The notes under the pieces were generated by a model. The model was not told where the DNA came from. It saw only the letters and a program-made list of their open reading frames with translations, and searched no databases. The position numbers were made by a program, and so were the translations under genes. Shown one piece after another: positions 1 to 37,433 of a stretch of 37,433 nucleotides of DNA. The number at the start of each line of letters is the position of its first letter. The first letter of the stretch is position 1. The DNA comes from Campylobacterales bacterium (GTDB taxonomy: Bacteria; Campylobacterota; Campylobacteria; Campylobacterales; Nitratiruptoraceae), in the NCBI GenBank assembly GCA_027082175.1, contig JALWIX010000096.1, positions 1-37,433 of the forward strand, read 5' to 3'.

Positions 1-371
1 ACAGATGTAAAATCATCCAAGTCATCATAAGGAGGCTCGCCGATGTCGGCTCCCAATGCCGAAGCTTCCGCCTTGTGCTCACAATTCCTAGAACCTAAAA
101 AACCTCCTACTCTGTATCCGTTATCGTTACATTCATAAGCCGCATTGCCGTTATTAACAAGCAAAATATCGTCATATTCGCTATTTTTTTCATCCCAAGC
201 GGTAGCTTTGATAAGCCCTAACAAAGCTACCGCGCTAAACATAGCCTCTTCTCTTATACTTTGAGTAGAAGCTTTGGTGCTAAGCTGTAAAATTTTCGGC
301 AAAACCGTAAACGCAATAGCGATTATCGCCATAGAAAATACAAGCTCTATCAAGGTAAACGATCTTCTCAT
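1..371 (-). CDS. Prepilin-like protein with type IV pilin N-terminus (3' end outside window)
   Basis: The gene starts with ATG at 371 and is still open at position 1, so only about 123 residues are visible. The N-terminus is a class III prepilin signal: a short basic leader (MRRS), then FTLIEL with the conserved Glu at +5, then a hydrophobic helix of about 20 residues. A prepilin peptidase would cut before the Phe and methylate it. The globular part has several Cys (YECND, SRNCEH), as in pseudopilins. Its ATG overlaps the stop of the upstream secreted-protein gene (ATGA), so the two are translationally coupled, which suggests one pilus-like or secretion apparatus. Family level is clear; whether this is a type II pseudopilin or an MSHA-type minor pilin cannot be told from the fragment. 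Confidence 0.85.
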   Translation of the reverse strand, partial: MRRSFTLIELVFSMAIIAIAFTVLPKILQLSTKASTQSIREEAMFSAVALLGLIKATAWDEKNSEYDDILLVNNGNAAYECNDNGYRVGGFLGSRNCEHKAEASALGADIGEPPYDDLDDFTS

Positions 372-3046
372 CTAAAAAGCCTTATACCTCTTTTGTTATC
401 GCTTATATTGATATCTTCTATATCAACACCTTTAAAAGCGCCTCCGCTCTCTACCGCATTCCCCTGATTTTTTACTTTATACTCGTACTTTATGCATGGA
501 TGAGAGAGACAACTGCTTCCTACGCTATAGTTGTAATCTTCTCCAAACCCTTTTGGCAAATACCAAAGCCAAGGAGAGATATTAAGATGTATATAAAAAA
601 CGCCCTCTAGCGCGTTACTATTTGAAATGTTTATATTAAAAGTTCCGTTATTGTCCAAGGAAGAGGATGCATTGATATTTACATCTGTATTTAAGATAGT
701 ATTGTCCGTTACGTTAGTCTCAACTATATTTCCGTAAGAGATATTTGAATGGTAGCTATTTTGATACCAGTTTACCAAAGTTTCGTTAAAATCTTTTACA
801 AACTCATTTTTTACACTGCTAAAAACTAAAATTTTTGCGGTTGTGTTGTCATCTGTTTTATATGTTGATATATCTTTTGTCCAGACTCTAGCAAAATAAA
901 AAGTGGCATTGTTGTCATCTTTCGCCTTAACGCCATTTAATATCTTTGCTACGTTTGTTGTGACATTAACTTCTTTCAACTTGACAAATATCGGATCTAT
1001 CGGGCTATCAAAACTTCTATTTACGTCAAATGCGTATCTGTTTTTAGCTTTACCGTTTCTAAAAAGAGCCGCATCAAACCTCAAAGTTTTGTTGATATCC
1101 TCCAAAGAGCTGTTATCGTCGTTCGTTGTGCCTAGATATACGGCCGTTATGCCGATATTGCCGCTGCTGTTTACATCGTAAAAAAACTTTATCTCCACAT
1201 CTTCTCCATAACAGCTACTATTAAAATCGTTAAGCAAAATGCCCTTTTTTGAAAAAATACCCACCTGTGCTTCTAAAGTTACGTTCATATCTTTTAAATC
1301 GGAATTTTTAATCATATAGAGCCAATTTTTACCGGTAGATACGGTAAAGTTTAGATCGGTGATATTGGCTTCGTAGGGTTTTACGTTGATAGTCGTAGTA
1401 TTTGACGCTATTAATCTTTCGCTATCGTTTGTATCGTCAAAGTCGATTCTAGCAAACTCGCTACCGTTTATCTCTTTTATGGTAACGTTAATATCGCCAA
1501 TCTCATCATAGTTTGCCGATATATTTTTCGCCTCTCCGTTACTAAAACTAAAAGAAGCAAGCGTTAACGATCCGTTTTCGCATCCAACTTTTGTCTCGTT
1601 TGCCTCTAGCCTAAACGAACCGTTTAAGGTTTCGTTGTAGTCGGTTGCGTTTGTATCCGAGCCAAAAACTTTAGCGGCAAATGAGAGATTAAAATCTTCC
1701 CCGGCATACACCTGGTTTGATGGCGGATATATAACAAATCTATCGGGCCTTACGGCAAAATTATCGGTTGATAAAGTTCTGTTGTCTTCAACGCTCAAAG
1801 GACAGCTATCGTCAACGTCTCTTTTCCACGCTATCAAAACTCTAGCTTTTTTCAAAGCGTTTGATAGGAGTATACCGCTATAGGTAGATAAGTTCTGATC
1901 GCTAAAGAGCAGTTTTTGCCAAGGAGTGTAACTTCTGTTTAAATCATCAACAATCTGTACGCAAACCGTTCCGTTAAACTCTTGATAGTCTGTTTCCGTC
2001 TCATCCAAAGAAGCGATTGTTAGACTAAACTCTTTAGAGACTATTTTAGTGGAGATATTTCGATCGTTTATATCTCTAAATGTATCCCAAGCGTCAAACT
2101 TAAAGTTAACGTTGTTGCCGTTATCCGACAAACATCTTGGGATGATGATCAATTCGTCCCAAGAGATATCGTCGTAACTATTGCTGTTTGTAAATATGCC
2201 CGAGACAATCTCTACTTTGCCGTTACTTATAGGAGAGAGATTTCCGTAATATGTCAAGTTTAAATCGTAAACGCCGTCGTCACTCGCATTTAAATCAAAA
2301 CTCTTTATCAAAGAGTTATCTATATAAAAGTTTAGTTTGTTTATGCCGTTTTCGTGAATATCTCTAATCCTAGATATAAAAAAAGTTATCTGATCCGCGC
2401 TGCAAGAGGTGTTAAAATCGTAAGATACCGAAGTGTCTTCAAAATCGTCGGGATAATAAAAAGGTTTATCGTTATCGTTTGTCAAATCATCATAGTTGTC
2501 GTTATCGACAAAACAATTTCTACCTTTACAATAATAATCTGGAGAATCGCCGATATGCCTTCTTTGTATGAAATTTATAGCAAAACTTCCCCGATCGCTA
2601 ACAAGTTTTATAGCGCTAAAATGAAAATCGTCAATATCGTTAACGTAACTTGAACAAATCTCCTCCACTCCACCATCATAACAACTACCCCTAACCGCAA
2701 CGGTATGCATTCCTGCGGTTAAATATAGATCAACATCCACAAAAGTCTCTCCATCGTTACCGGTAGCTACCAAATTTCCGTCTATATATACTCTAAGATT
2801 GCTGTCAGCCTCAAAACCGTACGGATCTACCAACTCAATTTTAGTTATGTTTACCTCTTCGGTTAGATAAAAACGGCTTGGATTGTTTAGATAGTAGTCG
2901 TAAGTACTCTCATCATACCTAGTTAACGGATCTTTTGGCGTATAGTTGGTATCTTCGTTGTCTCCTGGATGCAAATACCCATCTAAAACTATATCCGCTC
3001 TTAAAAAAAGCGTAAAAAAAAGCGCAAAAAGGAGTATAAATCTCAT
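368..3046 (-). CDS. Large secreted MshQ-like protein saturated with N-glycosylation sequons
   Basis: An 892-residue protein with a Sec signal peptide (MRFILLFALFFTLFLRA). The body is rich in Asp and Asn and probably built of beta-sandwich modules. A stretch beginning near residue 410 (NFAVRPDRFVIYP) resembles the MshQ/DUF6701 region of MSHA pilus operons, where a large protein sits beside minor prepilins; here a prepilin gene overlaps its stop codon. It starts at ATG 3046, overlapping the rsmE stop. By eye about 33 of about 42 N-X-S/T sites carry Asp or Glu at -2, the PglB-type bacterial sequon, spread from residue about 30 to the C-terminus. Scattered Cys pairs suggest disulfides. Likely role: surface or pilus-tip protein (inference). 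I recognise no catalytic motif. Confidence 0.75.
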   Translation of the reverse strand: MRFILLFALFFTLFLRADIVLDGYLHPGDNEDTNYTPKDPLTRYDESTYDYYLNNPSRFYLTEEVNITKIELVDPYGFEADSNLRVYIDGNLVATGNDGETFVDVDLYLTAGMHTVAVRGSCYDGGVEEICSSYVNDIDDFHFSAIKLVSDRGSFAINFIQRRHIGDSPDYYCKGRNCFVDNDNYDDLTNDNDKPFYYPDDFEDTSVSYDFNTSCSADQITFFISRIRDIHENGINKLNFYIDNSLIKSFDLNASDDGVYDLNLTYYGNLSPISNGKVEIVSGIFTNSNSYDDISWDELIIIPRCLSDNGNNVNFKFDAWDTFRDINDRNISTKIVSKEFSLTIASLDETETDYQEFNGTVCVQIVDDLNRSYTPWQKLLFSDQNLSTYSGILLSNALKKARVLIAWKRDVDDSCPLSVEDNRTLSTDNFAVRPDRFVIYPPSNQVYAGEDFNLSFAAKVFGSDTNATDYNETLNGSFRLEANETKVGCENGSLTLASFSFSNGEAKNISANYDEIGDINVTIKEINGSEFARIDFDDTNDSERLIASNTTTINVKPYEANITDLNFTVSTGKNWLYMIKNSDLKDMNVTLEAQVGIFSKKGILLNDFNSSCYGEDVEIKFFYDVNSSGNIGITAVYLGTTNDDNSSLEDINKTLRFDAALFRNGKAKNRYAFDVNRSFDSPIDPIFVKLKEVNVTTNVAKILNGVKAKDDNNATFYFARVWTKDISTYKTDDNTTAKILVFSSVKNEFVKDFNETLVNWYQNSYHSNISYGNIVETNVTDNTILNTDVNINASSSLDNNGTFNINISNSNALEGVFYIHLNISPWLWYLPKGFGEDYNYSVGSSCLSHPCIKYEYKVKNQGNAVESGGAFKGVDIEDINISDNKRGIRLFR

Positions 3047-3711
3047 AATAAAACCTTCATAGAGACTGCCAAAGCCGCAGTTTCGCTTCTTAAAATCGTT
3101 TCTGTATCCAATCCTAAAACTTTTAAATCCCTAAACAGTTCTCTCTCTTTTTCGCTAAAACCGCCTTCTGGACCTACAACAAAATTTTTTATATTATCGG
3201 TATTTTTAACTTTATTTTCACTAAAATCCAAAACTGCTATGTTATTAGTTTCTTTTATAACATTAGAAAGTTTTTCGGCGAAAGAGATCTCCATCAAAGA
3301 GCTTCTTCCACACTGCTGGCAAGAGTTGATCAAAATCTTTTGAAGTTTTTCTAGTTTAATTTTAAAATTTCTCTGGCTTCTGTCGCAATATACAAAAGTT
3401 ATCTTGCCTACTCCTATCTCGTTTAGCATCGCTAAAGTCTTCTCCACACTTTTTGGATCAACAACGCACCAGATAAGATGAAAAAATTTTTTAGGCACAA
3501 TCTCTTTTTTCTCTATATGAACAAGCGTTAATAAAGCTCTTTTACGGCTTACTTCGGTTATATCATAAAAGTATAAAAAGCCGTCTTTTAGATTTCTAAA
3601 CGCTACTCTCTCATTTTTTTTATGACGCCTAACTTTAAATAGATAGTTATATACTTCACCCTCTATCTCTAAAATCTTTTCGCCGCTTTTAGGATGGTAA
3701 ACAAACTGCAT
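3043..3711 (-). CDS. rsmE: 16S rRNA (uracil-1498-N3)-methyltransferase RsmE
   Basis: A 222-residue SPOUT-class methyltransferase that uses S-adenosylmethionine to methylate U1498 of 16S rRNA in the small subunit. An N-terminal PUA-like part (YNYLFKVRRHKKNERVAF) precedes the knotted C-terminal domain with the family signatures FVVGPEGGFSEKE and ILRSETAALAVS. Length is slightly below the usual 225-245. ATG 3711 overlaps the stop of the upstream membrane-protein gene by one base, and its own stop overlaps the next ATG by four, so three genes are coupled. The link with the secreted protein downstream is probably only positional. Confidence 0.93.
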   Translation of the reverse strand: MQFVYHPKSGEKILEIEGEVYNYLFKVRRHKKNERVAFRNLKDGFLYFYDITEVSRKRALLTLVHIEKKEIVPKKFFHLIWCVVDPKSVEKTLAMLNEIGVGKITFVYCDRSQRNFKIKLEKLQKILINSCQQCGRSSLMEISFAEKLSNVIKETNNIAVLDFSENKVKNTDNIKNFVVGPEGGFSEKERELFRDLKVLGLDTETILRSETAALAVSMKVLL

Positions 3712-4124
3712 CAGTTTAAGATCCTCGCCAATATATAGAGCACAACTCCGGCTACCGCTTCGCTTAGATAGACCTTTGAGGCATACTTTTTAAACTTCTC
3801 TTGCAACTCTTTTTCCGTCGATTTTATAGGCCTGATTTTTTTATAAAGAATTATTTGATGAACAAAGATGCCTATCGCCAAAAATATCATCAAAAATATC
3901 TCTAGATTCCATAAGGTAAACCGAGTAACCGCCATTACTATAATACCGGTAAAAGCTGTCATACCGAAAATGATATTTTGTACCAAAAGCAGATTTCTGA
4001 ATTTTTTAGAAAATTTTATAAAACTTTCCTCATTTTTGATAAGAAAATAAGCTAATTGTGATAAAATCAAAAAAACGGCAACCGCCATATGGATATAAAT
4101 AGACATTTTAACCAACTGTTCCAA
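3711..4124 (-). CDS. Small four-helix integral membrane protein, function unknown
   Basis: A 137-residue protein with four hydrophobic segments (about residues 8-28, 48-70, 75-93 and 117-135) separated by basic loops. His residues in the first and third segments (YIHMAVAVF, IFVHQIIL) are reminiscent of small heme- or copper-associated membrane proteins such as CopD/DUF420-like families, but I cannot assign it. The start is TTG at 4124, five bases after a strong AAGGAG; an in-frame ATG seven codons later (MSIYIHM) is possible but has no good ribosome site. It is the first gene of a coupled run with rsmE and the secreted protein. Confidence 0.7.
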   Translation of the reverse strand: MEQLVKMSIYIHMAVAVFLILSQLAYFLIKNEESFIKFSKKFRNLLLVQNIIFGMTAFTGIIVMAVTRFTLWNLEIFLMIFLAIGIFVHQIILYKKIRPIKSTEKELQEKFKKYASKVYLSEAVAGVVLYILARILN

Positions 4125-4140
4125 GAAAACTCCTTTTTTT

Positions 4141-4254
4141 AGGATGAAAGCGGAAGGAGAAGGTTGAAGGGAGAAAAAGGATAAATTGTTCTTCTTCTCT
4201 TTACTCTTCTACCTTCACACTATCTTCTTCCTTCACCCTTCCTACTTCATCCTT
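4141..4254. repeat. Degenerate purine-word inverted repeat in a divergent spacer
   Basis: The spacer between the membrane-protein gene and moeA contains a purine-rich left arm (4141-4180, opening AGGATGAAAGCGGAAGG) and a pyrimidine-rich right arm (4201-4254, ending CTACTTCATCCTT). The reverse complement of the right arm opens AGGATGAAGTAGGAAGG. The outer eight bases pair exactly and inner words (GGAAGG, GAAGG, AGAAG) pair imperfectly, so a long bulged hairpin could form. The arms look like degenerate tandem copies of GAAGGA-type words. It lies where both divergent promoters should be, but no gene overlaps it. Confidence 0.6.
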
Positions 4255-4284
4255 GTTTTATAAAATTATATCAAAAGGACGTTG

Positions 4285-5502
4285 ATGAAAGTCACTATAG
4301 AAAAAGGCTTAAAAATTATTGAAGATGTAGTTGAAAAAAAAGGACTCGAAATAGTTCCTATAGAGGAAGCGACGCAAAGAATATCGGCGCAAAATTTAAA
4401 GGCAATTTTTAATCTTCCAAGATTTGACAACTCCGCAATGGACGGATTTGCCGTCAAGCTATCAGACGCCGGTAAAAAAGTAAAAGTTATAGAAACAGTA
4501 TTGGCCGGTGAAGACAAAGAGATAATCTTAAAAGAAAATAGCGCCGTAAAGATAATGACCGGAGCCAAAATACCAAGAGGTTCTGAAGCCGTAGTGCCGA
4601 TAGAAGATGCTACAATTGAAGAAGATTACGTAACATTGCCAAAAGAGATCAAAAAATACGCCAATATCAGAAAAGCCGGAGAAGATATCCGCAGTAAAGA
4701 CGAAATATTAAAAATCGGCGAGAAGATAGACGCTTATAAGATAGGTATGCTTGCATCCCAGGGGTATTCATATGTAAAAGTATATAAAAAAGTAAAAGTC
4801 GGCGTTTTCGCTACAGGAAAAGAGCTTAAGATGCATTATGAAAATATAGAGCCCCACCAGATATATAACTCAAATACTCCCGTTTTTTACTCAAGAGCCA
4901 AAGAACTAGGCTGCGAAGTAAGCTTTTTAGGCTCAAGCGATGACGATAAAGAGTCTATAAAGAAGCTTATCAAAAAATCCCAAGATTTCGATCTTCTAAT
5001 AACAAGCGGCGGTGTAAGCGTAGGAGAGGCCGATTTTACCAAAGAGGCTTTTTTGGAGCTTGGAGCTAAAATATATTTTGACAAAGTTGAGATAAAGCCG
5101 GGAAAACCGACAACTTTTGGAGCTTTAAACAGAACCTTCATACTAAATCTTCCGGGTAATCCGTTAGCAGCCGCATTAAATTTTGAAATATTCGGAAAAT
5201 TTATTATAAATAAATTAAGCGGCAGAAATGATATTTATCTAAATTATATAAATGCTTTTTTAAAAGAGAAAATAGTAAATAAACCTGGAAAAGATATAGT
5301 AATACCCGGTTTTTTTGACGGGTACTATTTTACTCCCTCCAATAAGAGAGGACCTGGTATGGTATCGCCTCTTGTTTTCTCTAACGGCTTTATTATCACA
5401 AAGAAAGATAATCCTATATTAAACAAAAATACGCCCGTAAAATTTATACCAATAAGTTTCGATTTTTTTTCTGAACAAAAAAAGGATTTTTACTCTAATT
5501 AA
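4285..5502 (+). CDS. moeA: Molybdopterin molybdotransferase MoeA
   Basis: A protein of about 405 residues that inserts molybdate into adenylylated molybdopterin, the last common step of molybdenum cofactor synthesis in the cytoplasm. Family signatures are visible in order: the substrate-binding DNSAMDGFAV near residue 50, the KIMTGAKIPRGSEAVVPIED block, the MoaB/Mog-like domain (GVFATGKEL, then DLLITSGGVSVGE), and PGKPTTFG followed by LPGNPLAA. Length is normal. I chose ATG 4285, five bases after AAAGGA; the in-frame TTG three bases earlier is too close to that site. It is transcribed alone, divergent from the membrane-protein operon. moaA elsewhere in the window serves the same pathway. Confidence 0.95.
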   Translation: MKVTIEKGLKIIEDVVEKKGLEIVPIEEATQRISAQNLKAIFNLPRFDNSAMDGFAVKLSDAGKKVKVIETVLAGEDKEIILKENSAVKIMTGAKIPRGSEAVVPIEDATIEEDYVTLPKEIKKYANIRKAGEDIRSKDEILKIGEKIDAYKIGMLASQGYSYVKVYKKVKVGVFATGKELKMHYENIEPHQIYNSNTPVFYSRAKELGCEVSFLGSSDDDKESIKKLIKKSQDFDLLITSGGVSVGEADFTKEAFLELGAKIYFDKVEIKPGKPTTFGALNRTFILNLPGNPLAAALNFEIFGKFIINKLSGRNDIYLNYINAFLKEKIVNKPGKDIVIPGFFDGYYFTPSNKRGPGMVSPLVFSNGFIITKKDNPILNKNTPVKFIPISFDFFSEQKKDFYSN

Positions 5503-5819
5503 GACTTCTAAAAAATTAATAGAACGCGCGAAAAATTACTAAATTTGAGTGGGGCTAGATGTAATTTTTCCTTTTAGAAACATTTAAAAAATTTATTAAA
5601 GTGGGGGTGAAAAATGTTCAATTTCCCTTCACCCACACCGACACTCACACCATTAAAAAAGAGACGATTTTTCAAAATATCAATAAATTATGAGTAAATT
5701 TTATACAATATATTCGTTTAAGTTATTATATAATTCCAAAAAAATTTTTTTGCCGATTTTATATTTTAATAAAGATTTTTTATCTAAAATTGTAGAAATA
5801 TAGAATATTTGGAGTTTTT
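5503..5819. other. Gene-free spacer upstream of the hydrogenase operon
   Basis: A 317-base AT-rich stretch with no credible reading frame. It holds an eroded word-repeat element (5601-5654: a G/T-rich arm facing CACCCACACCGACACTCACACC-like words, with GGGTGAA at 5605-5611 pairing TTCACCC at 5628-5634), a TATAAT at 5729-5734, and an AT-rich leader of about 80 bases before the hydrogenase start. I see no convincing terminator after moeA and no obvious operator palindrome. Confidence 0.6.
5729..5734 (+). promoter_or_regulatory. Putative -10 box for the hydrogenase operon
   Basis: TATAAT preceded by TTTAAGTTAT, in keeping with the periodic T-rich stretch seen upstream of campylobacterial sigma-70 promoters, which usually lack a -35 box. 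It would give an untranslated leader of about 80 bases before 5820. A second candidate (TATACAAT, 5703-5710) lies just upstream. Confidence 0.4.
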
Positions 5820-6749
5820 ATGAATCTCTACTGGTTACAAAGCGGAGGATGCAGCGGCGACACTATGTCTATGCTAAATTATGAAGGAAATATATTTAAA
5901 CTTTTTGAAAATTTAAATATCAATATATTGTGGCATCCATCGCTATCCGCAATAGATTCAAATACGCATGATAAACTACTACAAGATATTTTAGATGAGA
6001 AAATAGCTTTAGATATTTTATGCATAGAGGGAAACGTAGTATTAGGACCCAACAATACGGGTTTGTTCGACACTTTTAGAGGCAAACCTAAAAAAGAGCT
6101 TATAAAAAAACTCTCCTATAAAGCTTCTTACGTAATAGCTGTAGGCACTTGCGCTTCTTTCGGCGGAATAGGCTCATATGACGAAATGCAAGGCGTTGGT
6201 CTACAGTTTCATCATACTAAAGAAGGCGGGTTTTTAGGTAAAGAGTTTAGAACAAAAGAGGGAAACAAAGTTATAAATCTCCCCGGTTGCCCAATACACC
6301 CAAAAGCGCTAGAAAATATTTTATATAAAATCACCTCTAAATCCCCCATCCAATTTACAAAAAGAAACACCGACAAAGAGTACTACAATTTTACCGTTCA
6401 TCAAGGTTGCACAAGAAACGAATATCACGAATACAAAGTTGAAGAGAAAGATTTTGGAGAGAGAGGGTGCATGTTTTTCCATATGGGATGTAAAGGCCCC
6501 ACTACGCTAGCCCCTTGCAATAAATATCTATGGAACGAAGTAAATTCAAAAACGAGAGCCGGCGTGCCTTGTTTTGGATGCACAAGATCGGATTTTCCTC
6601 AACCTTATCCATTTTTTCAAACTAGAAATATTATAGGAACTCCTCTTGAATTGCCCAAAGGAGTGGATAGAGCTCACTATTTAGCATATAAAGATATGGC
6701 TTGGGCCGCTGCGCCGCAAAGACTTATAAAAAGGACTCAAAGAGTATGA
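5820..6749 (+). CDS. Cytosolic group 2-like [NiFe] hydrogenase small subunit, Asp in proximal-cluster motif
   Basis: A 309-residue iron-sulfur subunit that relays electrons from the Ni-Fe site. The N-terminus begins directly with the fold (MNLYWLQSGGCSGDTMSML) and has no Tat signal, so it stays in the cytoplasm like HupU/group 2 enzymes. Ligand positions visible: proximal cluster C11, C111 (GTCASFGG) and C157 (PGCPIHP) with D14 where Cys is usual; distal H194, C197, C217, C224; medial C233, C251, C254. There is no C-terminal membrane anchor. ATG 5820 follows GGAG, and the gene's TGA overlaps the large-subunit ATG. Asp at this place is known from group 1h and some group 2 enzymes, so the exact subgroup needs phylogeny. 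Confidence 0.9.
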   Translation: MNLYWLQSGGCSGDTMSMLNYEGNIFKLFENLNINILWHPSLSAIDSNTHDKLLQDILDEKIALDILCIEGNVVLGPNNTGLFDTFRGKPKKELIKKLSYKASYVIAVGTCASFGGIGSYDEMQGVGLQFHHTKEGGFLGKEFRTKEGNKVINLPGCPIHPKALENILYKITSKSPIQFTKRNTDKEYYNFTVHQGCTRNEYHEYKVEEKDFGERGCMFFHMGCKGPTTLAPCNKYLWNEVNSKTRAGVPCFGCTRSDFPQPYPFFQTRNIIGTPLELPKGVDRAHYLAYKDMAWAAAPQRLIKRTQRV

Positions 6750-8239
6750 AAATAGAGTTAGATATTCCACTTAATAGAGTGGAAGGCGATTTAGATATAA
6801 AAGTAACCATACATAACAACAAAATTATTGAAGCTAAAAGTATAGGAACTCTTTATAGAGGCTTTGAAAATATTTTAAAAGGGAGGGCTCCTTTAGACTC
6901 GTTAGTTCTTACTCCAAGAATATGCGGAATATGCTCTTTATCACATCTTTTAGCCGCTGCAAAAGCTTTGGACAACGCATATAAAATCACTCCCCCGCCA
7001 CAAGCGGTAAGAATAAGAAACATATCTATTTTAGCCGAATCGCTGCAAAGCGATCTAAGGCAGCACTATTTGATGTTTATGCCGGATTTTACAAACGAAA
7101 TATATAACGATTTTTCTTTTTTTTCGCAAGCAAACAGTTTATATAAACCGTTTCAGGGCTATTTTCCTAGAAAAATACTAGAGATCACAAAAGAGATACT
7201 AAAAATCATCGCCATACTTGGAGGGCAGTGGCCTCACACTTCGCATATTGTTCCAGGAGGTATAGCTTCAAAGATTTATACTCCCGAACTTTTGGAGATA
7301 CTTAACTTAGCAATTAAAACAAAAGAGTTTTTGGAAAATGAGATATATTGTCAAAGTTTAGAGGAGCTAGAAAAGATTGACTCATATAATTCGTTAGAAA
7401 AAAATATTTCCAGATATCCCTCTTCTCAACAGGCTATTTTTACCAATATTGCCAAAAAGACAAATCTTTTCAATATAGGAAAAACTGGATACGGATATAT
7501 TAGCTATGGAGTAGTTGATAACCCTCTCAATCCAAATACTAGCTTTATACCCGCCGGTTATAGCGACGGAAAAAACATATATCAGTTTAATCAGGAAAAA
7601 ATTAGCGAAGACTCGACTTACGCTAGATTTAAAAGCGACGCCTCTTTACATCCGTTCGATGGAAAAACAGAAGTCGACATAGAGAAAAAAGATGCTTATA
7701 CGTGGGTAAAAGCCGTTAGATACGACTCAAAAGTTGCGCAAACAGGACCTTTAGCGGAGTTTTTAATGTCAAAAGACCCTCTATTTTTCGATCTTGTCGA
7801 AAAATTTGGTGACAGCGTATACGTAAGGCAGTTAGCTAGAGTTTTTAGACCGGCAAAATTTATAAAATATATCATAGATTTAACGCAAGAAGCGTTAAGA
7901 AATATTCAAGAAGAAGTCTATATAAAACCTCATCCAAATAAGAACGCTATAGGTTACGGATTAACCGCGGCAGCACGAGGAGCGCTTGGACACTGGATAA
8001 AGATAAAAGATGATAAAATAGACTCTTATCAGATCATTTCCCCTACTACTTGGAACGGCTCTCCAAAAGATATAAACGGAAACTATGGTCCTTGGGAAAA
8101 AGCGCTTTTAGGATTAGAGATAAAAGTTCAAGACAATCCCGTAGAGATTGGACACGTTATACGAAGTTTTGATCCTTGCCTTGTTTGTACTGTACACTCG
8201 ATTGAAAATAAAAAACTAACTTACAAAATAGGTTTTTGA
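6746..8239 (+). CDS. [NiFe] hydrogenase large (catalytic) subunit
   Basis: A 497-residue subunit carrying the Ni-Fe(CN)2CO site that splits or forms H2. Both metal-binding motifs are intact: RICGICSLSH (C60, C63, H67) and DPCLVCTVH (C478, C481, H484). After H484 there are 13 more residues (SIENKKLTYKIGF), the kind of C-terminal extension removed by a specific endoprotease; regulatory HupV subunits normally lack it. The start is ATG 6746 in the ATGA overlap with the small subunit. An in-frame upstream start at 6701 lies inside the small-subunit gene and is unlikely. With its neighbours it forms a cytosolic uptake or sensory enzyme; the electron acceptor is not encoded here. Confidence 0.95.
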   Translation: MKIELDIPLNRVEGDLDIKVTIHNNKIIEAKSIGTLYRGFENILKGRAPLDSLVLTPRICGICSLSHLLAAAKALDNAYKITPPPQAVRIRNISILAESLQSDLRQHYLMFMPDFTNEIYNDFSFFSQANSLYKPFQGYFPRKILEITKEILKIIAILGGQWPHTSHIVPGGIASKIYTPELLEILNLAIKTKEFLENEIYCQSLEELEKIDSYNSLEKNISRYPSSQQAIFTNIAKKTNLFNIGKTGYGYISYGVVDNPLNPNTSFIPAGYSDGKNIYQFNQEKISEDSTYARFKSDASLHPFDGKTEVDIEKKDAYTWVKAVRYDSKVAQTGPLAEFLMSKDPLFFDLVEKFGDSVYVRQLARVFRPAKFIKYIIDLTQEALRNIQEEVYIKPHPNKNAIGYGLTAAARGALGHWIKIKDDKIDSYQIISPTTWNGSPKDINGNYGPWEKALLGLEIKVQDNPVEIGHVIRSFDPCLVCTVHSIENKKLTYKIGF

Positions 8240-8640
8240 TGATGAAAAAAATTATCTGTATAGGAAACAGATTTATATATCCGGACAATTTCGGCATCAA
8301 AATCTATGAAAAATTAAAACAAAATGCCCCTAAAGATATAGATGTTATTGAAGGCGGTTTAGGCGGATTAAACTTGGCTTTGCATTTTGAGACCGACGAA
8401 CCTGTTTTGGTAGTGGATCATGGTGTGGGATTTGAAAAAAGATTATTTTTTCTGCAAGAACTCTCAACAGATTTTATAAAAGAGTATAACCACAAAAACG
8501 CTTTTTATTATCTTTTAAAAACTCTTCAGAGCGATAAGAAGAAAAATATTTGGATCTATTTGTCAAATAATCCCAAATGGGAAGAAAAAATGTTGGATAG
8601 ATATTGCTACGAGATATTAGAGGGTATTAAAAGAGTATGA
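8239..8640 (+). CDS. Hydrogenase maturation endopeptidase (HycI/HupD family M52)
   Basis: A protein of about 133 residues that should remove the 13-residue tail of the large subunit after nickel insertion. It opens with the family pattern KKIICIGNRFIYPDNFG (usual GNxLxxDDGxG), where Asp is a nickel-sensing ligand. The block PVLVVDHGVGF matches the second conserved region (usual VDAxxxG). It is a little shorter and more divergent than E. coli HyaD/HycI. The start overlaps the large-subunit stop (TGATGATG); ATG 8239 and ATG 8242 are equally possible. Its presence argues that the hydrogenase is processed and catalytic. Confidence 0.82.
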   Translation: MMKKIICIGNRFIYPDNFGIKIYEKLKQNAPKDIDVIEGGLGGLNLALHFETDEPVLVVDHGVGFEKRLFFLQELSTDFIKEYNHKNAFYYLLKTLQSDKKKNIWIYLSNNPKWEEKMLDRYCYEILEGIKRV

Positions 8641-10085
8641 AACTTTCTAAAAAAATGCTCATAAACGAAATAAAGGTATTGCAAAAAGCGGCTCAAATAC
8701 ACGCAAAATACTCCATAAAACAGTATAAAAACGTTTTAAAAGCATTAAATGAACTTGAAAATGAAAAAAAACTTCTTGAAGAAAAAGTTAAAGAGAGAAC
8801 CAAACATCTAGATAAACTAGCAAAATACGATCCGCTCACCCATCTTCCAAATCGATACTTGTTTAAAGAACAACTCGCTTTAACTCTAAAAAGTTCCAAA
8901 CTGTTAAACAAACCTTTTACGCTACTTTTTATAGATTTAGACGGATTTAAAGAGATTAACGATACATACGGACATAATATTGGAGATATTCTTCTTCAAA
9001 GGGTTTCGCGTATTCTACTATCTTGCGTTAGAGAAAAAACCGATACCGTATCGCGATTAGGGGGAGATGAGTTTACGATCATACTTCCGGGTCTAAACGA
9101 CAAAAGAGTTATAGATAAAATAACGGATAAAATTCTTCAAAATTTAAACAAAACAATAAATCTTTCACCAAATATAAAAGTCAACATATCAGGGAGCATA
9201 GGAATATACGTATATAACGGATTTGAAGACATCTCTATAGACGATATTATAGCCAATGCGGATATAGCGATGTATAAAGCGAAAGAGAGCGGTAAGAACA
9301 GATGTGTCATATTTGATCAAAAAATGAAAGATTACGTCTCTAAACAGACCGTACTCAAACAAGAACTTATAGAAGCTTTTAAAAACAATAGATTTTTAAA
9401 CTATCTGCAGCCAATTGTAAATATGCAAGATAAAAAAATCGTAGGTGTTGAGGTGCTTTTAAGATATAAAAATAGGAATGAAATCTTAACTCCAGCATAT
9501 TTTATAGATACTTTAGAAGAGATGGATTTGATATTTGACGTTACAAATTGGCAGATAAAAAAGGTTTTATCCGTTTTTAAAAAAATAGATAAAGATATTT
9601 TTATCTCATTTAATTTAACCTCTAAAGTATTAAATAACCAAAATATTATCGATTTTTTAAAAAGTTTAAAAAAAGAGGTCTCTATAGATTCTTCTAGAAT
9701 CTATTTTGAAATAAGAGAAAATGACTTCGCAAAAGATTTACAAAAAGCCAATAAAATATTGCAAACTATCTCGGAGCTAGGATTTAAAATATCTTTAGAC
9801 AACTTTGGGACAGGTTACTCATCTTTATCGTTTATAAGAGATTTTACTATCGATACTTTAAAAATAGACAGAACATTCGTTAGAGATATCGAAAAATCCC
9901 AAAAATATTATAAACTTTTTCAATCGATAATCAATATGGTAGAACTTCTTGAACTTGAAGTTATTATTGAAGGTATTGAAAACAAAGAGCAGTTGGAACT
10001 TGTCAAAGAAAAGAGTTTCATAAAAGTACAGGGATTTTACTTTTACAAACCTATGCCTCTAGAAGAGTTTATTTTGTTGGTGTAA
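8637..10085 (+). CDS. GGDEF-EAL protein coupled to the hydrogenase operon
   Basis: A 482-residue cytoplasmic protein for cyclic di-GMP synthesis and/or breakdown. Residues 1-62 form a Lys/Glu-rich helix, probably a coiled coil, with no PAS, GAF, receiver or membrane segment. The GGDEF domain has GGDEF at 142-146 and DLDGFKEIND at 100-109; the inhibitory RxxD is disturbed (R132, D136). The EAL domain (about 240-482) keeps E272, N326, E358, D388, K409, E445 and Q465, but the signature is EVL and the second Asp of DDFGTGYSS is N389. Cyclase activity is likely, phosphodiesterase activity doubtful. ATG 8637 overlaps the protease stop (ATGA), so it is made together with the hydrogenase. How hydrogen state would reach it is unknown. 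Confidence 0.93.
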   Translation: MKLSKKMLINEIKVLQKAAQIHAKYSIKQYKNVLKALNELENEKKLLEEKVKERTKHLDKLAKYDPLTHLPNRYLFKEQLALTLKSSKLLNKPFTLLFIDLDGFKEINDTYGHNIGDILLQRVSRILLSCVREKTDTVSRLGGDEFTIILPGLNDKRVIDKITDKILQNLNKTINLSPNIKVNISGSIGIYVYNGFEDISIDDIIANADIAMYKAKESGKNRCVIFDQKMKDYVSKQTVLKQELIEAFKNNRFLNYLQPIVNMQDKKIVGVEVLLRYKNRNEILTPAYFIDTLEEMDLIFDVTNWQIKKVLSVFKKIDKDIFISFNLTSKVLNNQNIIDFLKSLKKEVSIDSSRIYFEIRENDFAKDLQKANKILQTISELGFKISLDNFGTGYSSLSFIRDFTIDTLKIDRTFVRDIEKSQKYYKLFQSIINMVELLELEVIIEGIENKEQLELVKEKSFIKVQGFYFYKPMPLEEFILLV

Positions 10086-10257
10086 ATTTTCTAAACCCAG
10101 ATTTTACAATGAAAATTTATAGCTCTACGCTTTTACCCGAGATTGAGAGGCTTTTAAAATTTTGAGCTCATTATACACTGTAATAAGTAAAAAATTTTTA
10201 ATTGCCAAAAATCTGGTATTAAGTACTAATATGATAAAGTTATTGCAAAATCCAAGA

Positions 10258-11307
10258 TTATAATATTTGATTTATATAAAAAAGTCCTATGCCGAACAAA
10301 AGAGCCAAAAAATTTAAAAATAAAAACTTTACCAAAAATTTATAAGCATTGTTATATTTTGCTATATAGAGACGATATGCAATGATGCTAGCTAGTGAGC
10401 CCCAAAGCACTCCAAAACCTCCGACACTAACACCCCATAGTAGCGACTGCCAGTCGTTTGTAAAGTTTGATAGCAGTACGGCGGTTGGAACGTTACTCAT
10501 TATTTGACTAAGAAGGAGTGCGGTAAAAAAAGCGATATGAGAATCAAACAGGTTTTGATAAAGCAAAATAGAAAGATTATCCGCAATTCCAAAGAAAAGA
10601 TAAAAAATAATTAAGAGCATATAGTCTATTTTTAAAAGTGAAGTATCGGTAAATAGCGTATAGAAGAAAATTATTGAGAGAAGATAAAGAGAAACTATCT
10701 TAAAAATCGCTAAAATTATAAACAAGAAGAAGAAAAGATAGGGAAAATATCTTTTTTTGATTTCCACTCTTATCTTTCGAGGTTTTATCTTGATAAAAGC
10801 AGTCTTACCAATAAAAAGCACAAATAAAAAACTTCCAATTACAAATGGAGCAATTGTAAAAACAAACTCTATAAAATCAAGATTATAATGCCAGTAGATA
10901 TAGAGATTTTGAGGATTGCTAGTTGGTAACAAAGAAGCTGCGTTAGCCGAGATTGCTTCTAGGATAATCAAGAGATCTTTTTTATCCACTTGTAGCGCTA
11001 AAGTTATCGGTATCATTACAAACAACGCTACGTCATTTGTTACAAACATCGAAAGCAAAAAGGTTGCAACTAAAAGTAAAATAAGGCTTGAGCGTTCTTC
11101 AAACCATATTGCTATAGCTTGCAAAATATTAGCTTTTTGCAAAGCTTTAACCACAATCAAAAACATCGCTAAAATATAAAGTACCTCGAACTCATCTCGA
11201 CTCATATGAGGATAGCGATTAGCGATAAAAGAGGTTAAAGCAAAAAGCGTCAAAGAGAGAGAAAAGAGTCTCTCTTTTATAAAAAAAGCCAAAATTTTAC
11301 GGTTCAT
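10258..11307 (-). CDS. Anion permease of the ion-transporter superfamily (ArsB/YbiR-like)
   Basis: A 349-residue membrane protein with about ten hydrophobic helices. Two inverted-repeat signatures of this superfamily are visible: MFVTNDVALFVMIPITLAL with NAASLLPTSNPQNLYIY in the first half, and SQIMSNVPTAVLLSNF in the second. NPQNLYIY is typical of YbiR-type permeases rather than true arsenite pumps, and no arsA or arsR is nearby. ATG 11307 lies inside the end of the M14 gene (11-base overlap), so it is the last gene of the ATP-grasp/carboxypeptidase operon and may move that system's substrate or product (inference). The transported ion cannot be read from the sequence. Confidence 0.82.
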   Translation of the reverse strand: MNRKILAFFIKERLFSLSLTLFALTSFIANRYPHMSRDEFEVLYILAMFLIVVKALQKANILQAIAIWFEERSSLILLLVATFLLSMFVTNDVALFVMIPITLALQVDKKDLLIILEAISANAASLLPTSNPQNLYIYWHYNLDFIEFVFTIAPFVIGSFLFVLFIGKTAFIKIKPRKIRVEIKKRYFPYLFFFLFIILAIFKIVSLYLLSIIFFYTLFTDTSLLKIDYMLLIIFYLFFGIADNLSILLYQNLFDSHIAFFTALLLSQIMSNVPTAVLLSNFTNDWQSLLWGVSVGGFGVLWGSLASIIAYRLYIAKYNNAYKFLVKFLFLNFLALLFGIGLFYINQIL

Positions 11308-13873
11308 AATATAAAACTACCGGCTCGGAATAGTTTGGAACATTGTCGTATGTGAAGACTGCGTAATATTTGGCGATTTTTGTGTTGCCAAAGTTATCGT
11401 AGGTGTAGTTATCTCGACCGGCATAAAGCTTTACGCCGTCCTGTGGGTTTTTAGGCGGATGAAAACGGTTTCGAACCACATAAGCTCCTACAAAGTCTTT
11501 ATCTTTTGGATTTTGCCAAGTCAGTTTTACCATACCTTTTTCGATGGTGGCTTTTAAGTTTGTAACCGGACTTACGGGCATTTTTCGCTTTTTGATATAC
11601 TTAATCACAAGCTTTACCACATTTGGACTATTTTTATCAAACCAATTAATTAGATGATCTTTAGCTTCGCTTGCCGGTGTCGGGTGGATAATAAAGCCAA
11701 CGGGTCTATTTTTTGTATGAAAGTTTTCTAATTCGATTTTGCTAGCGCTATCAAATAAGAAGTAGTTGGTATTCTCTTTAACAAGCTGCTCTTCACTAAC
11801 TTCATAATCGATAAAACCAAGAGATTTTCTGTTTTGTATATGAAGATAATCTAACTTTTCTAAATCTACAAATTCGATCAAATATCTTATATCCTGAGAA
11901 CTTTTTTTAATATTTTTGTTTTGGATTTTAATATAACTCTCAGTTATAACACACTCATTAGCATCAGGCAAAAAAGAGAGATCAAACTCCATATAACCGT
12001 AAACAATATTGCCCTTTTTATCATATCCGCAAGAGAGCGTATCAAGAACAGTTTCATCTTTTTTTACGGTTGCTAACTTCAAAGGCTCTATCTCCACTTC
12101 AGCAGGCGGAACGGTATATTTAATATATAGATGGGGTCGGTAGTGAATCCCTCCTCCAAAAGGGCCATATCCAAGATCAAACATCATCATCTGACTATCC
12201 GAGCCAAGAGGAAGTTTTGTCGGCCCTTGCATTCGAAAAAGCACCTCTTTTTTCTTTAAAGATTCTTCTAAAAGCTTTCGCTCAAAAGCGTTCAATTCCC
12301 AAGTCTTCCAGATACCTTGAGTCAATTTTTGTGATGGAATCGTTTGTCCTAGGGTTTGAATCACTTTTGCGTTATGTATCTGATTAAAATCGGTTATATC
12401 TTCAACATCTTCAATGATACTTATCCCCCACTCTCCATATTTTTCAATCTTCACATTAACTCGATTCAAGGGGTAAAGACTTATTTTTGCCTCTTTAATA
12501 ATTGCGTTTTGGGGAATAGAGTCAAGACGAAAGCGCATTACGGCATAGCTTATGCCAAGAGTTTTGTTTACTCCTACAAATAGCGAATTTTTACCAAAGT
12601 GCTCGGGATTTTTTTTCGATTTTTGCGCAACGTAGCCAATATCTTGCGGATATGGAAAAATGCTTCTAAAAAACTCGTCTCGCTCTAGTTTTGTCATAAC
12701 TTTTAATTGCGGAGCAAATGGCCCTTTTTGCTTTGTAAGCCTATCTACGGGACGAATATAGTAAAAATACAATTTTCCGCTAGCTCTATCTTTATCGACA
12801 AATTCAAGGTCGCTTGTGGTAGCGATAAGACTAGGCTCGCGGCAAGACTCTTTATGCTTTTCATTCCTATAAATCTCAAAATAGACGTTTGGATACTCCT
12901 CTTTATCATATTCCCATTTGAGCTTGACGCAATTGCTTTCATACTCCTCTATCATAAAGTTTTCCACTCTAGCCGGTTTATTTACTCCGTAACTATGCGC
13001 TTCGTTTAAAGCATATAAAAGAGCCGGGATATTTTCATCGATCGATTCGCTCATATTTTGCAAATAATCCGGAATATTTCTTGTGCCGACCTCAACAACG
13101 GCCGCCAAAATGCCTTTTGAGTAGTAATACTCTCTTGCGCTTCCATGAATAAGCCTAGCCGGAGGCTTTCCCCTATGAATCCCGTATCGTCTGCCTGTTA
13201 CCTTTTCAATCTCATAGTTCATATTGGCGCAAAGAACGTTTAAATCGGTACCTTCGATTTCGGCTTCATGGTTAAATTTGTGCGCAGGAAAAAAGACGTT
13301 GCCTTGCGAGTGATAATCTAAAGCTATCGTAATATTTGGATGAGTATCCACAAACTCTTTTATTGCTTTGGTTTCAGGCTCGCTAAAAGGCTCCGGTCCT
13401 CCATAAATATTGGAAGATGGGTCTTTAGACTTTACCCATCCTACGCTAAAGTTTCGATTTAAGTCTACTCCAAAACTTCCATCAGAGTTTTTTCGTCTAT
13501 TTTTTCGCCAAAAGGAGTAATGTATTCGTGAATATTCAAAACCGTCAGGATTTAACACGGGCACTATATAGAGCGTATTTTTCGATAACGCGCTTATGAC
13601 TCTTGGATCGTTTTTATGGTTTTTTAGCAGATAATCCACAAAAGCGATTGCCAGCTCATTACCTATCCACTCTCTAGCGTGAATCGTACCCGTATATAGC
13701 AAAGCCGGCTTTAAATCGGCATATTCCACGTCAAGCGAAACGGTAGCCAAAATGATATCTCGATTCTCCCACGTTTTGCCAATAACCTGTAGTTTAATTA
13801 GATGCGGATACTCTTTTACTTTCTGTTTAAAAAATGAAATCGTCTCTTCGTAAGACTTATATTGATGTTTCAA
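11297..13873 (-). CDS. M14 zinc carboxypeptidase with FN3 and paired beta domains, no signal peptide
   Basis: A protein of about 858 residues. The catalytic domain (about 1-300) has all M14 residues: H65 and E68 (GTIHAREW), substrate-binding N139-R140 (DLNRNF), H188 (ALDYHSQG) and catalytic E261 (AVVEVGT). Next comes a fibronectin III-like domain (about 305-390), two related beta-rich domains with MRFRLDSIP and MEFDLSFLP cores (DNRLRE-like), and a C-terminal FN3 (VTNLKATIEKGMVKLTW). I chose TTG 13873, which follows AAGGAG by four bases; the longer reading from TTG 13906 has no ribosome site. Either way there is no signal peptide, odd for such a domain set. It overlaps both neighbours. Expected reaction: removal of C-terminal residues from peptides or conjugates. 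Confidence 0.88.
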   Translation of the reverse strand: MKHQYKSYEETISFFKQKVKEYPHLIKLQVIGKTWENRDIILATVSLDVEYADLKPALLYTGTIHAREWIGNELAIAFVDYLLKNHKNDPRVISALSKNTLYIVPVLNPDGFEYSRIHYSFWRKNRRKNSDGSFGVDLNRNFSVGWVKSKDPSSNIYGGPEPFSEPETKAIKEFVDTHPNITIALDYHSQGNVFFPAHKFNHEAEIEGTDLNVLCANMNYEIEKVTGRRYGIHRGKPPARLIHGSAREYYYSKGILAAVVEVGTRNIPDYLQNMSESIDENIPALLYALNEAHSYGVNKPARVENFMIEEYESNCVKLKWEYDKEEYPNVYFEIYRNEKHKESCREPSLIATTSDLEFVDKDRASGKLYFYYIRPVDRLTKQKGPFAPQLKVMTKLERDEFFRSIFPYPQDIGYVAQKSKKNPEHFGKNSLFVGVNKTLGISYAVMRFRLDSIPQNAIIKEAKISLYPLNRVNVKIEKYGEWGISIIEDVEDITDFNQIHNAKVIQTLGQTIPSQKLTQGIWKTWELNAFERKLLEESLKKKEVLFRMQGPTKLPLGSDSQMMMFDLGYGPFGGGIHYRPHLYIKYTVPPAEVEIEPLKLATVKKDETVLDTLSCGYDKKGNIVYGYMEFDLSFLPDANECVITESYIKIQNKNIKKSSQDIRYLIEFVDLEKLDYLHIQNRKSLGFIDYEVSEEQLVKENTNYFLFDSASKIELENFHTKNRPVGFIIHPTPASEAKDHLINWFDKNSPNVVKLVIKYIKKRKMPVSPVTNLKATIEKGMVKLTWQNPKDKDFVGAYVVRNRFHPPKNPQDGVKLYAGRDNYTYDNFGNTKIAKYYAVFTYDNVPNYSEPVVLYYEP

Positions 13874-14012
13874 ATCTCTCCTTTTTAAATTCTTGCCAAG
13901 CTTCAAGCAATTTTTTTAGCGTTTTATCTTTAATCCCCTTAATTTCTAGTAAAGCATCGGGATTATTATCTAGCTCATAAGCTATATTAAACGCGTCAAT
14001 CTGCTCTAACAC
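13857..14012 (-). CDS. 51-residue helix-hairpin-helix-like small protein
   Basis: A short frame beginning GTG 14012 and ending TAA 13857. It lies between the second ATP-grasp gene, overlapping its last seven bases, and the M14 gene, overlapping its first 17. An AAAAGG precedes the GTG by about seven bases. The core DALLEIKGIKDKTLKKLLEA fits a helix-hairpin-helix: helix, Gly-containing hairpin (KGIKDKT), helix, as in DNA-binding or adaptor modules. The overlaps on both sides and the good ribosome site support it as a real gene. Its role in the cassette is unknown; an adaptor, a nucleic-acid-binding partner or a peptide substrate are all possible. Confidence 0.65.
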   Translation of the reverse strand: MLEQIDAFNIAYELDNNPDALLEIKGIKDKTLKKLLEAWQEFKKERFETSI

Positions 14013-15271
14013 TTTTTTTGCCTTTTTGCCAGTGTATTATGTAAAAACTCATTAATCTCCTCTTCGCTTAAAACTACAGGCTGTTCGTCGCTTGGCTCTT
14101 CAAAACTATGCTCTTCGTTTGATATTTTCTTCTCTTTTTTCTCACTCTTTCCCCAAAAATTTTTACACTTTTTAGTAAAATCCCACTTTTCGCTTGGCCA
14201 CTCTTCATAGTTTCTCTCTTCGGTATTTAACATCGGATACTCTTCGTCAAGTTCCCAAATCTTATGGACTGCTCCACTCTCATCCATCTTTTGCCTATTT
14301 AAAAAGTACTCTCCGTCAAAACTAGGAGTATAGCGTCCAAAGGTGATATAGCGCATCGTACGTAGAAGGGAGCTATCGATTTTGCCTAGCTCCTCCCAGT
14401 TATAGACGGGTATATTGGGCTTAGGAAATCTTCCGTCACTTAATTTCCACATCAGATACTGCCCAATCCAATCTCTTATATAAGGAAAAGCGGCAAATGC
14501 TGTGGCGCACTCTAATATACGATATTTTCCATCCTCTTTACCTACGGCTATATCGCATGCCCAATATTCCGCATTGGCCGCTTTGCTAACTTTAACGGCT
14601 AGATCCAACACCCCTTTGGGTACGTTTAGATAATCTATGCTTCCTCCTTGAGAGGTATTGGTGAGCCAGTGCCCTTCCGGCGGCCTTCTCCAAAAAGCGC
14701 AAACCGGTTTATGACCAATCAGCATCACCCTTATATCGGAGCTCATCGGCACAAAATCTTGTATATAGATTGGACAATACTTTTTTGTTTCTAAAAGCTT
14801 TTTAGCCTCCTCATAACTATCTACTTTATGTACAAAATAGCCTCCATAATTGCTTGGGCCATAGCTTCTTTTTATGATTTTAGGATAAGTTGTTTTTTCC
14901 AAAAAGCCCATCCCCTCATCTTTATCGTAAAATATATAAGTTTTTGGAACGGGGATATTATATTTCCAACAAAATCTCGTAACATTCTCTTTTGATTTAT
15001 TGGCAAATTGACTATCAAGCGAGGGAATAAATTTTACGTTTGGAAGTTCTCTCGCAATCTTTCTAAAAGTCTCATAGGCGGTTGCCGGAATATTTCCTAT
15101 CAAAACATCGATTTTTTTCTTTTTAACCTCTTTTATAAAACGTTTCTCATCGCCCTTCCAATGATAGATAACCGTTTCGATTTTATCCGGCCAACCTTTG
15201 AAATTGCTTCTGTCAAAAAATCTCAAAACATAATCCAGATATAAAAGCCCGATTTTTGGTAGTTTTTTCAT
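14006..15271 (-). CDS. RimK-like ATP-grasp ligase B with long C-terminal extension
   Basis: A 421-residue protein. Residues 1-95 form a Rossmann-like pre-ATP-grasp domain (DVLIGNIPATAYETFRKIA). Residues about 95-285 are the ATP-grasp fold: NVTRFCWKYNIPVPKTY, the nucleotide-binding Lys region PKIIKRSYGPSNYGG, YIQDFVPMSSDIRVMLIG, WLTNTSQGGS and YRILECATAFAAFP. The last usually contains E-x-N for magnesium; here it is E-C-A, so the second metal ligand is altered. Residues 290-421 are a separate charged extension with many Trp and Tyr, ending KKC. ATG 15271 overlaps the upstream ligase stop (ATGA). By family it should join a carboxylate to an amine using ATP; the substrates are unknown. Confidence 0.85.
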   Translation of the reverse strand: MKKLPKIGLLYLDYVLRFFDRSNFKGWPDKIETVIYHWKGDEKRFIKEVKKKKIDVLIGNIPATAYETFRKIARELPNVKFIPSLDSQFANKSKENVTRFCWKYNIPVPKTYIFYDKDEGMGFLEKTTYPKIIKRSYGPSNYGGYFVHKVDSYEEAKKLLETKKYCPIYIQDFVPMSSDIRVMLIGHKPVCAFWRRPPEGHWLTNTSQGGSIDYLNVPKGVLDLAVKVSKAANAEYWACDIAVGKEDGKYRILECATAFAAFPYIRDWIGQYLMWKLSDGRFPKPNIPVYNWEELGKIDSSLLRTMRYITFGRYTPSFDGEYFLNRQKMDESGAVHKIWELDEEYPMLNTEERNYEEWPSEKWDFTKKCKNFWGKSEKKEKKISNEEHSFEEPSDEQPVVLSEEEINEFLHNTLAKRQKKC

Positions 15272-16170
15272 CTGTTATCCTTTATTTTTTTATCCATCAA
15301 CTCTACAATCTTTTCAATCTTTTTATCGTTAAAATCTAGTCCCATTTTTTCTTGTTCCGGCGTGGCAAAAGCAGGAATTCCGTTAACTTCTAGCACTACG
15401 TACTCATTATGCTCTCTATCGTAGATGATATCTACACCGGCGATCTCTATATCAATCGCGCGCGCCGCTTTTTTAGCCAGTTCTATCACTTCATCTTCAC
15501 ACTCTCTTAAAACTACTCTGCCCCCGCTTGTTACATTCGTTCGCCAATCTCCCTCTTTTGCTTTTCTACCATAACATGCGATAAACTCTCCATTAACCAA
15601 ATCTACCCTAAAATCGCTTCCGTCATAATCGATAAACTTTTCTATATAAAAAAATCTTAGGTCCGTTTGATTTAAAAAGGGCAAAATCATATCAAGCTTA
15701 TCTTTGCTATCCACAAGAGCCATACCTATACCGCCCCATCCATCGACAGTCTTAAAAACAGCTTTTCCCCACTCCAATACCTTATTGCGTATAGTTTCCA
15801 CATCTTCTCTATGACATAAGAAATATTCGGCCGTTCTTATACCAGCCTTTCGTAAAAGATCGTTTGTCTTAAACTTATCTTCGCTTATATTGAAAGCTTT
15901 AAAACTATTTATGCAAGGCACATGTTTGTCTAACGCTTCATAAAGATAGACTTGATATTTCGTCTGTTCGCCGGCGTTATAACTAAAAAAACAATCAAGT
16001 TCATATAAATTAAGCCCATTGAGTAAAATTTTTCCGTTTTCTGAAATCGCTTTACGAAGATTTAACCCGGTTGAGACGATATGACCTCGCTCTTGAAGTT
16101 TTGCGACAAGCTTCTTTTCAATCAAATCCCCACCGCCGTTTTGATACATCCAAATGCCTATATGTGCCAT
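15268..16170 (-). CDS. RimK-like ATP-grasp ligase A
   Basis: A 300-residue ATP-dependent carboxylate-amine ligase, close in length to RimK, LysX and microviridin-type ligases. The N-terminal lobe (1-95) contains an unusual NGGGD. The ATP-grasp part shows the expected succession: CINSFKAFNISEDKFKTNDLL, Lys motif VFKTVDGWGGIGMAL, FYIEKFIDYDGSDFRVDLV, the RTNVTSGG loop, and VDIIYD followed by VVLEVNGIPAF with intact E-x-N metal ligands. ATG 16170 follows AAAGGA. It is the first gene of the five-gene overlapping operon and is divergent, across 60 bases, from the M20 carboxypeptidase. The canonical metal site suggests this is the active partner if ligase B is impaired. Confidence 0.9.
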   Translation of the reverse strand: MAHIGIWMYQNGGGDLIEKKLVAKLQERGHIVSTGLNLRKAISENGKILLNGLNLYELDCFFSYNAGEQTKYQVYLYEALDKHVPCINSFKAFNISEDKFKTNDLLRKAGIRTAEYFLCHREDVETIRNKVLEWGKAVFKTVDGWGGIGMALVDSKDKLDMILPFLNQTDLRFFYIEKFIDYDGSDFRVDLVNGEFIACYGRKAKEGDWRTNVTSGGRVVLRECEDEVIELAKKAARAIDIEIAGVDIIYDREHNEYVVLEVNGIPAFATPEQEKMGLDFNDKKIEKIVELMDKKIKDNR

Positions 16171-16195
16171 ATTAGTCCTTTAAGAGGATTTAGTC

Positions 16196-16201
16196 TATAA
16201 T
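16196..16201 (+). promoter_or_regulatory. Putative -10 box for the M20 peptidase gene
   Basis: TATAAT centred in the 60-base divergent spacer 16171-16230, placing a start of transcription about 20 bases before the ATG. The same short spacer must also hold the promoter of the ATP-grasp operon, so the two units may be co-regulated. Confidence 0.45.
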
Positions 16202-16230
16202 ACTAAAAAATTGATAAAAAGGCTTTAAAA

Positions 16231-17313
16231 ATGTATGATTTCAGCGAACTTGCCGAACTTATCAACATCAACTCCTATACCAAAAACAAAGCGGGCGTTG
16301 ATGAAAACGGTTCTATTATGCGCAAAAAGTTTGAAGCTTTAGGATACAAAACAGAAGTTTTTGAGAGAAAAGATTTTGGCAATCACCTCTATTTTACAAG
16401 CCAAAAAAAAGAAGGCCCCAACATACTGCTTTTAGGCCACTTAGACACCGTCTTTCCGCCTGGAACATTTGAGGGATTTAAAGAGGACGAAGAGTGGATT
16501 TACGGACCTGGAGTTTGCGACATGAAAGGCGGAAACTTGGTAATGGTAGAGGCTCTAAGAGCTCAAGAAAAGATTTTCAATATAGATATTTTTTTAGTAA
16601 GCGACGAAGAGATAGGAAGCGATGACTCAAGAGAGTTTACAAAAGAGATTGCCAAAAATTACGAATATTGTTTAGTTTTTGAAGCTGCAGGCAAAAATGA
16701 CGAAATAGTAGTGGCTAGAAAAGGTATTGGCACATTTTACGTAGATATCGAAGGCAAAGCCGCGCACGCTGGAAACTGCTATAGCGATGGAATTGACGCA
16801 AATTTAGAGGCTGCGCATAAGCTTATATCTTTTAGCCATTTAACCAATCTTAGCAAAGGAACAACTGTTAACGTGGGAAAAATTGAAGGCGGTATCGGAG
16901 CCAATACCATCAGTCCGCAAGCTAGACTCATTTTAGAGGCTAGGTTCACCACGCAAAGTGAAAGAGATCGAGTCTTAGCTGAAATTACGGAAATCGTAAA
17001 TAGCTCGTACGTATTAGGAAGCAGAGCGATTTTGAGCGGAGGCTTACAACGGGATGTCATGGAAGAGAGCGAAGCGCAGCTTTTATTTATCAAAAAAATT
17101 GAAAAATGGAGTAAACAGAAAATTCTTACCGAAAAGCGAGGCGGCGGTAGCGATGCAAATATTGCCGCAAGCGTCGGAGTTGTCACTCTTGATGGTTTTG
17201 GTCCGTACGGCGACGGAGATCACACTATCCATGAAAGGACGAGTAAAAAAAGTTTTATAAACAGGATTGAGCTAGTTAGTAAGATATTTAAAGGTTTTAT
17301 AGATGAATTATAA
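16231..17313 (+). CDS. M20 family metallo-carboxypeptidase (glutamate carboxypeptidase/CPG2-like)
   Basis: A 360-residue cytosolic two-zinc peptidase. Metal ligands and catalytic residues match carboxypeptidase G2: H70 and D72 (LLLGHLDTVF), D97 (GPGVCDMKGG), catalytic E126 with E127 (VSDEEIGS), E151 (VFEAAG) and a C-terminal His (GDGDHTIHER). The dimerisation domain contains GKAAHAGN and EGGIGANTI. CPG2-type enzymes remove C-terminal glutamate from folates and similar conjugates; ArgE/DapE-type deacylation is an alternative. It is divergent from the ATP-grasp/M14 operon, which suggests it trims or recycles what the ligases build (inference). A strong terminator follows. Confidence 0.9.
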   Translation: MYDFSELAELININSYTKNKAGVDENGSIMRKKFEALGYKTEVFERKDFGNHLYFTSQKKEGPNILLLGHLDTVFPPGTFEGFKEDEEWIYGPGVCDMKGGNLVMVEALRAQEKIFNIDIFLVSDEEIGSDDSREFTKEIAKNYEYCLVFEAAGKNDEIVVARKGIGTFYVDIEGKAAHAGNCYSDGIDANLEAAHKLISFSHLTNLSKGTTVNVGKIEGGIGANTISPQARLILEARFTTQSERDRVLAEITEIVNSSYVLGSRAILSGGLQRDVMEESEAQLLFIKKIEKWSKQKILTEKRGGGSDANIAASVGVVTLDGFGPYGDGDHTIHERTSKKSFINRIELVSKIFKGFIDEL

Positions 17314-17314
17314 G

Positions 17315-17339
17315 ATTCTCCCGCCTAAAGCGGGAGAAT
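17315..17339. terminator. Hairpin between convergent genes
   Basis: A perfect 10-bp stem (ATTCTCCCGC / GCGGGAGAAT) with loop CTAAA directly after the M20 stop at 17313 and just before the convergent cytochrome gene ends at 17354. The T tract is short on both sides, but position and stability fit a shared bidirectional terminator. Confidence 0.8.
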
Positions 17340-17353
17340 TTAACTAAAAACGA

Positions 17354-17833
17354 TTATTTTAATTTTGAGATATATTGGGATAGAGCTTCAATCTCCTCAT
17401 CGTTAATATTTTTGACTTGAGAACTCATTAGAGCGCCCATCCCATATTTGTTAAGTTTTCCTTCTTTGTACTCTTTTAATGTTTTCAATAACTCTTCTTT
17501 AGACATTCCGCCTATAGGCAAAGATTTTCCTAGCGCTTTATTTTCGCCTTTTTTGCCGTGACATCCGGCGCATTTGGCGTATAATTTAGCGCCGTCTATG
17601 TCTGTTTTGCTCTCTGCGCTATTCTGTTGGACGCCGCTTTTGTCGGCTTTTTCGTCATTGCTCTCATTGCTCTTGCTTTCTTGAATTATTTCATTTTCGT
17701 AACTGTTTGTCGCCGCCTCTGTTTGCTCTTTGATTTGCGCTTTTGATGGACTATTTTTCTCCTCAGGTTTTTGAGAACAACCGGATATCAAAAAAGCCGT
17801 CACAATAGCAAAAAGCCATAAAATATTTCTCAT
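17354..17833 (-). CDS. Lipoprotein monoheme cytochrome c
   Basis: A 159-residue protein with a lipoprotein signal (MRNILWLFAIVTAFLISGC; lipobox LISGC), a charged flexible linker of about 55 residues rich in Glu, Ser, Asn and Lys, then a small class I cytochrome c domain with heme site CAGCH and likely axial Met in KYGMGALMSS. It should be anchored to the periplasmic face and carry single electrons, for example from the bc1 complex to a terminal reductase or oxidase. It is last in the moaA-queE-queD run, nine bases after queD, and has its own AAGGAG-like site. Pairing with queuosine and molybdenum genes looks incidental. Confidence 0.9.
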   Translation of the reverse strand: MRNILWLFAIVTAFLISGCSQKPEEKNSPSKAQIKEQTEAATNSYENEIIQESKSNESNDEKADKSGVQQNSAESKTDIDGAKLYAKCAGCHGKKGENKALGKSLPIGGMSKEELLKTLKEYKEGKLNKYGMGALMSSQVKNINDEEIEALSQYISKLK

Positions 17834-17842
17834 AATCTCTCC

Positions 17843-18424
17843 TTAAACAATTTTTGGATTTTCAATCTTTTCGCCTTTAAGAAGCCTATCCCACATCATC
17901 GGATCGCTCCACTCTTCTACAACTCCGCAAGAAAATTTAACTTCACTCAAATCTATAAAGCCCATCTTTTCGCTATAAGCATCCGCACGCTCACATCTTG
18001 CATATCCTGTATCAGTTTCATGGACAATAACGCTATCGATGGTCACATTGCTCTCTTCATTTACCATTATAGTCTGATTTAAAACTTTGTCAACAATAAG
18101 AAAAAATAGCCTGCTAAACTGCTCAGCACTTGGATTTACCGGTATCTCCACCCATCTTAGGCTCCATTTTTTCATATCTTTAATATATTCTGGATCATCA
18201 CCGCTCCAGAGGGTTATTGCGTGATCGAAAGAATCGATAAGCTCTTTTATGGTCAATTTGGTTAGACCAAAATCGTAAACCATCTCGCCTCTATCAAGTG
18301 AGTCGGATTTAAAAAAGAGTTCAACTTTATAAGAGTGGCCGTGAATACTACGGCTACATCTTTTAGAAGTACAGTTTCTAACTATATGCGCATTCTCAAA
18401 TTTAAAAAGTTTTCTAATAAGCAA
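17843..18424 (-). CDS. queD: 6-carboxy-5,6,7,8-tetrahydropterin synthase QueD
   Basis: Converts dihydroneopterin triphosphate to carboxytetrahydropterin, the second step towards preQ0 and queuosine. The zinc His residues are in FENAHIVRNC and HGHSYKVE, the catalytic Cys region in NCTSKRCSRSIHGH, and later motifs in SFDHAIT and HETDTGYA. About 193 residues, longer than E. coli QueD (about 120) because of an insertion around WSGDDPEYIKDMKKWSLRW and a C-terminal tail. The start is uncertain: AAGGAG at 18439-18434 favours TTG 18424 (nine bases) or TTG 18430 (three bases), while the longer frame from TTG 18448 would put that site inside the gene. queE lies just upstream. Confidence 0.88.
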   Translation of the reverse strand: MLIRKLFKFENAHIVRNCTSKRCSRSIHGHSYKVELFFKSDSLDRGEMVYDFGLTKLTIKELIDSFDHAITLWSGDDPEYIKDMKKWSLRWVEIPVNPSAEQFSRLFFLIVDKVLNQTIMVNEESNVTIDSVIVHETDTGYARCERADAYSEKMGFIDLSEVKFSCGVVEEWSDPMMWDRLLKGEKIENPKIV

Positions 18425-18449
18425 CTTCAACCTCTCCTTAATTACCAAA

Positions 18450-19208
18450 CTATCTTTTTTTTTCTCTGTTCCAAAGTCTTACGTGAAGTCTATCGCTATA
18501 GATAAATCCATAAATTAAACAAAACTCTGCAACAGCTTTATCATGCTTTTTGATAATATCTTGCTTATCGCCAAGCGGCATACAAAAAATCTCTACTTCA
18601 GGGTAAGGTTCTACTATATCCACTATCTCCTCAAACGCTCTTCTTTCAACAATACCTCTATCTAAAGTAAATTTAAAAAATGAGTAAGAGGTGTTGTTTA
18701 TATACTCTTTTATAACCTCTTTATTGACTCTTTTATCGTAAGGCTCGCCGCTATTGCTAAGTTTAACCGCCATCGCAAATACAACATCTTTATAGGCGGA
18801 AAACTTTTCAAAATCTACTTTTATAGTTGTGTTAGTTTCAATAGTGACGATAAAATCACTATCAACTAAATATTGAATAAATCTATAAAAAGTAGAGTCT
18901 GTCGCATAGATCATAGGCTCTCCGCCGGTAATAACTACGTGAGGCTTAAAATCTAGATTTTCGATATAGTCGTCCAATATCTCTATCAAAAATTTTTCAT
19001 TCTCTATTTTTTTCCACTCATTTTGAAAAAGCTCCTTATTTACGGCTCTTATAGTATCACATCCATAAACGATTTTACCTTTTTCAAAATATTCTCCATA
19101 AGCTTGGCATTTTAGATTGCACCCTCCAAATCTAAAAAAAACGCTTGGAGTACCCACAAATTTACCTTCGCCTTGGATTGAGTAAAAATGCTCAACAAGA
19201 TAAACCAT
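18450..19208 (-). CDS. queE: 7-carboxy-7-deazaguanine synthase QueE (radical SAM)
   Basis: A 252-residue radical SAM enzyme that contracts the pterin ring of the QueD product to form CDG. YSIQGEGKFVGTPSVFFRFGG is the usual QueE opening. The cluster cysteines are C30, C34 and C50: CX3C is normal, but 15 residues separate the second and third Cys instead of two, with GCDT kept at the end. I believe such stretched motifs occur in other campylobacterial QueE proteins. VVITGGEPM binds S-adenosylmethionine. ATG 19208; the gene sits 17 bases after moaA and directly before queD, giving two consecutive steps of one pathway. Confidence 0.9.
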   Translation of the reverse strand: MVYLVEHFYSIQGEGKFVGTPSVFFRFGGCNLKCQAYGEYFEKGKIVYGCDTIRAVNKELFQNEWKKIENEKFLIEILDDYIENLDFKPHVVITGGEPMIYATDSTFYRFIQYLVDSDFIVTIETNTTIKVDFEKFSAYKDVVFAMAVKLSNSGEPYDKRVNKEVIKEYINNTSYSFFKFTLDRGIVERRAFEEIVDIVEPYPEVEIFCMPLGDKQDIIKKHDKAVAEFCLIYGFIYSDRLHVRLWNREKKR

Positions 19209-19225
19209 TAATTTCCTTTATTCTA

Positions 19226-20194
19226 TCATCCGCCCGTTTCATAAAAAGCTCTGCTTGATGCTTCCGTTGTCTCTTCGCTCCATCTGTTCTCTTTCGGCTT
19301 ATTGGCCAATACGGTTTTTAAAATCTCCACAGCTTTTTCGATATCGCCTTTTTCTACGGCCTCCTTTATGCTCATAGCCTCGTCAAAATATAAACAAGGT
19401 ATCAAATAGCCTTCGGCGGTGAGCCTGATTCTGTTGCATGATTCACAAAAGTCGTGTTTATGAGGGTCTATAAGTCCAAACTTGTATCCGTCATTTTTCA
19501 GTTGATATAAAAAAGCGGGCGAACTTCCTATTCGTCCCACTTTCTGTATTTCATACTTCTGTTTGATTTTTTCTAAAATCTCTCTTCCATGCATTCCTTT
19601 TAAAGAGCTATGTGCATGTACATTTTCCATATACTCTATAAATCTGACTCTTATGCCTCTTTTTTTTCCAAACTCCAAAATATCTACAATCTCTTTATCA
19701 TTTACGTTTTTTAAAGGGACCATATTTATTTTAATCTTTAATCCAACGTTAATGGCTTCTTCAATTCCTTCCAATACGTTTTTTAAAACATCTTTTCCTG
19801 CAATCTTTGCCGCAACTTCAGGTTTTAAACTATCTAAAGAAATATTAATCCTTTTAAGTCCGGCTTCTTTGAGTTTCTTAGCGCTATCCTTGAGAAGATA
19901 ACCGTTTGTTGTCATAGCCAGATCGATATCGTTTTTATAATCATAAATCATTTTTATAAATTTATCCAAATCCGTTCTTAAAGTAGGCTCTCCTCCGGTT
20001 ATCCTTATCTTCTCTATCCCTTCGTCGATAGCGACTCTAACAAACTTAAAAAGATCCTCAAAGCTTAGTAGATTCTCTTTTGGAACCCATGAAAAAGGCT
20101 TTTCCGGCATACAGTATTGACATCTAAAATTACATCTTTCGGTTACGGAAATCCTTAAATAATTAACTCTTCTGCCATGCCCGTCTATTAACAT
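19226..20194 (-). CDS. moaA: GTP 3',8-cyclase MoaA
   Basis: A 322-residue radical SAM enzyme that, with MoaC, converts GTP to cyclic pyranopterin, the first step of molybdenum cofactor synthesis. The N-terminal cluster motif is CNFRCQYC in [23 protein letters not shown] follows. The C-terminal substrate-binding cluster is [18 protein letters not shown]. The protein ends in GG, as required for activity in characterised MoaA. ATG 20194 follows AGAGG by four bases. It leads a minus-strand run with queE, queD and a cytochrome, and works with MoeA at 4285-5502. Confidence 0.96.
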
Positions 20195-20323
20195 AATACC
20201 TCTTTATTTATTAAATTGAACAAAATAGCCACTTTAATGAAAAATATAAAAACAACTTTTATGATACTAGATTTTACCTAAAAAATGAAGAGTGAGAGTG
20301 ATAGTAGTTTATTAATTTAAACA

Positions 20324-20339
20324 AGAGGCAAAAGCCTCT
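20324..20339 (-). terminator. Rho-independent terminator after petC
   Basis: A 6-bp stem AGAGGC/GCCTCT with an AAAA loop, eight bases after the petC stop on the minus strand, followed there by TTGTTTAAATT. The rest of the spacer up to moaA (20195-20323) is AT-rich, contains a short GAGTGAGAGTGATAGTAG word string at 20289-20306, and must hold the moaA promoter. Confidence 0.7.
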
Positions 20340-20347
20340 CGTTATAA

Positions 20348-21274
20348 TTAATGCAAATCTCTCCACATCTGCTTTTTCCAAGCATAAGCAAGCAGAGCAA
20401 AGATTACGAAGTAAAGGATCACTAAAGGCCCTAAAGAGTTTCTTTTATCTTTCTTTCTATCGCCTACATTTTCCATGTAAGTAATAACTTGATGCGTTGA
20501 CTCCTCAGTCAATCCAACTCTAGGCATAGCTGTTCCGTGAAGAATTTTTTGAGGGTCCTCAATAAAATCTCTTATATATTCATGTCCTCTTGATCTTATG
20601 TACATAGATAAATCAGGAGGATTTGTTCCCAAATATTTTTTTAGATTTGCTTGATACTCAGCATGCTTTTTATTAAACTCTGCTTTTTCAAGCTCGGTAT
20701 CCATTTTAGGTTTTTCGCCTATCACATACCAGTTGTCATATTTCATATCGTGACATCTACCACAAGCATTAACGAATGCTTCCTTTGGCTCAACTTTTTT
20801 TGGAGCGATAGATTTTAAATATGCTACGATATCGGCAACCTCTTGCTCAATATCTCCGCCTACACCATAAAAGTTAGGCATTGGAAAAGGTCTATTCTCG
20901 TTAAATTTATGCTCTAGCTTCATCGCATGAGCCGGGTTTTTTATTACCGCTGCTAAAAATTTCTCATCATAAAGAGCGCCGGCGTCACTAAGATCAGGCG
21001 GGTTCACCCCATAACTAGCGCTCGCAGTTACAGGGTCCATAGGAGCAGGTATATTTTGTGACTTAACAGAGTGACATCCCGTACAGCCAGCATTCATAAA
21101 TACTTCTGCTCCCTTTTGAGGATTACCTTGTTTTGCTAATGGCTGCAAATCTTCATATTTAAACGTAGCAGGTTCATGGTGGGCATGCATTTGAGAGTGA
21201 GCAAACGGCTCTACCCCCCAATAAGTCACCAACGTAAAAAATACTACAACTGCCAAAATCTTAAGTTCTCTCAT
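20348..21274 (-). CDS. petC: Ubiquinol-cytochrome c reductase, diheme cytochrome c1 subunit
   Basis: A 308-residue membrane-anchored periplasmic cytochrome with two heme sites, CTGCH (64-68) and CGRCH (171-175), in tandem class I domains. An N-terminal hydrophobic segment (5-20) and a C-terminal anchor (about 285-302, LGPLVILYFVIFALLAYAW) flank the domains. Diheme c1 is typical of campylobacterial bc1 complexes, unlike the monoheme c1 of proteobacteria and mitochondria. It accepts electrons from the Rieske protein and passes them to soluble or lipid-anchored cytochromes. ATG overlaps the petB stop (ATGA). Third gene of petABC. Confidence 0.94.
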   Translation of the reverse strand: MRELKILAVVVFFTLVTYWGVEPFAHSQMHAHHEPATFKYEDLQPLAKQGNPQKGAEVFMNAGCTGCHSVKSQNIPAPMDPVTASASYGVNPPDLSDAGALYDEKFLAAVIKNPAHAMKLEHKFNENRPFPMPNFYGVGGDIEQEVADIVAYLKSIAPKKVEPKEAFVNACGRCHDMKYDNWYVIGEKPKMDTELEKAEFNKKHAEYQANLKKYLGTNPPDLSMYIRSRGHEYIRDFIEDPQKILHGTAMPRVGLTEESTHQVITYMENVGDRKKDKRNSLGPLVILYFVIFALLAYAWKKQMWRDLH

Positions 21275-22527
21275 GCCGCACCTCCTGCTCTTTGCGCCTC
21301 TTTCTTAGTAATCATAGGAAGCGCAACTAGTAACAATATCAAAAAGGTTACAGATGCAAAAAATCCTATCCAGGCATTCGCTCCAGTCGGAGGTAATTTA
21401 CCCCAGATAGTTAACACTATCATATCTACAACTAATACCCAAAACCATATCTTAAACGCACCTCTTTTATGAGCTGGCGCGACAACAGGCGACTTATCTA
21501 GCCAAGGCATTAAAAAGAAGATAACGTTAGCGATACCGAATGCCGCTAAACCTATATCCATTGCCGAAAGTGGTCCGACATCGAAGAAGAATCCTCTAAG
21601 CACTTCATAACTCCACAAGAAATACCACTCAGGATATATATGAGGCGGCGTTTTCATAGGATTTGCTGGATCGAAGTTGATAGGATCCATCGCGAAATTG
21701 TAATGATAAAACACCAGATAAAAGTAGAAAATCATAAATACGCCTAAAACAAAAAGGTCTTTGCTTAAGAAAACCGGCCAAAAAGGTATAACTTTTGATT
21801 CCGCTTTTCTACCTGCTTTATACTTTTCCGCTTCAGCGTCAAAATCGATCTCTTCACCCTCTTGGTTGTTAACGTGAGGAATTCTTAAAGAGTAGAAGTG
21901 TAAGCCTATAATACCCATTATAACCAAAGGCAAAAGAAGTACGTGAAGCATAAAAAATCTAGTTAACGTTGCATCGGCAACATAAAAGTTACCCCTAATC
22001 CATATAACAAGCTCGTCACCTATAAAAGGAATCCCTCCAAATAGGTTAGTAATAACTTGCGCAGCCCAGTAACTCATCTGCCCCCAAGGCAACATATATC
22101 CACTGAAAGCTTCAGCCGAGAATGTAACAAAAAGGAGCATACCGCTTATCCAAATCATTTCGCGGCCTCTTTTATACGAGCCGTAATAGATTCCCGTAAA
22201 CATATGAATATATATAACCAAAAAGACAACGGAAGCGGCCACACCGTGCATATGCCTCCAAAGCCACCCAAACCAAACCTCTTGCATAATTGTGTAGTTA
22301 ACGCTGTCAAACGCTAGTTTAGTATCTGGCTTATAATACATAAGCAAAAAAATTCCAGATATCAAAAGTATTGTAAACATCGTCATTAAGACGACACCCA
22401 TCGCCCATAGAAAATTTATGTTTTTTGGAATCCAATACTCTGTCATCAAAACTTTCGTCAATTTACTGACAGCAAGCCTTTGATCGAGCCACTCATAAAC
22501 ACTATTTGCTTTTTCGAAATGTGCCAT
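21271..22527 (-). CDS. petB: Cytochrome b of the bc1 complex
   Basis: A 418-residue integral membrane subunit with heme bL and bH and the two quinone sites. Paired His in helices B and D are visible (WRHMHGVAAS with IYIHMFTG; FMLHVLLLP with IGLHFYS). The Qo-site PEWY motif appears as YPEWYFLWSYEVLR. A charged loop (EEIDFDAEAEKYKAGRK) precedes the C-terminal domain. Length fits a full-length cytochrome b. The gene lies ten bases after petA. Quinol is probably menaquinol in this group (inference). Confidence 0.96.
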   Translation of the reverse strand: MAHFEKANSVYEWLDQRLAVSKLTKVLMTEYWIPKNINFLWAMGVVLMTMFTILLISGIFLLMYYKPDTKLAFDSVNYTIMQEVWFGWLWRHMHGVAASVVFLVIYIHMFTGIYYGSYKRGREMIWISGMLLFVTFSAEAFSGYMLPWGQMSYWAAQVITNLFGGIPFIGDELVIWIRGNFYVADATLTRFFMLHVLLLPLVIMGIIGLHFYSLRIPHVNNQEGEEIDFDAEAEKYKAGRKAESKVIPFWPVFLSKDLFVLGVFMIFYFYLVFYHYNFAMDPINFDPANPMKTPPHIYPEWYFLWSYEVLRGFFFDVGPLSAMDIGLAAFGIANVIFFLMPWLDKSPVVAPAHKRGAFKIWFWVLVVDMIVLTIWGKLPPTGANAWIGFFASVTFLILLLVALPMITKKEAQRAGGAA

Positions 22528-22537
22528 ATCCCGCTCC

Positions 22538-23041
22538 TTACGCTTTACCGACTAACTTTTTATATTCTGGTCCCTCTTCGCCCAAAACCAACTTAGTTCC
22601 CTCAATCTTAAAAGGAGGAATATCTAAAGGTCTAGGAGGAGGTCCAAAGGTATTAGTACCGCAGGCATCAAACTCGCCGCCATGGCAAGCACACTTAAAT
22701 ATCTGTTTATCCCCTTCCCAAGCTGGAATACACCCTAAATGGGTACAAAGTCCTATCCTTACCAGATAGTCTCCCTCGCCTACTTTTACATCTGCGTCAT
22801 CACACTTTTTTAACTTAGTGTTATCTTTTTTGAGAATAAATATAGGTTTACCCCTCCAAGTAACTGTCCTAAATTCACCGGGCTTCATCGGTGAAAGGTC
22901 AACGGTAGTAAAACCTGCTGCCATAACGCTTGGCAAAGGATCCCATGTTCTTTTCATGGCATACAGTGCCGCCACGCCGCCGGCAGCTGCAAAACCGCCA
23001 AAGACCATACCCAAAAAATCGCGTCTTTTTTGATCTGCCAT
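22538..23041 (-). CDS. petA: Rieske iron-sulfur protein of the bc1 complex
   Basis: A 167-residue Rieske subunit. The twin-arginine type N-terminus (QKRRDFLG followed by a hydrophobic helix) acts as an uncleaved membrane anchor. The [2Fe-2S] site is intact: C99-T-H101-L-G-C104 and C117-A-C119-H120-G-G, with C104 and C119 as the likely disulfide. The conserved GPPPRPLD closes the cluster-binding fold. I chose ATG 23041, six bases after AAGGA; a longer frame to 23095 adds 18 residues without a ribosome site. First gene of petABC. Confidence 0.95.
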   Translation of the reverse strand: MADQKRRDFLGMVFGGFAAAGGVAALYAMKRTWDPLPSVMAAGFTTVDLSPMKPGEFRTVTWRGKPIFILKKDNTKLKKCDDADVKVGEGDYLVRIGLCTHLGCIPAWEGDKQIFKCACHGGEFDACGTNTFGPPPRPLDIPPFKIEGTKLVLGEEGPEYKKLVGKA

Positions 23042-23242
23042 ATGACTTCCTTTCTTTTTAGTGATAAGTGTCGGATTAATTTTATATGAATACAAATTAA
23101 AAAATCATAAATTTAGCCTAATTTTAAAAAAAGCTTTTGTTATAAGCCTTTGATAAAATCTATCTCTAACCAAAGTTTATATTCCATAAGTCGCGGATCC
23201 GCTTTCATTATGAAATATTTTTCTTCTAATAAAAACTAAAAA

Positions 23243-23272
23243 AATATAGATAAAGTGTACATTATCTATATT
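23243..23272 (-). terminator. AT-rich hairpin terminator overlapping a stop codon
   Basis: A perfect 11-bp inverted repeat (AATATAGATAA / TTATCTATATT, loop of eight) followed on the minus strand by seven T residues. The stem includes the TAG stop of the gene at 23266-24141. It would end the mnmG unit before the petABC promoter region (23042-23242), which otherwise shows only AT-rich sequence with TATAA-like words. Confidence 0.75.
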
Positions 23273-24141
23273 AAATTGAGCTTATTTTTAATGAAAGTTG
23301 CCGTATTTGTCACACTTTTCTCATTAAGTAGCTCTTTTTTACACTCAAATTTATCGTTGATAGCCTTATTTAGCAAATCTTTGTTGAATCCACTTAACAA
23401 TTTTACGCCCAATTTTTCAAACAATGGCATATGGTAAGAGTCTTTATCCTCTCGTTGAACATATATCACCTTAGCCCCAGTCGCTAGAGCTTCAAGCGCG
23501 CTTTGAGGAGAAGAGGTTATAAATAGTTTAGTTTTTTTAACAACATTTTCATACTCTTCAATCTCAATAATATCTTTAAAAAAACCTTTTAGTTCATTCT
23601 GGTAATTTATAAAAAAATAAAAACCTTCCAGTAAATTAATGTCGCGATCTTTAAAAATCTCGGATATTTTAACTAAATCTTTATCATAATCGTCATCGCC
23701 GTAAAAGAGAGTTTTATCTATATCTTTTTCGAAATTTCCAAAATATCTCTTATCTATCAAAATCTCATTTATAATATCTTCGCCCTTTAGATAAGGCGAA
23801 ATTAATATTTCACCTTTTTTTGCTTTATCGTCTATTCTGTCGCTTATTCTTACAAAATATCCAAAAAAATCGATCATCTCTTTATGCATAATATCGTTAT
23901 ATTCGTCACTATCAAAAATTATAGCATCGCCTCTTTCGCATATATTGGCCATATTTCTTACATCGTCAATCCCCACGCTTCTTTTTACGCCTAACTCGCT
24001 CTTGGCAAAACTTGCCGCTCTAAAATCCTGCACCATCAAAAGCGGATCGTATTTTTCAAACTCTCTCATTAAAGCCACAACCCGTCTTAATCTATCAAGA
24101 CCGACTCTATGGCCGGTTTTTGCGTAAAAAAACAGTCTCAT
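23266..24141 (-). CDS. Glycosyltransferase-like (GT-B/PseG-like) protein, function unknown
   Basis: A 291-residue cytosolic protein. It opens MRLFFYAKTGHRVGLDRLRR, similar to the sugar-acceptor-side opening of GT-B enzymes and PseG (GxGHxxR). The C-terminal part KTKLFITSSPQSALEALATGAKVIYVQRE followed by MPLFEKLGVKLL resembles the nucleotide-sugar binding region, in which an invariant Glu follows Ser/Gly-rich turns. The middle is highly charged. It sits 27 bases downstream of mnmG with a strong GGGGAGG ribosome site. A glycosyltransferase or UDP-sugar hydrolase role is a fold-level guess only. Confidence 0.5.
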   Translation of the reverse strand: MRLFFYAKTGHRVGLDRLRRVVALMREFEKYDPLLMVQDFRAASFAKSELGVKRSVGIDDVRNMANICERGDAIIFDSDEYNDIMHKEMIDFFGYFVRISDRIDDKAKKGEILISPYLKGEDIINEILIDKRYFGNFEKDIDKTLFYGDDDYDKDLVKISEIFKDRDINLLEGFYFFINYQNELKGFFKDIIEIEEYENVVKKTKLFITSSPQSALEALATGAKVIYVQREDKDSYHMPLFEKLGVKLLSGFNKDLLNKAINDKFECKKELLNEKSVTNTATFIKNKLNLI

Positions 24142-24168
24142 ATCCTCCCCTTCTTTCTTATTTCAAAT

Positions 24169-26040
24169 CTATTTGCTCTTTTTCTCTCTCATTTTTATAT
24201 AAACATGTAATATCTCTATAGCCGCCGGAGTAATTCCGCTAATCTCACTAGCGGCAAAAAGCGTTGGCGGTTTGTGTTTTATCAGTTTCTCTTTAACTTC
24301 ATTGGAAAGACCTGAAATTGACTCAATATCCAAATCTTCCGGGATCTTCACGCTCAGAAGCTCTTTCATTTTACTAATCTGACTTTTCTGTTTTTGAATA
24401 TATTGATAATACTTGGCCTCTATCAATATCTGCTCTTTAGCTTCTAGAGTAAAATCCTTTGTTATTGGAGCCAATTTTTCAAGTTTTTCTATATTAAAAC
24501 TACTTCTAGCAACGATATTTTTTAAAGAGGTTTTATCGGTGATTTTCTCTTCTCCCAGGCTCTCTAAAAACGCTAAAGTCTCTTTTGTAGGAGTTACGTA
24601 AGTATTTTTTAAATACTCTAAACCTTTATCTATCTGCTCTCTTTTTTTTACCGTTTTAAAGTAGGTGTCTTCATCAATAAGACCAAATCTATGACCATAA
24701 GACATAAGTCTTAGATCCGCGTTATCTTCTCTTAAAAGCAGTCTATACTCCGCTCTACTTGTAAACATTCTATACGGCTCTTTTGTCCCTTTTGTAACTA
24801 AATCGTCTATCAAAACCCCGATATACGCTTCATCCCTTCTTAAAATGAAAGGTTCCTCTTCTTTAATAGCCAAAACCGCGTTTATTCCTGCCATCAATCC
24901 TTGAGCGGCCGCCTCTTCATAACCTGTGGTTCCGTTGATCTGTCCCGCGCAATAAAGCCCTTCAACCTTTTTTGTCTCAAGAGTATGTTTAAGTTCAGTT
25001 GGATCTACAAAATCATACTCTATAGCATATCCGTACCTTACAATCTCGGCGTTTTCCAATCCTTTAACGCTTCTTATCATATCTCTTTGCACATCTGGAG
25101 GTAAAGAGGTGCTCATACCGTTTATATAGTACTCGGTAGCCTCTAGAGTCTGCGGTTCTACAAATATATGATGGCGCTCTTTGTCTCTAAATCTGTATAT
25201 TTTATCTTCTATACTAGGACAATACCTAGGGCCAATACCCTCAATCTGCCCCGTAAATAAAGGAGCTCGACTAAAATTAGACTCTATGATTTCGTGTGTT
25301 CTTTCGTTTGTATATGTTATATAACAAGGAAGCTGTTTAGGTGTAAAACTTTTTTTGTCTGTTCTAAAACTAAAAGGTATCGGGTTTTCATCGCCAAGCT
25401 GTATTTCCATCTTTGAAAAATCGATACTTTTCGCGTCAATTCTCGCACAAGTTCCGGTTTTTAGTCTCCCCATATTTAATCCAAAACTCTTTAAAGACTC
25501 GCTGAGTTTTTTAGAAGAAAACTCTCCGGCACGCCCAGCTTCTTGCCTAATCTCTCCTATATGGATAAGGCCTCTTAAGAAAGTTCCCGTAGTAACTATC
25601 ACTTTTTTTGCATGGTATATGTTATTTAAATTTGTTAAAATCCCCGTAACTTTTCCCCCTTTGGTAAGTATCTCCTCTGCCATCTCTTGAACTACTTCAA
25701 GATTTGGAGTATTAAGAACGACTGCTCTCATAAACATTTTATACCTGTCCATATCTATCTGCGCTCTGCTTCCTCTAACGGCAGGTCCTTTGGAAGCGTT
25801 GAGTATCCTAAACTGAATCCCGGTTTTATCGGTACAGATTCCCATTTCACCGCCAAGAGCATCTATCTCTTTTACAAGATGTCCCTTAGCGAGTCCACCT
25901 ATAGCCGGATTGCAGCTAACAGCGCCAATCTGCTCCGCCAAGATAGTTACAAGTAGAGTTTTCATACCCATTCTAGCGCTTGCAAGTGCCGCTTCTATCC
26001 CAGCGTGTCCTCCTCCGATAACAATAATATCGTATTTCAT
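24169..26040 (-). CDS. mnmG: tRNA uridine-5-carboxymethylaminomethyl modification enzyme MnmG (GidA)
   Basis: A 623-residue FAD- and NADH-dependent enzyme that, with the GTPase MnmE, installs cmnm5 at wobble U34 of certain tRNAs. The FAD motif [21 protein letters not shown] is at the N-terminus. Family blocks follow: [56 protein letters not shown], and [16 protein letters not shown], which closes the FAD site. Full length, with the helical MnmE-binding C-terminus. ATG 26040 follows AGAGGA. mnmD at 28101-28844 may act on the same wobble position. Confidence 0.97.
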
Positions 26041-26106
26041 TTAATCCTCTTAAATCTATTTTATTGATATAGCGAGTCTCTATTCGTTCGCTTTGCCAAT
26101 TTTAGT

Positions 26107-26112
26107 TATAAT
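26107..26112 (+). promoter_or_regulatory. Putative -10 box for ribE-thpR
   Basis: TATAAT in the 116-base divergent spacer 26041-26156 between mnmG and ribE, about 45 bases before the TTG start. No FMN riboswitch fits in the remaining leader, which is too short. Confidence 0.45.
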
Positions 26113-26156
26113 TATATCCAATCACTATATACAATTTATAAAATCAAGGATAAAGT

Positions 26157-26765
26157 TTGTTTACGGGGCTTATAAGAGAGATAGCAACAATAGAGAACTT
26201 TGATAAAAGGTTTTTAAAACTTAAAGCCAAACATAAACCGGCTCTTGGCGACTCTATTGCAGTAAACGGAGCATGTCTTAGCGTCACAAAAATTTATGAA
26301 AACGGATTTGAAGTGGAGTTAAGCGACGAAACGCGAAAAATTGTAGCTTTGGAAAATTATAAAGGAAAAGTCCATATAGAACCAGCTATGAGACTATGCG
26401 ATAGAGTAGAAGGACATATAATACAAGGACATATCGACACCGTGGGAACTATAACTAAGATAATTAAAAACGTCAACTCTTTTGACTTTTATATAAATAT
26501 TCCAAAAGAGTATATTAAGTTTGTTATACCTAAAGGAAGTATCGCAATCGACGGAGTTAGCTTAACCGTAAACGAAGTTTTTGAAAACAGTTTCAGGCTT
26601 ACTATAATTCCGTTAACAATGAAGGAGACACTCTTTGGCAGTTATAAAATAGGTCGAAGAGTCAATGTCGAAACAGATATGTTTGCGAGATATTTATATT
26701 ATATCTTTACAAAAGAGAAAAAACTCGATTGGAATGATATAGACAAAATTCAAGCTCTCTTTTGA
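26157..26765 (+). CDS. ribE: Riboflavin synthase alpha subunit
   Basis: A 202-residue enzyme that dismutates two 6,7-dimethyl-8-ribityllumazines to riboflavin. It has two homologous lumazine-binding barrels: MFTGLI...VNGACLSV in the first and EGHIIQGHIDTVGTI...IDGVSLTVNE in the second. The start is TTG 26157, seven bases after AAGGA, giving the invariant MFTGLI N-terminus; no ATG is possible nearby. It is followed after 18 bases by thpR. Confidence 0.95.
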   Translation: MFTGLIREIATIENFDKRFLKLKAKHKPALGDSIAVNGACLSVTKIYENGFEVELSDETRKIVALENYKGKVHIEPAMRLCDRVEGHIIQGHIDTVGTITKIIKNVNSFDFYINIPKEYIKFVIPKGSIAIDGVSLTVNEVFENSFRLTIIPLTMKETLFGSYKIGRRVNVETDMFARYLYYIFTKEKKLDWNDIDKIQALF

Positions 26766-26783
26766 GTAAAGGAAAGGAGATTA

Positions 26784-27281
26784 ATGAGGCTTTTTTTGGG
26801 AACTTTTGCAAAGATTGATAATCTTGACTCTATAAAAAGAGAGTTTAAAGATGTTATCGAAGCCAAATGGGTTGAGGAAGAAAATATCCATCTAACGTAC
26901 CAATTTTTAGGAGAGATAGAAAATCCCAAAGATATTATCTTTAAACTAAAAAATATTCATTATAAGAAAATAAGCGTTGAGATCATATCTCTTGGATATT
27001 TTGGAAGACCGCCTAAAATTCTTTATGCAAAAACAAAAAACAACGAGATAGAATCTCTTTATAAAGATATTTGTCAAAAACTCAATATAAAAACAGATAA
27101 AAAATTTATTCCCCATATAACTCTATCTAGAATAAAAAAAATAAAAAATATAAATATGTTTTTAACGAAAATTGAAAAGTTTAAAAACCGAAAACTTGGT
27201 TATATGCAATTAGAACTCTTTTTAATAAAAAGCGAACTTACCTCCAAAGGACCCAAGTATACAGTACTGGAGAAATTTTAA
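26784..27281 (+). CDS. thpR: RNA 2',3'-cyclic phosphodiesterase (2'-5' RNA ligase family, ThpR)
   Basis: A 165-residue member of the 2H phosphoesterase family. Both catalytic H-x-T-x tetrads are present: HLTY in ENIHLTYQFLG and HITL in FIPHITLSRIK. Bacterial members open 2',3'-cyclic phosphates on RNA; the physiological substrate is unclear. AAGGAG stands four bases before the ATG. It is probably co-transcribed with ribE. The convergent gap to the next gene (27282-27336) shows no clear terminator. Confidence 0.92.
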   Translation: MRLFLGTFAKIDNLDSIKREFKDVIEAKWVEEENIHLTYQFLGEIENPKDIIFKLKNIHYKKISVEIISLGYFGRPPKILYAKTKNNEIESLYKDICQKLNIKTDKKFIPHITLSRIKKIKNINMFLTKIEKFKNRKLGYMQLELFLIKSELTSKGPKYTVLEKF

Positions 27282-27336
27282 TCCAAAACACACACTTATA
27301 TAAACAAGGTTTTTTGACTCTTTTCACTAAAAACCG

Positions 27337-27915
27337 CTATCTAAAATCCTCTTCACTGAACTTTTCAACATGATATACCAAAATCTCGGGATGCAGTTCT
27401 AAACAGTTTGGACGAAGTCCGGCTTTCATACAAAGATGTGCGAAAAACTGATCAAAATCAGGCAGTTCTTCCCAAACCTGAGGCAAAAACGTGGCTTGAT
27501 GATTGTTGTATTTTAAGATAACGCCATCTCGCCCCGGCACTATTTTGCCTCTTAAATCTTCTATATCCGTATAAGCAAGAGGTTTCGGTTTGCTCAAGAT
27601 AGATATCTCTAAAGTAATCTTATCAAACTCTTCGGGAGTTAAAGGTGGAAATCTAGGATCAAAAAAAGCAGCTGATTTTGCATTCTCGATAACATCTTCT
27701 AGAAGTGCTCTATGTGCTATTATAGAACCTATGCAACCTCTCAAAGCTCCTCTCTCGTTTATAGTTACAAAAACGGCACCGGGTTTTGAAAGTTCAGGAA
27801 ACATATCCAAAACTCTTTTTTTTACCTCATCGTTTAGCTCTTTATGACCTAAAAACTCTTCTTTTATAGCTATCTTTGCTATATTTAAAAGCGTTCTTTT
27901 AAATCTCTCATCCAT
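27337..27915 (-). CDS. AMMECR1 domain protein
   Basis: A 192-residue protein of the AMMECR1 family, named after a human gene and widespread in archaea and bacteria. The signature LRGCIG is in ERGALRGCIGSIIAHRALLEDV; FDPRFPPLTPEEFDKITLEISIL and PGRDGVILKY are also family blocks. In many genomes it travels with a MEMO1-like protein and a radical SAM enzyme (AmmeMemoRadiSam); neither partner is next to it here. Molecular function is unknown. The upstream spacer 27916-28100 holds no recognisable gene. Confidence 0.92.
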   Translation of the reverse strand: MDERFKRTLLNIAKIAIKEEFLGHKELNDEVKKRVLDMFPELSKPGAVFVTINERGALRGCIGSIIAHRALLEDVIENAKSAAFFDPRFPPLTPEEFDKITLEISILSKPKPLAYTDIEDLRGKIVPGRDGVILKYNNHQATFLPQVWEELPDFDQFFAHLCMKAGLRPNCLELHPEILVYHVEKFSEEDFR

Positions 27916-28100
27916 TTTAATCCTTTTGCTTGATATCTAAACTTTTACTTCTCTTATCTTCATAAAAAGTTTTCAGCAATTAGTTATAAAGTTGTTACGC
28001 TAACATCTTTGCTCATTTTCGCACTATCTATTTTGATTGCCGCCTATGAAAATTCACAAGCAAGTTGCAAAAACTCTTTAATAAGCAATACAACAATCCT

Positions 28101-28844
28101 CTACTTATTATTCATAAAATCGCGGTCTCTAAGAGATTTAGAGCTGCTCCTTCTCTTTTTTGCCTCGATGTCGATCTCTTTTAGAGGCAACTCTTTTCTT
28201 GAAGCAACTGTTTGTTTCTTTACGCCCTCTATTTCTCTTTCAAAAACTCTAAAGCCGCTCTCATAAAGCGCAAATCTTACCGAAGCGGCAATCGAATATG
28301 TCGTTATTATGCCTTCGTCATTCATTATACGCGATATATCTTTAAAATACTCTACAGTCCATAAAAGAGGATTTTTTTTTGGACTAAAAGGGTCTTGATA
28401 GAGTATATCTATCTTTTTATCTATCTTTTTTATTACTTCTCTTGCATCGCCTATTTTTATCTCTATTTTAACCTTCTCATCTTCGTAAAAAAAATTTTTT
28501 GATAAAGAATTGATCACATTTTTTAGCGGATCAAACTCTTTTGGATAATCAAAACTTTTTAAATTTTTAATTAGATTTTTATCAAATTCTGGAGAAATTA
28601 TGCATATTTTCTTATCGATGTTGTTTTTTTTCAAATAATAAAGCGTTGTTAGAGTATTATAACCTAATCCAAAACAGACATCTAAAATAGTAAGCTCATC
28701 TTTTTTTGCGGCATATAAAAAAGCGGGCTCTATATGTTTTTTTAATGATTCACTGAGCGCTCCATCTTTTATATTATGGTAGCACTCATCAAACTCTTCG
28801 CTGTAAAGAGTATAAGTTTCATCTTTCGTTTTAACTAATTTCAT
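28101..28844 (-). CDS. mnmD: Stand-alone MnmC2/MnmD-like tRNA methyltransferase
   Basis: A 247-residue SAM-dependent methyltransferase of the DUF752 family, corresponding to the methyltransferase half of MnmC. The SAM motif is LTILDVCFGLGYNTL; the signature YQDPFSPKKNPLLWT is characteristic of this family, and YSIAASVRFALYESGFRV resembles its C-terminal block. It should methylate nm5(s2)U34 to mnm5(s2)U34 in tRNA. No oxidase (MnmC1) domain is fused, as in Gram-positive MnmD. ATG 28844 lies 14 bases inside the end of arsC, so it is translated by coupling. Last gene of the luxS run. Confidence 0.85.
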   Translation of the reverse strand: MKLVKTKDETYTLYSEEFDECYHNIKDGALSESLKKHIEPAFLYAAKKDELTILDVCFGLGYNTLTTLYYLKKNNIDKKICIISPEFDKNLIKNLKSFDYPKEFDPLKNVINSLSKNFFYEDEKVKIEIKIGDAREVIKKIDKKIDILYQDPFSPKKNPLLWTVEYFKDISRIMNDEGIITTYSIAASVRFALYESGFRVFEREIEGVKKQTVASRKELPLKEIDIEAKKRRSSSKSLRDRDFMNNK

Positions 28845-29181
28845 CTACCAATTCTTTAAATCTCTCCACAGGTCTTCCCAAGACTGCTTTTTCGCCTTTT
28901 ATCAAAATAGGTCTTTCTATCAGTTTTGGATGTTGACACATAGCCTTTAAAACTGTCTCTTCATCCACATTTTCTAATCCCATTTCTTTAAAAAGCTTCT
29001 CTTTTTTTCTTACAAGCTCACTAGGCTTCATACCAAGTTTTTTAAGCACATCTTTTAACTCTTCGCAAGAAGGCGGTTTATCTATATATTTTCTAACTTC
29101 CACATCCATTCCATCCAAAAATTTTAACCCCTCTCTACTTTTTGAGCATCTAGGATTATGCCATAATATATATTTTGCCAT
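28831..29181 (-). CDS. ArsC-family (glutaredoxin-type) arsenate reductase-like protein
   Basis: A 116-residue thioredoxin-fold protein of the ArsC/Spx/YffB group. The nucleophilic Cys is in WHNPRCSKSREGL (C12), and three Arg corresponding to the arsenate-binding set are kept (R58 LVRKKE, R90 ERPILI, R103 GRPVER). That argues for reductase chemistry rather than a Spx-like regulator. I chose ATG 29181; the longer frame to 29211 adds ten residues that read through the ribosome site. No other ars gene is adjacent, and its natural oxidised substrate could differ from arsenate. Confidence 0.82.
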   Translation of the reverse strand: MAKYILWHNPRCSKSREGLKFLDGMDVEVRKYIDKPPSCEELKDVLKKLGMKPSELVRKKEKLFKEMGLENVDEETVLKAMCQHPKLIERPILIKGEKAVLGRPVERFKELVDEIS

Positions 29182-29197
29182 TTCTCCCCTTCTCTTT

Positions 29198-29494
29198 TTA
29201 TGCCAACTCATCTAATTCCGCAAACATTATCGCTTCTAAAATATCTTCTATATACATATTTTTTCTAGCCAAAAGCGCTCTTGCGCCAAGCTCAAAAACC
29301 TCTTCTAAATCTTCATTTTTATCATTAACAACTATATAATCAAATATTTCGTTAGAAAAACTTTTTTTAAATTCGCTATTTTTAACTTTAGCTCCATCTG
29401 CCAATTTTAAAAAAGCGAAATAGTTTGCGTCAGATATCGATGTTATTTTTCCCTCTTCTATGTCATTTGAATCTACAGGTATCACAACTACCAT
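29198..29494 (-). CDS. Small protein, possibly NifX/FeMo-cofactor-like domain
   Basis: A 98-residue protein starting MVVVIPVDSNDIEEGKITSI and ending in two helices (ARALLARKNMYIEDILEAI). The opening and the Asp/Ala/Phe pattern after it (SDANYFAFLKL) resemble the NifX/NifB-C-terminal fold, seen in proteins that carry metal-cofactor precursors, but the match is weak. I chose ATG 29494, two bases after GGGGAGG; the frame to 29527 begins inside luxS. It is 19 bases after luxS and 16 before the ArsC-like gene. Confidence 0.6.
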   Translation of the reverse strand: MVVVIPVDSNDIEEGKITSISDANYFAFLKLADGAKVKNSEFKKSFSNEIFDYIVVNDKNEDLEEVFELGARALLARKNMYIEDILEAIMFAELDELA

Positions 29495-29513
29495 ATCCTC
29501 CCCTTTACGCCTC

Positions 29514-30068
29514 TCAATTTTGACCAATTACGATAATCTCTTGTGGTTTAACGTCACACCTATGTTTATCTATACTTTCTATATCCAACGCCAACTCTTC
29601 GTTATTCATAATGGATATTCCATTATCCACCACATACTTAGCAACTTTTTGAGCTTCGTTAAGCGAATGCATATAGCAGCTTCCACACTGATAAATATTG
29701 AGTTCCGGAATATCTTTTATATCTTTCAAAGATAAAATATCTCTCATACTTTTTTCCCAAGCTGTAGCAACGTCTAACTCGCTTGGTTTACCGATAACGC
29801 TCATATAAAAACCCGTTCTGCAACCCATAGGAGAGATATCAATAATCTCTACCTCATCGCTGTTTAAATGTTCTCTCATAAATCCGGCGAAAAGATGCTC
29901 TAGAGTATGTATCCCTTTTTCACTTATAATCTCTTTGTTAGGTCTGCAAAATCTAAGATCAAATACTCTTATATCGTCGCCTTTCGGTGTTTTCATATCT
30001 TTTGCAACTCTAACCGCAGGCGCAATCATCTTTGTATGATCTACCGTAAAACTCTCCAATAGCGGCAT
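29514..30068 (-). CDS. luxS: S-ribosylhomocysteine lyase LuxS
   Basis: A 184-residue metalloenzyme that splits S-ribosylhomocysteine into homocysteine and DPD, the precursor of autoinducer-2. Metal ligands H54 and H58 are in [11 protein letters not shown] with catalytic E57; the third ligand C128 is in YQCGSC and catalytic C83 in [11 protein letters not shown] 30068, giving the invariant MPLLES opening, follows AAGGA by five bases; the frame to 30107 adds 13 spurious residues. The C-terminal tail ([17 protein letters not shown]) is longer than usual. First gene of a four-gene minus-strand run. Confidence 0.95.
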
Positions 30069-30154
30069 AATAATCCTTATTGATCTAAATTTTAAATATT
30101 TTAACATAATTTTAGGATAAGATGAGGGGTGAGTGGATGTGGGTATGAGACTAA

Positions 30155-30185
30155 AAAGGCAAATCGCCTAAGCGATTTTGCCTTT
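30155..30185 (-). terminator. Rho-independent terminator at the end of the por operon
   Basis: A 13-bp stem with one bulged base (AAAGGCAAATCGC / GCGATTTTGCCTTT, loop CTAA), starting in the porB stop codon and followed on the minus strand by T residues. The remaining luxS upstream spacer (30069-30154) has GGGTGAGTGGATGTGGGTATGAG words and a TAAAAT-like box. Confidence 0.85.
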
Positions 30186-31182
30186 ACACTCCAGCCTCTT
30201 CTCTTCTTTGAAGATGCTCCCATTTAGCGTCAACAGCTTTTTGCCATAACTCTATAATATGTCTGTTTTCCGGTTTGAAAAGATGCTTAAATCTAGGCTG
30301 CGCCGCAAGATACTCTTCTACAGGAATTTTGTTTTTAGGTCTATATGTGATATTTAGTTTTGTATTGTATATTATGCCGTGCTCATCTCTTTCGTTAATG
30401 ATCTCATATAGCGGCCATACGCAACTTTCCACTCCAAGATCACTTACCTCTATGGTATCTTCAGGAGCATGTTTCCACTCCGTTGTACAGGCGCTTTGAG
30501 CGTTGATATAAACAGGCCCGTTAACTTCAAAACCTTTTTGAACTTTTTTAACCAAATCTTTCCATTTAGAAGGGCTTACTTGAGCCACATACGGGGCGCC
30601 ATGATCAGACATAATCTCTACCATAGACTTTTTCATCATTTTTTCGCCGTAACTTACCGTTCCGGCAGGACTAGTGGTAGTGCTTGCCCCTATAGGAGTC
30701 GAAGAGCTTCTTTGTCCTCCGGTATTTGCATAAACCTCGTTGTCAAGGCATACATACATAAAGTTGTGACCTCTTTCAAATGCGCCGCTCAAAGATTGAA
30801 AACCAATATCATAAGTGCCGCCATCACCTGCAAAAGCGACAAATTTCGGCTCTCGTCCCTCTTCTATCATTTTTTTAGTCGCTTCCGGAAGCCTTCCTTT
30901 CCTTTTTAATACCTCATAAGCAGCCTGAGCCGTAGCTATAGCAACGGCAGCATTCTCAAACCCGATATGTATCCAGCTAACATCCCATGAAGTTTTTGGA
31001 TAAACAGCCGTACAAACCTCCAAACATCCGGTAGCCGTCGCTACTATAACAGGATCGTTTGTAGCGTTTAACACTTCTCTAACTATGATGTTATGAGAAC
31101 ATCCGGGACACATTAAGTTTGCGCCCTCATATCTATCGTTGGATAGAGAAAACTCTTTTAAATTTTTTATCTTTTTAGTCAT
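30184..31182 (-). CDS. porB: Pyruvate:ferredoxin oxidoreductase, beta subunit
   Basis: A 332-residue subunit that binds thiamine diphosphate and contributes to a [4Fe-4S] cluster. The Cys-rich opening is LMCPGCSHN; GCLEVCTAVYP follows. The thiamine motif is FAGDGGTYDIGFQSLSGAFERG...YVCLDNEVYANTGGQRS. A C-terminal conserved Cys is at NAQSACTTEW. It oxidises pyruvate to acetyl-CoA with ferredoxin, or makes pyruvate in the reductive TCA cycle (inference for this lineage). It follows porA after 67 bases, a gap that also contains a tiny frame. Confidence 0.95.
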   Translation of the reverse strand: MTKKIKNLKEFSLSNDRYEGANLMCPGCSHNIIVREVLNATNDPVIVATATGCLEVCTAVYPKTSWDVSWIHIGFENAAVAIATAQAAYEVLKRKGRLPEATKKMIEEGREPKFVAFAGDGGTYDIGFQSLSGAFERGHNFMYVCLDNEVYANTGGQRSSSTPIGASTTTSPAGTVSYGEKMMKKSMVEIMSDHGAPYVAQVSPSKWKDLVKKVQKGFEVNGPVYINAQSACTTEWKHAPEDTIEVSDLGVESCVWPLYEIINERDEHGIIYNTKLNITYRPKNKIPVEEYLAAQPRFKHLFKPENRHIIELWQKAVDAKWEHLQRREEAGV

Positions 31183-31249
31183 CTTTTTTCTCCTTCAAAA
31201 ATTGTGAGGACAGCGCTAATAGCAACTATTTTCATCTCTGGTCCATCAC

Positions 31250-32467
31250 TCAATAAAAGCTTAGTTTAGGTCCTCTTAGGCCTATAAATTGTTGAAGCGG
31301 ATATTTTCTTTCACCAGCTTTCGCGCACTCGTCAAGCTGTCTATAAATATCAACTAAATGTTCAATAGTAGTGTCTCTACCTCCAAGCCCATATATATAA
31401 TTTAATATAATCGGACTCTTTCCGGCAGCAAGCATAGCCGCGCTTATTTCATTAAAGAGCGCTCCAAACGTTCCTCCCGGCGCACTTCTATCCATAACGG
31501 CGACGGCTTTTATGTTTGAAAAAGCATCTTGAACCTCTTCAAACGGGAATGGTCTTAAAACCCTAAGACTTACTACTCCGGCTTTAATACCTTCTTCTCT
31601 CATCTTATCAGCTGCCACTTGAGCGCTCTCTACCGTAGTTCCAAGAGCAAATATCGCTATATCGGCATCATCCATTTTATATTTGTACACAAAATCATAT
31701 TCGCGTCCCGTCAAATCTTTAAACTCTTCAAAAACTCTCTTAATAACTTTTTTAGAGTTCATTAAATCGTTATGTTGTCTCGCTTTATGCTCAAAATGCC
31801 AATCTTCTTCAGTCTGTACTCCATGTGTTACGGGGTTTGAAACGTCTAACATACTGTTTACAGGTTTATACTCTCCAACAAACTCCGTAGCAACCTCATC
31901 TTGTAAAGGCCTTACATTTTGGGCGGTATGAGAACACAAAAAGCCATCTTGGTGAACCATTACCGGAAGCCTTACATCTAAATCTTCCCCGATTTTAAAA
32001 GCCATCAAAGTAAGATCATAAGCTTCTTGAGGATTGTATGAACAAAGGTTTATCCATCCGGCATCGCGCCCAAGATACATATCTGAATGATCGCCGTTAA
32101 CATTTAAAGGCGCGGCAAGAGCTCTATTTACTACTGTTAAAACTATAGGTAGTCTCATACCGCTTGCCTGATATAAAACTTCAACCATCAAGGCAAAACC
32201 TTGAGAGCTTGTAGCAGTTGCCGCTCTTGCTCCCGCAGCGCTGGCCGCAACACAGCCGCTCATCGCGGAGTGCTCGCTCTCAACCATAATAAAATCGCCA
32301 TCAACATATCCGTCCGCCAAAAATTGCGAATAGTTTTGAACTATTGGAGTAGATGGAGTAATAGGATACGCCGCCACAACATCTACCTGAGCTTGTCTCA
32401 GCGCTTGAGCGGCAGCCATATTGCCGTCCCAAACCTCCACTTCGTTTAACTCATACTTTTTTGCCAT
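31250..32467 (-). CDS. porA: Pyruvate:ferredoxin oxidoreductase, alpha subunit
   Basis: A 405-residue subunit with the pyrimidine-binding domain I and the transketolase C-terminal-like domain II. Motifs: VDVVAAYPITPSTPIVQNYSQF, MVESEHSAMSGCVAASAAGARAATATSSQGFALM, and near the end VAVMDRSAPGGTFG. The glutamate in VESEH activates thiamine. Length is standard for four-subunit enzymes. ATG 32467 is 12 bases after porD. Confidence 0.96.
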   Translation of the reverse strand: MAKKYELNEVEVWDGNMAAAQALRQAQVDVVAAYPITPSTPIVQNYSQFLADGYVDGDFIMVESEHSAMSGCVAASAAGARAATATSSQGFALMVEVLYQASGMRLPIVLTVVNRALAAPLNVNGDHSDMYLGRDAGWINLCSYNPQEAYDLTLMAFKIGEDLDVRLPVMVHQDGFLCSHTAQNVRPLQDEVATEFVGEYKPVNSMLDVSNPVTHGVQTEEDWHFEHKARQHNDLMNSKKVIKRVFEEFKDLTGREYDFVYKYKMDDADIAIFALGTTVESAQVAADKMREEGIKAGVVSLRVLRPFPFEEVQDAFSNIKAVAVMDRSAPGGTFGALFNEISAAMLAAGKSPIILNYIYGLGGRDTTIEHLVDIYRQLDECAKAGERKYPLQQFIGLRGPKLSFY

Positions 32468-32479
32468 TGTCTATTCCTT

Positions 32480-32887
32480 TTACTTTTTCTTTTCTTCTTT
32501 AGAAGGCCACTTCGATAGCGCCTCATCGTTATCCATGTGTTCAGGAAACATTAGGAGTGATTTAGGATTTGTAGGGCAAACTTCAACGCAGATGCCACAT
32601 CCCTTACAGTGATCATATATCACTCCTATCATCTTTTTGTCTCTGCTCAAAATCGACATATCTGGACAAAATACCCAACAAAACTGGCAATCTATACAAT
32701 AGTCTCTATTGAAAACCGGTTTTTCAACCCTCCAATCACCTACACTATACTCATGAGAGTTAGTAGGCGCATATGGTCTCTCATCCATAGGAACTTCAGC
32801 AACATCTTCAACCGGCTCAGTAAATGAAAAAAGCGCGGCGCCGGGAATTAATTCGTTCCATCCTAAATCTTTAATATCTTTAGCCAT
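32480..32887 (-). CDS. porD: Pyruvate:ferredoxin oxidoreductase, delta (2x[4Fe-4S] ferredoxin) subunit
   Basis: A 135-residue subunit with two ferredoxin-type clusters: CIDCQFCWVFCP and CKGCGICVEVCP. It relays electrons from the thiamine site to ferredoxin or flavodoxin. An N-terminal extension of about 60 residues precedes the clusters (GWNELIPGAALFSF), common in campylobacterial PorD. AAAGGA stands before ATG 32887. Confidence 0.94.
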   Translation of the reverse strand: MAKDIKDLGWNELIPGAALFSFTEPVEDVAEVPMDERPYAPTNSHEYSVGDWRVEKPVFNRDYCIDCQFCWVFCPDMSILSRDKKMIGVIYDHCKGCGICVEVCPTNPKSLLMFPEHMDNDEALSKWPSKEEKKK

Positions 32888-32897
32888 CTTTTATCCT

Positions 32898-33455
32898 TTA
32901 CTTAACTTCGTTATAGGCTCTCTCGATTGCAGCCATATTCGCATCGATAATTTTTTGAGGAAATTTTGACAATACTTTTTTCATCGCGTTTTGAAAATAA
33001 TCTAAATCAAACATTCCAGACACTTTCATCAAAGCCCCCAACATTGGAGTATTTGGGATAGCCCTTCCTATAGTATCTAAAGATATTTGCATACAATCGA
33101 CAACATATACCTCTTTGCCTTTTAATTTCGGCTGAGCGTTTATAAGCTCCTCTTTTGAAAGATGCGTAGTGATGATATATTTGGTATCCTCTTTTTCGTT
33201 AGCAGTTATATCGGCGGTATAAGTAAGACCCGGGTCTATTACCAACACATAATCGGGTCTCATAAATTTTTCGTGATTTAATATAGGTTTATCGTCAACT
33301 CTGTTGTAGGCAGTCATTGCGGCTCCTCTTTTAGCAGAACCGTAAAAAGCGAATGCCTGCACAAATTTACCGGTATTAGCAACAACGTCCGCTAAACCTT
33401 TTGCTCCGGTAACGGCTCCTTGTCCCGCACGGCTATGCCATCTTATCTCTAACAT
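32898..33455 (-). CDS. porC: Pyruvate:ferredoxin oxidoreductase, gamma subunit
   Basis: A 185-residue subunit with the family opening MLEIRWHSRAGQGAVTGAKGLADVV, then AFAFYGSAKRGAAMTAYNRV and RPDYVLVIDPG. First gene of porCDAB; GGGAG precedes ATG 33455. The promoter should lie in the spacer upstream (33456-33540), where ACTATAAGT-like words are present on the minus strand. Confidence 0.95.
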   Translation of the reverse strand: MLEIRWHSRAGQGAVTGAKGLADVVANTGKFVQAFAFYGSAKRGAAMTAYNRVDDKPILNHEKFMRPDYVLVIDPGLTYTADITANEKEDTKYIITTHLSKEELINAQPKLKGKEVYVVDCMQISLDTIGRAIPNTPMLGALMKVSGMFDLDYFQNAMKKVLSKFPQKIIDANMAAIERAYNEVK

Positions 33456-33791
33456 TTTATCTCCCTCTCAAATACTTATAGTTTGTTGCTTAATTGTAAT
33501 CATTTTGTTCTTAAATAAGGCTTTATTATTTATGAATAAGTTTTGATAAAATTCCGTTCAAAAATTTTTCGCACTATATCAACACAATTCTCTAAAAAGT
33601 TAAGATTTAAAGATAGCTTTTTAAAAAGATATGCGGCCAGCCGGCATATAAGTATAAAAAATTGCAGTTTAAATAAAAAGTCTATTTTTAAGTTTTATGT
33701 TTTAACATTTCGCGTTTTATCGCGCCTCTTTCTATAATTATATATAAAAAACTAAGTAATTCTCATAAAAAACTAAGTAATTCTCAATTTT
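33456..33791. other. Gene-free spacer between porC and the HAD phosphatase gene
   Basis: A 336-base AT-rich stretch. It holds the por promoter region, an isolated G+C-rich patch with paired ATATGC/GCATAT ends (33629-33649), and a 21-base tandem duplication (33744-33786). No terminator is obvious for the HAD gene beyond ATTCT/AGAAT pairs around 33781-33797. The only frame (33543-33737, plus) begins with TTG, lacks a ribosome site and resembles no protein. Confidence 0.6.
33744..33786. repeat. Two-copy tandem repeat, period 21
   Basis: Positions 33744-33765 and 33765-33786 are identical, each containing AAAAAACTAAGTAATTCTC. They lie just after the end of the HAD phosphatase gene. On the minus strand each copy ends in a run of six T. 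Confidence 0.85.
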
Positions 33792-34445
33792 TTAGAATCG
33801 TATGTTATCTATTTTTTTTATAATATTTACGGCTTCTAAACTATCCTTTTTAATAAATTCGCTACATCTTTGTAAAGTTTTAAAATCCCCATATCCCGTA
33901 AGTACCGCGATACCTTTAATACCCGCTCTTTGAGCCGAATCCATATCCAAACAAGTATCTCCTATCATCCAAGTGTGTTCTTTATTGGCGTTTAGTTTAT
34001 GTAAAGCTTTAAAAATAGGCTCCGGATGGGGTTTAGGATAAGTAACGTCTTCTCTTCCTATTAAGCATTTAAAAAACTTCATAACGCCAAAATGCTCCAA
34101 AAGCTCTTTTGAATATAGTCCGGTTTTAGTGGTAACCACGCCCAAAATAGCAAATTTACTAGCCTCTTTTATTGCCTCTTTAGCATTTGGTAAAAGTACG
34201 GTTTTTTCTTTTGAGATTAACCTGTAGTTTTCTTTATAAGCGTCAACAAACTCTTTGACATTTTCTTCTATTCCAAGATGCAAAAACATAAAATCAAGCG
34301 GATGACCTATAAGCTTTAATATCTCCTTTTTTTCGGGTGTTTTTAAGCCGAACTTTTTAAAAGCGAAATCAAAACTTTCCAAAATAGCTTCTGTTGAGTC
34401 AATTAAAGTTCCGTCTAAATCAAATAATATAGTAATCTTTTTCAA
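33792..34445 (-). CDS. HAD-family phosphatase (phosphoglycolate phosphatase-like)
   Basis: A 217-residue haloacid dehalogenase hydrolase with an alpha-helical C1 cap. All motifs are visible: nucleophile Asp in LFDLDGTLIDST, Thr in VVTTKTG, Lys in PKPHPEP, and metal Asp pair in GDTCLDMDSA. Resembles Gph/PpaX, so 2-phosphoglycolate or pyrophosphate are likely substrates, but specificity in this family cannot be read from motifs. The start is TTG 34445, five bases after AGGGAG. It lies 75 bases after the solute-binding protein gene. Confidence 0.9.
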   Translation of the reverse strand: MKKITILFDLDGTLIDSTEAILESFDFAFKKFGLKTPEKKEILKLIGHPLDFMFLHLGIEENVKEFVDAYKENYRLISKEKTVLLPNAKEAIKEASKFAILGVVTTKTGLYSKELLEHFGVMKFFKCLIGREDVTYPKPHPEPIFKALHKLNANKEHTWMIGDTCLDMDSAQRAGIKGIAVLTGYGDFKTLQRCSEFIKKDSLEAVNIIKKIDNIRF

Positions 34446-34520
34446 AAATTCTCCCTAAATTTGAAAAGATGAAAAACATATAAATATATATAATGATTTT
34501 GTTATATTTTATTTATTGAT

Positions 34521-36020
34521 TTATGGTTTAACCCAATCAATCTCATTATGAAAAATTCCTATTATTGAAGGCTCTATCGGTCGTATCTTTTTATTTACGG
34601 CCGTTATAGAGTTTGGGATATACAAAAATAGATAAGGAAGATCGTTTGCTATTAAAGCAAAAATCTTTTTGTAAATTTTAGAGAGCTTTTTTCTATCTAC
34701 CGTGATTTCCGCTTTTTCTATCAAAGAGTCAACCTTTTTGTTATGATATCCGACAAGATTGAAACCGCCGGGTCTATCAGATTTACTGTGCCATAGAGGA
34801 TAGGCATCCGGAGTTAGTCCAAGGCTCCATCCCAATAAAATTGTTTCAAAATTCCTAGGATGAACAACAGTATTTAAAAAGGCTTGCCACTCCATTGCCT
34901 TAATCTTAACTTTTACGCCAATTTTGCCAAGCTGATACTGTATAATCTGAGCGGCATAGAGTCTGATTGAATTGTTGGAGTTGGTGGCTATCTCAAACTC
35001 AAAAGGATTCTCTTTATCGTATCCTGCCTCTTTTAAAAGCTCTTTAGCTCTCTTAAGATTTGGTTTTGGAGGTTTTATCTTATCATTAAAAGCAAAAGTG
35101 CCGGGCATAAAAGGTCCCGTACAGACTCTAGCGTGCGAAAAAAACAAAATATCGGCCAACTCTTTTCTATCTATTGCCAGACTCAAAGCCTCTCTTACTC
35201 TTTTATCTTGAAATTTTTTATTTCTAAGATTAAACCCTAAATAAGTGTACCCATGAGATATCTGCTCTATTATTTTATAATAATCAGTAAAATCTTTATC
35301 TATCTGTCTTTCATATTGTAAAGGAGAAAGCGAGCCAACATCTAGTTTTTTAGATTTTAACATTAAAAATTGAGTGGATGGGTCTGGTATAAAATGGTAA
35401 ACTATTTTATCAATATTAGGTTTATGTTCAAAATAGTTTTCGTTTGCAACTAAAACTATATCCTTAGATACGGAAAAGTTTTCAAGCTTATAAGGTCCCG
35501 TCCCGATAGGTCTTTGGTTAAATTTGCTTGTCATTATATCTTTTTCATTTCTTAAAATATGCTCTGGCAGTATTCCCATCATCCAAGTTTCCAAAGCTTT
35601 AAAATAGGGCTTTTTATAGATAACTTTTACTGTTTTATCATCTACTATCTTAACATCTTTTACAAAACGAAATTCGCTAGCATACGGGGTAAAGACTTTG
35701 GGAGAAGTTATGGTTTTATAGGTAAAAAGCACATCCTTTGCGCTAAATTTTTTACCGTCATGCCAATATACATCATCTCTTAATCTAAAAATCAAAGTGG
35801 TATCGTCTAAAAACTCGAAGTTTTTTGCCAATTCTCCTACAATTTTACCGTTTTTATCATATTTCACTAAAGAATTAAAAATCCATCCGGCAATCTCTCC
35901 GCTGGCACTATCGGTAGCTAAAATAGGATTTATTCTGCTTGGACTAGCGCTAATTGAGAGATGAAGAGTTGAGGAAAATAGAGAGATTGTAAACAATAAA
36001 AAAGCAAAAGCGTATCTCAT
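34521..36020 (-). CDS. Extracellular solute-binding protein, family 5 (peptide/nickel type)
   Basis: A 499-residue periplasmic binding protein with a Sec signal (MRYAFAFLLFTISLFSS). Family blocks: DDVYWHDGKKFSAKDVLFTYKT, RPIGTGPYKLENF, YLGFNLRNKKFQDKRVREALSLAIDRKEL. I chose ATG 36020: the longer frame to 36086 adds 22 residues (QYTNTPINQYT) that are only the translation of the adjacent word repeat. No permease or ATPase genes are adjacent, so it is an orphan component here. Ligand could be peptide, nickel or another small molecule. Confidence 0.9.
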   Translation of the reverse strand: MRYAFAFLLFTISLFSSTLHLSISASPSRINPILATDSASGEIAGWIFNSLVKYDKNGKIVGELAKNFEFLDDTTLIFRLRDDVYWHDGKKFSAKDVLFTYKTITSPKVFTPYASEFRFVKDVKIVDDKTVKVIYKKPYFKALETWMMGILPEHILRNEKDIMTSKFNQRPIGTGPYKLENFSVSKDIVLVANENYFEHKPNIDKIVYHFIPDPSTQFLMLKSKKLDVGSLSPLQYERQIDKDFTDYYKIIEQISHGYTYLGFNLRNKKFQDKRVREALSLAIDRKELADILFFSHARVCTGPFMPGTFAFNDKIKPPKPNLKRAKELLKEAGYDKENPFEFEIATNSNNSIRLYAAQIIQYQLGKIGVKVKIKAMEWQAFLNTVVHPRNFETILLGWSLGLTPDAYPLWHSKSDRPGGFNLVGYHNKKVDSLIEKAEITVDRKKLSKIYKKIFALIANDLPYLFLYIPNSITAVNKKIRPIEPSIIGIFHNEIDWVKP

Positions 36021-36030
36021 TACTAACCCT

Positions 36031-36105
36031 GTATATTGGTTTATTGGTGTATTAGTATATTGGGATAGTTTAAACCAATATACCAATAACCAATATACTA
36101 ATAAC
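36031..36105. repeat. TATTGGT-word inverted repeat between rhodanese and binding-protein genes
   Basis: The left arm (36031-36064) is made of GTATATTGG, TTATTGG, TGTATTAG and TATATTGG words; the right arm (36073-36105) is their reverse complement in shorter form (CCAATATACCAATAACCAAT). A bulged hairpin could form around 36065-36072. It begins within the last codons of the rhodanese gene and runs to about ten bases before the next start. Confidence 0.75.
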
Positions 36106-36499
36106 TAACAACAGGTTTATGCTCTCTCAACCATGCGTATATACCGCCTTTAAGATGCATAGCGTTTTTGTAGCCTAGCTGATTTGACAAAAAGTCGCCC
36201 ACCACTTTCGTTCTACTGCCGGTTCTGCAAACAAGAATAAACTTCGTATCTTTTGTAGGAACATATTTTGAAAATTCTTTCATAAATTTCTCTACGTTGT
36301 ATCTTCCATATATATCAAAAAAAGTTATTAACTTACTACCTTTGATAATTCCCGTCTGTTTCCATTCAGGCTCGGTTCTTATATCTATAACCACAACGCC
36401 CTCTTGCTGAAGCTTTTCAACATCTTTAGGTGTAAGGTCTATAAGTCCAGCCATTAAATATCCTGAAAATAGAAGTAGGAGTAACAAAAATCTATTCAT
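36098..36499 (-). CDS. Periplasmic rhodanese-domain protein
   Basis: A 133-residue protein with a signal peptide (MNRFLLLLLLFSGYLMA) and one rhodanese domain: VVVIDIRTEPEW, the active-site loop CRTGSRTK, and MHLKGGIYAW. The six-residue Cys loop fits sulfur transfer. It should act in the periplasm on thiosulfate or polysulfide-type sulfur (inference). I chose ATG 36499, eight bases after AAAGG; the longer frame to 36529 adds ten non-signal residues and runs into the upstream terminator. The last codons overlap a word-repeat element. Confidence 0.9.
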   Translation of the reverse strand: MNRFLLLLLLFSGYLMAGLIDLTPKDVEKLQQEGVVVIDIRTEPEWKQTGIIKGSKLITFFDIYGRYNVEKFMKEFSKYVPTKDTKFILVCRTGSRTKVVGDFLSNQLGYKNAMHLKGGIYAWLREHKPVVSY

Positions 36500-36521
36500 A
36501 TAAAATACCTTTGAAAAGAAG

Positions 36522-36537
36522 TCGGGCAAAAGCCCGA
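36522..36537 (-). terminator. Hairpin after rpsI
   Basis: A 6-bp G+C-rich stem TCGGGC/GCCCGA with an AAAA loop, five bases after the rpsI stop on the minus strand, followed by a T/C-rich stretch (CTTCTTTTC). Confidence 0.7.
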
Positions 36538-36542
36538 AAATA

Positions 36543-36932
36543 TTATCTTTTTGAGAACTGAGGAGATCTTCTTGCTTTGTGTTTTCCGTATTTCTTTCTC
36601 TCTACGACTCTTGAATCTCTTGTAAGCAAGCCTTGAGGCTTTAGCACCGCTCTTAAGCTTTCATCAAAAGCTACCAACGCTTTAGAGATTCCGTGTTTTA
36701 ACGCGTCGGCTTGAGCAGAATATCCGCCGCCAAGCGTCTGAGCAACTATATCTACGCTTCCTTCAGTTTTTGTTAAAACCAAAGGTAGTTTTACTCTTTT
36801 TTTTATAGCCTCATGACCGCCCAACCACTCGTCTAGACTCATTCCATTTACTACTATTTTTCCGCTTCCGCTGCTTAGCCACACTTTTGCCACAGCCGTC
36901 TTTCTTTTACCGGTTGCATATACTTTAGCCAT
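36543..36932 (-). CDS. rpsI: 30S ribosomal protein S9
   Basis: 129 residues, normal length. N-terminal [15 protein letters not shown], the [19 protein letters not shown] block and the basic C-terminal tail ending [11 protein letters not shown] that reaches the P-site tRNA are all present. It follows rplM by one base, the near-universal L13-S9 pair. Confidence 0.98.
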
Positions 36933-36933
36933 A

Positions 36934-37356
36934 TTATGATCCCTTTACTTGAGCTGTATGCGGATGTTCGCTTCCAGCATATACTTTTAGTTTTTTAAGC
37001 ATTTTTCTTCCAAGTTTTGTTTTAGGAAGCATTCCTCTTGTAGCGAGTTTAAATAACTTCTCAGGATTTTTTTTCAATAACTCCTCGAGCTTTTCGCTTT
37101 TTACGCCGCCGAAATATCCGGTATGTCTATAATACTGTTTATTTTGCAGTTTGCTTCCGCTAACGTTTACTTTAGAAGCATTGATAACGACAACATAATC
37201 GCCGCAATCAACATGAGGAGTATAATAAGGCTTATGTTTGCCTCTTAGTTTTGTAGCTATCTCGGTAATAACTCTACCGAATGTTTTTCCTTCTGCATCT
37301 ATAACGATCCAGTCTCTCTTAACCTCTTCAGGCTTAACAATTTTAGTAAATTTCAT
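36934..37356 (-). CDS. rplM: 50S ribosomal protein L13
   Basis: 140 residues, normal length, with [45 protein letters not shown] and [22 protein letters not shown]. First gene of rplM-rpsI. Upstream sequence to the window end contains TATAA-like words and a short GTGAGTGAGATGATACTC string (37382-37399), the probable promoter and leader. Confidence 0.98.
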
Positions 37357-37433
37357 TTTCCCAAACCTTTTATAGCTTTTTGGTGAGTGAGATGATACTC
37401 ATTTTTTTATTAAAAATAGCTTAATTTTAGGTT

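Follow-up and report, generated by a model that had tools for sequence, protein, structure and literature searches.

A conserved module of two ATP-grasp ligases and two carboxypeptidases in Campylobacterota: a candidate system for reversible conjugation of acidic amino acids

Two RimK-like ATP-grasp ligases (here LigA and LigB) and two carboxypeptidases of the M14 and M20 families make up a four-gene module, M20 | LigA - LigB - M14, in which LigB carries a C-terminal HhH domain. We give a probability of about one half to the reading that the four genes are one unit by which acidic amino acids, glutamate most likely, are reversibly joined to a target in the cytosol. The reasoning is that the two ligases both come from glutamate-using families, that at least one of the two carboxypeptidases is predicted to act on acidic residues, and that the set is apparently cytosolic and inherited together, a combination pointing to a cycle of acidic amino acid conjugation and deconjugation. 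The set co-occurs strictly and across phyla, and the predicted chemistry of its two ligases opposes that of its two hydrolases. A reversible acidic-tail cycle, if confirmed, would give bacteria a protein modification of the write-and-erase kind, with dedicated enzymes as erasers.

Neither the gene set nor the RimK-HhH pairing was found described in the open literature searched. Iyer et al. reportedly reviewed amidoligase gene neighbourhoods in 2009, and the four-gene neighbourhood may already be listed there. The superfamily of each enzyme was already known; what is new is the combination of genes, the fusion of an ATP-grasp ligase to HhH and the altered metal site of LigB.

Gene order and the split LigB frame

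The window, i.e., the whole stretch of DNA analysed (37,433 nucleotides), belongs to a genome of 1.83 Mb in 115 contigs, the nearest named relatives of which are Nitratiruptor-type Campylobacterota. The carboxypeptidase-G2-like M20 peptidase (positions 16231 to 17313, plus strand, 360 aa) is the divergent gene of the core and is separated by 60 bases from the side of LigA, a RimK/MptN-like ATP-grasp ligase with a canonical Glu-x-Asn in its Mg site (15268 to 16170, minus strand, 300 aa). LigA overlaps by ATGA with the catalytic part of LigB, a LysX/ArgX-like ATP-grasp protein (14006 to 15271, minus strand, 421 aa), which is cut early by a one-base deletion at approximately 14031. The C-terminal HhH domain of LigB is separated by this frameshift as an ORF of 51 aa (13857 to 14012, minus strand), and a 17-base overlap joins it to the gene of the M14 carboxypeptidase (11297 to 13873, minus strand, 858 aa), which begins with a TTG start at 13873 preceded by AAGGAG. 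An overlap of 11 bases leads to a CitMHS-type permease (10258 to 11307, minus strand, 349 aa), a neighbour outside the core. The ORFs, strands and overlaps given in a preliminary description of this DNA were borne out by the window sequence, and its domain names were matched as well: RimK (PF08443) in both ligases, Peptidase_M14, Peptidase_M20 with M20_dimer, and CitMHS. The cassette of six genes proposed there is reduced to the conserved unit of LigA, LigB, M14 and M20, the HhH protein being a domain of LigB and the permease a neighbour.

Two other regions of the window may be mentioned. At 5820 to 10085 (plus strand) end-to-end overlaps connect the genes for the small and large subunits of a [NiFe]-hydrogenase, a HycI-like maturation protease and a GGDEF-EAL protein, which suggests an operon tying the hydrogenase to c-di-GMP turnover. 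At 368 to 3046 (minus strand) there is an 892-aa protein rich in Asp, Asn and Thr, with an apparent signal peptide and without a Pfam match.

LigB and HhH form a single frame of approximately 450 to 490 aa in all 19 relatives first examined, and nearly all full-length LigBs added later also end in HhH. On this ground the separate HhH gene of the preliminary description was rejected; what looked like a gene is the C-terminus of LigB, detached by a frameshift. In G003, the closest relative with 97% identity, the sequence runs ACA CTT GGC AAA AAG GCA AAA AAA GTG TTA where the window has ACA CT-GGC, so that by comparison with G003 the window lacks one T at approximately 14031, after which the LigB frame runs into an early TAG. 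The missing T reflects a true mutation or else a mistake in the assembly. Reading the sequence directly, an A-AAA-AAG heptamer is found in the shifted frame at 14012 to 14018 (minus strand), just before the premature stop; it would seem to be of a kind known among slippery sites, and slipping by -1 at this point could conceivably rejoin LigB and HhH. As the run of A residues is present in G003 too, the position of the heptamer may be a coincidence. Fusion of the LigA and LigB genes, suspected from frames of approximately 780 aa, was rejected, the two being separate ORFs.

The HhH type varies by lineage, with HHH_5 in some and tandem HHH_3 (ComEA type) in others. In other lineages the Pfam scores lie above the cut-off (up to 89 bits for HHH_3 and up to 40 bits for HHH_5); the HhH of the Nitratiruptor-type LigB scores 21 bits, under the Pfam cut-off, and the tail of the Photobacterium LigB has no Pfam match and is recognised by the profile of the LigB HhH tail (E 3e-12). 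HhH is thus retained in LigB despite the change of type between lineages. The tail is predicted to bind nucleic acids; HhH domains can bind proteins too. In the linker between the catalytic part and the tail (approximately residues 372 to 400 in L024), a low-confidence region, a DE[S/A/G/T/N] motif was seen in 75 of 95 LigBs and, upstream of it, an EEWPSEKW-type motif in 84 of 95. Auto-modification of the linker was considered and set aside, as DE[S/A/G/T/N] is missing from most HHH_3-type members and is therefore not universal.

Co-occurrence and distribution of the core genes

Among 60 relatives, all four core genes were present in 25 and all absent in 32. Their co-occurrence is far above chance: Fisher p is approximately 5e-16 for LigB against M14 and for LigB against LigA, and approximately 6e-14 for LigB against M20, all three uncorrected for shared ancestry. 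M20 was found in 28 of these genomes, including every one of the 25 with LigB. Three genomes fall outside this pattern: G022, which is 83% complete and in which the end of LigB lies at a contig edge, G030 with M20 and LigA only, and G056 with M20 only. A set of 80 named loci contained the LigB ORF in 78, LigA in 75, and M20 and M14 in 66 each, and many of the gaps fall on short contigs or contig edges. The flanking genes vary, the next commonest neighbour being present in 14 of the 80 loci. The orientation of M20 is divergent in the Nitratiruptor and Sulfurovum types and collinear in others.

LigB was detected in 53 of 397 Campylobacterota genomes, patchily distributed over 25 of 68 genera and eight families, all eight of which belong to the order of the window in this sample. 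The whole unit is also present in the gammaproteobacterium Photobacterium sp. DA100, with 52-63% identity. Occurrence in very close relatives only, which the preliminary description had named as counting against its reading, is thus not what was found. Comparison of G009 with G007 revealed conserved flanks and a cassette which is present in the former and absent from the latter as a block, and the module is apparently inherited in this manner. Between LigB, M14 and M20 the pairwise distance matrices show correlations of 0.88-0.90; those between LigA and the other core genes are 0.59-0.72, and these lower values suggest that LigA may have been exchanged. In G037 M14, LigA and M20 remain together without LigB, which lies apart from the cassette (L135, 9000-10415) between elongation-factor-P (efp)-like and dnaE-like genes, as named by eye. 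The cassettes of G009 and G006 (L189 and L190) are flanked by metE-like/aspartoacylase-like genes and by purL and lie on opposite sides of a small gene that is itself conserved, which means that the exact insertion point differs between the two.

The permease adjoins M14 in five loci (window, G003, L024, L026 and G006/L190). It was rejected as a member of the module, because a relative of it stands beside purL in G001, where the cassette is absent, and because in G003 it is broken by loss of an internal stretch beside an intact cassette. In G009 both cassette and purL are present without the permease. The transport that the preliminary description tentatively added to the system is accordingly dropped, the permease being only a neighbour at the locus.

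Many hosts of the cassette are free-living marine or vent bacteria, a habitat which we partly presume from genus names, and some apparently derive from places that are not marine, sulfidic caves among them. No match to LigB was obtained in viral contigs. Membership in a known anti-phage defence system was rejected, none of the proteins having a match to PADLOC-DB models at E 0.01.

Predicted activities of the ligases and carboxypeptidases

Judging from their PF08443 matches (E 7e-25 and 88 bits for LigA, E 1e-13 and 51 bits for LigB, cut-off 21), both ligases are members of the RimK-like ATP-grasp superfamily. The best models for LigA are those of glutamate ligases, TIGR00768 of the RimK family (136 bits, cut-off 143) and MptN (135 bits, cut-off 350), both matched below cut-off, and the equivalog of the S6-modifying RimK (NCBIfam, the E. 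coli RimK model) gives 68 bits against a cut-off of 331. The LysX equivalog model gives 80 bits for LigB and 103 bits for LigA against a cut-off of 276. LigB is closest to LysX/ArgX by sequence, and LysX is the best match both among solved structures and in Foldseek searches with the predicted fold. The metal motif of LigA is E-V/I-N in 90 of 90 sequences. LigB keeps the Asp and Glu of the Mg set in all 95 sequences, and in the same 95 Glu-x-Asn is replaced by Glu-Cys-Ala. Arg182, Asp241, Glu255 and the Gly-rich loop of LigB are invariant, and across families the identity of its catalytic part to the first sequence lies at 60-89%.

The M14 protein (PF00246, E 3e-55) groups with the A/B-type carboxypeptidases and has intact catalytic residues: HxxE, N-R and Glu261 are invariant in 76 of 76 sequences, the third zinc ligand, His188, in 28 of 28, and the nearest solved structures are CPT and CPB of the A/B type. 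The catalytic domain (approximately residues 1 to 295) is followed by an FN3-like domain, DNRLRE-like beta domains and an FN3-like region, so that beta domains of these two kinds fill the C-terminal two thirds; FN3 was assigned by eye from the strand pattern, and the DNRLRE model NF033679 scored 33.4 bits (cut-off 34). Among the solved relatives listed there are CPA, CPB, CPT and CPO types and regulatory carboxypeptidases and no CCP; the M14 domain begins at approximately residue 13, and the protein does not fall in the CCP (M14D) subfamily with its N-terminal domain. By eye, no signal peptide was seen in the M14 N-termini listed, and the enzyme, as well as the module, is apparently cytosolic.

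In the A/B subfamily the residue at position 255 indicates specificity: Asp goes with basic, a hydrophobic residue with aliphatic or aromatic, and Arg with acidic C-terminal residues, and in carboxypeptidase O (CPO) it is Arg255 that confers acidic specificity (PMC9925722). Arg247 of M14 aligns to Asp255 of carboxypeptidase B and is Arg in 76 of 76 sequences, from which removal of acidic C-terminal residues is predicted. The predicted model has a mean pLDDT of 79 and drops below 50 at residues 235-247, around the active site, so the assignment to position 255 rests on the sequence alignment.

M20 has the Pfam domains M20 and M20_dimer, and its nearest solved structure is carboxypeptidase G2 (1cg2, E 2e-26). 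Lys208 of carboxypeptidase G2 aligns with Ile in M20, so glutamate specificity of M20 is at most putative. The model of the LysW-lysine hydrolase gives approximately 50 bits with M20 (cut-off 363).

Proposed cycle, alternatives and related systems

The proposed cycle would run as follows. LigA would be an ordinary active ligase, phosphorylating a carboxylate with ATP and then coupling the amino acid. LigB would be a LysX-type ATP-grasp protein held on the target by HhH, the target probably being nucleic acid or a nucleic-acid-bound complex. Since the Asn of its Mg site is replaced by Ala without exception, LigB may work as a ligase whose metal geometry is altered, or it may be chiefly a subunit for recognition. 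M14 would trim acidic residues off C-terminal ends, and M20 would remove or hydrolyse the remaining amide in a step like that of carboxypeptidase G2. We infer glutamate as the residue from the enzyme families, and the cycle is presumably reversible in the cell; the target is perhaps nucleic-acid-associated, as the HhH domain suggests. The preliminary description had the ligases build, and the carboxypeptidases trim, a possibly glutamyl conjugate, and this part of it is strengthened by the families, the co-occurrence, Arg255 of M14 and the kinship of M20 to carboxypeptidase G2. A more specific version, which we regard as rather speculative, would place LigB through HhH on nucleic acid or the ribosome, where together with LigA it would add acidic tails to a bound protein, with M14 and M20 as erasers. 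That would amount to a mobile and reversible charge-tagging of the nucleoid or the translation machinery, convergent with the eukaryotic TTLL/CCP code. The tail of ribosomal protein S6 was considered as the target and found unsupported: the C-terminal tail is identical in G009, with the cassette, and G007, without it.

The main rival is a small-molecule pathway, in which the ligases would make a poly-acidic tail on a cofactor, or a short peptide serving as a store or compatible solute, and the peptidases would recycle it. We consider it possible but do not expect it. LigA matches the general RimK family model and MptN, a ligase that puts glutamate on a cofactor, equally well, and M20 resembles carboxypeptidase G2, an enzyme that cleaves the glutamate of folate. 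Peptidases also stand beside ligases in osmolyte operons, such as that of N-acetylglutaminylglutamine amide, and many of the hosts are marine or vent bacteria. However, a DNA/RNA-type HhH on LigB would have no obvious role, M14, with its 858 aa and adhesion-like domains, is more elaborate than a small substrate would call for, and the osmolyte version is weakened by the hosts from apparently non-marine sites. Even with a small-molecule target, the module would stand for an unassigned pathway shared by a large group of bacteria that oxidise sulfur and hydrogen, along with a new fusion of ATP-grasp and HhH bearing an altered metal site.

The loss of the Mg-site Asn could also mean that LigB is no ligase at all. 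It would then be a nucleic-acid-bound sensor or scaffold in a unit devoted mainly to peptide degradation or recycling, with LigA as a salvage ligase; the very high conservation of the catalytic part of LigB suggests instead a working site and makes this unlikely. The affinity of LigB to LysX/ArgX in sequence and fold, together with the fact that the release enzyme LysK is an M20 peptidase too, recalls the route that uses an acidic carrier protein for protecting and converting an amino acid, with M20 releasing it. LysW was found in none of 31 relatives, with positive controls, M20 scores far below the LysW-lysine hydrolase cut-off, and M14 has no part in that route, which we judge quite improbable here. 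As for a small ORF which a carrier or a precursor peptide would occupy, none is conserved near the cassette in 96 loci, the largest cluster comprising 8 of 96 in antisense or other contexts. The graspetide cluster offered as an alternative in the preliminary description, a RiPP pathway with two macrocyclising ATP-grasp ligases, has in its favour the two adjacent ATP-grasp genes and the presence of the graspetide ligase PsnB among the Foldseek matches of LigB. Against it, besides the lack of a precursor ORF, stand the end-to-end overlap of the genes, a core without an exporter, and ligase models matched at E 3e-4 or worse (MvdC approximately 19 bits against 425, MvdD 14 bits against 475). We hold it to be very improbable indeed.

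The reversible conjugation cycle would resemble tubulin glutamylation and deglutamylation by a TTLL ligase and a CCP peptidase, or the action of RimK on S6, and be a member of neither. With the tubulin and histone system it shares the pairing of an ATP-grasp ligase with a cytosolic M14 enzyme predicted to take off acidic residues; the subfamilies differ, M14 grouping here with the A/B type (CPT/CPB) and the ligases with RimK and LysX. LigA has in common with RimK the ATP-grasp type and a chemistry of adding acidic residues, but it falls under the TIGR00768 cut-off and far under that of the E. coli RimK model, and no link is seen between S6 tails and the cassette. To our knowledge RimK has no dedicated M14/M20 pair. 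Compared with lysine and arginine biosynthesis by LysX/ArgX and LysW, the fold and nearest sequence of LigB and the use of an M20 enzyme are the same, whereas here LysW is missing, LigB lacks the Mg-site Asn and has HhH, M14 is additional and M20 is not LysK-like. Carboxypeptidase O is, like the M14 of the module, of the A/B type with Arg at position 255, but it is a membrane-anchored animal enzyme, while M14 is free of a signal peptide and bears FN3/DNRLRE-like extensions. Carboxypeptidase G2 is the nearest solved relative of M20, at a similarity of only approximately E 2e-26 and with Lys208 aligned to Ile. The cofactor glutamate ligases MptN/CofF, finally, are approached by LigA at 135 bits to MptN, under the cut-off of 350, and we know of no counterpart of LigB, M14 or M20 in their systems.
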